A DNA stretch of 64,000 nucleotides from Imbricaverruca yamaguchii (lineage: Eukaryota > Arthropoda > Thecostraca > Neoverrucidae), in NCBI GenBank assembly GCA_034440575.1, contig JAOTOL010001660.1:4950501-5014500 (forward strand), in the 5' to 3' direction. How positions within the stretch are numbered: position 1 is the first letter of the stretch; each line of letters starts with the position of its first letter. The notes beneath the pieces were generated by a model. The model was given only the letters and a program-made list of their open reading frames with translations. It was not told the origin of the DNA and searched no databases. A program made the position numbers and the translations under genes. This document shows positions 1-64,000 of the stretch, in pieces.

Positions 1-59
1 GTAATTTTGTGGGATACATATAATGATTGGCAGTACCATGGGAGTAGCCTCAGCTAGGG

Positions 60-231
60 TGTAGCTTGTACAAAGTGTGCAATTGTAAGCAAGTGCACAA
101 GTATATGCACAAATGTTCGTAAGCGCAAAAGTACGTTTCCGCAAATGTATGTAAGGGCAAATGTACGTACATTCGCACAAATGCACGCTTGCATTCGCGT
201 ACATTTATTCTTACATGTACTTGTATATACA

Positions 232-310
<79 letters not shown>

Positions 311-660
311 ATATATATATATGTGCATAGACAGGTATATGTAAGAGGAAATGTACGTAAGCGCGAATATAAGTAAATTCAACGTACGTGAGTGCAAGCC
401 TACTTTTGAGTAAATGTACTTACAGTTGCGCAATTATAAGCAATTGTACAATTATTTGTACAATAATTGTAAGCATACATTGCCTACAATTGCCGACAAT
501 TGTAAGCAAGTGTACCAGTACATGTACAAGTATAGGTATGTATGTGCATATGTTCCTAAGGGCAAAAATACGTGTGCGCAAATGTACGCTTGCCCTCAGG
601 TACTTTTGAATCTACGTACATTCGCGCTTACGTACATTTGCTCTTACATGTACCTGTGTA
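60..660. repeat. Degenerate ~17-18 bp repeats (TACGTACATTTGCGCTT-like)
   Basis: Loose tandem repeats of a motif like GCGCTTACGTACATTTG, read on either strand. They surround the (AT)n tract and reappear in the mirrored arm at 6230-6780. No coding signal is visible; the ORFs here are repeat translations. Confidence 0.6.
236..322. repeat. (AT)n microsatellite
   Basis: Almost pure AT dinucleotides, with a short GTGTGTG interruption near 303. Confidence 0.95.
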
Positions 661-666
661 CATATG

Positions 667-839
<173 letters not shown>

Positions 840-905
840 TGGGCTCACATCGGGTACAAACCTTGTCCGTGAAACCGTCAGCTTCGCCAGCGCTTATATG
901 TAGGT

Positions 906-1535
906 CTAGTCGAAATATTTGCAGACATAAGACGAGGCGAATTCTACCCATATATCTTGCCACCTGTTACCAAGCGTCGACATACTGAAGCTGCCCAACT
1001 TTTTTTTCATGTCCTTGTTGGGCTTGTTCGGGTGCCAGTACGTGAAAGCCATGGCGCTGCCGTCGATCCACTGGAACTCGCCGTCGGCCATGGTGGGCAG
1101 GTGGTACATGCCGATATGGTACCGGGTCACTCCGTTGACCGCCACGAGAGCCGCAACGAAGCTGACCTCATCCGCCGAGAGCAGCGAAGTCAGCCGGCTG
1201 ATTGGCCACAGGTCGCGACATTTCGCCTCCGCCAGCGTCCAGGTGAGCGGTTCGGTGCCTACGCGGTAGCAGCTGTCGCGGTGGCTCGTCCAGCCTGGCT
1301 GACAGCCGAGCAGCTGGCAGCTGCCAGCGGCCGAGAAGGCGATGTCGACGCAAGCGGCGACGTGTGCGCACACGAGGGCGCACCGCACGGCGCTGACGGT
1401 CGTCGTCGTCTCCAGCAGCGCCTTGGAGTGGTTGCGGCCGTCGAGGTTTTCCAACAGCCGGCTGCTGGCCGGCACGACGCCGGCGGCCGCGACCGCCAGC
1501 ACCCACAGGATCGTCTCGCAAGTGCGCCGCCGCAT
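906..1535 (-). CDS. Secreted C-type-lectin-like protein, copy 1 (209 aa, single exon)
   Basis: Likely a secreted C-type-lectin-domain protein. Residues 1-25 form a signal peptide (MRRRTCET, then a hydrophobic LAVAAAGVV core). Residues 45-78 have five cysteines (52, 56, 62, 73, 78) in a PAN/apple-like spacing (inference). Residues 78-209 fit a C-type lectin fold: C78/C89 extra pair, W99, C106, the FQWIDGS core at 155-160, W167, W192 and terminal C205. The inner disulfide pair usual in this fold is not visible. The usual Ca/sugar triplet (EPN or QPD) reads KPN, so classical Ca-dependent sugar binding is doubtful. The start was chosen at the ATG before the signal peptide; the frame is open further upstream, but that part is arginine-rich and not protein-like. 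The copy at 5319 differs at 8 residues. I infer an immune or matrix recognition role, not shown by sequence. Confidence 0.8.
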
Positions 1536-1655
1536 CGTCCGCTGGCGGTCGCTCGGCTCGGTGTGGCCGGGCGCCCCGGCCGCACCTGCCGCCGCGCTAC
1601 GCAGTGTTGTACCGCGCACACCATGGATACGGCGGCTCGTAAAGAGTCGGGACGG

Positions 1656-1676
1656 TGACGTCACAGGGGTCACGTG
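1656..1676 (-). promoter_or_regulatory. CRE-like (TGACGTCA) plus E-box (CACGTG) upstream of lectin copy 1
   Basis: TGACGTCA at 1656-1663 and CACGTG at 1671-1676 lie about 120-140 bp upstream of the start codon. Both are perfect palindromic factor sites, conserved in the other copy (5179-5184 and 5192-5199). Function is inferred from motif and position only. Confidence 0.4.
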
Positions 1677-1994
1677 CTGTCGGCGACGTAGCTGGCGAAG
1701 GTGAAAAGCTGAAGCATGCGACGGATCCCGATTCGTCACGCAAACTTCGTTTAGGTACACTTGCTTAATCACTTGCTTATTCACGCAGTGTGGTTACTCA
1801 CAAGGAAGCTATCACAAACATCAATGAGAGTGAAAATGATACACAGTTCAATGTACAACAAATTGGAGCAAGAACGGTCGAGGCTCCGGGATCAGGATTG
1901 CATGTCTTTGTTTCAGAACATGCAGAAGACTTGTCCTACAATGCTTCTGTCAGGGAAGTTTCTGTGCTTTAGGTGTTTCTAGCATTGTTTACTT

Positions 1995-2920
1995 GCTGGA
2001 CATACAACTATCGTTCCCATGCTTTCCTGTTTTTACGGGCACATATTTAGCTATCATGACAACCAGGGTGGATATATGGTGTGGCACTGATGGCATGTAC
2101 CCCCACGTGGAAGGTGGCGTCCCCCAGGCCAGGAAAAGGCGTCCCTCTGGAAAGGTTACAGTGTACCCGTTCGAGTTTTTCAGCCGGAGGCGCCCCTATG
2201 AAATAAAAAGGCGGAGTTTTTCAGGAAGGCCCAAATGCAACCAGCCCCCTCGAATTATGCATCCAGAGGGGCCTCTCCAGGTGTTTTTGCAGTGGCGCCG
2301 CTCCAACGAAATGACGCCCCTCCAGAGAAGTTCCCCCATGACAATTCCTGGATCTACCCCTGATTACAGCATTGCTCTCCGGCGGCTATGGACCCCGGCT
2401 AGTTATAAAATTGTGCGCATTCGTGTTTGGCTTCTCTTGCAAATTTGACAACGTCCGTTGAACAATTAAGAGGGAAGCGGTCAATTAAAAAATACGTTCT
2501 ATATCGTATATGTCCGGAACAGCAATGTGGCAATGCAAATTAAAAACCAACGATGAGAGCACGTCCGATCAGGTTATGACGGATTTCTTGGCGGTGCCCC
2601 TTCTCATATAGAATACGAGTACCTGTTATCACAATGGCCGCGAAGAAAAATACCTTTAACCCTCCTATTTGTATTACACTCAATCATTTTACTCGGGCCG
2701 GACCTTCAACACCTCTGAAATTGCTTCGATATCTTAACATTCTGATACCATACGGCAAGCCACGTCGAATGACACCCACATAATACAAATTGAAGCCAAA
2801 GCCACGAACCGCGAGGACTGTGAAAACTGAACTAACCTTTGACCTTGAGGCTTGATCTGTCATGTCCCGGGTTGAAATGCTATTCGAGGGTTGCCCACGG
2901 GCATTCTCTTGATATCAAGC
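1995..2920 (-). mobile_element. Dispersed ~900-bp non-coding module (family A), arm copy
   Basis: The same module occurs four times: here, 3990-4860 (inverted), about 8745-9560 and about 11080-11960. Landmarks are a segment like GGGGTAGATCCAGGAATTGT, a GCACCGTCCGATCAGGTTA stretch, GTGTCATTCGACGTGACTT, and GACATGACAGATCAAGCCTC at the inner end. It has no protein-like frame. Because it sits in both arms of two separate palindromes, it is probably part of a foldback-type element; family unknown. Confidence 0.65.
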
Positions 2921-2927
2921 ATGGGTA

Positions 2928-3620
2928 GACGTCACCTGCCGACGTCACCATCAGATATCAACTGTCGTCGTCACCGTCAGACGTCACTGTCTGACGTCAC
3001 CTGCTGACGTCACCGTCAGACGTCACCTGCCGACGTCACCATCAGATATCAACTGTCGTCGTCACTGTCAGACGTCACTTTCAGACGTCATCTGTTGACG
3101 TCACCGTCAGATGTCACCGTCATACGTCACCTGGCGACGTCACCGTCATACGTCACCTGGCGACGTCACCGTCAGACGTCACCTGCTGACGTCACCTGTC
3201 GACGTCACTGTCAGACGTCACCTGCTGACGTCACTGTCAGACGTCACCTGCCGACGTCACCATCAGATATCAACTGTCGTCGTCACCGTCAGACGTCACT
3301 GTCTGACGTCACCTGCTGACGTCACCGTCAGACGTCACCTGCCGACGTCACCATCAGATATCAACTGTCGTCGTCACTGTCAGACGTCACTGTCAGACGT
3401 CATCTACTGACGTCACCGTCAGACGTCACCTGCCGACGTCACCATCAGATATCAACTGTCGTCGTCACTGTCAGACGTCACGGTCAGACGTCATCTGCTG
3501 ACGTCACCGTCAGATGCCACCGTCATACGTCACCTGGCGACGTCACCGTCAGACGTCACCTGCCGACGTCACCGTCAGACGTCACCTGCCGACGTCACCG
3601 TCAGACGTCACCTGCCGACG
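2928..3620. repeat. 13-bp minisatellite rich in TGACGTCA, 91-bp higher-order period
   Basis: The basic unit is like GACGTCACCGTCA (13 bp). A variant containing ATCAGATATCAACTGTCGTC recurs at about 2947, 3038, 3259, 3350 and 3441, giving a 91-bp (7x13) higher-order spacing. I count nine perfect TGACGTCA palindromes and many one-off GACGTCA sites. It fills most of the spacer between the palindrome arms. Confidence 0.9.
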
Positions 3621-3935
3621 GACACAAGATTCCGCCTCGCAGCCGGATGTCCGTGACAGGACCCGATCAGACAGAACATATGGGTGCTTTGTCGGCCGAA
3701 CATATGGGTGAGAAACTCTGGAGAGGGTCAATAATTGAAGATGAGCCAGGAATCCGATATGGACGGAATCCTCACGCCTCGTCGCTATATCTTCACTTTT
3801 CGTCAAGTGGAATCATTCTATGTGCCGTGTGGTACTGTAACGAATTTCATAAATCACGATAATTTTCAAAGCCAAATGTTGAATTCATTTCTTCGGTCGC
3901 CCAACATTTCTCATTTTCTCCAAAAGCTACCCGTG
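3621..3935. other. Spacer remainder of palindrome 1
   Basis: Unique spacer sequence beyond the 13-bp array. 3715-3772 is repeated inverted at about 7404-7460 (GATGAGCCAGGAATCCGATA). 3770-3935 resembles 10870-11060 (CTCACGCCTCGTCG, then TTCATTTCTTCGGTCGCCC), so it belongs to the same dispersed family as the arms. No gene seen. Confidence 0.6.
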
Positions 3936-3989
3936 CTTGGTATCAAGAGAATGCCCGTGGGCAACCCTCGAATAGCATTTCAACCCGGG

Positions 3990-4860
3990 ACATGACAGAT
4001 CAAGCCTCAAGGTCAAAGGTTAGTTCAGTTTTCACAGTCCTCGCGGTTCGTGGCTTTGGCTTCAATTTGCATTATGTGGGTGTCATTCGACGTGGCTTTC
4101 CGTATGGTATCAGAATGTTAAGATATCGAAATAATTTCAGAGGTGTTAAAGGTCCGGCCCGAGTAAAATGATTGAGTGTAATACAAACAGGAGGGTTAAA
4201 GGTATTTTTCTTCGCAGCCATTGTGATAACAGGTACTCGTATGCTATATGAGAAGGGGCACCGCCAAGAAATCCGTCATAACCTGATCGGACGGTGCTCT
4301 CATCGTTGGTTTTTAATTTGCATTGCCACATTGCTGTTCCGGACACATACCATATAGAGCGTATTTTTAATTGACCGCTTCCCTCTTAATGGTTCAACTG
4401 ATGTTGTCAAATTTGCAAGAGAAGCCAAACACGAATGCGCACAATTTTATAACTAGCCGGGGTCCATAGCCGCCGGAGAGCAATACTGTAATCAGGGGTA
4501 GATCCAGGAATTGTCATGGGAGAACTTCTCTGGAGGGGCGTCATTTCTTTGGAGCGGCGCCACTGCAAAGACACCTGGAGGGGCCCCTCTGGATGCATAA
4601 TTCCAGGGGGCTGGTTGCACTTGGACCTTCCTGAAAAACTCCGCCTTTTTATTTCATAGGGGCGCCTCCGGCTGAAAAACTCAAACGGGTACACTGTAAC
4701 CTTTCCAGAGGGACGCCTTTTCCTGGCCTGGGGGACGCCACCTTCCACGTGGAGGTACATGCCATCAGTGCCACACCATATATCCACCCTGGTTGTCATG
4801 ATAGCTAAATATGTGCCCGTAAAAACAGCAAAGCATGGGAACGATAGTTGTATGTCCAGC
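3990..4860 (+). mobile_element. Family A module, right arm of palindrome 1
   Basis: Inverted counterpart of 1995-2920, with the same landmarks in reverse order. No coding potential seen. Confidence 0.65.
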
Positions 4861-5178
4861 AAGTAAACAATGCTAGAAACACCTAAAGCACAGAAACTTC
4901 CCTGACAGAAGCATTGTAGGACAAGTCTTCTGCATGTTCTGCAACAAAGACATGTAATCCTGATCCCGGAGCCTCGACCGTTCTTGCTCCAATTTTTTGT
5001 ACATTGAACTGTATGTCTTTTTCACTCTCATTGATGTTTGTGATAGCTTCCTTGTGAGTAACCACACTGCGTGAATAAGCAAGTGATTAAACAAGTGTAC
5101 CTAAACGAAGTTTGCGTGACGAATCGGGATCTGTCGCATGCTTCAGCTTTTCACCTTCGCCAGCTACGTCGCCGACAG

Positions 5179-5199
5179 CACGTGACCCCTGTGACGTCA
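5179..5199 (+). promoter_or_regulatory. E-box (CACGTG) plus CRE-like (TGACGTCA) upstream of lectin copy 2
   Basis: Mirror of the motif pair at 1656-1676, about 120-140 bp before the ATG at 5319. CREB/ATF and bHLH sites are the known readers of such motifs; use here is inference. Confidence 0.4.
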
Positions 5200-5318
5200 C
5201 CGTCCCGACTCTTTACGAGCCGCCGTATCCATGGTGTGCGCGGTACAACACTGCGTAGCGCGGCGGCAGGTGCGGCGGGGCGCCCGGCCACACCGAGCCG
5301 AGCGGCCGCCAGCGGACG

Positions 5319-5948
5319 ATGCGGCGGCGCACTTGCGAGACGATCCTGTGGCTGCTGGCGGTCGCGGCCGCCGGCGTCGTGCCGGCCAGCAGCCGGCTGT
5401 TGGACAACCTCGCCGGCCGCAACCACTCCAAGGCGCTGCTGGAGACGACGACGACCGTCAGCGCCGTGCGGTGCGCCCTCGTGTGCGCACACGTCGCCGC
5501 TTGCGTCGACATCGCCTTCTCGGCCGCTGGCAGCTGCCAACTGCTCGGCTGCCAGCCATGCTGGACGAGCCACCGCGACAGCTGCTACCGCGTAGGCACC
5601 GAACCGCTCACCTGGACGCTGGCGGAGGCGAAATGTCGCGACCTGTGGCCAACCAGCCGGCTGACTTCGCTGCTCTCGGCGGACGAGGTCAGCTTCGTTG
5701 CGGCTCTCGTGGCGGTCAACGGAGTGACCCAGTACCATATCGGCATGTACCACCTGCCCACCATGGCCGACGGCGAGTTCCAGTGGATCGACGGCAGCGC
5801 CATGGCTTTCACGTACTGGTACCCGAACAAGCCCAACAAGGACATGAAAAAAAAGCTGGGCAGCTTCAGTATGTCGACGCTTGGTAACATGTGGCAAGAT
5901 ATATGGGTAGAATTCGCCTCGTCTTATGTCTGCAAATATTTCGACTAG
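5319..5948 (+). CDS. Secreted C-type-lectin-like protein, copy 2 (209 aa, single exon)
   Basis: Inverted duplicate of the gene at 906-1535, same length and architecture: signal peptide, PAN-like cysteine segment, then C-type lectin-like domain. Counting directly, the copies differ at 12 nucleotides, 8 changing residues (V12L, E29D, D32A, G81C, I112T, R138Q, H168Y, R191M) and 4 silent. G81C adds a cysteine at the linker to the lectin domain. H168Y lies just before the NKPN loop that replaces the Ca/sugar-binding triplet, so the changes include the surface expected to bind ligand in this fold. Both frames are intact, and the 8:4 ratio does not by itself show selection. The genes face away from the shared spacer (upstream ends inward), so they could share regulatory sequence between them. 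Confidence 0.8.
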
Positions 5949-6014
5949 ACCTACATATAAGCGCTGGCAAAGCTGACGGTTTCACGGACAAGGTTTGTAC
6001 CCGATGTGAGCCCA

Positions 6015-6226
<212 letters not shown>

Positions 6227-6229
6227 GTA

Positions 6230-6780
6230 CATGTAAGAGCAAATGTAAGTAAGCGTAAATGTTCATAAATTCAAAAGTATGCGTGTGCAAACCTGCCTCT
6301 AATAAATGTACGTGCAGTTGCACATACGCATTTGCATTAATATATTTGTACATTGGTGCATGTGTGCATTTGCTTTTGAAACACGGTTGCGCTTGCGTAC
6401 AATTGCGCTTACTTTCATTTATGCTTACGTACACTTGCGCTCACATACATTTGCGCACACGTATTTTTGCGCTTACGAACATTTGCACATACATACCTCC
6501 ATTTGTGCATATACTTGTGCACTTGCTTACAATTGTATAGTTTATACGATTTACAGCATAGCTTAGGTTACTCCAATGGTACTGCCAATCATTATATTTA
6601 TCCCATAAAATTACAATTAATTGCGTATCCTGCATTTTCGCTTAAGTACAATTGCGCTTACGTGCATTTGTGCTTACGTACATTTACACTTATGGACACT
6701 TGCGCAGACAGACATTTTACGCACATTTGCTTAAGCACATCTGCCATATGTACATTTCTCCTCACGTACATTTGTTCTAG
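6230..6780. repeat. Degenerate ~17-18 bp repeats, right arm and beyond
   Basis: Loose repeats of a GCGCTTACGTACATTTG-type motif, mirror of 60-660. They continue past the arm end at about 6614. Confidence 0.55.
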
Positions 6781-6879
6781 AATCAATAAGTCGGCGAAAC
6801 AGCACAGTATACATTGTCCGGTGTCCTGGGCCGACAAAAGGTCGACACGCCATGAGCAGTCATCTAACATGAAACATAC

Positions 6880-7190
6880 CGCATGTCGAAGGACAAGTCG
6901 AGCGTTGGCGTCCGCTGGAGCGACAAGACCGACATTTTCGTCCTGGACTCCGACAGCTGCAAGATCAATTCCGAAGCTTACATACAGCTTCTTGGCAAAC
7001 TTCTGCCCACCTGCATGTGTACGTACACCCGAAGGTCGGGGAGACTACATTTTCCGGCAATACGGAGCCCTATCGCACTGCAGCCGTCCGACTGAACCTT
7101 CCTGACCGAGAAAACGCCAGGTTTCGTCGGCAACAACGAACTGTCAACCGACACTCGTGATCTGAGAAGCTACTTAAGGCGGTTATTTGT
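6880..7190 (+). pseudogene. Mariner/Tc1-type transposase fragment, broken
   Basis: One frame reads VGVRWSDKTDIFVLDSDSCK then INSEAYIQLL (from about 6906). A second frame gives DYIFRQYGALSH, matching the family's YIFQQDGAPxH block. A third gives FLTEKTPGFVGNNE (about 7098-7140), matching the TPGFVGKDEW block that precedes the last catalytic region in mariner-like transposases. The block order is right but needs at least two frame changes, and the catalytic aspartate of the QQDGA block reads Y. It is a decayed fragment of a cut-and-paste transposase with no N-terminal DNA-binding part visible. It lies just outside the palindrome arm. Confidence 0.65.
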
Positions 7191-7239
7191 TGCGACTCTA
7201 GGTCTGCACTCAAATCAATGTTAAAGTGCCCACGACATT

Positions 7240-7800
7240 TCCCATCCTATTACAGGTGATATCCAAAAATATTGAGGAACTATTCAAACATCGATGTCCA
7301 TTATCTGTGGAAACCTGGCCACTGTGGGATAGCCGGCATTGAAATAGCATATAGATGAGCAGAATAGCAGAGATAGCCTAACGTGTCCACTTCGTCCTGT
7401 CCGTCCATATCGGATTCCTGGCTCATCTTCAATTACTAACCCTCTCCAGAGTTTCGTGCTTCAGAAGCAATGGAAACAATCACCTCACTCCCACGTTTTC
7501 CCCAATAAATGAAATATATGATATCAGCGTACTGGAAAACACAAATCCCCATAATTTGAATAGTTCTGGCAGGACTTGGATCGGGTGATACTAACATCAC
7601 CCATTGTCATTTGATCGCCCGAAGCGCTCCCCTTTCTGCTATCACAACCCACTTACTATCGAATATTTCCTGTTGCGCTGCCCACTCTTCGCTCCTCGCC
7701 GCCTGTCTCTACAGCTAGTAGCTGCTGGTATAAACATTCAACACGATTTCACATCCTGCTTGGCAACTATCAGCCAGATCTACCGGAGCCCGTAGTCACC
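7240..7800 (+). pseudogene. LINE RNase H / C-terminal fragment, broken
   Basis: 7275-7345 reads DVHYLWKPGHCGIAGIE, the xxWVPGHxGIxGNExAD block of LINE-encoded RNase H. Further on, LAGLGSGDTNITHCHLIARS (about 7570) and CYHNPLTIEYFLLRCP (about 7640) match the family's LxRLRIGHTxLTHxxL and CxxCxxxLTVEHxLLxCP terminal blocks. Frames change between blocks and stops occur, so it is dead. Domain order indicates a non-LTR element of the I/Jockey type carrying RNase H; clade is inference. A piece near 7404-7460 matches the inverted family A border (3715-3772). Confidence 0.6.
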
Positions 7801-8029
7801 TGTCTAGTGGATTCCAATCTGATCTCCGGCATTTAGGCCAACTGGATGTTGCCCCTGTTAACGCTTTGGCGAATCGTGCACCGAGCCCTCCCAATCTCGA
7901 GGGGAATGTGTCATCTTGTTTGTGCGCACAGTTTCACACTTGTCTGCTGAACTGCTTGTCAGTAATAAAACTGAATGTGTTCAGAACTTGTCTTTGTTTC
8001 GCTATGTCGGGAAGCACAGCACGGGGAGA

Positions 8030-9600
8030 TCAGACCGAGTGTTTCATCAGGGCACAGTACACCATACCGACCGGAGCAAATTCCAGATGGGTGAGTAGTG
8101 TGGCGAGGATATTACCAGTGTAGTAATTACACCACGTAACGCTGTTGTAGGGCTGAGTGAGCTCGACACACCTTATACTTCACTTGCGATGACACTGTCA
8201 TCGGCCTTCTTGGCCGATGGATTAGTTGGATTGGAGGCTTCTACAGCGTTCAATGCTGTTGAAGGCTCCAACAGAGACTGAGCATTACACCAAAGCACTA
8301 CTTGCTGGTCGCTTGAGGAACTGAATAACTGACATGCCATGGGTGTAACCACGGAGGATTATAAATGGAGGAGGAGGCACAAACCAGGGGCGCGGTAAAT
8401 TTGAACAGCATAGAGGGGCTTAGCTCCACCTCCACGAAAAAAAAAATCCCTGAAATTTAGCCACTTTATTTCCATGTCATCTTTAGCCACTTCAATTCAA
8501 TGCTGGATTTACTTCAATTTTCCAGATTTACAATTGTTCAAAAGGATAATTTTGGGACCAAAGATTCCGCTAAACTTAGCAAGTTTCTCTACTTATCACT
8601 GTTTTAGGTCATCTAACTTTTTGTTGTATGTGCTGGACTCGATTTCACGATCGCCATAGAGCAATGCTGTAGGTATGTTGAAGATTGCCTTCCTGTAGCA
8701 GGAAGAACATAAAACATTGGACGATGGTTTTATGGTAGCACATATGGACATACAAATTATACAATTATCTTTCCCATGCTTCTGTGTTTTATTGGCACAT
8801 ATTTCGATGCAATGACAACCAACGTGGTTAAAGGGTGTAGGCACTGATGGTATGTACCGCCCACATGGAAGGTGGCATCCCACAGGCCAGGAAAAGGCGT
8901 CACTCTGAAAAGGCTGCAGTGTACCGGTTGAAATTTGTCCGAGTGCAATTGAAATGTCCGAGTGCAATCCGCCCCCTCGAATTTTGCATCCGGATGCGCC
9001 CCTCCAGGTACTTTCGCAGTGGTGCCGCTCCAAAGAAATGACACCCCTCCAGACAAATTCCCCCATGACAATTCCTGAATCTACCCCTGATTACAACATT
9101 GCTCTCTCGCGGTTATGAACTCCGGCTAGTTATAGAATTGTGCGCATTCGCGTGTGGCTTCTCTTGCAAATTTGACAACTTCTCTTGAACCATTAAGAGG
9201 AAAGCGGACAGGGAAAGAGTTCTATATTTTGCATGTCTGGAACAGCAATGTGACAATGCAATGTAAAAACCAACGATGAGAGCACCGTCCGATCAGGTTA
9301 CGACGGACTGCTTGGGGAGCCCCTTGGAATATAGAATGTGAGGACTTGCTATCACAACGGCTGCAAACAAAAATATTTTTGACTCTCCTATTCCTATTGT
9401 ACTCAATCATTGTACACACGCCAGACCTTCGATACGTTTGAAAATATTTCGATATCTCAACATTCTGATACTGCTCGGCAAGTCACGTCGAATGAAGCCC
9501 ACCTGGTGCAAATTGAACCCATAGCGAAGAATCAGGACTTCGAAAAATGTAAACTAGCCCTTGATCTTGAAGTTTGATTTTGAATTATCCAAGATTAAAA
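8030..9600. repeat. Left arm of palindrome 2
   Basis: Reverse-complement similarity to 11080-13665 in segments. 8400-8660 mirrors 13130-13375 (GGGGCGCGGTAAATTTGAACA against GTTCAAGCTTACCGCGCCCC). 8040-8190 mirrors 13510-13660. 8745-9560 mirrors 11080-11960. Divergence is clearly greater than in palindrome 1, so this duplication is older. No intact gene is visible. Confidence 0.75.
8199..8219. other. Perfect short hairpin
   Basis: CATCGGCC, loop TTCTT, GGCCGATG: an 8-bp perfect stem. It sits in arm 2 near a second loose palindrome (TTCAATGCTGTTGAAGG). No function is assigned. Confidence 0.5.
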
Positions 9601-9624
9601 ATATTGCTTTCATTGCCACTTTAA

Positions 9625-10463
9625 CCCGCTCCGTCTCTCGGGTCAGATCCTCACACCCCGTCTCGGGGGGGGGGGATAGCAACCCTCCCTATAAAATCCA
9701 AACCAAGCGCCGCACGAAAACGAAAGAGGTGTCATGGGAAGGCACTCAACGAGTAGGGTCCGGATCCATCTCCCAAAACAATTTCGCCCAAAGTTACTTC
9801 ATCATTGGGGCTAGATTTTCACGACTTTTCACGACTTACATCATGTTTTTGGCTCTGGGGAGTTCATTTTTTGGATATATAAAAACAAAATGTATTTGGA
9901 ATGAGAAAAGGACAGCGAAATCGATCAGGGCCATACAAATTTTTGGCCCCCAAAAATACACTTTACTTTTTTTTAACTTCAAAATCTTCAGTTTTCAAGT
10001 TTTCTTTAATTTTCATTTTCCAATGTGTAGAGCAGACAGGGAAACGTTGTTGGAAGTCAACTTGCCCTAATAAAAATGCTTACTTTAGCCAGAATCCTGT
10101 ATTTAAACTGCAATTTGGCAAATACGCAACATTTATATGTAGTCAAAAACGGAAAAAATGAAAAATTCAACTCGTACGATTTGTTGCACCCGTAAAGCTA
10201 AGCAAACAATGAACGTTTAATTAAAATATCTGTATCCGTTAAAGCGTGACGACTGGTTGAAATTTTTTGGAGGTAACCTCACTTGACCTTGACTAACTCG
10301 TTGACTCTAGATGACCTGACTTCAAAATTTTGACACAGCGTGCCAAATTGATGTCGTAAAAGGCATGCCAAATTTGGGCGCGCTGCCGCGCGCCATTCGT
10401 CCGCTATCCGCGAAAAACCTGAGAGGGGAGGGGGCGGGTGAAGACCCCCCGAGACGGGACGGG
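9625..10463. mobile_element. TTAA-flanked TIR element (family B), copy 1, 839 bp
   Basis: The element starts CCCGCTCCGTCTC and ends GAGACGGGACGGG, near-perfect terminal inverted repeats, and is flanked by TTAA (9621-9624 and 10464-10467). CCC ends with a TTAA target duplication are the hallmark of piggyBac-type elements. No transposase frame is visible, so this is a non-autonomous copy. A second copy at 34269-35111 is nearly the same length, and a third is disrupted at 15879-16915. This copy sits at the centre of palindrome 2. Confidence 0.75.
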
Positions 10464-12391
10464 TTAATGGTTTTCGCCTAAGCCTACTCAGATCCACTAT
10501 CAAGTGACAGTCCATGGTGAACCCCTCCAGTAACATTTTTAACCCGGGATAATTCAAGGTCAAAACTCAATGTCAAGGGCTACTTTGATTTTTTCGAAGT
10601 CCTCTCGGTTCTTTGCTATGGGTTCAATTTGCACCAAGCGGGTGTCATTCGACGTGACTTGTGCCATATTATAATGTTGCTAAATAGAACCAATTTCCGA
10701 GGCTAAAGATTGTGCCAATTTCTTTGGTCGCCTCGCATTTTTTTCCGCCCTAACTTACCCACATTTTGTATCAAGCGATACCCCGTGGTTCACCTCGTTT
10801 AACATTTCAAACCGCACATGTCAATGTCAAATCATAAGACCGAGGGCTAGCTTAAATTGCTCGAAGTTCTCACGCCTCGTCGTTATGTCTTCAATTTTCA
10901 TCAAAGGGAGTCTAGCATACTGCCGTGTTCCGTGATGTACTCTAGCAAACTTCATAAATCATATTATTTTTCTAAGTCAAATGTCGAACTCATTTCTTCG
11001 GTCGCCCCACGTCTCTTCGTTTTCTCCCAATCCTACCTATGGTTGGTATGAAGAAAATGCCCGTGGGCAACCTTCCATTAGCATTTCTACCCGGGACATG
11101 ACAGATCAAGCCTCAAGGTCAAATATCATTTTTATTTTCAGTCCTCGCGCTCCCTGGCCATGGCTTCAGTTTGCATTATGTGGGTGTCATTCGACGTGAC
11201 TTGCCGTACGTTATCAGAATGTTGAGATATCGAAATAATTTAATAGGTGTCGAAGGTCCGGCGTGTGCACATTGATTGAGTGTAATAGGAAGAGGAGGGT
11301 CAAGACTATTTTTTACGGCCGTTGTGATAGCAAGTACTCGTATCCTATATGGCAAGGGGCTCCCCCAAGAAATCAATCATAACCTGATCGGATGGTGCTC
11401 TCATCGTTGGTTTTTAATTTGCATTGCCACACTGATGTTCCGGACATATCGATCTTTTTATTCAAATTGTCCGCATTCCTCTTAATGGTTTGCGAGAAGT
11501 TGTCAAAGTTGCAAGAGAAGCCACACGCGAATGCGCACAATTTTAGAACTAGCCGGAGTTCATAACCGCGAGAGAGCAATGCTGTAATCAGGGGTAGATC
11601 CAGGAATTGTCATGGGGGAACTTGTCTGTAGGGGCGCCATCTCTTTGGAGCGGTGCAACTGCGAAAGCACCTGGAGGGGCGTCTCTGGTTGCAAAATTCG
11701 ATGGTCGGGATGCACTCGGCCCTCCCTTCCAAGGGGGTGCCATTTTATTTCATAGGAGCGCCTCCGGCTGAAAAATTCGAGCGGGCACACTGTAACCTTT
11801 TCAGAGGGACGCTCTTTCATGGCCTGGGGAACGCCACCTTCCACGTGGGAGGTACATACCATCAGCGCCCCTGTATCTACCCTGGTTGTCATTGCATCGA
11901 AATATGTGCCTATAAAACAGGAAGGCATGAAAGGGCAATTGCATGTTCATAGTTGCTACCATAAACCATCGTCCAATATTTTATGTTTTTACTGCTACAA
12001 GACGGAAACGTTTAACACTCACGTCCGGAGGTCCGCGCCAACTTCGCATGTCCGGGGGGGGGGGGCAGATGTCTGCCCCCGAAGATCTCTAGAACAATGC
12101 TAGCTAGCTTCTACCTGAAAACGGCGTTGGATGGCTGGTGACGAGCTCTATCGAAAGTGTTTCGATACATTTTTTCTCTCAGGTCAACATTCAGGTCACT
12201 GGGTCACCATAGGTCAAATTCGACCAGATCAGATGGGACTCAGATATTGACACATATCCCAGGAACTGTAACAGATAGAAACAAACGGCGAACGCTATTC
12301 GACAGTCCTTGAAATGCACTACCGACAATATGCGGTGTTATTTAATGTCAGGTCAACCGAAACTATAACCTCAGGTCAAGGTCATGAAGTA

Positions 12392-12458
12392 GCCTAGGAA
12401 GGGCATGTAATGCCTTTCCTAGGCTATTAGGATAGGCATTGTAATGCCTATCTTAGGC
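12392..12458. other. Two adjacent hairpins inside family C
   Basis: AGCCTAGGAAGGGCAT pairs with ATGCCTTTCCTAGGCT (16-bp stem, one G:T, 3-nt loop). It is followed at once by TAGGATAGGCATT pairing with AATGCCTATCTTA. The two stems share the TAGGC/GCCTA core, so they are likely related duplicates. Confidence 0.65.
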
Positions 12459-12766
12459 AAGTCGACACGTCTTGGCGATACAAGCACAATGAAGGAAATG
12501 ACAGCCTTCTAGCTCCATACAGTGCGATATAATGCGCAGAAACGTTCCAGTGATCTCAGGTGACCTCAGATGAACTTGGTGAGGTCACTGAGCAAAAATT
12601 TCAACGGTAGCATTGTGCATATCTCCAAACTACAAGCCACAACCGTTGTGATGTCATTCCGAGAGCAAATATGTAACCAAGAAACATTTATGTATTTTAC
12701 CATAGCCATATAATGGGGGATGCCATGGCCGCGACCTGACCTCAGGTCAATGCTACGAAAAAAACG

Positions 12767-12767
<1 letters not shown>

Positions 12768-12816
<49 letters not shown>
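12768..12816. repeat. (AT)n(GT)n microsatellite
   Basis: Short AT run followed by a GT run, inside family C. Confidence 0.9.
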
Positions 12817-12817
<1 letters not shown>

Positions 12818-13665
12818 ATGGTTCCTGATGAGATCATGACGTATTATAAGTTTGAAATCAATTGCCAAATTATTGTGGAAGTTATGCCACCTAGAACTCC
12901 GAGTGTAGTTTTCACTTCGCCTTACCTGGTGACCTGACCTGAGATGACCCAGGACAAAAAATGTATGAGGATATGCGGAAAAGACCAATAAGCAGCTATG
13001 CGAGGTTTGGCCTTGCTAACCCGATCAGTTTGGCGACGAATTATGAAATACCGGAGGGGGAAGATATCTGCCCCCCGGACGCGCGCTTGTTAACATACAT
13101 ACAGCATTGCTCTATGATGATCGTGAAATCGGGTCCAGCACGTACGGAAAAAAGCTAGATGCTCAAAGGCAGTGATAAGTAGTGAAACTTGCTAATTCTG
13201 GCGAACTTTTAGTCCCCAACTTATCATTTTTAGGGATTGGAACTCTGAAAAATTTAAATAAATTCACCATTTAATTGAAGTGGTTAAAATAACATTGAAA
13301 AAGTAGCTAAATTCCAAGTTTTTTTGGGGAGAGGGGGCTAGGCCCCTCTATTCTGTTCAAGCTTACCGCGCCCCTGGTTTGTCCCCGCCTCAATTTCGAA
13401 TCCGAGGCTACACCCATGGCTAAGCATATCAGTTATTGAGTTCTTAAAGCCACCAGCAAGCATTGCCTTGTTTTAGTGCTCAGTTTCCGTTGGTGCCTTT
13501 TACAGCGCTGTCATCGCAAGTGAAGTATAAGGTGTGTCGAGTTCACTCAGCCTTACAACAGCATTACGTGGTGTAGTTACTGCACTGGTAATATCCTCGC
13601 CACGGCACTCACCATTCTGGCATTCGCTCCTGTCGCTATGGTGTACTGTGCCAACTGCTCGATAT

Positions 13666-14720
13666 GTCGTGCCCCAGGCAATGTGTCCTTCGCCGCCAAC
13701 TTTTAAGAGATACGGAGCATGGCAGTTAAACATCGATGCGCCAGCAATCGCACCACTTTCTCCGCCTGTAACTTGCACCATTACAGCCGTCGCTGATGGC
13801 CATGTCACAGCCTGAATTACAACCTTTGCGCGAATGCATTAGTTCAGTACTTCCGGACATAGGCTTTTACTGCATGAGTACAGCAAAGCACTGTTCACTT
13901 TCGCAGCCCTTCCCTACTACCAGCCTGGCATCTATTTACTTTTCTGCGTCGAAAAAGTAGAGACGTAGTCACTCGTCCGCCACGATCAGCTGGAAAAATT
14001 ATACTATTAGTGTAAAGCTAGGAACTGGATTTTGCAATGCAATACTTCGTTGCTTTGTCTTTACACCCAAACGGTCGTTCATATGATTTTTGCTTTGCAT
14101 ACTTCAGCGGAATTTTATTAGCCTTAGAACGGCCAAGCACCCCCACGCATATAGCGTGTATGACTAGAGTTAATGCGTTTTCCGGCATCGTGCGCGATAT
14201 TCCAAATGGGTATGGGCGTACTGTTGCGGATCTCCAACACTTGGTGGTGACATGCCGTCGGCTTAGCTGCTGATCTCAAGGTAGGTGCTGAGCTCAATAT
14301 TATTGATTTCAAATTTTCCCATAGAATGACATTCGGGTGTATACATTCGGGTGTGACAGATTGACTCTATGCTGGAAGCTTTTATTGAATTGATGGTTGG
14401 TCGGTGGTTTTGCTTTGAGCGCTTTTGTCTCTGGAAACTTTGCATTTTATGAAGCAGAGCGATGAGGCAAGTCATCAGACACCTTTCCGGCTGAGCATAG
14501 TGTGCCAACTTCCCACTCGGAAATGTCAGCCGAGGAACATCAACCGAGGAACATCAACCGAGAGGTGGTCAAGGAACATGCAGACATCACAGAAATGTCT
14601 AAGCGGACATTCACTCAAGGCGTTTTTAGTACAGTTGACGTCGAGTTACGTAATAACTTTGTTGAAATACTAATTGCTTTAGGCAACCCATAATCGATAG
14701 GAGATGAAAAAAGACTAGAA
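13666..14720. other. No gene recognised
   Basis: Mixed-composition sequence after palindrome 2. Small direct repeats occur near 14525-14570 (GAGGAACATCAACC twice). Frames of 60-80 codons show no family motif. Confidence 0.5.
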
Positions 14721-14725
14721 GACAG

Positions 14726-14990
<265 letters not shown>

Positions 14991-15114
14991 GCATACTGCA
15001 AGCCCGCTTCGCGCTTCGTTCACGGTCGGCTGAGGGAACCGATCAGGGAACCGAATCGGCTCAGGGAGCCGATTCACGGTCGGTTCAGGGAACTATCGAC
15101 AAGGTGCATAATTA

Positions 15115-15790
15115 CAATTCGGTGCCCTGTGGCGGCCCGGGTTCCTCCCACGTCTTGTGGTCCTCTTCGTCGGCGCAAGGGCCCCCCTTAGCAATCTGGG
15201 ATCTCCTCTGTCAGGCCGAAAGCCCTCTTTCAATAGATTGCGTCCCCTCCATCAGGTGAAGGGTCCTTTGAACCGTTTGGACCCCATCCATCGACCGAAG
15301 TCCCCTTTCTGATGGCCTGAGGTTCTCTCTGTCAACTAGGCCCCCTTCATAATCTCAAAGGCCCTCTTTGACGACTCAGAACGTTTTCCGGCAAGTCGCA
15401 TGCCCCTTTTCAAATGTTTCGGCCCCTTCCATCGGGTAAGGGGCCTTTTCTTCGGCTTCATGGCCCCGCCGTCAGCACAGAGGCCCTTTACACTGGCTCG
15501 GGCTATATAAGTCAGCCAGGGGCTCTTTACTTTGGCTCGTGCTATGTAAGTCAACCAGGGGCCCTTCCAACGATCCGGACCTCCTCCGTCGATTTAGAAA
15601 CCCTTCACGTCCAGCAAAGGGCCCTCAACATCTTCCCGAGAGCACTCTCCGTTGACTTGGAGTCATCTTCACCGGCCCGGTACCCTTTCCGTCAGCCCGT
15701 GGCCCTTTCGTCTGCCCAGGGCCCTTCATGTTGGCCCAGGGGCTCCCTTTGACCCTCAAGGGGCTGTCCCATCGACCCTGGTTGCGCCAC
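15115..15790. repeat. Highly degenerate ~30-bp minisatellite
   Basis: Recurring blocks like GGCCCTTTCCGTCAGCCC at irregular spacing of about 28-33 bp, heavily mutated. This suggests an old array compared with the sharp arrays elsewhere in the window. Confidence 0.5.
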
Positions 15791-15878
15791 TACTCACTGA
15801 AAAGCATCATTTGGCTAACCCTAAGGGTGCATGCTGTATGCACTTCTTGAATCACTGGAAGCCATTTGACTAACTTAG

Positions 15879-16915
15879 GCCCTCCTCGTCTTCCCGGTCA
15901 GATCGCTCTCGGGGTGGGGGTCAGTATATACCCCATCTAAACTCCAAACTAAGCGTGGAACAAAAACGAAAGATGTGTCATCGGTAGGTGCTCGACAAGT
16001 GGGGCCATATCACTAGAGGTGTTTATGAATATCACTAGAGGAGTTTATGTGGTCAAGACAGTCGTCATCTTTGTATTGTCGTCATTATTGTATGTCCCCC
16101 GGTCCCGCACCGAGATGGGGAAGAGACGCTTTAGTTCCAGAGCGCCACACATGTACAACTCACTGCCACCTGAGCTGACGCGACTTCCCGTGTCGATCTT
16201 TGGTCGCCACCTACGGGAATATCTACGTGACGTGCCGCCCGCGCCGGACTGATAGACTGCTCGACTTGCTGTTATTTTATATATATATATATTTTTTTTT
16301 ATAGTTTAACTTGTCTGTGATTTTGACCCTCTTTTTTACCTTTTGTGCTGTGTTGTTTTATCTATTTGACGCGATGTCGTAATAGCCACAAGTCAATTGT
16401 GGATGACGTCAATAAAGTCTGTCTGTCTGTCTGTCTGTCTTTTTGGCTCCGGGGAGTTCTTGTTGGGTAGATTTGAAAAGCAAAGCTTATTTGGAATCAG
16501 AAATGAACGGCGAAGTCAATCATTGTCACAAAATACTTGTCGTCCACACAAAAAACTTAAAGGCACATTTTTCGACTTTTAAAAGTTGAATATTTGATGT
16601 TATTTTCTTTAAAATAAAATGTGTTGAGTGCATCGAGATACGTTGCATTAAGTAAACTTAGTTTCATGAAAAGTGCTCACTTTAGCCATAATTTTCTATT
16701 TTGGCCCTAATGACAATATACAAAGCAAATAAGTCATGAAAAACGCAAAAATTAACACATTTCCTCAATGTTATTTTGTTACGTTCCTGAGGAAAAGTAA
16801 ACGCTGAACGTTTCATTCGAACATATTTACTTGCTAAAGCGCGATAAATGACTGAGCTATTTTGAAAGTGACTTCACTTGATCTCACTCCATTGACTAAC
16901 TTGGCGACCTAGGCT
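15879..16915. mobile_element. Family B TIR element, copy 3, split by a LINE insertion
   Basis: 15879-16006 matches the 5' part of family B (CTCTCGGGG, then AAACTAAGCG, ATGTGTCATCGG, GCTCGACAAGT). 16441-16915 matches the later part (TTTTTGGCTC.GGGGAGTTC, ATTTGAAAAGCAAA, ending TTGGCGACCTAGG). A truncated LINE sits between, and about 100 bp of element sequence is missing at the junction. The far TIR is not recognisable. Confidence 0.65.
16007..16441 (+). mobile_element. 5'-truncated LINE, 3' end with (GTCT)n tail
   Basis: The last ~55 codons of a LINE reverse-transcriptase ORF (PRSRTEMGKRRFSSRAPHMY, NSLPPELTRLP, stop at 16250-16252), then a ~160-bp 3' UTR and a (GTCT)n tail (16414-16441). Coding end, UTR and tail match the inverse copy at 48828-49885. 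Microsatellite tails are typical of several non-LTR clades. A 13-bp direct repeat (ATATCACTAGAGG) occurs at the 5' side at about 16008 and 16030. Confidence 0.75.
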
Positions 16916-17517
16916 GGCGCAAATCCTAGGTGCACCACTGGGTGGTAGGGTTGGGCCGGCGCCGACGGTTGCCCACCTCTCCCCCAACCGGTGGGCTAGG
17001 TCCGCTAGTCAGAGGTGAACAAACGTGCTAATTGGCCACGAGCGTAGGTGACAGATAGTGATAAAAATATCCAGTTATAGTGAAAAATTACTGTCAGTGA
17101 CGCATCCAAGGAGGAGCAATGGGGCACTGCCCCTTCCCCCAAGAAACCAAATTTTGCCGAAATTTTGCGCTGAAACAGAATTCATCAAATCCAACAATAT
17201 TGTATAACATAGTTATGGTCATAAACAGGCCGAACGAATTTTTCCAGTGCAAATATGATCGGTGTTCTCACCAAAATCATATATTTATACTTTCCCACCA
17301 ACTCCAGGCTTCTGGATATCCCCTGCTTACTGAATTGCATTATCATTGAGCATAATTTATCATCCGGTCGATTTCCTTCTCAACACGCTCAATGAATTTG
17401 TGTTTCCTAACCGTACAAACAGGTGGATTCCTCATATTGCATTAAGTGCCTAATGAGGATATATTACGGACAGACCATCCATTGGCAGCGCTGATGGATG
17501 GTCTCTCCGTAGAATAT
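16916..17517. other. No gene recognised
   Basis: GC-mixed then AT-rich sequence. No repeat array or protein motif noticed. Confidence 0.5.
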
Positions 17518-17795
17518 AACCGTCCACCGTCAGCGTCCACCGTCCACCGTCACCGTATAACCGTCCACCGGCAGCGGTGGACAGTCCGCCAGCAGCGGTG
17601 GACAGTCCACCAGCAGCGGTGGACAGTCCGCCAGCAGCGGTGGACCGTCCTATGGTAGCGATGGACCGTCCTATGGCAGCGGTGGACCGTCCTATGGCAG
17701 CGGTGGACAGTCCACCGACAGCGGTGGACAGTCCACCGGCAGCGGTGGACAGTCCTATGGTAGCGGTGGACCGTCCTATGGCAGCGGTGGGCCGT
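17518..17795. repeat. 21-bp minisatellite
   Basis: Units like GTGGACAGTCCGCCAGCAGCG, with variants containing CCTATGGTAGCGATGGAC. Since 21 is divisible by three, both strands stay open in several frames (AVDSPPA-type heptapeptides), which explains the long frames without a gene. Confidence 0.9.
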
Positions 17796-17799
17796 AGCT

Positions 17800-18470
17800 T
17801 CATTCAGAGGCTTTGCAGAGGCCTGATCCTAGGTGAGGTGTACGTTCGGTTCGCGAGCGCGATCGAAGTCAACTTCATGAGTGCGTTCGATGTTGATTTG
17901 GCTCGATAAAAACTGGTGCGGCCGCCTGCCTCCTCGGGCTTTTTCATCGTGGTACGTCATCGTTGAACTAGTTGTGACCTTCGATGAGTGGAGTGAGCAA
18001 AAATGAGTGGGGAGCACATTCAGATCGAAAGCTCTGGCAAAGTTTTCTATGCGGTGGCTTGGCTACTACGCACGTTTATGACCGATCATCAGCATTCATG
18101 CTGCACGCAAGCAAACACTCAGTCAGTCAGTCACAGTCAGTCACTGCGGGCTCTGGCGACTGGGAGAATGGATGACGTGCCCGGACATAAACGGTACAGA
18201 ATACAGACAACGGATGTGTGCTTTGCTTGCGAATTAACGCTATAACTAGCGCCCCGGCGTGGAACGGTGTGGCGTGCTTATTTCGCTATGGCCGTTATGT
18301 GCAATGCATGAAGTGGTTGTCTTGCAAGATGATTATTTTCTCTTGTAGTTCACGTTGAGGCATCCAGTCGTATCTATCAATGCTTTTGATTTGTTGTGCG
18401 ACGCAAACCACAGGCAACGTTTGCTCTCCTTCAAGCCAAGTGAACCAAATGGGTATATATATTAGCATCC
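17800..18470. other. No gene recognised
   Basis: Contains a small CAGTCAGTCAGTCA run near 18120. No convincing exon. Confidence 0.45.
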
Positions 18471-19019
18471 AAGGTTAATTTAGTGCCAAAGGTCATATCA
18501 TCTAAATATAATATTGTCCAAAGTGCGACACAATGTTTTAAAATAAGTTCAAAATATCTCGGAAACCCTTCACTCACGACGTCCCGACTTCATCACGTCC
18601 AACAGTCACAACCTCTAAAACTGGCTTAAGAGGGAGCGTTCATAACGTCCAATGTTCATTTAGTACCAAAGTATATAATCTCCAAAAATATCTTCTTGGT
18701 TGCCCGCTAGCGGAGCCAGGGACGCCTGGCGGTGAAATCGTGCGGTTGTGTCGCCGTTTTCTGCCAACAGGTGGCAGTGGCAAACGTTGCGTGAGATACG
18801 CCTTATCGTGCCGTCCATCCCTTCCCATGATGAAGCCTACCTTCTCCATCGCACACCCCGGTACGTTCGATTTGGCATGTGTGTTATATACCGCTGATAG
18901 CCCACACCCCACCGATGAGCGCACCGCGGAAGCGTCTCTGGTCGGCCGGCCGGCTGGCCGCAAAAGGGCCGCGGGCTGGCCGACAGGCCGACCGGCCGGA
19001 TCCATGCAGAGGACCGCCC

Positions 19020-19190
19020 TCGTGGCCATTGCTACCTGTTTGATATGATGAACAAATTTGAGCAGCCTATTCCTCAGCCTAACCTCAATGTTGTTCACGA
19101 AGATTATAAGTAGAAAAAGATCTAGAATGGAGCCCTATGGCACAGAAATCATAATTATTCCACTCAGATTAATATCCATCTCATACTACC
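19020..19190 (-). pseudogene. Decayed LINE reverse-transcriptase fragment
   Basis: The minus strand reads ISVP, stop, GSILDLFLLIIFVNNIE then LLKFVHHIKQ, matching the VPQGSILGPLLFLIYVNDI block followed by the (F/Y)ADD region of LINE RTs. The catalytic YADD reads VHH and the Q of PQG is a stop. It is a short dead relic, older than the RT copy at 48.8 kb. Confidence 0.5.
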
Positions 19191-19590
19191 TTTTATCTCA
19201 TTTCTCTTAGTGTCTCGGCAAGACCGACCGTGTCACGGTGCGACAGGTTGATGGAACCAAAAGCAGAATGTACTAAAGATACCAAAAGTTCCGAAAATGC
19301 TTGCTTTTGAAAATTTGTGTGAGGTATATGATCAATACAAGCAAAACTCTGAAAACCCTCGCACCGGCTTTTTAACCTTTGCTGCCCTTCGTCCCAAACA
19401 TTGCGTCTTGGCAGGCAGCAGTGGGACGCATTCCGTATGCATGTGCACTTATCATAAAGCCCAAAGTTGCTCATTCCCGCTCTCGGCCTCTCCGGTCTCA
19501 AACACCGTAACCTGCTCGATCACGCTGTACGTAGCATGTATGTGTATGTGGAACACTGAAAAACGTGATTGCATGATGCACAGCATGTAA

Positions 19591-19620
19591 GGGCTGCCCT
19601 GGTGAAGACCAGGGCAGTCC
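19591..19620. other. Strong hairpin
   Basis: GGGCTGCCCTGGT, 4-nt loop, ACCAGGGCAGTCC: 13-bp stem with one mismatch. No T-run follows, and no function is assigned. Confidence 0.5.
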
Positions 19621-20079
19621 TCACATGGTCTTCAAATCAAATGGGAAGGTGTATTAGACCTAGATGATGACATGGATAATTATGTTACGCACAGACAGTG
19701 GATGAGCAGGCATCGCTGTACACTCGCAGAAATAGTTTAGACCAAAGAGGGAAGCATGCGATATTTCAGCCAGCAAACCGTGAAACTGAAAAAAATTACC
19801 ACTTTGTGGCTGGCAAGCAAGGCCCGCATTTCACCAACGCCAATGCAACTGCCAAGGAGCGCAAAGTGATCGTCTCGCACCGTTTCGCCAAAACTTATTA
19901 ATTTGTGGTACAGGATTTAGCTCAAGGCTTCCACAGGGGATTCGTCCCTGTGCACGGGGCACCCGCCTGCAGTGTACTGACGTGAGGACGGGGTACTGTG
20001 CCATCAGAGCTACTGCTGTATCTCTGACCCATCAAAGCACAACACCGACATAGTGCATGCGTTCCTGCAAATAGATTTC

Positions 20080-20721
20080 CTAGTTTTTATGCCTCAAGCA
20101 TATATTCCTGGATTCGAATGCAACGAATGGCCTATTCCATTTTGCTATGTGTTCACTAAACTGAACTGTATGCATTAAAACGTATGCCCCACCGCTTGTT
20201 GCGATGCCTGGCCCGGCGCGTCGGTGAGGCGCACCCATCATAGTCAAGGTCCAGAGTTCCGGCATTGGGGGACCGTCCATGTAGCTGATAACTGATAAAC
20301 AGTGACATCCTGATACATTCCCCAGCACCCCACGGCAGCCTTTACCCCTGCTCCCCAGTGTAAGGTGGCGCCGCTTCAACCGGAAAAGACCCTCTCCATC
20401 CCTTTGGAACTGATTTTCTAGCCAAAGGCGCTCATTTCGGAGGAAATGGTGCCCCCTCAGTATTCTCGATCGCAGCCCCTGCGCCCGCTCAACGAATTTT
20501 CCCACCGAAGGCGACCCTCTGAGGAAACGTATTCGTCCCTTGGAGGAACTGAAAACAATTTTAGAATGCACACCTGAAGAAACAACCAGACCACATTCGG
20601 TAGCACATTTCCGAGGTGCCATGCGAGAATAACCACACACTCCTGTCACCTGTTGACAGCAAGCGGAGACACAGCCGCACGATTTCACCGCCAGGATTCC
20701 ATTGGATCCTCTAGCGCACAA
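20080..20721 (-). other. Open frame of 213 codons, unrecognised
   Basis: The frame is open over 20080-20721 on the minus strand but shows no domain I recognise, no signal peptide and mixed codon endings. It lies inside the 18470-20965 element. It could be a chance frame in GC-mixed repeat sequence. I do not call a gene. Confidence 0.12.
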
Positions 20722-21435
20722 CTGAGGAACTATTTTTGCAAGTTATGAACTTTTGTACTAAATGAACCCTGTATGCTATGAACGCTCCCCGCGAAGCCAG
20801 TTTTTGAGGTTATGATCATTGGACACTATGAACTCTGGACTTTATGAACGCACCCTATCTGAGACATTTCTACTTTATTTCGCATTTTTCACGTTATTAT
20901 CCTTAGACATTATGAACTTTTGTACTAAATGAACCTTGGACTTTATAAATGCTTCCCTTCCAAATAGCTCGCTAACGGACCCACGCCATACAGCTGGCCA
21001 GTCCGTATGGAGGAGCCCTAGCGCTGCACAGGAAGTTTGCATAGATGGTTCTAGAACATTCTTTTTCAGAGCATTACTGGGAGTATACCACAGAGAAAAT
21101 GCAGGGTAGTTTTCAGCATGACATTGAGCAGTTGCCTAGTTTGTCATGGTGAGAAATGGTACCTGAAGCGAAGATTGGTAATCTGTTTGGGGTAACTATG
21201 CCGGAACAGTCAAATATACAAGTACTTAGTTTTACAGGCAGTGGTAGTCTCACCCCCGGTAAACACCAGGAAAGAGAGCACACACTGTTAAAGGTGGTCA
21301 AATATGTTTTGGCGATACTACAGTTTTGAGTATCAGAATCTGGTAGTAATGGTATGATTATCATAAATCCATGATACAACATTTTACAGATGATTGGATA
21401 CTGAATGCATGGGCGCTGTTCTGCATATTTCCGGG

Positions 21436-21875
21436 AGGTCGTCGGTGAGACACAGTGACGGTAAGGTCGTCCGTGAGACACAGTGACGGTAAGGTCGTCC
21501 GTGAGACACAGTGACGGTAAGGTCGTCCGCGAGATACAGCGGCGGTATCCCGAGAGGTCGTCCGTGAGATACAGTGACGGTAAGGTCGTCCGTGAGACAC
21601 AGTGACGGTAAGGTCGTCCGTGAGACACAGTGACGGTAAGATCGTCCGCGAGTATCCCGAGAGGTCGTCCGTGAGATACAGTGACGGTAAGGTCGTCCGT
21701 GAGACACAGTGACGGTAAGGTCGTCCGTGAGACACAGTGACGGTAAGATCGTCCGCGAGATACAGCGGCGGTATCCCGAGAGGTCGTCCGTGAGACAGTG
21801 ACGGTATCCCTGGAGGTCGTCCGTGAGACAGTGACGGTATCCAGAGAGGTCGCCCGCGAGATACAGTGACGGTAT
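21436..21875. repeat. 28-bp minisatellite with GGTAAG in each unit
   Basis: Unit GTCGTCCGTGAGACACAGTG + ACGGTAAG, about 16 copies, with a longer variant that adds ATCCCGAGAG at intervals. The plus strand of most units carries a donor-like GACGGTAAGG. Frames through it are repeat translations. Confidence 0.9.
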
Positions 21876-21961
21876 AAATTGATGCTACCAAGGTTTAGGC
21901 ATCGCGAGTTCGAACAACTTTAGCTTCCTGCCACTGAAACTGCCATGCAGACGTCTACTAT

Positions 21962-22127
21962 TGCTTGTTTATTGAGTGGTTCACGACGCTCTTTATGCAC
22001 ATTCACGGCTAATGGCGCCGCTCACACTGTTTCGCCGGTGGGCCGCGGGATTGGGAAATGCCCAGAGCGGCGCAACTGTCGAATCCGGGACCTCTTGTAC
22101 CCAGAGCCCAACACCTTAACCATTCCG
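21962..22127 (-). mobile_element. tRNA-derived SINE (family S1), copy 1
   Basis: The minus strand has a degenerate tRNA head (AATGGTTAAGGTGTTGGGCT, then GGATTCGAC), a body with GGCGAAACAGTGTGAGCGGC and GTGAATGTGCATAAAG, and an AATAAACAAG-type 3' end. The imperfect direct repeat GCAGACGTCTACTAT / GCAGGCGTCTACTAT flanks it (21947-21961 and 22128-22142), a target duplication typical of L1-style retroposition. Other copies are at 35362-35547, 51419-51589 and 57394-57557. Confidence 0.75.
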
Positions 22128-22142
22128 GCAGGCGTCTACTAT

Positions 22143-24350
22143 AATATTTGCGAAGCACATTCTACTATTCCGATGAGTTGTTTTCCTACCCTAATATGGA
22201 GTGGTTCGATTGTACGGTGTGTCACATTCACCTGCAGACATCGTCCCACTTCATTATGATATACCATATATGAGTGCTGAGCGATGGATGCAGATACATG
22301 ATGCGATATTAGCGTGTATTAGTGGTTCACTGGAACCTGAAACAAGACACACATCTACCTAATAATTGTCGACGTAAACGCGCCTCGCAAAACGCTCGAG
22401 TGACAGAAAACAATGCCACAGAAATGCTCATGAACGGCCTATAATTCATATTAAGCCATTATACAATCTCCACAGATTATAATAAATAACAAAGAAGCAC
22501 AGCATAGCTTTGTGCTACGGACAACCCCGAGCAATGCCCAACGATGAGCTAACGTTACAAAAACAAGGCACAACACTCCGAAAAGAAGAAAACCCCACGT
22601 GGTCGGTCTTCCTGCCGGGGCAGTGCCATGGGTGGACGAAGCATCTCAACTCCTATCATGCTACTACGTGCCGCATAATGCCATCAGGATACAGAGGTGG
22701 TTGCCAGCCGAGGCAAGGGCGGCACTACATCACCCAACAACAGAATATCGTCCACCCGAAAATCGCCACATGTGACAAACGCGATCCTGTGAACTCGTCA
22801 ATGTCTGACGCTGCGCGCGCGGCACACAGGATTGGCGCACGGAAACTCAGCCACTTTTCAGCCGGCCCGGGCAAGGCGCGCGGCGGCAGCGGTGGTCTTG
22901 GGCACCTCGCACTCCGGGGAGACACCGCCGAGCTGCGTCACTCCACGGATTCGGCGGCTATTCTCGCTGTGCTCGGCTCGACGCGCTGCTGTCCTGATAT
23001 TTGGTGGCAAGCTGGGCCGGGGCATTCGTACTGCACTAATATTATGAACACGATGATCAGCGGTAAGTGCGCCGGAAACACTGGGATAAGTGCCGGCACC
23101 GCACATGTCATCACCACCTGCTGAGAGATTGCACATTAGTTGGGGTCAGCGTAGCTTCTGAGGGCCACTGGTGGATCGCAAAACAACGGTCGGGCGCCAC
23201 CGATCTCAAGGTTGGTTTTGTGCGGGCGTTGGCCTCGGAGAACCAAGTCGCCATTATACATACAGTCCAATACCACGTGCGGCGGTGCACCATGCAAATA
23301 TACCGGACCGGCTGTGATATGCGGCAGCGCTGCCGGGTTGTAAATTTTGATGCAAGTGAACGCAAGCAATCCAGGCGCATAGCATGCGACGGAGAGTCGC
23401 CTGGCCTGTACGATGAGTGGAAAATGACGACGCACTGACGATAGAACACTGACCGCTGACAGCGGCAATGATTCGCAGCCTGGTTTCCCTTGATGTGTTG
23501 AAAATGTCGCGCATGATTTGCAACTTGGGACGAGGGACTGAGCCGTCGGAACATCAGATCCGACTGGGGTCCCGGTGCACGATGCACACCCACACGACTG
23601 CTGGGTGTCCAGCATTACAGCGGCCCGGCCTCTACACTCGTGTCTCCTGCTGACGTTCATCATGTCTCACACTCGCTCCTTACTGCTAACGTTCCTCATG
23701 CCTCACACTCGAGCTTGCCACCCCTCGTGAGTTCGGCCCATCCGCCACTCCCGGCCACCGTCCTGAGCTCGGCTCCTCCACCACTCCCGACCACCGTCCC
23801 GAGCTCGGCTCCTCAGCTTAAAGCACGTCACAGACCAGTCGCAGACGGACACGCTAGCCATGATCGCACACATACTCGCTGGCGATGACACGGCTGTGTG
23901 CCGCTCAGCAAAACCCTGACAGCCGAGTCGCAGCACCACGCCGGGCCACATACGCAAACCGAACATTAGCACGGCATCGGCTAGCCAAACAGATGCACAC
24001 CACTCGCCTAGACTCGCCTAGACTTTGCCAAGCTTGGCCGAATTTCGCCAAACTCGGCCAAACTCCGCCACACTCGACCAGACCCGGCCGGACGTGCACA
24101 AATGCGCTCCAACCGTCGACGGCCAATCGGCTGCCAGGCAACTACTGCCCCACGTGCAGCCACCAAATCATTGCAGCACCACATAGCGTGCATAATGCCA
24201 GAGGTCGTCTGTCAGGCTGGCTGCCGCTCTCTTCTGCTCCGGTCGCTTGAGGTCGTGACCCGAACGGAGGTCAGTCGAAGTCCAGCGGACCCGGCTCAGT
24301 TCAGGCAGCAGCGACCCGGGCTCAGTTCGTCGTCCTGCTCGCGGACGCGC
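22143..24350. other. No gene recognised; local short repeats
   Basis: Mostly unique, GC-rich from 22800. 23640-23830 has repeats of CTCACACTCG and CCACTCCCGGCCACCGTCC types. 23995-24090 has degenerate AACTCGGCCAA repeats. Several ORFs of 60-200 codons overlap on both strands without motifs. It lies just downstream of the last exon of the minus-strand gene (stop at 24357), so part may be its 3' UTR. Confidence 0.4.
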
Positions 24351-24356
24351 GTGCGA

Positions 24357-24510
24357 TCAGAAGGGCGACTCTATGCTGACGAACTTGGATATGTAGAGGA
24401 TGATGTCCATGATGGAGAAGTCGCAATGGTACTCGTCCTTGCAGGCGGTGTCTTTGTTGGTGACACCGAACAGCGCTGCCTTCTGCCGCGGGCCGGGGTA
24501 GCCGTCTGGC
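24357..24510 (-). CDS. Terminal exon, residues 169-219 of the same gene
   Basis: The acceptor TGTGTTACAG precedes G-CCA-GAC. The first base completes a split proline codon left in phase 2 by the exon ending at 35746, so the frame continues exactly. It encodes PDGYPGPRQK then AALFGVTNKD, with C192-x5-C198 and a C-terminal hydrophobic stretch (FSIMDIILYISKFVSI), stop TGA at 24357-24359. Codons are G/C-ending (GTCACCAACAAAGACACC), unlike the surroundings. Immediately upstream the acceptor and the first exon bases are repeated about 44 times, so the true 3' splice site is the last of a ladder. No AATAAA was identified close downstream. Assigning both exons to one gene rests on phase, orientation and matching cysteine-pair layout; an RNA-seq junction would settle it. 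Confidence 0.65.
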
Positions 24511-27235
24511 CTGTAACACAGAGTGGTCCGGTCAGACACCGCGGTAAACAGAGGGCGGGGGTAGCCGTCTGGCCTGCAACACAGAGTGGTCCGGTCAGAC
24601 ACCGCGGTAAACAGAGGCCGGGGTAGCCGTCTGGCCTGTAACACAGAGTGGTCCGGTCAGACACCGCGGTAAACAGAGGGCGGGGGTAGCCGTCCGGCCT
24701 GTAACACAGAGTGGTCCGGTCAGACACCGCGGTAAACAGAGGCCGGGGCAGCCGTCTGGTCTGTAACACGGAGTGGTCCGGTCAGACACCGCGGTAAACA
24801 GAGGCCGGGGCAGCCGTCTGGCCTGTAACACGGAGTGGTCCGGTCAGACACCGCGGTAAACAGAGGGCGGGGGTAGCCGTCTGGCCTGTAACACAGAGTG
24901 GTCCGGTCAGACACCGCGGTAAACAGAGGGCCGGGGTAGCCGTCTGACCTGTAACACAGAGTGGTCCGGTCAGACACCGTGGTAAACAGAGGGCGGGGGT
25001 AGCCGTCTGGCCTGTAACACAGAGTGGTCCGGTCAGACATATGGGTAAACAGAGGCCGGGGTAGCCGTCTGGCCTGTAACACAGAGTGGTCCGGTCAGAC
25101 ACCGGGGTAAACAGAGGCCGGGGTAGCCGTCCGACCTGTAACACAGAGTGGTCCGGTCAGACACCGGGGTAAACAGAGGGCGGGGGTAGCCGTCTGGCCT
25201 GTAACACAGAGTGGTCCGGTCAGACACCGCGGTAAACAGAGGCCGGGGTAGCCGTCCGACCTGTAACACAGAGTGGTCCGGTCAGACACCGGGGTAAACA
25301 GAGGGCGGGGGTAGCCGTCTGGCCTGTAACACAGAGTGGTCCGGTCAGACATCTGGGTAAATAGAGGCCGGGGTAGCCGTCCGACCTGTAACACGGAGTG
25401 GTCCGGTCAGACACCGGGGTAAACAGAGGGCGGGGGTAGCCGTCTGGCCTGTAACACAGAGTGGTCCGGTCAGACATCTGGGTAAATAGAGGCCGGGGTA
25501 GCCGTCCGACCTGTAACACGGAGTGGTCCGGTCAGACACCGGGATAAACAGAGGGCGGGGGTAGCCGTCTGGCCTGTAACACAGAGTGGTCCGGTCAGAC
25601 ATCTGGGTAAACAGAGGGCGGGGGTAGCCGTCTGGCCTGTAACACAGAGTGGTCCGGTCAGACATATGGGTAAACAGAGGGCGGGGGTAGCCGTCTGGCC
25701 TGTAACACAGAGTGGTCCGGTCAGACACCGGGGTAAACAGAGGCCGGGGTAGCCGTCCGACCTGTAACACGGAGTGGTCCGGTCAGACACCGTGGTAAAC
25801 AGAGGGCGGGGGTAGCCGTCTGGTCTGTAACACGGAGTGGTCCGGTCAGACATATGGGTAAACAGAGGGCGGGGGTAGCCGTCTGGTCTGTAACACGGAG
25901 TGGTCCGGTCAGACACCGGGGTAAATAGAGGGCCGGGGTAGCCGTCTGGCCTGTAACACAGAGTGGTCCGGTCAGACATCTGGGTAAACAGAGGCCGGGG
26001 TAGCCGTCCGACCTGTAACACGGAGTGGTCCGGTCAGACATATGGGTAAACAGAGTGCCGGGGTAGCCGTCTGGCCTGTAACACGGAGTGGTCCGGTCAG
26101 ACACCGCGGTAAACAGAGGCCGGGGTAGCCGTCTGGCCTGTAACACGGAGTGGTCCGGTCAGACACCGGGGTAAACAGAGGCCGGGGTAGCCGTCCGACC
26201 TGTAACACGGAGTGGTCCGGTCAGACACCGTGGTAAACAGAGGGCGGGGGTAGCCGTCTGGTCCTGTAACAACGGAGTGGTCCGGTCAGACATATGGGTA
26301 AACAGAGGGCCGGGGTAGCCGTCTGGCCTGTAACACAGAGTGGTCCGGTCAGACACCGCGGTAAACAGAGGGCCGGGGTAGCCGTCTGGCCTGTAACACG
26401 GAGTGGTCCGGTCAGACACCGCGGTAAACAGAGGGCGGGGGTAGCCGTCTGGTCTGTAACACGGAGTGGTCCGGTCAGACACCGCGGTAAACAGAGGCGG
26501 GGAGCTGCTAAGGGGGGGGGGGTAACAGAGGGCGGGGGTAGCCGTCTGGTCTGTAACACGGAGTGGTCCGGTCAGACATATGGGTAAACACAGGGCGGGG
26601 GTAGCCGTCTGGCCTGTAACACGGAGTGGTCCGGTCAGACATCTGGGTAAACAGAGTGCCGGGGTAGCCGTCCGACCTGTAACACGGAGTGGTCCGGTCA
26701 GACACCGGGGTAAATAGAGGGCCGGGGGTAGCCGTCTGGCCTGTAACACAGAGTGGTCCGGTCAGACATATGGGTAAACAGGAGACATATGGGTACAGAG
26801 TGGGGGTAGCCGTCCGACCTGTAACACGGAGTGGTCCGGTCAGACATCTGGGTAAACAGAGTGCCGGGGTAGCCGTCCGACCTGTAACACAGAGTGGTCC
26901 GGTCAGACACCGCGGTAAACAGAGGCCGGGGTAGCCGTCTGGTCTGTAACACAGAGTGGTCCGGTCAGACATCTGGGTAAACAGAGGGCGGGGGTAGCCG
27001 TCTGGTCTGTAACACAGAGTGGTCCGGTCAGACACCGCGGTAAACAAAGGCCGGGGTAGCCGTCTGGCCTGTAACACGGAGTGGTCCGGTCAGACACCGG
27101 GGTAAACAGAGTGCCGGGGTAGTCATCCGACCTGTAACACGGAGTGGTCCGGTCAGACATCTGGGTAAACAAAGGGCCGGGGTAGCTGTCCGACCTGTAA
27201 CACGGGGTGGTCCGGTCAGACACCGGGGTAAGCAG
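24480..27235 (-). repeat. 62/63-bp minisatellite made of splice acceptor plus exon start, ~44 copies
   Basis: On the minus strand each unit reads CTGTGTTACAG, then GCCAGACGGCTACCCC (the first bases of the terminal exon), then GGCCTCTGTTTACC...GTCTGACCGGACCACT. The 5-prime neighbour of the real exon is itself a unit. Units vary at one hexamer (CCGCGG, CCGGGG, ATCTGG, ATATGG, CCGTGG) and by one G, giving 62 or 63 bp. 26500-26525 has an irregular G-run break. 63-bp units keep the exon frame open, hence the long frames. Confidence 0.92.
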
Positions 27236-27239
27236 GAGG

Positions 27240-27815
27240 TTCCTCGTATCCTATATGATGTTTTACAGCTAATCCTTTGGAATGATGCAGCGTGATGATG
27301 AGATTCCACTACGCATTGTGCGTGCCGAGAACGGCCTTGTATGTTCAGCACATCACATTAAGCATATGCCTGAATGCAATCATTAGATGGAGTGCGAAAA
27401 ATCAGGTGAAAGAAGATCAAGTGAGTGAGTGAATGAGAAGCAAAGTCTGCAAAACCGTTCAAAATGTCAAGTAATGTTCGGTCGTGCTCGTCATCCACCC
27501 AGCAGGCCGGCGTCTTATCAGCAATCGAAACGTAAAATTCCACCAGCGTCGATCATTCGCTGAAGCAATGCGACCTTTCGTTGATCATTAACGCATCCTC
27601 CAAGACGCATCGGTTGATAGCACGCCTACATACATTCCCATGCATTTCCAGCAAGCCAAGCGCCAGCGATCTGACAGACATTATTGACATGAACCGTAAA
27701 CCGACATAAACCGTCGCACCATGGGTGCAAAAGCAATACGTCGCCAGCCGTGTTGCATTTCAGCTCGCTTCGAATCCACTAGCCGGCCAGTGGCTGGGAG
27801 GGGGGGGGGGATAAC
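27240..27815. other. No gene recognised
   Basis: Unique sequence between arrays, in the inferred intron. No motif noted. Confidence 0.45.
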
Positions 27816-28195
27816 AACAGTCTGGGGATGTCTTCCCATCCAAGAGGACCGAGAGTCTGGGGCTCTCCTCCCATCCAAGGGGTCCAGCAGTCTGGGGCTG
27901 TCCTCTCATCCAAGGGGTCCAGTGGTCTGGGGCTGTCCTCTCATCCAAGGGGTCCAGTGGTCTGGGGCTGTCCTCTCATTCCAAGAGGACCGGCAGTCTG
28001 GGGCTGTCTTCCCATCCAAGGGGTCCAGCAGTCTGGGGCTGTCCTCCCATCCAAGGGGTCCAGCAGTCTGGGGCTGTCCTCTCATCCAAGGGGTCCAGTG
28101 GTCTGGGGCTGTCCTCTCATCCAAGGGGCCCAGCAGTCTGGGGCTGTCCTCTCATTCCAAGAGGACCGGCAGTCTGGGGCTGTCCTCCCATCCGT
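27815..28195. repeat. 35-bp minisatellite
   Basis: Unit GGGGCTGTCCTCTCATCCAA + GGGGTCCAGCAGTCT, about 11 copies, two with a CCAAGAGGACC variant. A G-run precedes it at 27799. Confidence 0.92.
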
Positions 28196-28199
28196 TCCG

Positions 28200-28890
28200 T
28201 CTGCCCGCCATGAGGAACAGACCCAAGGCAAGACGTTCGTACCGGCCACGAGCCTCGTAGGCGCGGTCAAAACCAGTCCAAGTCTGATTAGATCAGAACA
28301 CAACATGCCGAGTAAAACGGTGAGTGGTCCGTTAGCTAAGTTGCTGTCCAAGGGTCAAAGGGTATACCCTGGCTCAAAAGGTCACACCGGGCGTCCTGAG
28401 AGACGCTGAGATTGATCTAGAACGGGACCACCACGCCTTGAGATGGAAAACCCACCCAGAAAGTGGCATCAAGCACAACCAGGAATACCTCCAGCAGAAG
28501 CATCAAGCAGAGCAACCAGCGTATCGGATCGACTCGTCGCAGAATATTCAACGGGAAGTGTGCCAACCACAATAGTGGGCGAACAATAAAAAACCACCCA
28601 TCAACTGCACCGGCCGCTGGAACACCACCAACAGCAAGAACAACAGCAACTGGAATGCCAGCAGCATGAGGGCCATCACCAGCACCAGACTCAGCACCAG
28701 CTTCAGCCCGGCGCACGACAAGCGGCTGAACACCATGCAACGACACAAGAACACTTTTGTCTGCACCAAAAACACTTCATTTGTTGGAAAGCGGGTACAC
28801 CGAGTAAGGCACGGCATCCCAGGAGAATTACTGGATGTTCGAGACTGACTGAAGGACTGAGAACCGCCCAGTGTAGCGAAGTTAACTTCG
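28200..28890. other. No gene recognised
   Basis: Purine/AC-rich stretches with short CAGCA-containing repeats (28480-28700). Open frames without recognisable domains. Confidence 0.4.
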
Positions 28891-28892
28891 GG

Positions 28893-28893
28893 C

Positions 28894-28984
<91 letters not shown>

Positions 28985-29045
28985 TCTCGCTCTCTCGCTC
29001 TCTCTCTCTTTCTATCTCCCTCCCCCCTCTCCCGCTCTCTCCCTC
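28893..29045. repeat. (CT)n microsatellite
   Basis: About 90 bp of pure TC followed by an imperfect CT-rich tail to about 29045. The Glu/Arg-rich ORFs are its translation. Confidence 0.95.
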
Positions 29046-29139
29046 TCGGAATGCATTTGGCTCCGGTATGTCCAATCTGTTTGAGTCCTGTCACGAATGC
29101 CCGGAACTGAAATCGTCCCCGACGGCAGCACTGGCGCTC

Positions 29140-29640
29140 CGACAAAGTCCACCGCCAGGTGTGTTGTGCACAAGTCAGGTACGACAGAGTCCACCGCGAG
29201 GTGTGTTGTGCACAAGTCAGGTCCGACAGAGTCCACCGCAAGGTGTGCTGTGCACAAGTCAGGTCCGACACACGGCGCTCCGACAGAGTCCACCGCACGG
29301 TGTGTTGTGCACAAGTCAGGTCCGACACACGGCGCTCCGACAGAGTCCACCGCACGGTGTGTTGTGCACAAGTCAGGTCCGACACACGGCGCTCCGACAG
29401 AGTCCACCGCACGGTGTGTTGTGCACAAGTCAGGTCCGACAGTGTCCACCGCACGGTGTGTTGTGCACAAGTCAGGTCCGACAGTGTCCACCGCACGGTG
29501 TGTTGTGCACAAGTCAGGTCCGACACACGGCGCTCCGACAGAGTCCACCGCAAGGTGTGTTGTGCACAAGTCAGGTCCGACACACGGCGCTCCGACAGAG
29601 TCCACCGCAAGGTGTGTTGTGCACAAGTCAGGTCCGACTC
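29140..29640. repeat. 40/57-bp minisatellite
   Basis: Core TCCACCGCACGGTGTGTTGT + GCACAAGTCAGGTCCGACA, with or without a 17-bp CACGGCGCTCCGACAGA-type insert, so units are about 40 or 57 bp. About 11 copies. Confidence 0.9.
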
Positions 29641-29749
29641 ACGGCGTGCCGAGGGCTACGCGGCAGATGTTACGTCACTGCGCGCCATGACGCAGTCGGG
29701 TGTCGTCATTGTGACGCCCGCGTCACCACTGTACCGCGCGGCAGGAGTC

Positions 29750-29935
29750 TGCGGTGGCTCGGTTGGTAGGGCGTCTGACTCTTTATCGCACTATCGTGGG
29801 TTCGAATCTCATGACCGACGGCATTTACCGACTCCACAAGCGACTAATCGGCGTGAGAGGTTGGCGACGCTATATCACCTAGCGATTGAATGCGTCGTAA
29901 AAGAACCCGACGCTCTTCTTCTATGCGGTACATGT
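29750..29935 (+). mobile_element. tRNA-derived SINE (family S2), copy 1
   Basis: The tRNA-like head starts GGTGGCTCGGTTGGTAGGGC (box A) and continues CTGACTCTTTATC (Lys-like anticodon region, stem poorly paired) and GGGTTCGAATC (box B). It is followed by a core AATCGGCGTGAGAGGTTGGC then GACGCTA and GCGTCGTAAAAGAACCC. The same core sits in an otherwise different SINE at 52455-52607. The head does not fold as a good tRNA, so it is not called a tRNA gene. Confidence 0.65.
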
Positions 29936-29944
29936 GGGACAGGG

Positions 29945-30345
29945 GCTGGTCGGAGCGCGACTGCCGGACTCCCCTCGCGGCGTGGTTCAGTAGGCGATGC
30001 CAGCCCAGTGACGACAGACAGGGTGTTGGTCGGAGCGCGACTGCCGGACCCCCCACGCGGTATGGTTCAGTAGGCGATGCCAGCCCAGTGACGACAGACA
30101 GGGGCTGGTCGGAGCGCGACTGCCGGACCCCCTCGCGGCGTGGTTCAGTAGGTGATGCCAGCCCAGTGACGACAGACAGGGGCTGGTCGGAGCGCGACTG
30201 CCGGACCCCCCTCGCGGCGTGGTTCAGTAGGTGATGCCAGCCCAGTGACGACAGACAGGGGCTGGTCGGAGCGCGACTGCCGGACCGCCCTCGCGGCGTG
30301 GTTCAGTAGGTGATGCCAGCCCAGTGACGACAGCCAGGGTGTTGG
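29945..30345. repeat. 79-bp minisatellite
   Basis: About five copies of a unit containing CAGTGACGACAGACAGGGGC, TGGTCGGAGCGCGACTGCCG and GTGGTTCAGTAGGTGATGCC. It begins at the 3' end of the S2 SINE. Confidence 0.9.
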
Positions 30346-30731
30346 TCGGACCAGTCCCCCTTTCCACGAGCGGACTGGCATCCCTTGCGCGCGCGCGGTG
30401 GGCCCCAGACGCGACTGGACGGTCCAGGCGGTAAGATGTAGCCAAGCGAGTGACGCAGTGATCAGACGTGCGGATGTTCGGAAGGTTTGGGTCACTGTTG
30501 AACTACTGACGCTGTTGCACAAGTTGCTGCCGGTTGGTTAACTAATCAGCCCCGTCAATACAAGGACATTAACGGCTGGTGGTTTTAAGGAAGTGCTGTC
30601 GATCTGAGTACTTGCTGGCTTAGATAATCGATTGAAATTGAGAATGAGTTGTCGCACAAGCGGGGCAAACCCACAGACTATCACTGTCGGGCGAATTGAA
30701 CTTGCCTACCCGTCTCCAGGAATGCTGTCAC

Positions 30732-31065
30732 ACCAGTCAGTCACATTATCAGATGGACACTCGGTACATTGAGAACCAGTTACCTCTGTTGTCTGACGAG
30801 CCGTACCGGCACATTGACCCACATCACGGCTGCGTCGCGCTCTTCCAACTTCGCCCCGTATCTTTTGAAGTCACATTGACGGATATTGTACATGTATCAA
30901 GGCATGTTGCTATACCAGCTTTATCAGTGGCACTGGATACATTGGGAACCAGTTGCCCCTGACGGGGCATCCCGGCACATGTTCACAAAGCGCGGCTGTG
31001 TCGCACTCTTGCAGCTTTGTCCCATGTCTTTCTAAGTCACATTAACGGATATTGTGCCTGCACAA
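30732..31065. repeat. Direct duplication of ~170 bp
   Basis: 30735-30893 and 30912-31060 align: CATTGAGAACCAGTT / CATTGGGAACCAGTT, GGCTGCGTCGC / GGCTGTGTCGC, AAGTCACATTGACGGATATT / AAGTCACATTAACGGATATT. Diverged, no coding signal. Confidence 0.65.
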
Positions 31066-32620
31066 AAGCTGATGGTTGTGGATGTGCTGGAGTAAACTTA
31101 ATTATTTAATATCAAAGACAAGGCACTTCCAAACGTCGCCTTTCGCAAAGTTCAGGAGCAAAATAATTCATGAACTGTTCTCATCGGCGCTCACAAGAAA
31201 GTTGTCTTCATCATTTCTCACAACCCATTACTATCGCCACTTCGCATCTCATGATCAAAACCGGATAGGGCAACTGACTAAACAGCTATTTTAACACCAC
31301 CGCCAGAAATATAACGGGAACACAACTTTCCCATGGATGAGGTGTCCGACGCGTTATACGATGCCAGTGAAATTGGCAGCAGCATGAACGATCTCTAAAA
31401 TACATGGTTTGAGAAGAAGTAGATGACAATGGACGACATTCATATTGCAAGCTTACGGTCTAGAAAGCCTGGTGACATACTGTGTGAAGCACTGTATAAC
31501 TTGGAATTATGACATAATATAACATTACCAGTGTGATGGAATTTGCCGCATTAACAATTCGTACTCCGCATATCGATGACGGAAGATCAAGGGCTGCTGA
31601 TAATCCTAAGCATCATAACATCATAATATTATAAACATTGTTGACATTGTGGACAGGAATATACAGTGTGACATGGGAGATTGATCAAAACACGCCAAGA
31701 ATGAAAGAGATGAAACTAAGTTGCATTCTGCAATCTACATTGAAGTTACCTGGTACGCACAGGGTATATGTTTATCCATAACTATAATGAGTCAAATTGA
31801 TGTTTTCTGTTGATACCTGATGCCAAGATCCCGTACGACGGGTACGACGGGTGACTACGCTCTTTAGAACCAACGAATGGGTGCATTTTCTGGCATTTCT
31901 GCCACCGCGGAACAATGGCAAAATGAAGTGCATCAGCGTCCTGGTTCCAATTTTCAGAGGGAAACTTCTGTTTTATCTATACGCTCACAAAGACCACCCG
32001 GAAATATTAAGGTGATCCTTCGGAAGGTGGTCTTAATGGCCGGTGGTCTTAATCACCGGTTTGAAAGAATATTGCTTTCAGAATGTTTCGCGACACCTCC
32101 TAAGTTGCATCATGACTACGTCTGAATACCACAACATTCGCCTAAACACGTTTATTTTGGAGCTGTAGGGTGGCAATCTGCGCAGTAATGTGCATAGAAA
32201 TGTCAGGGCCAATAGACCGTGAAATCCTGTCAAGCCGACACAGACGACCGTTTTTATCAGAGCTGCAAGTCAGCTCAACTTGGCACCGTACGTCCAACTG
32301 GCTGTAAATAACCGGGATAGAGTTTGATAAGTAATGTCAATGTCTGTCACACTTGTAGCGACGACACAGATTATGGCTTCTCAGAAAGCAAGGATTAATA
32401 CTCTGAACGAGACAATTCTGACCGTCTCACTGGCAATAGATCACGACGCACGGCTTCACTGCGACAAACCATACTGACAAAGCTTCATCGTTTCACTGGT
32501 ACAGATAATCCTGGCAGACACCACTTCACTGCAACTGGAGAGGAATTTTAACAATATTTTTTGTTCGTAGGGGATCCTCTTTTATCTCTTCTTGTTTCGA
32601 ATGGCAACTGCCTGGTTCAA
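31066..32620. other. No gene recognised
   Basis: Mostly AT-rich unique sequence. A short direct repeat GGTGGTCTTAATSRCCGG occurs twice near 32025-32060. No exon found. Confidence 0.45.
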
Positions 32621-32624
32621 ACGG

Positions 32625-33240
32625 GTGCTTGTCTAGTCCAAAAGGGCGCCTGTCCAGTCCAGAGGGGCGCCTGTCTAGTCCCAGAGTGGCGTCTGCCTAG
32701 TCCAGAGGGGTGCCTGTCTATTCCAGAAGGGCGCTGACATACTGTAGGGACACCTGTCTGGTGTAGAGGAGCGTCTGTCTAGTCCAGAGAGGCATCTGCC
32801 TAGTTCAGATGGATCCTGTCTGGTGTAGGGGAGCTTCTGTCTAGTCCAGAGAGGCATCTGCCTAGTTCAGAGGGGATCCTGTCTGGAGCTTCTGTCTAGT
32901 CCAGAGAGGCGTCTGCCTAGTTCAGAGGGGATCCTGTCTGGTGTAGGGGAGCGTCTGTCTAGTCCAGAGAGGCGTCTGCCTAGTTCAGATGGATCCTGGC
33001 TGGTGTAGGGGAGCTTCTGTCTAGTCCAGAGGCATCTGCCTAGTTCAGAGGGGACCCTGTCTGGTGTAGGGGAGCTTCTGTCTAGTCCAGAAAGGCGTCT
33101 ACCTAGTTCAGAGGGGATCCTGTCTAGTGTAGGGGAACGTCTGTCTAGTCCAGAAAGGCGGTTGCCAAGTTCAGAAAAGCGCTTGCATAGTTCAGAGGGG
33201 CGCCTGTCTAGTCCACAGAGGCGGCTGCATAGTCCAAAGT
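32625..33240. repeat. ~60-bp minisatellite, degenerate ends
   Basis: Unit with CTGTCTAGTCCAGAGAGGCG, TCTGCCTAGTTCAGAGGGGA and TCCTGTCTGGTGTAGGGGAG. About ten units, the outer ones degraded to CTAGTCCAGA-only blocks. Confidence 0.85.
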
Positions 33241-34264
33241 CCAATAGAAACGAGCGCCCGCGAAGTCTAGAAAAACACCTCTCGACATGCCCACTGCAGA
33301 TGACACCGACCTAATCCAGAGGGGTGCGCCTCCCATAGACAGGAAATGAGCTGTCCCAAAATTCCATGGGGTGCATGCCCCTTGCTCTAGGTTAAGAGGG
33401 ATGGCTGCTCCTCATACTATCGTCATCCCCGCATCAGCCGCCATGGCTTCGTACCAGCAGTATTGACATTGGTGTTGGTAAGTGGCATGCACATCAGCGA
33501 GCCTAACTTTGTGTGAATTGACGTTGCTTTTTAAATAATGTTTTATGTTCTATAACCCGAATAATGTTGGGCAACTAACACATGTTTTAGGCGATGCATA
33601 CAAGTCACGTGGAGCATTATCGGTCGTTTTGTACCAGCCACAAGAAGTATGTGTTTGTGAACACATCTCAGAAATGAGGCATGTTTTAATGACCAAACAT
33701 GATTTTCAATTCAGGTAATCATCTCGACAATGGTTGATAATAGTGGGTCATAGAAGGTACTAGGTGATAATAAGTGGGCAATGCGCGTATAGACAATCGT
33801 TTTCAAAGGAAATACTTTTAAATGTTTCAGAAAACGAAATGATTACCAGGCCCAGATTTTGAATCAAACAGCTCAATAATATGGAAAAACGTCTTCCCCA
33901 GCGATAAATAGGCTCTGCCTCGCAGAGCGGGTGTATTCAGAAAGCACATGCTCCATCTCCCCCGGTGCGCCCCTGCACGTACCCAGTATACTCCCGAGAG
34001 TTACATGCGCCAATTTCGCTATGTCCAGATTAGTGACAAAGATGCACGGGGGGGGGGGCACCGAGACCTGGTGGCGTTGCGACGACAGCATGGCTCGCTG
34101 GTGGGTTCCATGCACACCATGTCGTGGTTGTGGACCGAACTTCGCATGGCACAGAGCACATCTCTCGCTGATCGCTGGGAAGGCCCTATTTTGTATTTGG
34201 AGGCCAAGAATTTCAAGAATTTTTGTATGTAAAAGTGGCCGGCTTCAAGAAACGTTGGAGGATA
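33240..34264. other. No gene recognised
   Basis: Unique sequence, AT-rich 33480-33880. A poly-G run lies at about 34048. No gene called. Confidence 0.45.
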
Positions 34265-34268
34265 TTAA

Positions 34269-35111
34269 ACCCGCGTCGTCTTTTCGGTCCGATCCTCACA
34301 CCTCGTCTCGGGGGAGGGGGCGGGTAGTAACCCCCTCTAAAATTTAAACTAAACATCGCACGAAAATAAATGAGGTGTCATCGGAAAGCGCTCGACATGT
34401 AGGGTCCAAATCCACCCTCAAAACAATTTTCCCTAAAAATGACGTCACTAAAAATGGCTAGATTTTCACTTCTCACAACTTACGCTACGTTTTTGGCTCG
34501 GGGGAGTTCATTTTGGGGGATATTTGAAAAACAAAAATTATTTGAAATCAGAAAATGACAGCGAAATCGACCAGGGCCATACAATATCCCCCCCCCCCCA
34601 AGGAGAATGTTAATTTTTTGAAATTTCAAAATTTTGAGTCTTCAAGTTTTCTTTAATTATCATTTTCTAATGGGTAGAGCTGACCGAGAAACGTTGTTGG
34701 AAATCAACTTGCCCCAATAAAAGTGCGTACTTTAGCCAGAATCTTCGATTTGAACTGCAATGGGTAAATGTGCAAAATTTTATGTGGTAAAAAACGGAAC
34801 AAAAATGAAAAATTCCTCTCGTACGTTTTATTGCATCCAAAAATATAAGCAAACGCTGAAAGTTTCATTAGAATATCTTTATCCGTTAAAGCGTGACGAC
34901 TGGTTGAACGTTTTTGGAGGTCACCTCACTTGACCTTGATTGAACTCGTTGACCCTAGGCGACCTGACTTCAAAATTGCGACACAACGTGCCAAATCGAT
35001 GTGGGATAAGGTATGCCAAATTTTGGCGCGCTACCGTGCGCCGTTCGGTCACCATCCGCGAAAAACCTGAGAGGGGGGGAGCGGTTGAAGACCCCCATGA
35101 GATGGGACGGA
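34269..35111. mobile_element. Family B TIR element, copy 2
   Basis: 843 bp, closely parallel to 9625-10463: ACCCGCGTCGTCTTTTCGG at the left end and GACCCCCATGAGATGGGACG at the right end. It is flanked by TTAA (34265-34268) and a mutated TTAG (35112-35115). Same order of landmarks (AGGTGTCATCGG, TTTTTGGCTCGGGGGAGTTC, AAGCGTGACGACTGGTTGAA). No transposase. Confidence 0.75.
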
Positions 35112-35361
35112 TTAGCGCCGGTACCCCATTAATAGCCATAGCAACTTCAAGTAACGTCTCCAAAGTACATCTATTTCGAAAAAGGACACAGATAGCCACA
35201 AACCAATCAGAGAAAGCAGCCGCCTACCACAACAACGTGAAGTATTTCGTGGGGATCAGCGAGTGTAACTCGCGCTTTTCCCAGGAGAACCAGTACTACG
35301 GCCGGCGAATTCACGGCCCAATTCCCACAGAGCCAATATCGCGACCACCACCACCATCTAC

Positions 35362-35547
35362 GGCGGGCTTGGGGTGGGCATGTGGGTGTCTGCGAATGCC
35401 ATGACATTACCGTTCGGTTCGACATTAGCGCTGCTCGGGACATTTCCCAATCCCGCGGCCCACCGGCGAAACAGTGTGGGCGGCGCCATAGCCGTGAATG
35501 TGCATAAAGTGCGTCGTGAACCACCCAATAAACAAACAAACAAACAT
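35362..35547 (+). mobile_element. tRNA-derived SINE (family S1), copy 2
   Basis: The body is clear (CGGTTCGACATTAGCGCTGC, TCCCAATCCCGCGGCCCACC, GGCGAAACAGTGTGGGCGGC, GTGAATGTGCATAAAGTGCG) and ends CAATAAACAAACAAACAAAC. The tRNA head before 35420 is badly degraded. Confidence 0.7.
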
Positions 35548-35644
35548 TACAGTTCGCCTCGCGATGCATTCAGCAGTCGCGTCTGACACAGTGCAGTTTC
35601 TGCCGCGAATCATGTGTGTGCTCAGCAGTGCCGCACGCGCGGTA

Positions 35645-35770
35645 CTCACGGGTACAGTATCTGGATGGGTACAGTACTCACGGGTACAATATCTGGATGG
35701 GTACAGCACTCACGGGTACAGCATCTGGATGGGTACAGTACTCACGGGTACAGTATCTGGATGGGCACGG
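35645..35770 (-). repeat. 32-bp minisatellite made of exon end plus splice donor, ~4 copies
   Basis: On the minus strand each unit reads ATCCAGATACTGTACCC (last bases of the exon) then GTGAGTACTGTACCC. The first copy is the real exon end at 35746. The others lie in the intron, with small changes (GATGCTG, GATATTG, GTGAGTGCTG). Confidence 0.88.
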
Positions 35771-36252
35771 CCAGGTAGCCGAACTTGTACGGACTGCGCC
35801 ACACCTCGCAGGCGGTCTTCTGCGTGCACGAGTCGCCGGTGACTCCGCGGATCTCGTCCAGCGCGCCGTACACCAGGTCGGTGAGGTAGTTGGTGGTGTA
35901 GGCGTCGTCGTCGAGGTCGTTGCGCCCGGTGCGGCCCTGCACGTAGCCGAGCAGCGGGATGACGAACAGCACGACCACCGTGAGCGCCGCCAGGAAGGCC
36001 AGCGACACCACCGACGCCGTGTCGAGCGTGCCCAGCGAGATCTCGGCCAGACTCGGCACGCTGAACGCGAACAGCGGGATCGTGAACGCGACGGTGGTGT
36101 TGAACTTGCCGGCGCTGTAGTTGGGGCCGAACAGGAAGCGCGGCGAGCCGGCCGTCTCGAGCGCCGAGTCGGCCGAGGCGGCGGCGCCGAGCGAGGCGAT
36201 CGAGGCGAGCGCCGCGGCGCCCGCCAGCCACACCGCCACGTGGCAGCACATC
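35746..36252 (-). CDS. Exon encoding residues 1-168 of a secreted/membrane cysteine-paired protein (DM4/DM12-like)
   Basis: The exon starts at an acceptor (CTGTTACAG before GATG) and ends at a strong donor (TACCC before GTGAGTACTG). The ATG is at 36251; a slightly longer read-through start at 36266 is also open. Residues 1-27 look like a signal peptide (VAVWLAGAAALASIAS). Then come sequons N44-Y-S and N51-T-T, the segment FTIPLFAFSVP (57-67), a hydrophobic helix at about 76-103 (possible membrane anchor), an acidic linker and C142-x5-C148. It ends in phase 2, which matches the exon at 24510-24357; the join gives 219 residues with a second C-x5-C pair. The pattern recalls arthropod DM4/DM12-type secreted proteins (inference). 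Codons are strongly G/C-ending. Function unknown. Confidence 0.7.
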
Positions 36253-36271
36253 CTGTAACAGCGCACAGAAC

Positions 36272-36690
36272 GGCGTCACCAGTGGTGCGGCAGGGTGACG
36301 GCGTGCGTCACCAGTGGTGCGGCAGGGTGACGGCGTGCGTCACCAGTGGTGCAGCAGGGTGACGGGGTGCGTCACCAGTGGTGCGGCAGGGTGACGGCGT
36401 GCGTCACCAGTGGTGCGGCAGGGTGACGGGGTGCGTCACCAGTGGTGCGGCAGGGTTACGGGTGCGTCACCAGTGGTGCGGCAGGGTGACGGGGTGCGTC
36501 ACCAGTGGTGCGAGCAGGGTGACGGGGTGCGTCACCAGTGGTGCGACAGGGTGACGGGTGCGTCACCAGTGGGTACGGCAGTGTTGGGCGCGGGCCGGTG
36601 GGGGGAGGGTGCGTCACCAGTGGTGCGGCAGGGTGACGAGGGTGCGTCACCAGTGGTGCAGCAGGGTGACGGGGTGCGTCACCTGTGGTG
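36272..36690. repeat. ~32-bp minisatellite upstream of the first coding exon
   Basis: Unit GTGCGGCAGGGTGACGGGGT + GCGTCACCAGTG, about 13 copies with 1-3 bp indels. It begins about 20 bp outside the acceptor at 36253, so it lies in the upstream intron or 5' flank of the minus-strand gene. Confidence 0.92.
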
Positions 36691-38810
36691 TGGTGCCGGG
36701 CTGTGGCATAAGCGATGTGCCGACGTGGTGGGGTGTCGCCAGGAGTGCACGTATGTGGCGAGAAACACAAAACACTGGGCTGGTATGTGGAAGCACGTGC
36801 ACAGTAATGAGTGCGCTGTACTTAACTCGTTATCGTAATGATTTTGCACACATCACCATTGACAGGAACACTCATCAGGCTGTGATAAATGGGAGCTGGG
36901 AGCAAGGACGGGTGGTGCGCCGGTGGAGCTCGCTACACCGGTTCTAGTCGGGTAGCCAGAACGGAGAGGGACATGCATCTTCCTCGTTTCGAAAGGATGC
37001 CTTTTGTCATGTTAATTTTTTTGATGGATCTTAGCTCCTGGATTCTTATATGTAATGTCATTACCGAAAGGGATCACATGGTGCCTAGGCGTCGATAGCA
37101 ATCTTAAACACTTGTAGGCACTCTACTGTGAAGAGATGTCAGACGTGTTCGTAACATTCCACTGCTGGGATTCTGGTTGTATATGATGCATGTGTTGCAG
37201 ACTGCGAGATGTATATATATAAGCGCCAACTATGTGGCTCCATAGATGGCGCACCTGAGCTCCAGAGTTATGAATAGTTAGAAAGCCTCCGCTAGATGCC
37301 TCTGATGATACTCCTGCGCTAGTGTTTGTGCAGAGGGAAATTCAACATGCGTGTGCATTTGAATGCGAAAAACCCTGCACCCGTTGGAAGCGCTGAGGTG
37401 CTGGCAGTTGACTGTGTGGCAGAGGGTGTGGCCGGTGGAAGCATTGTTGTGGCCGTCGGACTTGAGGCGAGCAGCAGATCAGTTCATGTTTGGGCGTTGT
37501 CGTGTGCCATTCGTGAAGCCAACAATAGAGATTGTACATTCTTTCCGACTCAACTTCTTCATTCGCAACAGCATGTATGTGATAAACAAATCTGGCCAGT
37601 ACTTGATGCTTGTTAAAGCCGTATCGTCCGTATGCTGAAAGTTGTGTAATGGTCATTAAAGGAAGCAGGCATTCTTCAGAAAAATTGACATTACCACGGG
37701 GAGAATGTCATATTAAGCATTATTCGATGTCAGAAAACAGGCTAATGGGCTTCCGGAACTTTATCATTGCAAATAACGAAGCCCAGTCACTCGACATATA
37801 ATTGCATAGAGACGCATGTCTATGAAATCCTCACCAAATTGTATGGCGTGCGCATCGACAGAGAATCCTCAGAACATTACTCAGGCTCTACAACGTCACA
37901 TGTTAGACCTGAAAACACTGGGCGAGGAGATGGCAACACGAGGCCCTCCGGAAGTGTGGCTAGCCCCAGTCATGTATGCTATGCATGCTGGTCGAAGCAA
38001 CAAACAGCAGGGGGGCAGAGAGTCATCCCCCCCCCCACACACACTTTTCCAGGATCTTAGCCATGAAGCCTAAGGCGTTGACTGGAAAGAATGGCCTCAA
38101 AATCGGCCTTAAACCCCCCGTCCACGCGCATACTTTTTAGGTCGCTCCTACGTCTATGCTGCAGATTAATGGCAGTTGCCTAACTTTCCTTCATGGATAA
38201 CATTTTTGCTAACTAAACGTGGAGAAAATAGCTGTAGCTAAGCAATAACCGTCGTGCTAAGCCTGCATGGATACCTCACCGATCGGGGCGGTATGAACGG
38301 GAGGATGGCCCGTCGGCTATACTGCACTGCGTTCTACAACTGGCCCACCGTAAGGCCACCGTGCGTTCAAACCGTAGACTTCTGCTATGGACGTAGCAGT
38401 GGGGTATGCTGTATTTGATGTGCCTTTTGCAATTGAACGCACTCGTATGGAGCTACGCTAGAAAACTATCAGATGTGTCAACCAACTATCCGCTCAAAAC
38501 TGGCTTGAGTGTTTTCGGAACCGGAAGGCCTGAGAATGAAATTACCGCTTCGGCGAAATCTGTTTTTGCTGCGCCGGCTGACTAACTGATGGGTCCTCTC
38601 ATTACATGCCGCGCAACTACATACATTGCCGTCACTGCGCCTTTGAGGCTGCCGGCGAGGGGAACACGCTTTTTGCCACGATTTCCCCCAACTCTGAGTA
38701 ACAAAACCCGAACGGTTCCCGGACTTGTTCCACTTTTTTTTAGGTTGGGAGGAACTGCCCTCCCTACAATAGTGACGCCCATTTACTAGCAGGCAATATA
38801 TCCCAGATTG
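36690..38810. other. No gene called
   Basis: Unique sequence. Weak hints only: 37880-37990 reads ALQRHMLDLKTLGEEM, faintly like a Pao-type retrotransposon Gag segment, in a short frame. Nothing else is recognised. The first exon of the minus-strand gene may be here or beyond. Confidence 0.35.
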
Positions 38811-38811
38811 C

Positions 38812-39165
38812 CGGAATGACCGAGCTGGGACACTGAGATTCTCTGCATTGTCTCACTGCACTACTCCTGAAAGATGGCACCAACGGCCAAACTGTATCTG
38901 CAGGGGCAAATGGCACAACGGCAAATGTATACATTCACAGCAAGAAGAACAGACACACCCGAAACAAAACCCCACTTTTTTAAAGCACCAAGAAGTAGTA
39001 AGAAAAAAACCAATGGAGTAGGAGAAAACAGAAAAAAAACTGTAGCGAACCGGAGTGACCGAGCTGGGAAACTGAGATTCTCTGCATTGTCTCACTGAAC
39101 TACTCCCGAAAGACGGCACCAACGGCCAAACTGCATCTGCGGGTACAACGGCAAATGTATGCATC
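38812..39165. repeat. Direct duplication (~120 bp, 237 bp apart)
   Basis: 38812-38940 and 39049-39165 match: CCGGAATGACCGAGCTGGGA / CCGGAGTGACCGAGCTGGGA, CTGAGATTCTCTGCATTGTC in both, GGCACCAACGGCCAAACTG in both. Confidence 0.8.
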
Positions 39166-39235
39166 AAGGGAGGCCCTTGCGGAAAGGACATTTCTGAAGC
39201 TGAAGGGGATGGAGGGTCTCTGGCGAGCGGGCAGC

Positions 39236-39470
39236 CAGGCTGTATCTAAATTGGGAGAGAGCCGCCCCTGATCAGCCACTGGTGCTCCGTGCGAAAATGT
39301 CTGAGAGGATGGAAGAGGGGTGTCCCTGACCGGTGGTTGGTGCCCGATGAGGCTGTATCTGAGGAGAGGGGAGAGGGTCATCCCCACCTAGTGAATGGTG
39401 CCCGGCAGGGATGTATCTGAGGGGAGGGGAGAGAGGTGTCCTTGACCACTGACCGATGCTCGGTGAGGGG
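39236..39470. repeat. ~60-bp degenerate repeats
   Basis: About four loose units with GTATCTGAGGGGAGGGGAGA, a TGTCCCTGACC-type segment and a GGTGCCCGATGAGG-type segment. It grades into the 32-bp array. Confidence 0.65.
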
Positions 39471-39471
39471 A

Positions 39472-40450
39472 GCTACCGTGAGCGGCAGGTCTGTCCCGAC
39501 ACCGCTACCGTGAGCGGCAGGCCTGTCCCGACACCGCTACCGTGAGCGGCAGGCCTGTCCCGACACCGCTACCGTGAGCGGCAGACCTGTCCCGACACGG
39601 CTACCGTGAGCGGCAGACCTGTCCCGACACCACTACCGTGAGCGGCAGCCTGTCCCGCTACCGTGAGCGGCAGGCCTGTCCCGACACCGCTACCGTGAGC
39701 GGCAGACCTGTCCCGACACCGCTACCGTGAGCGGCAGGCCTGTCCCGACACCGCTACCGTGAGCGGCAGGCCTGTCCCGACACCGCTACCGTGAGCGGCA
39801 GACCTGTCCCGACACCACTAGCCCGACAGCTACCGTGAGCGGCAGACCTGTCCCGACACCGCTACCGTGAGCGGCAGGCCTGTCCCGACACCGCTACCGT
39901 GAGCGGCAGGCCTGTCCCGACACCGCTACCGTGAGCGGCAGGCCTGTCCCGACACCGCTACCGTGAGCGGCAGACCTGTCCCGACACCGCTACCGTGAGC
40001 GGCAGGCCTGTCCCGACACCGCTACCGTGAGCGGCAGGCCTGTCCCGACACCGCTACCGTGAGCGGCAGGCCTGTCCCGACACCACTACCGTGAGCGGCA
40101 GGCCTGTCCCGACACCGCTACCGTGAGCAGCAGGCCTGTCCCGACACCGCTACCGTGAGCGGCAGGCCTGTCCCGACATCGCTACCGTCAGCGGCAAGCC
40201 TGTCCTGACACGGCTACCGTGAGCGGCAGACCTGTCCCGACACGGCTACCGTGAGCGACAGGCCTGTCCCGACACCACTACCGTGAGCGGCAGGCTTGTC
40301 CGGACACCGCTACCGTGAGCGGCAGGCCTGTCCGGACACCGCTACCGTGAGCGGTAGACCTGTCCCGACACGGCTACAGTGAGCGGCAGGCCTGTCCCGA
40401 CACCGCTACCGTGAGCGGCAGGCCTGTCCCGACACCGCTACCGTGAGCCC
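39472..40450. repeat. 32-bp minisatellite with CCGTGAGC in each unit
   Basis: Unit GCTACCGTGAGCGGCAGGCC + TGTCCCGACACC, about 30 copies. The plus strand carries a donor-like ACCGTGAGCG in almost every unit. Variants: GACC for GGCC, CACTAC for CGCTAC. Confidence 0.93.
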
Positions 40451-41689
40451 CCGGCCCCCGGACCCGTCCCGACACCGCTCGGCAGGGCAAGCTAACGGTG
40501 TCGTCGCTCTGGAGCGAGCGGCGCCTCTTCGATAGGCCAAATTCGGATCGCACTCGAACTGAATGCAAGCTGAACGTATGTTGAGCACTACATGGTGACC
40601 CGGGCTCTGGCGGCGGCCCAGTGACCTGCCACCTCAGGCTGGCGATGGCCCGCGGCGTCGGCCGGGTCGCTGGACAGGACCGTCGTGCCGATACTCGACC
40701 GGCAGCCAGAGGAGGCTCGCAGCGGCCGATTCTCTTGTCACGCGGACTCAGACTCAGCGGCGTCAGGCGTCCAGACAACAAGCGCCATGTCCAGACATCA
40801 ATCGCAGTTCCTGATTACGAGTGGTCGGTAAGAGTTGAGAAGCTCGTGCCGTCCGTTCGTTCGGTCGCTGTGACCACGTAAGACAGATGGCGAAGGTACA
40901 ACCATCTGTCCACAACACAGTACTCTTATCAGCAATCGTCACGTTCCATTGTGCTGCCCCTTGCCACGGTCTGCGCTGCTGCGTGCGGCTATCACTGTCT
41001 GACGAGCCCCATGCGCCATGCGTACCGCTATTGCCATGGCATGTTGTGCTATATTCCGCCACGGCGCCGCGAGAAGAATAACTTAGCCGATATGATCACA
41101 TGACATAACGGTTGCAGCTGCAGTGATGCAAGAATTTGACGACCGTCTGCGCTATCAAAGTTGTGGAGTCATAAAGTCTTCAAACCTAATAAGGGTCATA
41201 TAGGCCCGTCAGAGTTAAGCTTGTAAAGGGAAGATACTGTAAGCCGGGAAAAAAGATACTCAACATCCTCATCAATAGCGTGTCATATATTTTTGGTAAG
41301 CCATCGAACAACATCCTACCCACCTGCCAATACCTATTTACCCACCCATCTATCTCAGCATCTACTCCTACCCCATCTATCCTATTCATTAGATCTCGCG
41401 TATCATTATTCTTGGATTCATATCGCTCCATCAGAAACTGAAATATAGCCAGGGTTACGCCCAAGACGTTTTTAACTGCGTGCGAATACAAATTATCTTT
41501 AGGGAAGTGTGGCGCAGATTGCTTCCATTGCATGCAGAACGGAGAAATCCGCCGAAAAGAAATGCAAGGAAAAAGAGCAGACTCGTCGCTGCAGATTACC
41601 CCCGACTGATATCGGCCCACTAACCACCACATGACCGTGACCTCAGTGTTGATGGGTGCGGCACCGGCGCTCGGTGCCGGCGCGGTCAG
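40451..41689. other. No gene recognised
   Basis: GC-rich to 41060, then AT-richer. Overlapping frames on both strands without recognisable motifs. Confidence 0.4.
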
Positions 41690-42755
41690 TACGGCCGAGG
41701 CTGGCTGTCGGGGCCGGTCCTCAGTACGGCCGAGGCTGGGTGTTGGGCCGGTCCTCAGTACGGCCGAGGCTGGCTGTCGGGGCGGTCCTCAGTACGGCCG
41801 AGGCTGGCTGTCGGGGCGGTCCTCAGTACGGCCGAGGCTGGGTGCTGGGGGCCGGTCCTCAGTACGGCCGAGGCTGGGTGCCGAGGGCCGGTCCTCAGTA
41901 CGGCCGAGGCTGGGTGCTGGGCCGGTCTTCAGTACGGCCGAGGCTGGGTGTCGGGGCTGTCCTCAGTACGGCCGAGGCTGGGTGTCGGGGCGGTCCTCAG
42001 TACGGCCGAGGCTGGGTGCTGGGGGCCGGTCCTCAGTACGGCCGAGGCTGGGTGTCGGGGCGGTCCTCAGTACGGCCGGGGCTGGCTGTCGGGGCGGTCC
42101 TCAGTACGGCCGAGGCTGGGTGTCGGGGCGGTCCTCAGCACGGCCGAGGCTGGGTGTCGGGGCGGTCCTCAGTACGGCCGAGGCTGGGTGTCGGGCCGGT
42201 CCTCAGTACGGCCGAGGCTGGGTGTCGGGGCGGTCCTCAGTACGGCCGAGGCTGGGTGTCTGGGCGGTCCTCAGCACGGCCGAGGCTGGGTGTCTGGGCG
42301 GTCCTCAGTACGGCCGAGGCTGGCTGTCGGGCCGGTCCTCAGTACGGCCGAGGCTGGGTGTCGGGGCGGTCCTCAGTACGGCCGAGGCTGGCTGTCGGGG
42401 CGGTCCTCAGTACGGCCGAGGCTGGGTGCCGGGGCGGTCCTCAGTACGGCCGAGGCTGGGTGCCGGGGCGGTCCTCAGTACGGCCGAGGCTGGGTGCTGG
42501 GCCGGTCTTCAGTACGGCCGAGGCTGGGTGTCGGGCCGGTCCTCAGTACGGCCGAGGCTGGGTGCTGGGCCGGTCTTCAGTACGGCCGAGGCTGGCTGTC
42601 GGGGCGGTCCTCAGTACGGCCGGGGCTGGGTGCCGGGGCGGTCTTCAGTACGGCCGAGGCTGGGTGCTGGGCCGGTCTTCAGTACGGCCGAGGCTGGGTG
42701 CTGGGCCGGTCTTCAGTACGGCCGAGGCTGGGTATCGGGGCTGTCCTCAGATGCC
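41690..42755. repeat. 34-bp minisatellite
   Basis: Unit AGTACGGCCGAGGCTGGGTG + TCGGGGCGGTCCTC, about 31 copies. Variants at the GGGTGTC/GGCTGTC/GGGTGCT positions and a 3-bp GGG insertion. Three frames stay open through it, giving spurious ORFs up to 400 codons. Confidence 0.93.
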
Positions 42756-42779
42756 GGGACGGTTGACATTTGTTGGGAA

Positions 42780-43960
42780 CGTCAGGTGGCAGTGGGCCGC
42801 AGTTGTGTGCAAGTGGAAGTTGTGTTGACGTGAAGGGTGGGGGAGATTACAAATACTGGCCGACTGGGCGTAGGTTTTTTGAAGAGGGGGAGGTGGCTCC
42901 AACGATCTGTCCAGCTTTGGGGTAGGAGGCCTCGGTCGTGGCCTATGACAGCGCAGATCTGCTCTCGCCAAACCGAACAGACACCGGATGTGGCCAGGTG
43001 GTCGGATGTTTGGCAGTTGAGGCAGTGGGCTGGCTTGGCAAAGGCTGGCTCGCCACACTTGGGGAACCGTACTTGTTGGCAGCATATTTTTCTGTCATGG
43101 CTAAAACGATGGCTGTTAAAACAGCGGAGGGGATTTGGAATGAACATTCGGACTTGGTGGCGAAGGTAAGAGATGCGTATCACATTTCTGGCCATATTTG
43201 AAGGAGGTGATGAGACGAACGTGTATCACCTTCTCTTGCCTCAGCTCCGCCTGGATATCTGCTTCAGATATGAAGCTGGGCACTGGGGCGAAGATTGTGC
43301 CCGCAGTGGTGCTGTGGCTGGAGTTGAGGGTAATGCTGGCAGATATACCACCAAATGTGGTGTTGCGGATGTGGGTTTTAGTCCGGGCTCGATATTGAGC
43401 TTTGATGATTGTGGTTCTGTTGGCCGGGCTTCGATTTTAGGAGTAGCTAAGGACCAGGTGGTGAGGAGCTGTTTAGTTGGTCATAAAACATTGACACGAC
43501 AGAAGGAAACGGTTTTCTCAACAGGCTTGACGACTACGTAAGAGCCAACACTGTCGAAGTAGGATTCGGTGGGCTGGATTGGGTCAGGACGGGAGGGCGC
43601 GGTCTGGTTCGGGCATGGGTCGGTGGAATGGTGAGAGATAGCCTGGTTCGGGTCGTGAGTCGTCGTCGTGGTTTTGGGACGAGCAGGGGTTGGCCGTGAC
43701 ACAAAGGGCTTCCATGGCGTCATCCAAGGGAATAGTCTGGCGTCGGTTATCAACGGTTGTATCAAGTAAGGGTGCATCAGGGGCATGAGGGATCGCGCAA
43801 TACTCTCAGGTGTAGTGAAAGGTGGAAATTCGGATTCAGAGTCTAGTGGCGAGCTGAGATCGAGGTCCTTCTTGACAGATAGGTGACAGGCGTGGTAGTC
43901 GTGGGGGTCGCCGAGGCACGTCATCAAAAGGAAGGCTTCCGGGGCGTCATCCAAAGGAAC
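42780..43960 (-). pseudogene. LINE ORF1 (Gag-like) relic with zinc knuckles
   Basis: The N-terminal part lies at 43960-43480 (Ser/Thr/Pro-rich, then YFDSVGSYVVVKPVEKTVSF). After a stop and frame changes there is an RRM-like stretch (LNSSHSTTAGTIF; ISEADIQAELRQEKVIHVRL; ITSFKYGQK). Then MFIPNPLRCFNSHRFSH begins three CCHC knuckles: the first and second are damaged (CFNSHRFSH.., FPKCGEPAF..), the third is intact (CLNCQTSDHLATSGVC). Order and spacing match ORF1 of Jockey/I-type LINEs, which binds the element RNA. It is cut at 42780, where the 34-bp array begins. A block GGCGTCATCCAA...GCATCAGGGGCA occurs twice (about 43703-43790 and 43934-44022), an internal duplication. Confidence 0.7.
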
Positions 43961-44384
43961 GGTGCGACATGGGTCATTAACGGTAGCATCCAGAGAGGGA
44001 GCATCAGGGGCAAAGTCCGCGGTCGCGAGATGGTCATCAGGTATGATCAGTGAACAAAATCAGGAAACTGAGTCCGGTTGCGAGATTCTCTTTGCGTTTT
44101 CTCCGCACCGTGGAAAAAAGCCTCACCTCACGAAATCTACACAAACACAAATAACGCACACAAACACAGGGAACATAAATTCGACGACGAAAAGCACGGT
44201 GGAACATCCACCACCCCACTTGAAACGAAAGCAGGAAAAGACGAGAGAAGGATCTCGACGGGAGCCACCGGTTGAACTGAGCGCTGACTATGCCTTGCCA
44301 GCGAAGAAGACCGTGTGTGTGTTTCGGCCTGGCACTGCGGCGGCTGGGCGTGCAGCGACAGTGGCCTAGCTACGTGGCGCTGCG

Positions 44385-44735
44385 GCCACGTGCAGCAGAG
44401 GCTCCGGCCGCGCCACGTGCGGCAGAGGCTCCGGCTGCGCTACATGCAGCAGAGGCCCCGGTCGCGCCACGTGCGGCAGAAGCCCCAATCGCGCCACGTG
44501 CAACAGAGGACCCGGTCGCGCCACGTGCGGCAGAGGCCCCGGTCGCGCCACGTGCAGCAGAGGCCCCGGTCGCGCCGCACTCAGCAGAGTCCCCGGCCGC
44601 GCCACGTGCAGCAGAGGCCCAGGTCGCGCCACACGCAGCAGAGGCTCCGGTCGCGCCACGTGCGGCAGAGGCCCCGGTCGCGCCACGTGCGGCAGAGGCC
44701 CCGGTCGCGCCACGTGCAGCAGAGGCTCTGGCCGC
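44385..44735. repeat. 27-bp minisatellite with CACGTG in most units
   Basis: Unit GCGCCACGTGCGGCAGAGGC + CCCGGTC, about 13 copies. I count ten perfect CACGTG. Because 27 is divisible by three, a plus frame reads AAEAPVAPR repeatedly (44290-44772, 160 codons). There is no signal peptide or domain, so I treat it as an array and not a gene. Confidence 0.9.
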
Positions 44736-44739
44736 GCAC

Positions 44740-45334
44740 GACCTGTACAGCTGCCCACAGCTGGGGCGGTGATGCGCAATGCTCTGATTCACGCGTGGTC
44801 ACGGCCGCCGGACGTTCTCAGTCACGGACGATCACGGGCGACTGGTAGCAGGCGCCGGGATCGGCCGACAGGTGCAAATGGCGGCCGATCCTGCTCTGCC
44901 CATCCTGCCCATCCTGCCCATCCTTCCTCTAAACTGCTATATGACCTATGCAGTCGATGCGCCCCTAAGCTACAATAGCTGCTCTGAACTGAGCTTGCGG
45001 ACGGATCCGGAAAGTCTCATTGCGGCCGGGGGGGGGAGGAGGGGGCGGTGCACTCATCGGAAGCGCGCCTTCCGCGATCAAAAAGATTGTTCTGCGGGGT
45101 GGGATCGGGGTGTTGTCGATCATGTTGAATGGATACTTTTTGTCTCCAAAAGTCTTCCATGTAAAAGACTGTTTTCGTCTGGCAGATTCGTTGAGCGGCG
45201 CGGGAGGAGGAGAGGTGCACTATCCCTTCCTTAAGTGACGCCTTTTTCCGGCCGGAAGGGCGTCACTCTTCCATGGGTGCGCTTGCCCCAATGCACCCCT
45301 CCCCCTGTATCTGGCCCTGACTGAGCTCTCGCCA
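44740..45334. other. No gene recognised; CCCATCCTG repeats and poly-G
   Basis: 44897-44925 has three CATCCTGCC repeats, and a G-run lies near 45028. 45000-45310 resembles the GCGCC-rich family A flanks (GAGGTGCACTATCCCTTCCT...TGACGCC) but I could not align it. Confidence 0.35.
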
Positions 45335-45775
45335 ATCCACACCTCGGCCACTGATCAAACCCACCACTGCCACACACTGACCAGAGGTTCTCAACTGAGC
45401 TCCAGCCAGTCCGCACATCGGCCACTGATCAAACCCACCACTGTCACACACTGACCAGAGGTTCTCAACTGAGCTCCAGCCAGTCCGCACATCGGCCACT
45501 GATCAAACCCACCACTGCCACACACTGACCAGAGGTTCTCAACTGAGCTCCAGCCAGTCCGCACATCGGCCACTGATCAAACCCACCACTGCCACACACT
45601 GACCAGAGGTTCTCAACTGAGTTTCAGCCAGTCCGCACATCGGCCACTGATCAAACCCACCACTGCCACACACTGACCAGAGGTTCTCAACTGAGTTCTA
45701 GCCAGTCCGCACATCGGCCACTGATCAAACCCACCACTGCCACACGCTGACCAGAGGTTCTCAACTGAGTTCCGG
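45335..45775. repeat. 74-bp minisatellite, ~6 copies
   Basis: Unit CACTGATCAAACCCACCACT..CACACACTGACCAGAGGTTC..TCAACTGAGCTCCAGCCAGT..CCGCACATCGGC at an exact 74-bp spacing (45350, 45424, 45498, 45572, 45646, 45720). Very homogeneous. Confidence 0.93.
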
Positions 45776-45999
45776 CCAGCGAAGAGGTGTTTAATGAGGT
45801 AGCATGGAACACATCAACCTTAAGTTCCAGAAGTAGTCTCACTAGTGCCGGCGAGACGCAAAAACAAACGGAGCAGGGCAGTGGACGGCTTTTTCCGGAG
45901 CACACAGCACGTCTGTCCGGTGGCAATGTCTGTAGCTGGTGCTTGGCACGAGTACCACGTTCTGACGCTGTGGCAGGATGATAGGGCGACGCGACACTC

Positions 46000-46765
46000 T
46001 CGGGTGGCTGGCACGAGCGCCACGTTAATGTCTGTCTCGGGTGGCTGGAACAAGTGCCAAGTTAATGTCTGTATCGGGTGGCTGGCACGAATGCAGCATT
46101 AATGTCTGTCTCAGGTGTCTGACACGAGCGCCACGTTAATGTCTGTTTCGGGTGGCTGGAACAAGTGCCAAGTTAATGTCTGTATCGGGTGGCTGGCACG
46201 AGTGCCAAGTTAATGTCTGTCTCGGGTGGCTGGAACAAGTGCCAAGTTAATGTCTGTATCGGGTGGCTGGCACGAGTGCCAAGTTAATGTCTGTCTCGGG
46301 TGGCTGGAACAAGTGCCAAGTTAATGTCTGTATCGGGTGGCTGGCACGAGTGCCAAGTTAATGTCTGTCTCGGGTGGCTGGAACAAGTGCCAAGTTAATG
46401 TCTGTATCGGGTGGCTGGCACGAGTGCCAAGTTAATGTCTGTCTCGGGTGGCTGGAACAAGTGCCAAGTTAATGTCTGTATCGGGTGGCTGGCACGAGTG
46501 CCAAGTTAATGTCTGTTTCGGGTGGCTGGCACGAGCGCCATGTCAATGTTTGTCTCGGGTGGCTGGCACGAGCGCCATGTCAATGTTTGTCTCGGGTGGC
46601 TGGCACGAGCGCCACGTTAATGTCTGTCTCGGGTGGCTGGCACGAATGCCACGTTAATATCTGTCTCGCGTGGCTGGCACGAGTCCCACGTTAATATCTG
46701 TCTCTTGTGTCTGGCACGTGTACCACATTAATGCCTGTCTCGGGTGGCTGGCACAAGTGCCACAT
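46000..46765. repeat. 37-bp minisatellite with 74-bp higher-order repeat
   Basis: Unit GGTGGCTGGCACGAGTGCCA + AGTTAATGTCTGTCTCG. In 46140-46500 two variants alternate regularly (AACAAGTGCC with TGTATCG; CACGAGTGCC with TGTCTCG), making a 74-bp dimeric unit. Flanking monomers are not in register. Confidence 0.92.
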
Positions 46766-48827
46766 TTTGACGCTGTGGCAGGATGACAGGTTTCCACCGG
46801 ACCCCCCGGCCAGCACGTTCAGCGTTGTGCCATTGGTCCAGTGCCGGACGATGGAAGCAGCTCCTGACTAGATTATGCCGGGTCGAGCGGCACTTATTTC
46901 GACGACTTCTGCTTACTTCGATGACATCCTCACACCGGGCAAAATCGCTGGCACTGCGCCTGACCTCTGTTATTTGGCGTGACGATCAATACAAAGCAAC
47001 TCACATTTCAAACAGGTTTTTTCCACTAATTGCTTGTCGTTGTTTTCTGGCTCCGCCAACAATGATTATTTACGGAGATAGCTGAGCAGCCAGTCGCCGT
47101 GTTTGATAGCAGCTGGTTATCGGTCGCCCTATCGCTCGTGAGCCTAATTAACTGGCACAATTTTAATTGTTTAATTCGCTTACTCCACAACTACTGACAT
47201 TTATTGCCTTCATATCTACAGATGCATCTGTCACGTGATGACATTCATTGCCCGCATACCAACAAATGCATTTGTGAGTTGAGACATTTATTGCCTTTAT
47301 TACAACGGGTGCATCTGTGAGATTACTTTCATGGAAACACCAAGCCATTTCTATCAAATGTGGATGCAATTCCAATGAAACATCGACCATGCAACGAAAA
47401 AGAATGGTGTTTTAAGTTCCGATTCCCGGAAGTTGGATAAAGGGTATAATAGTTGGCTATATCAAATGTTGATTTAAAATCAGCTGCTCCAAAGTGTTTA
47501 GATGGCAAAGCGGGAACTTGTTTGCCATTTATTGGATTCCTACATTCATTGAGAGGACGTTTCTTATGAACATCGACATAATATCAGACAAATATGATGA
47601 ATTAACATACTTTGTGCGTCCGTTAATTACATATATGGTTTCTTCCAAACCCCGTGATACAAGTGAACATAAATTTCGATGAAATCTGAAAAAGGAAGAT
47701 ATATATCTGAACATTGCAGCTTAGTGCATCTTAACTTGCACTGCGGCTTGGCTCAGTACCTTCCGCGATGGCATGCATCGCGTTATTGAACTCTGGCATG
47801 GCGATAAAACAGAGCCTAGTTCATTTGTTGTTTTTCATAGCACACCTGTGATTAGGCCTTGTGTGTTGCGTGGCAGTAACCAGCCTTGCGATTTGCATCA
47901 TGTATGGGATAATGTTATCGATTAATACCTCGTGGAGGCGTTTGCGCACAGAACCGCAAAGCATAAGTTTTTCCTTAAATTATAATGATGAACTTTAACT
48001 GGTCGTGGAGCAAGCGATTAGCACACTATAATGCACGACACTTGTTTGGTTGGTTCCATAACTGTATTCATATATATTGACAGTTCTATACCAAATGATA
48101 TCGAATCATATCACATAATTGAAACCACACGTGGCATACATGAAAGAGGCCGACTATCCCTCATTTAAAAAAACTACGTGAATCTCCTCATTTCCTTTAT
48201 ACGCAACCATTATCGAAAGCTCAGCACCATCCACATCACTTTAACGCGATGCAATAGCACTGCATTCATACAGAGGCAGGAGCATCCCAGGCAGTCGTTC
48301 ATGGATACATGCACTTCGCACGCTCGGTCACATTCTCCACCCCAGGCGATACCTCAAACCCCGGATAGGGGTATTAGGTGCGTGGACAGCAGCACCATTT
48401 GCAGACTATTGTGCAGATCTACTCACATAATTTTGGTTGGAAAAGACTCACCCAAACCAGGCCTGTAGCCAGGCCAGGGCACTGTGGCCACTCCCTCCCT
48501 CCCACGTCCCCCCCCTCCTACCCCCGCCAAGCCAGTGCCCCGGTCACTTTAACAGTATGCCCATGGCTGTGCAGCGGTGGATTCAGAAATTTTCACTGGC
48601 ACATTTCCCTACAAGAGCGCCATCGGTGAGAACAGTCGCTGAGCGGGGAGAGGGGAGAGTTGCACTCGAACACCCTACATGTGCGCCTTTCGTCTTAAAA
48701 GGGCGCCTTTTCCTCTCAGTGAGGAAACTCTCGCCAAAAATGCGATTAGCGGGGTGCATTCGAGCCTTCCTGAAGGAGAGCCTATCCTGGCTGGAGGTGC
48801 ATCATGCTTCTCCACGGGTGTGAAGCA
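46766..48827. other. No gene recognised
   Basis: AT-rich unique sequence. 47195-47325 holds three ~44-bp imperfect repeats (GACATTTATTGCC...GATGCATCTGTGA). 48560-48827 is GC-rich and resembles family A flanks. Confidence 0.45.
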
Positions 48828-49885
48828 GACAGACAGACAGACAGACAGACTTTTATTGAGGTCATCCACAATTGACTTGTGGCTATTACGACATCGCGTC
48901 AAATAGATAAAACAACACAGCACAAAAGGTAAAAAAGTGGGTCAAAATCACAGAATATAAGTTAAACTATAAAAAAAAATATACATAAAAAATACCAGCA
49001 AGTCGAGCAGTCTCTCAGTCCGGCACGGGCGGCAGGTCAAGTAGATGCTCCCGTAGGTGGCGACCAAAGATCGACACGGGAAATCGCGTCAGCTCAGGTG
49101 GCAGTGAATTGTACATGTGTGGCGCTCTGGAACTAAAGCGTCTCTTCCCCATCTCGGTGCGGGACCGAGGGACATACAAGTTGTGGTCTTGACGGGTGGT
49201 CCGGTCACGAATCTCCGCCATGGTGGTAAGATCGTGAGCCAGTGACTCTGGCTCACCATGGAGACGCACCTTGTGTATGAGGCGAAGGGTGTGATAACTC
49301 GCCAGGTTCTCCGCGCTGAGCCAGCCCAGCCTCCTCAGCAGATCCGAAACGTGGTCAAACTTTTTGCGGCCGAAAATTACCCTAGCCGAGTAGTTCATAA
49401 TTTTTTGGATGCGAGATAGGTTCTTTTTGCCTCCGTTACCATACACAGAAATACAGTAGCGGATCTGCGAGAAGATCAGAGCATTTACCAGCGTGGAGAT
49501 GACGGCAGGTGGAAGGTGCGATGCGATGCGACAGACCACCCAGAACTCCGAAACAACGCCGAGTCAATTCTGAGACGTGCGAGTCCCAGCTGAGAGAGCG
49601 ATCGAAAATAATACAGAGATTTTTGCATTCCGAAATGGTGGGTAGATGATGATCGCGAAATTTCACTGTGACATCCGGTAAGGCACGCAGATTTGTTGGG
49701 CTGCCCAACATCATCAGCTGTGTTTTAGCTACGTTAATTTTCAGTCCATTTGCTCGAAACCAGATATCGAGGGAGGCCAGAACTGTTTCCATATGAGTGA
49801 CAACATTTTGAATTTGAGATTTCTTACCACTGACCAAAATTTTGGTGTCGTCAGCGTATTGAACAACATAGGATAGCAATCATTT
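48828..49885 (-). mobile_element. 5'-truncated LINE with reverse-transcriptase (YADD) and (GTCT)n tail
   Basis: Minus strand, 5' to 3': from 49879 the RT palm motif VVQYADDTKILV, then LDIWFRANGLKINVAKTQLM, HLPTISECKNL, SWDSHVSELTRRCFGVLGGL. A frameshift at about 49440-49540 leads into the thumb/C-terminal part (LVNALIFSQIRYCISVYGNG; RIQKIMNYSARVIFGRKKFD; NSLPPELTRFP; stop at 49015). The ~165-bp 3' UTR ends in (GTCT)n at 48828-48852. The YADD residues are intact, but the fingers, endonuclease and ORF1 are missing and the frame is broken, so it is dead. The 3' end is nearly identical to 16050-16441. It resembles CR1/Jockey-group non-LTR elements. Confidence 0.85.
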
Positions 49886-50858
49886 TTTAAAGGGAATATA
49901 TTATAAAAATAGGATGAAACAGATACCGCCTTCTGTGCGCTTCCGTGGCGGAAAATTTCTTCTTTTCAAAGGGGAAGATTGAACACTTATTTGATCTGGT
50001 GTATTTTGGTTACTATGGAGGGGGCGCTTCACACCCTGGCTGCGCCTCAGGGGGAAATTCCCGCAGTGCCCCTGAATAAGTCCACGTGGGTGCGCACTAG
50101 GAAACATCGGGTTCGAAAGAGTTATGGCTCTGGCTATTTCAGCTGACCCAGGGCAGTCCGAGAAGCCTAACCACCTCGGATACATGGCGCCGTAAAAGCC
50201 TAGGATCCTCGACATGCGTGACACGATATGTAATACACGCATATTAAACACGTGAATGTATCGCTTCAACACGAGTTAGTAACATTTAGCTGCGATTTTG
50301 TGATCTCGGGAAATGACAGCAACACAACTGCCCGGTGTCAAGTGTACACAACTGTCCGGGTAATGGCATTTCTGTCCGGTGTGGTATAAACAATTGTCAG
50401 GGTGATGGCATAGCTGGACGGTGTGGAAAACAACTGTCAAGACATCAATCAGCATGGTTGTCCGGCATGGTATTAAGCCATTGTTATAGAGCCATAACGT
50501 TTTAAGAATTAATATGAGCCGCAGTGGCCGTTTGGGATAAGCCCGTAATTGGAGGAGTTTATGCGAAGAGAAAAAGAGCCTGAAACTGCCTCATCACTGT
50601 CATATCCTGAGATCTAACAGAAACTATTCATCCCACTGTGCTATCATGATCCATATCTTCGGCATCGCACGCTTGAAGGCCGATTTTAAACCCACCGCAG
50701 GGTCCACCTGCTGCTAGCACAATTCGCCATGCACAAGCATGATCAAGGCGACGATGCCGCCCCGACCACCGGGCCTCTCTCCCGTCCTGTGGTCGGTGTG
50801 GATCGGGCTGTAATCACCGAGCTGGCTGAAGACCGCAGGCCTGGCGCGGTGTCCACAG
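49886..50858. other. No gene called; exon-like stretch at the right end
   Basis: Mostly unique. 50729-50858 plus reads GVDRAVITELAEDRRPGAVS with G/C-ending codons and then runs straight into the 13-bp array at TGGTCAG-GTGGCG. It could be an exon tail, but there is no family match and no clear acceptor. Confidence 0.3.
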
Positions 50859-51215
50859 CGTGGTCAGGTGGCGTGGTCAGGTGGCGTGGTCAGGTGGCGT
50901 GGTCAGGTGGCGTGGTCAGGTGGCGTGGTCAGGTGGCGTGGTCAGGTGACGTGGCCAGGTGACGTGGCCAGGTGATGTTAGCAGGTGGTGTGGTCAGGTG
51001 GCGTGGTCAGGTGGCGTGGTCAGGTGGCGTGGTCAGGTGGCGTGGTCAGGTGGCGTGGTCAGGTGGCGTGACCAGGTGGCATGGTCAGGTGGCGTGGTCA
51101 GGTGGCGTGATCAGGTGGCGTGGTCAGGTGGCGTGGTCAGGTGGCGTGGCCAGGTGACGTGGCCAGGTGACGTGGCCAGGTGGTGTTGTCAGGTGGTGTG
51201 GCCAGGTGGCGGGGC
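50859..51215. repeat. 13-bp minisatellite
   Basis: Unit GTGGCGTGGTCAG, about 27 copies, with GTGACGTGGCCAG variants near both ends. Confidence 0.93.
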
Positions 51216-51418
51216 CAGGTTGCATGTGGCACCCTTCGGAGCAGCGGCGAGCAGAGTGTCGGAGCGGATACATTTATAGCGCACTGGTGGACGGCACAGG
51301 TGGGGCCGTACGTCAGGTGGTCGCCAGTTACCACACCAAACAACGGCCATGCTGTTGTTGGGTGAGTTTGGCCAGCCTGCCAACAGCACGGTGATATCGG
51401 CTGTTTCCGATGTTTGTT

Positions 51419-51589
51419 TATTGGATGGTTCACGACGCACTTTATGCACATTCACGGCTAATGGCGCCGCCCACACTGTTTCGCCGGTAGGCCGCTGGAT
51501 TGGGAGATGTCCCGAGCGGCGCTAGTGTCGAACCCGGGACCTTTGCTACCCAAAGCCCAACACCTTAATCACTCGGCAATCCCCGCCCC
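51419..51589 (-). mobile_element. tRNA-derived SINE (family S1), copy 3, intact target duplication
   Basis: The minus strand starts GGGGCGGGGATTGCCGAGTG (box A TTGCCGAGTGATTAAGG, Ser/Leu-tRNA-like), then box B GGGTTCGACAC, the body GGCGAAACAGTGTGGGCGGC and the end AATAAACAAACA. A perfect 16-bp direct repeat GTTTCCGATGTTTGTT flanks it (51403-51418 and 51590-51605), proving insertion by retroposition. Confidence 0.85.
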
Positions 51590-51649
51590 GTTTCCGATGT
51601 TTGTTCTTGGAGACTCGGAGAGATGATTAGCTTGGTAGCGAATAGATGA

Positions 51650-52450
51650 TTGAGATGTGAACATTACTTCGTCGCGGTGGACAGATCTGGATAAGTTGAG
51701 AAGAAGTTGTGGCCCTGACGGCGACGGAGTGGGGTGGGATGGTGGTGTGGATGGGAGGGGATGAGGCGAGGTCGGGTCATCGCGTTGTGCATGTGGACGA
51801 TGCATGTTGTGTCCGTTATGATGGTAGAGCCATATGTTTGAGGTGCTAGACGGCTCCTTGTGACGTGTGGGCCACGTCGGGTGCTGGTCGTTGACCCATG
51901 ACCTTGACCGTGGCAGGGCTCGGCCTTCAAGATGGATGAGACGGAGGATTTGTCTGTCCGCTCCCCACCGAGGGTAGGCCCCGTCCCAGGAGGTGTGGTA
52001 TTCGCCACATCCGACTTGGCGCCGCACGTCGCCAGTGCGTACATCTGTGGTGTTTGTCGGCACAAGTGCCGCACGCTGTCGTGTTGCGGTACTCCCCCTT
52101 CTCTGTTTACCGTAACGCTGATGAAATCGATTGCGTCGCGGAGAGGTGCTCGTGGAGTGACTGAATATATAACGCATCCGGCTTTGACGTATGTGGCGAT
52201 TTGCGTGTGCTGTCTGAGTATGTGTGTGACCTGTTTGTGTGGTGGGACGGGCGGCGTGTAGACGGTGGTGATCCCTTGGGTCCTGAATTTGAAAGCCAGC
52301 TCCTCCTCCGTCATTCAGGCCAGCTCCTTTGTGTCAATCGTACCACTTGATGTGTTGCGATGTGTGGCTGGTGTGATAGTGATGTGTGTGTTTTTGAAGT
52401 GTCCGATTGTTGGCAAGATGTTGCCTTTCATGTCATCATTAGATTGGTTG
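51650..52450 (-). pseudogene. LINE ORF1 (Gag-like) relic, second family
   Basis: Minus strand: NDDMKGNILPTIGHFKN, HITITPATHRNTSSGTID, MTEEELAFKFRTQGITTVY (52314 onward), THILRQHTQIATYVKAGCVI, then in another frame RRNRFHQRYGKQRRG (degenerate form of RCFKCQRYGH) and CGTCADKHHRC, a zinc knuckle. Block order (RRM-like VTPHRTLNSSKG..QGVTxV region, then CCHC) matches Jockey-type ORF1. At least one stop and two frame changes show it is dead. It directly follows the S2 SINE at 52455. Confidence 0.6.
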
Positions 52451-52454
52451 GTAA

Positions 52455-52607
52455 TTTGTTTTACGACACGTCGACCGTCGAGTCATGTAGCGTCGCTAAT
52501 CTCTCACGCCGATTGGTCGCGGGCGAAGAGTAGCGACGGGTGAGATTCGAACTCACAACCTTCAGATTGTGAGACGAGCAATTTATCCCTAGACTACTCG
52601 TCCCCCT
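52455..52607 (-). mobile_element. tRNA-derived SINE (family S2), copy 2 with a different tRNA head
   Basis: The minus-strand head starts GGGGACGAGTAGTCTAGGGA and has the T-arm GTGAGTTCGAATCTCAC, but the anticodon stem does not pair well, so it is not a functional tRNA. The central core AATCGGCGTGAGAGATTAGC then GACGCTA and GTGTCGTAAAACAAA match 29840-29905, while the head does not match that copy's head. Confidence 0.6.
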
Positions 52608-52609
52608 CA

Positions 52610-54480
52610 TCGTTAGATTGGATCAGGAGCTCCCCGATCTAGTTTGTCGTGCGTGCAGGGGCGCTCCTGTGTAACCGGCGATCACCTTCTCCACGGCCCA
52701 GGCGTCAAGTGAGCCCATGGGCTCCCCATCATCCCGGCAGCAGAGGAAGCGCCCCTGAGAAGGACCCGCCCCAATCAGCGGTGGACGTGTCTGTCTCTGT
52801 GTCGGTGTCTATGTGGTGAGATACGTCAGTAGGGTGTTGATGTGGGTAGTAAGAGGTTTTGTGGCGAATGAAGAACAAGTTACACAGCAGAACACAGTCT
52901 CAGCCGTTCCGTCTCAGCCGATGGAAAGAATGGACACATAGAAATAAGCTGTATCAGCATATAAATAAGCACATATAAACAAATGTAGAAATGCAGGGCA
53001 TAATAGTTCAAGAACCCACAAAGAAGCAACGGAATCGGTGCTTGAAGAGAGCACTAAGTATAATATATAAAATATCGTACAGAAGGTGCTAGAGTGAGAG
53101 GGGTTGGGTGTTTGAGGGTAGCCCTGATGGGAGGGGTAGCGGCACCGTCGAATCAACCTGAAGTTTGCCTGGTATAAGACAACGGTTCTTGGATAAGTAG
53201 TGATATAGAGTAAGCGTACACTGTGGCTTATAGATCAGAAGTGTATGGCAGGACGGAGATCGGAAAAGTAGAAATAGACTGGCTGGTACGTGTGCTGCGG
53301 TTGCCGATGGCTGGTGACGGGCTGGTTGGGCCGTCTTCGGACGTGGTCACTGTCACTGTCACTGTCACTGTCACTGGCTCGGTGGATGTGGCTTCTCGGA
53401 ACAAGATGGAATCCTTCAGCAAGTGATCCCGGGCGAAGTCGCGACCTCGATTATTCGGATCAGACGTAGTTTGAAAGACGGCAATCTTCGGGCGCCGCGC
53501 GTGGCCCAGGGTTCGATCGGTGCCGCTTCTCGGTCAACGTGGCGTCCCTGATGGCGTTTGACCTTGGACGGGGTCGTGGCCTTGGTTGGTAGCGGCCATC
53601 ACCGCACAAATGTGTGGGTGACCGAGAGTGCTAGTGACGGGCCGACGACCGGGACGACCGAGTCACGCATCATGAGCTTGAGGTCGGACAGGTACGGCAC
53701 ACCGGCCCATGGAAAGTGTCAGCGCCAATCATGCGCCACATGTGAACTGGTAGCGATGCAAACCAAGCGACCTCTGGTGGGTGGATGGCGAGAGTGATAA
53801 ATGTTGTGTCCGGTGTCCAGGGAAAACTTGCAAAAAAGAAACAAGCAAAGCAAAATAAAGAAAAAACGCCGACAGAACAATGCTGGGCCGCTGATACTCA
53901 ATGCACACCCATAGCTGTTGTGAGCAACGAGGTAGCCATCACTGGGCAGCCATGGCTGTTGTGTGTAACCAAGTAATCAGCACTGAGTACCCATGGCTGT
54001 GGGTCGTATCAGTAGGATAATGATGTAGCCTGTCCGACGTTTGGATGTTGTGGCATCAACTTGGTGGCTAGAAACAACAACCTGCTCATTTTTAATAATA
54101 CAGCCTTCTGCATTTAGCGAACCAGAATTGAACGGAAATTATTGAATCACAACCTGCATTGCACCATCATTGAATATCCACATGGCGTCCTATTGATCGA
54201 CTTTCAGCTCACCAATGCTGTCCTCTTTAATAGGTTCACTTGTTTGATCCAAACTAAATATACATTTCAACATAAAATGATAAGTTTTGTCATTGAGGTT
54301 CAAGGGATCCTTATGCTGTTTCCTGCACTATCCTGCCTTGACTCCTTCCGTCATTTGCACAAAGTTATCGAACACATTGGTTCAGTTGTTGGTGCTCCGC
54401 CGTCGCTCCATCCTCACAGGTAGGGTCGTCCATTGCTACTACTGTGTTCACACAGAGACGACTACGTATCGGGCCAATAT
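52610..54480. other. No gene recognised
   Basis: Mixed unique sequence. (TGTCAC)4 lies at about 53349-53376, with reading frames on both strands but no motif. Confidence 0.45.
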
Positions 54481-54484
54481 TGAA

Positions 54485-54740
54485 CACCTGAACTCAAAAC
54501 GTTGCGTCCGTGGCATTCACCGTCTGTGTACATACGCGGACTACGCGGCAAGTGGATGCTGGACACCTGAACTCGAAACGATGCGTCCATGGCATTCGTT
54601 GTCTGTTCACACAGAGACGACTGCGTGGCCAGTCAATGCTGAACACCTGAACTCAAAACGATGCGTCCATGGCATTCGCTGTCTGTTCACACAGAGACGA
54701 CTACGTATCAGGCCAATGCTGGACACCTGAACTCGAAACG
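54485..54740. repeat. 80-bp tandem repeat, ~3.3 copies
   Basis: CACCTGAACTC starts at 54485, 54564, 54644 and 54724. The unit includes GCGTCCATGGCATTCGCTGT and TTCACACAGAGACGACTACG. Confidence 0.9.
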
Positions 54741-54949
54741 ATGAGGAAGCATGCTCATCGTCAGGTATTACACAGGTGGTTCACATGCTTTTTCGGAGGT
54801 ACGCAGCAGCTGACCAGTATTGCCCAAGATGTATTGGAGGGAATTTCATTTACGATGATAGACATCTGAGCTGAGTCCACAAGAAGCGTCCGGCCTTGTG
54901 TGAAGCAGGCTGGCAGGTCGGGGATGGCCGGACCAAAGTAACAGCAGCC

Positions 54950-55390
54950 AGACCTGGATCACCTCTGAGACAGCCACACTCGGACCTGGAGTTTTTGTGA
55001 TGTGTCCGAGTCGGTCACAATCGGACCTGGAGCACCTTTGGCCTGTCCGCGACAGCCACAGTGGGACCTGGAACGTTTGTGACCTGTCGGAGACAGCCAC
55101 AATCGGACCTGCAGTGTCTGTGACCTGTCCGCGACAGCCACAGTCGGACCTGGAGTGCCTGTGGCCTGTCCGAGACAGCCACAATCGGACCTGCAGTGTC
55201 AGTGACCTGTCCGAGACAGCCACAGTCGGACCTGGAGTGTCTGTGACCTGTCCGAGACAGCCACAGTCGGACCTACAGTATCTGTGGCCCGTCCGAGACA
55301 GCCACAATCAGACCTGGAGTGTCTGCGACCTGTCCGAGACAGCCACAATCAGACCTGGAGTGCCTATGACCTGTCCAAGACAGTCACAGC
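54950..55390. repeat. ~41-bp minisatellite
   Basis: Unit GAGACAGCCACAGTCGGACC + TGGAGTGTCTGTGACCTGTCC, about 11 copies, with AATCGGACCTGCAG variants. Confidence 0.92.
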
Positions 55391-55412
55391 AGGAACCGGA
55401 GCGGCGCTAGCC

Positions 55413-55458
55413 ACCGTGACGCCCGTGACGCCCGTGACGCCCGTGACGCCCGTGACGC
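55413..55458. repeat. 9-bp repeat (GTGACGCCC)5
   Basis: Five perfect or near-perfect copies at the edge of the CpG-rich block. Confidence 0.92.
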
Positions 55459-55800
55459 CGCGCCGTCCGACAGGTCGACACACCACCCGCCGCGCGCCGC
55501 CGCCGGGCGCGCCCGGCCAGACGGCCGTCGGCGCCCGATCATCGCGGCCGAGCAACCGTGCCGCTAAGTGAATCGCACAAAAACGCCGGCCGACAGGCGT
55601 GATGACAGAGGCGGCGCGGCGGCGTGGGCGGCGGACGCGGCGCGCCGGCGACCGTTGGCGGCCGACACGACAGCCCGCGGCGCGCGGCCGGCGGCCGTGA
55701 CGGGCCCGTCGTCGCCGGCCGGCTCGTCGCGCCCGCTCAGCTGCGCGCCGTACCCACGCCGGTCCGCACGCACACGCTCGAGCCCACCAACTTGCGGTAA
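55459..55800. promoter_or_regulatory. CpG-island-like block
   Basis: Very GC-rich, dense in CG (GCGGCGCGGCGGCGTGGGCG). Arginine-rich frames on both strands are composition effects. It could be a promoter or 5' exon of a gene on either strand; no TATA box or initiator was identified. Confidence 0.3.
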
Positions 55801-56625
55801 TTGTGTGTGGTTTGGGCAAGTGCGCTGTCGAGGAGACCCGCCGGAAGCGTGTTTTTGTTCGTCGTTGCTCCGGCAAACTGTTTGGTGCACCAAAGACGCC
55901 AGGCACGATATTTTTACACCTTCGCTGGTTTGACGAGCGGTTTTAGTTTTTTTTTTTGACGCTGCATGACCAGAAGCATCTGATGGGCCCTGGAGGCATC
56001 TGATGGGCAAAAATAACCAGTAGACCAATGAATCAGTGCGGTTGTTTGGCTTGCAACTATCTCACCTCCTCGCGCTCCACTCTTCAATACTTCACTCTAA
56101 GTTAGTAAAATAACGTCATTGTAGTGAAGTGATTGAGCGATACATTTAAGTACAATGAAAGCTTGAAGACGAATTATATAGTCTTTTCCACCCTGTCTCT
56201 AAGATGGCTTCCCTGCTCAAATCTTCCTACCCATACTCGTGATTAGAGCCGTGGATATGTTCCGGCACGTTCTAAACTGTAAGAACCCGTCAGAATGTTC
56301 ATCCTGTGTGACTTAAAGAACCAACGCAACTTCACTAACAGCTGGGTGGGACAACTAACAAGTGTATATGAGGAGAACTGTAATCCTGACGAGCAATAGA
56401 GGAGAGGATTTCGTTTCTTGCCTAAGCTCCTTGTCTCGTATCATCCGAAGCCCCAGTGTTCCTTTTCTTCTGGCTTTTTGAACACGTTGGGTATAAAGGC
56501 TTGGATCGCATTTTGTATGCGGTATCTGAAATTATTAGAGCAAGGGTGGGGATTCCATATCATCATATTGACGAGGAAGTGAGCCATCATTCCAGGTGAA
56601 TCGAGGTCCCGCTCCTGGGATAGCC
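55801..56625. other. No gene recognised
   Basis: AT-richer unique sequence after the CpG block. Confidence 0.45.
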
Positions 56626-56629
56626 ACTG

Positions 56630-56980
56630 TCGGCACCATTGATCGCCGCTGTCAGGATCATTGTGTCGCCGCTGCCATGGCTATTGTATCGCCGCTGCCA
56701 TGGCCATTGTATCGTTCTTGTCGGGAGCATTGCATCACCGTTGTCGGGACCATTGTATCGCCGCTATTAGGACCATTGCATCGCCGTTGTCATGGCCATT
56801 GTATCGTCCCTGTCGGGACCATTGTATCGCCGTTGTCAGGACCATTGTGTCGCCGCTATCAGGACCATTGTATCGCCGTTGTCGGGACCATTGTATCACC
56901 GCTTTCAGGACCATGATATCGTCGATTTCAGGAACATTGTATTGCTGTTGTCGGGACCATTGTATCGCCGTTGTATCATA
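56630..56980. repeat. ~24-bp minisatellite
   Basis: Unit GGGACCATTGTATCGCCGTT + GTCA, about 14 copies, moderately diverged. Confidence 0.9.
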
Positions 56981-57393
56981 ATTGTATGCACTGCTATATC
57001 TATATTGAAAACTTGGGGCCATCTAGTTCTTCGCTTCCTGTGCATGAGAATAGCATAAACGCGAGTGAAATGTTCAATACTTTGAGATGTTCATGTGTAT
57101 TATCTGTACTACGTTTCGACCGATAGATCAAAGGTCAGATCAGGTCGAGGTTTGAACACCGTTTTAGAAACATCCGAAGCTTCAAATACCTTTGCATACT
57201 TCCAATGCAGGGGGTTGCTACGATCCCCCATTTTAGATATCTAGTCATCCGCCTTCAGGCCATTGGGCCGTGACTTTATGATACGGACTATGTCAGGCTG
57301 CTGTTTCCCACAATTGAGAGTTATCGGCAATGCATCTCAATGCTTGCTCCAAAGTGGCCAATGGTGAATGTACTAGGGCCATCCAGATTCTTG

Positions 57394-57557
57394 TTTATCG
57401 GGTGGTCTACGACACGCTTTGTGCACGATAACGGCTTCGCCTCACTGTTTGGTCGGTGAGCCACGGGATTGTGAAATGTCTCGAGTGGTGAGAGTGTGGA
57501 ACCAGGGACCTTGATATCCAGAGCTCAACACCCTAACCATTCGGCCACCCCGTCCCT
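57394..57557 (-). mobile_element. tRNA-derived SINE (family S1), copy 4
   Basis: The minus-strand head is GGGTGGCCGAATGGTTAGGG, box B GGTTCCACACT, and the end is GATAAACAAG. It is the most diverged of the four copies (CACCGACCAAACAGTGAGGC). No clear target duplication was seen. Confidence 0.7.
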
Positions 57558-57745
57558 GCATTTCAATTAATAGACAAGGGATTACGTGAGGTAAAAATGT
57601 TGATCTCATTTTAGGGCCTTCCGGAATCGTGCCTGAAAATATTATTTTATGGCATCCAGGAGTACAACTTGACGCCAAAATTAACATCTAGAGTTTAGTT
57701 CACCCATTGCCCCAAATTACCTTGAAAATATCGATGACCTATACA

Positions 57746-57777
57746 GACATGCAAGGTACTCACCTTGCGTGTCTATA
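57746..57777. other. Near-perfect hairpin
   Basis: AGACATGCAAGGT, loop ACTC, ACCTTGCGTGTCT: 13-bp stem with one mismatch, near the inner border of the right arm of the 57.2-57.9 kb element. Confidence 0.6.
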
Positions 57778-58169
57778 TGAGTCATTGGTCATTGCCCTAT
57801 TTCATCCAACATTGGCCACTTGGAGGAAAATAGTGAGATGTATTGCCGATAACTCTCACTTTCGGGGAACAACGGCCTGACATAGTCCATATTATGACCT
57901 CACGGCCCAGTGGCCTGACATGATATCTGCATCCTATATACCGTAACATATCGACAAAGTCACATTAGCTAAGCAAACCGACCGCGGGCTGACGTCATAC
58001 GTTTCCCGTGGGCGCCAATAAAGCCCATCAGGAGAACTACATCAATCGGGCGAGGCCTAACTCGACTAACTAGGAATGCCCTCAGGGGGATTGCATCAAC
58101 CGCCTGTACGGACGAGGAATAGCTCGGACTAATTCGTTCTACTCTCAATGGGATAACATCAACCGGACG

Positions 58170-58315
58170 AGGCTTAGCTCGAACTAACTCGAATTAACTC
58201 GGACTAACTCGGACTAACTCGGACTAACTCGGACTAACTCGGACTAACTCGGACTAACTCGGACTAACTCGGACTAACTCGGACTAACTCGGACTAACCC
58301 GGACTAATTCGGACT
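58170..58315. repeat. 10-bp repeat (TCGGACTAAC)n
   Basis: About 13 near-perfect copies. Degenerate copies extend on both sides (58040-58500) with interspersed ACATCAACC blocks. Confidence 0.92.
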
Positions 58316-58924
58316 ACTCTCACTGGGACTACATCAGCCACTTGCGCAGGCGAGCGGGGCAAACTCAGACTACCTCCAACTAACTCGGATTAGTTCAGAC
58401 TAACTCAGAATACTCTCGGGTGGATTATATCAACCACCTCTACTGGAGAGACTGAACTCGGACTAACCTGGACTAACCAACTCGGCTTAACTCGAGGCGC
58501 AACTAGTACTTAACTCTATCCACCAGCACCAGCACACCATAAGTCACAGAACTAGTGAAGAAGCGCGAGGAGCAAGTCGGTCAAATCAGTTGGAAGAATT
58601 GACGATACGGATATAATAATACTAATAATATAATAGCATAGCAACTAACAATTGCCATATACTGATATAACCATGCAACACCGAAACTAACTCCGTGATC
58701 AGGATGATGATTTGTCCCGGTGCTGCGACTTTTCAGAGCCGATCGGCTGACTGCAGGCGACCTGGCCGCCACCGACCCATCCAGAACCGCACTGTCATGC
58801 TGACCAGCAGCTTTCCTGCCACCTGGGGTGGGTGGAGAAAGCGACGTTGGTTTTTCATTCCGTTGATCGGAAGTGCCGCTTGGCTCAATGTTCCCTCTCC
58901 ATGTGTTCACTTCCTCGTTTCGCT
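58316..58924. other. No gene recognised
   Basis: Degenerate extension of the TCGGACTAAC repeat to about 58500, then unique sequence to the next array. Confidence 0.45.
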
Positions 58925-59905
58925 ACCAGTCGACGGTACCGGGCAGTTGTCCGCCTCAGCCACCAGTCGACGGTACCGGGGCTTGTTCCGTCGACGGTAC
59001 GGGCAGTGTCGCAGCCACCAGTCGACGGTACCGGGCAGGTGTTCGTCTCAGCCACCAGTCGACGGTACCGGGCAGGTGTTCGTCTCAGCCACCAGTCGAC
59101 GGTACCGGGCAGGTGTTCGTCTCAGCCACCAGTACCAGTCGACGGTACCGGGCAGGTGTCCGCCTCAGCCACCAGTCGACGGTACCGGGCAGGTGTCCGC
59201 CTCAGCCACCAGTCGACGGTACCGGGCAGGTGTCCGCCTCAGCCACCAGTCGACGGTACCGGGCAGGTGTCCGCCTCAGCCACCAGTGACGGTACGGCGG
59301 GGCTGGGTGTCGCTGCCACAGTCGACGGTAGGGAGTGTCTCAGCCACCAGTCGACGGTACCGGGCAGTTGTCCGCCTCAGCCACCAGTCGACGGTACCGG
59401 GCAGGTGTTCGTCTCAGCCACCAGTCGACGGTACCGGGCAGTTGTCCGCCTCAGCCACCAGTCGACGGTACCGGGCAGTTGTCCGCCTCAGCCACCAGTC
59501 GACGGTACCGGGCAGGTGTTCGTCTCAGCCACCAGTCGACGGTACCGGGCAGTTGTCCGCCTCAGCCACCAGTCGACGGTACCGGGCAGGTGTCCGCCTC
59601 AGCCACCAGTCGACGGTACCGGGCAGGTGTTCGTCTCAGCCACCAGTCGACGGTACCGGACAGGTGTCCGCCTCAGCCACCAGTCGACGGTACCGGGCAG
59701 GTGTCCGCCTCAGCCACCAGTCGACGGTACCGGGCAGGTGTTCGTCTCAGCCACCAATGGACGGTACCGGGCAGGTGTTCGTCTCAGCCACCAATGGACG
59801 GTACCGGGCAGGTGTTCGTCTCAGCCACCAGTCGACGGTACCGGACAGGTGTCCGCCTCAGCCACCAGTCGACGGTACCGGGCAGGTGTCCGCCTCAGCC
59901 TCCAG
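58925..59905. repeat. 37-bp minisatellite
   Basis: Unit CCACCAGTCGACGGTACCGG + GCAGGTGTCCGCCTCAG, about 26 copies. Two variants (GGTGTTCGTCTCAG and GTTGTCCGCCTCAG) are interspersed. A disordered stretch lies at 58980-59010 and 59285-59340. Confidence 0.93.
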
Positions 59906-60419
59906 ATAGATCGACGGGCCCACTCCAGCTTGCGGAGCCATGCTGTTCGCGGTAGGCGGGCCTCCCTTCCAGTTGCGGCAGATCGGCCGTCAAACAGCCT
60001 GTCAAACCAACCTGAATCTTAAGACGTCCCTAGGCCGGTTGGCGTTTCTATCGAAAGAACCTACTTCATTCCCCCTGCTCGTCTTCCTTTGTTGGCACCA
60101 TTCACATAGCAGTTGCGAGACATAATCCGTGTTCACCACAGGAACTTCTTCAATTTTTCTTCTTCAGAGTCTCACCAGTCGGATGTCGGCCAGTCGGCGC
60201 ACCGAGTGCAAGGGTATTCTTGCAGTTGCCCACGGTCACAAATCACAGCAGGCTCTTCCAATTAGGCACAGTACATGTTTTGTGGTCGGTGAAGAACTTC
60301 CCGGGGGCCCCTGCGGTTTAATCATGCATTCATGACGGCTGTCACGAACTCGCAGGAATGCCTGTCCAGTAATGACATAATACACCGTTCGCGGCTCTCC
60401 ACAGTTCACCGCGCACAAG
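59906..60419. other. No gene recognised
   Basis: Unique sequence between the two large arrays. Confidence 0.45.
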
Positions 60420-61395
60420 GGCCTGCTGTCACACTGCTGATGTTCCCCACAGCCGCCGCAGAAGTCTTCCCTCAGGGCCTGCTCTCACACAGCTGGTGTT
60501 TCCCACAGCCGCCGCACAGGTGTACCATCAGGGCCTGCTCTCACACTGCTGGTGTTCCCCACAGCCGCCGCACAGGTGTACCCTCAGGGCCTGCTCTCAC
60601 ACAGCTGGTGTTCCCCACAGCCGCCGCAGAAGTCTTCCCTCAGGGCCTGCTCTCACACAGCTGGTGTTCCCCACAGCCGCCGCACAGGTGTACCCTCAGG
60701 GCCTGCTGTCACACAGCTGGTGTTTCCCACAGCCGCCGCACAGGTGTACCCTCAGGGCCTGCTCTCACACTGCTGGTGTTCCCCACAGCCGCCGCACAGG
60801 TGTACCCTCAGGGCCTGCTCTCACACAGCTGATGTTCCCCACAGCCGCCGCACAGGTTTACCCTCAGGGCCTGGTCTCACACAGCTGGTGTTCCCCACAG
60901 CCGCCGCACAGGTTTACCCTCAGGGCCTGGTCTCACACAGCTGGTGTTCCCCACAGCCGCCGCACAGGTTTACCCTCAGGGCCTGGTCTCACACAGCTGG
61001 TGTTCCCCACAGCCGCCGCACAGGTTTACCCTCAGGGCCTGGTCTCACACAGCTGGTGTTCCCCACAGCCGCCGCACAGGTTTACCCTCAGGGCCTGCTG
61101 TCACACAGCTGGTGTTCCCCACAGCCGCCGCACAGGTTTACCCTCAGGGCCTGGTCTCACACAGCTGGTGTTCCCCACAGCCGCCGCACAAGTGTACCCT
61201 CAGGGCCTGCTGTCACACAGCTGGTGTTCCCCACAGCCGCCGCACAGGTGTACCCTCAGGGCCTGCTGTCACACTGCTGATGTTCCCCACAGCCGCCGCA
61301 CAGGTGTACCCTCAGGGCCTGCTGTCACACAGCTGGTGTTCCCCACAGCTGCCGCACAGGTTTACCCTCAGGGCCTGCTGTCACACTGCTGTACA
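60420..61395. repeat. 56-bp minisatellite
   Basis: Unit CCCCACAGCCGCCGCACAGG + TGTACCCTCAGGGCCTGCTG + TCACACAGCTGGTGTT, about 17 copies. The central block 60850-61150 is enriched in a TTTACCC/GGTC variant, showing local homogenisation. Confidence 0.93.
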
Positions 61396-61399
61396 CAAC

Positions 61400-62805
61400 T
61401 GTAGCCAGCGCCTGAAGAAGTGGCCTGGACGAATTATTTGTTCTTCTTTTTCGGTTTGCACTGAACACTCCACAAATCACTCATCAATCTAAGACAACTG
61501 AATCCAAATCAGTCATCATTACACGACGGGTGAGTTTTGGAGTTTCGATTGGCACCGTGCGATAACTTCACTGTTGGAAGTTTTTATGCGATTGACGATG
61601 CTAAGCTTTACCGTGCGGCGCACCCCGGGCCTGGCGGGCCGACCACAGACCGTCCTCGTCCGCCCGCTGCTGGACGGAGAATTTGTCTCGGGGCCGAACG
61701 GCTGATTGGTATGCACGTGCCACACGCCATCGTGCGCCTCTGTGACCCGCTTCACGCAGCATCCGCGGCTCGCAAAATGGGCCGCTGTAAATCGGCTCGA
61801 AGCATGCACCACCTGGAGCGCCGCACGAGGCACTGAGAACCATACACGGGACACTTTCGAGGCCGGCAACCGCACGAGAGGTCTGGTGATGGCAGTGATT
61901 ATCCATCATCCGTGCGGATGCATTCATACGCGATGTGCACATACGGTTCGCGGCGTATTGCTGATGACCTCGTCTGGTATCAGGCAGTAGTGACACGGAA
62001 CTGTGGCTCAGATCCAAGCGACCCTGAAGCCCTTTCTCTGTGGACCCGCACCACCAGCAGCGTCAAATCAGCAAGACGCATTTTGTGGTGGTGATGCACC
62101 CTATAATGGTTGGTGGTGATGTCCCAATCATTCGGTAGATTGAGGAACAAAACTCAGCTAGCTTAAAACAAAAGCGGCCGGTTGCTAAGAGCATCAATTT
62201 CCTCCAAAATAATACCGTGTTCTCAGCAACATATAATTAGCATAAATCACGAAGCTAAATAAGAATGGAATCACTTTGTTCAGCCTCGTGAAAACAAGTC
62301 TGTACACCTTTGAACGTTTCGACACGTTGAACATCGTGGATAGACGGTAAATAAACAAAACCACTTCAGCGTTGACACGACAAAAATGGAATAACTGGAC
62401 TAACTGAATGAACACCTAGGAATAAGCCTAGTACAGGCAAGTTCGCTTCCCTGTCAGTAATAGTCTAGTACTTACCTCACTTGTGAGGTATCCGGTTCTC
62501 AATTCTGACAAGTTTTCAAATCCGACAAGTCCTCAAATCCAACAGCCATCAATGCCCTTGTATTTGCCGGGCTGATAAATAAGCAGCACAGCGATAACTT
62601 GTGCGGCTGTTTCAACAGCAAGGACACCAACCGCCCCAATATTCTGCTGCTCAAACCCGTCTCATCTCGCCGACTGCCCAGACCTGATTCCGTGACCGGG
62701 GTCAGTCGCGCACCGCTCGGCCACACCTGACACTGATCAATCAGGTGCCGGAACTAGGAGTGAGGGACTCGGTCGACGACTTAGACTAGCCCCTTGGCCT
62801 GCATG
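61400..62805. other. No gene called
   Basis: A minus frame over 61875-61519 (GCCVKRVTEAHDGVWHVHTN) looks somewhat protein-like with G/C-ending codons, but I recognise no family. The rest is unique sequence. Confidence 0.3.
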
Positions 62806-62975
62806 TACAATGGTGACATGGTACAATGGTGACATGGTACAATGGTGACATGGCACAATGGTGACATGGTACAATGGTCGCATGGTACAATGGTAGCATG
62901 GTATAATGGTGACATGGCACAATGGTGACATGGTACAATGGTGACATGGAACAATGGTGACATGGCACAATGACC
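62806..62975. repeat. 16-bp minisatellite
   Basis: Unit GGTGACATGGTACAAT, about 10 copies. The ORFs on the minus strand (CHHCTMSPLYHVTIVP repeats) are its translation. Confidence 0.92.
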
Positions 62976-63084
62976 TCCTTGCCCCCATGGCCACAACAAT
63001 GGCGACCGGCAGTCGCCGCGCCGGTACCGGATCTGACTAAGCACAACATTCCGCCGCGGCCGCGACTCGAGGCGTCAGCTGCAG

Positions 63085-63244
63085 CGTCACCCATGGCCGG
63101 CGCCGGCCGACGGGGGACGGGTTTCCGCTCGAAGCGTTCATGACAGGACCCAGCGAGTGCGGCCACGTGGGAGCCAAACGCATCACGAACGAGGGGTCCG
63201 AAGTTGACTTCATCGAACTAGGCGTAACAGTAGGCGACACATGA
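63085..63244 (+). CDS. Candidate terminal coding exon (unrecognised protein)
   Basis: After a possible acceptor (GTCAGCTGCAG before CGTCACC at 63085), the plus frame reads TGDGFPLEAFMTGPSECGHV then GAKRITNEGSEVDFIELGVT and VGDT, stop TGA at 63242-63244. Support: almost every codon ends in G or C up to about 63230, unlike the AT-rich flank after the stop, and residue composition is protein-like. There is no known family match, and no upstream exon is identified in the window (the nearest upstream sequence is the 16-bp array). It could be the C-terminus of a gene extending left, or a chance frame in a CpG-rich block. Acceptor choice is uncertain. Confidence 0.35.
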
Positions 63245-63816
63245 ATGAATGTACTTAAGATGCAATTTATCATATCCACTTGGAGCGAATAAGTGCTGAC
63301 ACGAAAGTACCTGCATTATATTTAGCCAGTCAAGCAACGAAAATTACGAACCAAGTTACAATTAAGCAGGGTTCTCGATAACAGGAAACCCTCCGCCATC
63401 CAGAGTTGTCACCTATTTCTTCTGTATATTTTAAACGAGAGAAATCGTTGATAACTGTACTTCCAGTTTTGTGTGTAGTCCGCATTCCAGTTGTCGGCGT
63501 ATTGCCCGCGCGACACGTCGGATTTACGCATTACATTATTGTATAAGTCACGCAACAGTTTGCACAAAGCTGTGCCGGACCGGTGCGGCCGGTTGCGCCA
63601 TAGACGAGCTTAACCACGATAGCCGGCTGACCCACAAACCCGCATTTCGTGACAGCCCTTGCGGTTGGCGACAGCGCCCCAGCTGTTTCGCGGTACTGCC
63701 TGCCAGATCCGTTACGAGTAGGCGCCCGTCAACTGCATATTGATTGCACATCAAGAGTAAGAAACTTTGATACTTTTAGCCTGTCTCACATCGTTATATC
63801 TCATACGGGCTGGTCG
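63245..63816. other. No gene recognised
   Basis: AT-rich to 63470, then mixed. It may include the 3' UTR of the candidate exon. Confidence 0.4.
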
Positions 63817-63819
63817 TGT

Positions 63820-63930
63820 GCGACTCGGTAAGTCGTCCGGTTGTGGGATTCGAACCACCATCTCCCGACTACGACCGAGGGTGGAACGCCCCACTGACTG
63901 AGCTGGCGCGATCCCCCTAGGGGGCGCGTA
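63820..63930 (-). mobile_element. tRNA-derived SINE or tRNA pseudogene (family S3)
   Basis: Minus strand: GCCAGCTCAGTCAGTGGGGC (box A) and GGTGGTTCGAATCCCACAAC (box B, T-arm GTGG..CCAC) in tRNA order and spacing, but the anticodon stem is imperfect. It is followed by non-tRNA body (GGACGACTTACCGAGTCGCA). Neither S1 nor S2 body motifs are present. Confidence 0.55.
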
Positions 63931-64000
63931 CATCAGCCACCGGTCGAGAGACGGATCCGAACCTTAATATAGAGTGGCGCCATAAAGGCGATAGTAGTCA

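Follow-up and report, generated by a model that had tools for sequence, protein, structure and literature searches.

A mirage-like array of 43 tandem 3' splice sites, with tandem donors at the other end of the same intron, in a barnacle gene

Minisatellite-like duplications of intron-exon boundaries have been described in the globin genes of amphioxus, where the acceptor region of BflGb6 is present in 6 and 3 copies in two haplotypes, and such structures have been called "mirages", a term taken from the case of the amphioxus Adh3 gene (PMC3087553, in the part of the text available). RT-PCR suggests that regular splicing is undisturbed by them (same part of PMC3087553), and further mirages are reported for troponin C and PGBD5 in the available part of PMC3902484. 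In man, the minisatellite of the 6-16/IFI6 gene (Turri, Cuin and Porter 1995, as described in the accessible text of PMC4526556) contains multiple splice donors, and segmental duplications contain variable tandem repeats, some of them at exon-intron boundaries (PMC2812944, accessible part). The accessible portions of PMC6692358 (miR-137 VNTR), PMC2206037 (amphioxus huntingtin) and PMC3039753 (DDX3Y minisatellite) describe no array of tandem splice sites.

The barnacle locus described here lies in a 64-kb stretch of DNA, which we analysed as a whole and call the window. By its anatomy the array is of the mirage kind. As far as the available parts of those papers go, it is like the amphioxus mirages (Adh3, BflGb6/BflGb9, troponin C, PGBD5) in that the repeats span an intron-exon boundary, at either end of the intron, and in that many units carry AG or GT signals, with the real exon at the edge of the array. 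In both barnacle arrays the units cross the boundary (42 intron and 21 exon bases at the acceptor, 20 exon and 12 intron bases at the donor), the splice dinucleotide is found in the units (AG in 43 of 43, GTGAG in 4 of 4), and the real junction stands at the exon-side edge, at 24511 and 35745. The differences are of scale and of evidence: the barnacle has 43 acceptor copies against the 6 and 3 of BflGb6, has arrays at both ends of one intron and shows more such arrays in a sample of exons, whereas splicing was checked by RT-PCR in amphioxus and the barnacle case is known from sequence only. The likeness to IFI6, within what the accessible text describes, is that minisatellite units are splice sites adjoining a real exon, and here too several tandem donors (four, 35745-35649) stand beside one exon; however, the repeated sites of IFI6 are donors, two downstream units of which are used in mRNA, while the barnacle has 43 acceptors as well as 4 donors. 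The repeats of human segmental duplications are likewise minisatellites that alter gene structure and may form introns, but they average 4 repeats of 30 bp, and no ladder of one acceptor is described in the accessible text (PMC2812944).

The initial annotation had stated that no such system was described, which does not hold for the kind of array, known from the amphioxus mirages and the IFI6 donor minisatellite as far as the available texts describe them. What is new is the scale and copy number, the presence at both ends of one intron, the barnacle host, and the number of such junctions sampled. Within the open-licence literature listed, a scope that most subscription journals fall outside, we found neither a 43-copy acceptor array nor a barnacle case. 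The locus bears on intron gain and on the reshaping of gene structure by unstable minisatellites.

The arrays and their host gene

The coordinates of the features are collected in Table 1. We counted 43 acceptors between 27195 and 24511 on the minus strand, 42 of them TTACAG and one TTGCAG (at 24574); from the base composition of the stretch, 0.3 occurrences of TTACAG would be expected. The tandem amplification claimed by the initial annotation was thus confirmed, with 43 copies instead of about 44, and its unit length of 62/63 bp applies to 37 of the 42 spacings (63 bp in 23, 62 bp in 14), the others being 64 bp (three), 78 bp (one) and 97 bp (one). A typical unit consists of 42 intron bases followed by 21 exon bases, and the exon diverges from the repeat past its base 21. 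The claim that each unit carries the first 16 or so exon bases is correct to a good approximation, the match being exact in 19 of the 42 decoys, at least 13 bases in 40 of them, and 14.9 of 16 on average. The motif TGTGTTACAG, said to be in every unit, is not invariant: among the 42 aligned units it begins with T in 22 and with C in 20, unit 26264 has an extra base, and unit 24574 has TTGCAG. A CTGAC is found upstream of the AG in all 43 units, the distance between its A and the G of AG being 21 nt (22 nt in unit 26264, owing to the extra base), and judging from the motif it is a candidate branch point. The last unit does provide the acceptor of exon 24510-24357, and both the anatomy of the array and the boundaries of its units support the proposal that the array arose by tandem duplication of an intron-exon junction. 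When the unit and exon were searched against the barnacle's own genome (767 Mb, 1430 contigs), only the array locus was found among the at least 20 matches; the number is a lower bound, because frequent words are skipped in this search and scoring is confined to its top candidates.

Table 1. Features of the locus (a slash in a sequence marks a splice junction)
Feature	Positions	Strand	Remarks
62/63-bp minisatellite, 43 tandem 3' splice sites	24491..27235	minus	Authentic site last, G of AG at 24511
Order within the array unit	within 24491..27235	minus	CTGAC first, then a short stretch biased to pyrimidines, TTACAG and the start of the exon
Last coding exon	24357..24510	minus	Codes PDGYPGPRQKAALFGVTNKD...SIESPF; stop TGA 24359-24357; four homologs continue across junction
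Intron between both arrays	24511..35745	minus	Measured between the outermost splice sites
32-bp tandem array of the same intron's 5' splice site	35642..35765	minus	4x (C/T)TGTACCC/GTGAGT
Upstream coding exon	35746..36251	minus	ATG at 36251 to ...QILYP
32-bp minisatellite about 20 bp upstream of upstream exon's acceptor	36273..36690	minus	Acceptor GTTACAG, exon start 36252

The donor array, at the other end of the same intron, is absent from the description in the initial annotation. Its four donors read GTGAG, with the first G at 35745, 35713, 35681 and 35649, and translation beyond the first of them runs immediately into a TGA. The third array, further upstream, leaves out the acceptor of the upstream exon. 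In that exon the ATG directly follows GTTACAG/G, and the exon ends in ...CTGTACCC/GTGAGT.

Joining 36251-35746 to 24510-24357 gives a protein of 219 aa, for which eight homologs (P0001-P0008) were found among 7996 candidates scored. P0001 is Pollicipes pollicipes LOC119102872 and P0003 is Amphibalanus amphitrite LOC122383667; aligned identity is 83% to the Pollicipes and 72% to the Amphibalanus entries, and the host is by homology a barnacle distinct from both. Homologs P0001-P0004 read across the junction as LYPPDG(Y/H)PG(P/E)RQKA, with no residues derived from the repeat. The gene thus appears intact, and the position of its intron is probably shared. P0005-P0008 end at LYP, the point where the GTGAGT donor of this gene reads TGA. 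One copy of the upstream exon was found in the barnacle's own genome. The 219-aa gene matched no Pfam family (best E 0.31), and neither AATAAA nor ATTAAA was found within 1.5 kb past the stop, exon 24510-24357 being defined to the stop codon only.

Copied splice sites in a sample of exons

Minisatellites are abundant in this genome, to judge from the contig that holds the locus. Sampled in twenty pieces of 10 kb (200 kb in all), it contained on average 16.5% minisatellite (range 0.4 to 65.9%) and, for every 10 kb, 3.45 arrays that were 100 bp or longer, and in the window we found 25 minisatellite arrays of at least 100 bp, with 23.7% of the sequence in repeats of period 10 or more. Copied splice sites were then counted in 52 exons taken at fixed steps down lists of matches (32 of 72 to the myosin head and 20 of 100 to tyrosine phosphatase), a sample that covers two gene families and includes several exons from one gene. 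Around the first 40 exons, 40-bp windows with a further copy made up 12-15% of the positions lying 60-400 bp beyond the acceptor edge and 18-23% of those beyond the donor edge, against 4% at the acceptor edge itself, 15% at the donor edge and 0% at 30 bp or more into the exon.

With uncurated automatic junction calls, 1 of 48 acceptors and 9 of 44 donors were copied (Fisher p 0.006). Hand curation dropped seven acceptors and eight donors and moved one acceptor. After curation, 1 of 41 acceptors was copied, where 7.3 were expected from matched intronic AG (none of 20,000 draws was as low), while the 8 copied among 36 donors agree with the 7.9 expected from matched intronic GT (66% of draws were as low). 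Gapped matching gave 1-2 of 41 acceptors against 7.4-8.0 expected and 8 of 36 donors against 7.6-9.1 expected, the difference between acceptors and donors having a Fisher p of 0.010 to 0.039. There was no enrichment of arrays at splice sites in the 52 sampled exons, and since copied donors match the intronic expectation, donor arrays need nothing beyond a high rate of minisatellite formation. Acceptor copies are several-fold rarer in the sample than the intronic rate, and are apparently selected against; part of this depletion may reflect constraint on the branch-point region, given that arrays are already thin within 60 bp of the acceptor. Perhaps the first copy to be transcribed tends to win. 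At a donor this would do no harm, since the real site comes first, but at an acceptor it would be damaging, since there the farthest decoy leads. That donors are tolerated and acceptors depleted in the sample amounts to a testable statement about the rule of choice.

The clearest copied junctions are the donors of exons L043 (10 further copies) and L073 (4) and the acceptor of L048 (3), and L050 has a copied donor (4) together with a diverged acceptor copy upstream. We had considered the ladder as a unique oddity and abandoned this, other sampled exons having junction-spanning arrays too. Because acceptor copies are rare in the sample, a 43-copy acceptor ladder in an apparently intact gene would be a rare and surprising type in its genome. 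In L043 (646-1113, reverse complement) a myosin-head donor CAGCAG/GTGAGG recurs about 12 times in 39-bp units that reach the end of the stretch. Myosin exons at C1376:1866589, C1138:564602 and C1082:452662 sit in open frames of 1051-1080 aa, far exceeding the exon, and at the first of these (L041) a 42-bp array extends to the acceptor region of the exon.

Choice among the acceptors

The strength of each unit was scored with a position matrix trained on the 41 curated acceptors of this genome, with leave-one-out. The description of the units as near-identical 3' splice sites was borne out: 42 of the 43 score at or above the median real acceptor (7.46), the exception being unit 26264 (4.1), and 35 exceed the 99th percentile of 796 intronic AGs. 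Counting the authentic site, 23 of 43 score at least as high as the authentic one, and site strength alone cannot single out the last acceptor. As nearly all decoys match the real site in strength, the choice must come from context. Work on how the spliceosome chooses among equal sites usually relies on engineered minigenes that carry two sites or a few more, and this locus is a natural test of the choice, with four near-equal donors facing 43 near-equal acceptors and a readable outcome. From donor 35745, the conserved C-terminus is kept by only two acceptors, 24511 (219 aa) and 24574 (in frame, adding 21 residues to give 240 aa), the other 41 leading to a frameshift or an early stop, and just one of the four donors retains the protein. 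Among the 172 possible pairs of donor and acceptor, we infer that two preserve it.

Among 42 units, 2 of the 25 columns from the branch-point motif to the AG are variable, against 19 of 38 elsewhere (Fisher p 0.0008, or 0.0016 with linked columns merged). A permutation of the longest invariant run gave p 0.066 and 0.19 at two thresholds for the acceptor array, and among 14 other arrays of the window the run-length test gave p<0.05 for one (45320-45779) at one threshold. The low variation could come from constraint or from a history of few founder variants, and as a hint of decoy use or selection it is at most suggestive.

Predicted RNA folding differs between the AGs. Over five context sizes the mean pairing of decoy AGs is 0.79-0.82 against 0.10-0.47 for the authentic AG, and in each size at most one of the 42 decoys is as open as the authentic site. 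The decoys being near-copies, this is in effect a comparison of two contexts and not of 42 independent sites. With sliding local folds, none of the 42 decoys reaches the openness of the authentic AG at spans of 70, 100 and 150 nt, and 10 of 42 match it at 300. The contrast is gone when measured over the whole TTACAG, at all four windows (10, 6, 10 and 20 of 42 decoys being as open). The candidate branch point shows no difference in openness (0.31 against 0.35), and real acceptors elsewhere are as open as intronic AGs (0.39 and 0.39). We also considered that each decoy AG might be locked into a small hairpin formed with the unit that follows, but folds of 40 nt did not bear this out, only 9 of the 42 decoys having a fully paired AG; the contrast was stronger in wider contexts. 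Local pairing that covers the decoy AGs is possibly a second, weaker candidate for what selects the last site.

We think it probable that this is a minisatellite of the mirage type, that the functional mRNA joins the outermost pair of sites, and that the decoys are mostly bypassed as intronic baggage. As the sequence reads, tandem duplication of a 63-bp segment, comprising 42 bp of intron end and 21 bp of exon start, went on until there were 43 copies, and a 32-bp segment of its own kind grew to four where the intron begins, both arrays presumably being products of the high minisatellite load that, in the exon sample, was shown to reach splice junctions as well. The functional mRNA would most likely join donor 35745 to acceptor 24511, because no other pair codes for the conserved protein, apart from the one with the next acceptor, which adds 21 residues. 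Exon definition favours the acceptor beside the exon body, and the body of this exon adjoins the last acceptor only, which would thereby be favoured. Local RNA pairing might also hide the decoy AGs more than the last one, and some mis-splicing probably arises and would be tolerated. Bypass of the decoys is supported by the four homologs that lack repeat-derived residues, by the small number of sites that keep the protein, and by the amphioxus papers, which in their available parts suggest that mirages leave splicing undisturbed (PMC3087553, PMC3902484). The array may not be silent, since the depletion of acceptor copies elsewhere suggests that upstream copies usually do harm.

If instead the 5'-most copy were taken at both ends, acceptor 27195 or another early decoy would be used, and the result would be a repeat-coded or truncated C-terminus, or a gene in the course of being lost. 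This would agree with donor copies at the intronic rate and depleted acceptor copies in the sample, and with decoys that equal the real acceptor in score; however, exon 24510-24357 is intact and the protein is well conserved with other barnacles, and decay would be expected in an exon long out of use if the array is not very young, so we consider this unlikely. We are just as doubtful of a reading in which tandem splice sites are normal in this genome (about one fifth of donors), the 5'-most copy tends to win at both ends of an intron, acceptor copies are purged for that reason, and this one ladder survives by folding, the decoy AGs being hidden and the last AG, beside different sequence, remaining open. 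The loss of the folding contrast over the whole TTACAG makes it somewhat less likely. The length-variable switch proposed by the initial annotation, in which several acceptors would be used under regulation and copy number would set isoform length, draws on the near-equal strength of the 43 acceptors, on the branch-point-like motif present in every unit, and on the low column variation from branch point to AG. Against its being useful, 41 of the 43 acceptors ruin the frame or stop early, leaving 24574 as the sole in-frame variant, and none of the four full-length homologs contains repeat-derived residues; a switch therefore seems improbable.

A 63-bp unit can be read through without a stop (PDGYPGPLFTAVSDRTTLCYR and variants), as would be so in a tandem-repeat exon of a longer protein, but mixed unit lengths repeatedly break the frame and 41 of 43 starts fail to reach the real C-terminus, so that no one frame stays open to the end of the gene, and we regard a coding array as very improbable. 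We attach similarly little weight to the array having been inflated or invented by assembly. Tandem arrays are often mis-assembled, and the available text of PMC3087553 describes the BflGb6 mirage as looking aberrant in the draft genome. On the other side, the units are non-identical with two odd spacings, the window contains no N, and the same kind of array is found on other contigs, although the copy number may still be off. Bypass of the decoys by the outermost pair is the reading that we retain.

Other features of the window

Two further arrays, 60418-61391 and 39472-40448, have units that hold splice-like motifs (TTCCCCACAG and ACCGTGAGC, respectively), and no exon was recognised on inspection of their edges. 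Twenty other open reading frames of the window were scanned with Pfam, and three gave matches at E<=0.01: Lectin_C, RVT_1 and DUF5080, the last of these below its cut-off. The stretches 873-2445 and 4410-5981 form an apparent long inverted duplication with three open reading frames per side on opposite strands, the first 60 or so residues being nearly identical between sides, and long AT/AC dinucleotide runs lie beside both. The C-type lectin domain is in 909-1793 on the minus strand, inside this apparent duplication. The RVT_1 match, at 49439-49879 on the minus strand (E 4e-7), is a reverse transcriptase fragment and probably a retrotransposon remnant.
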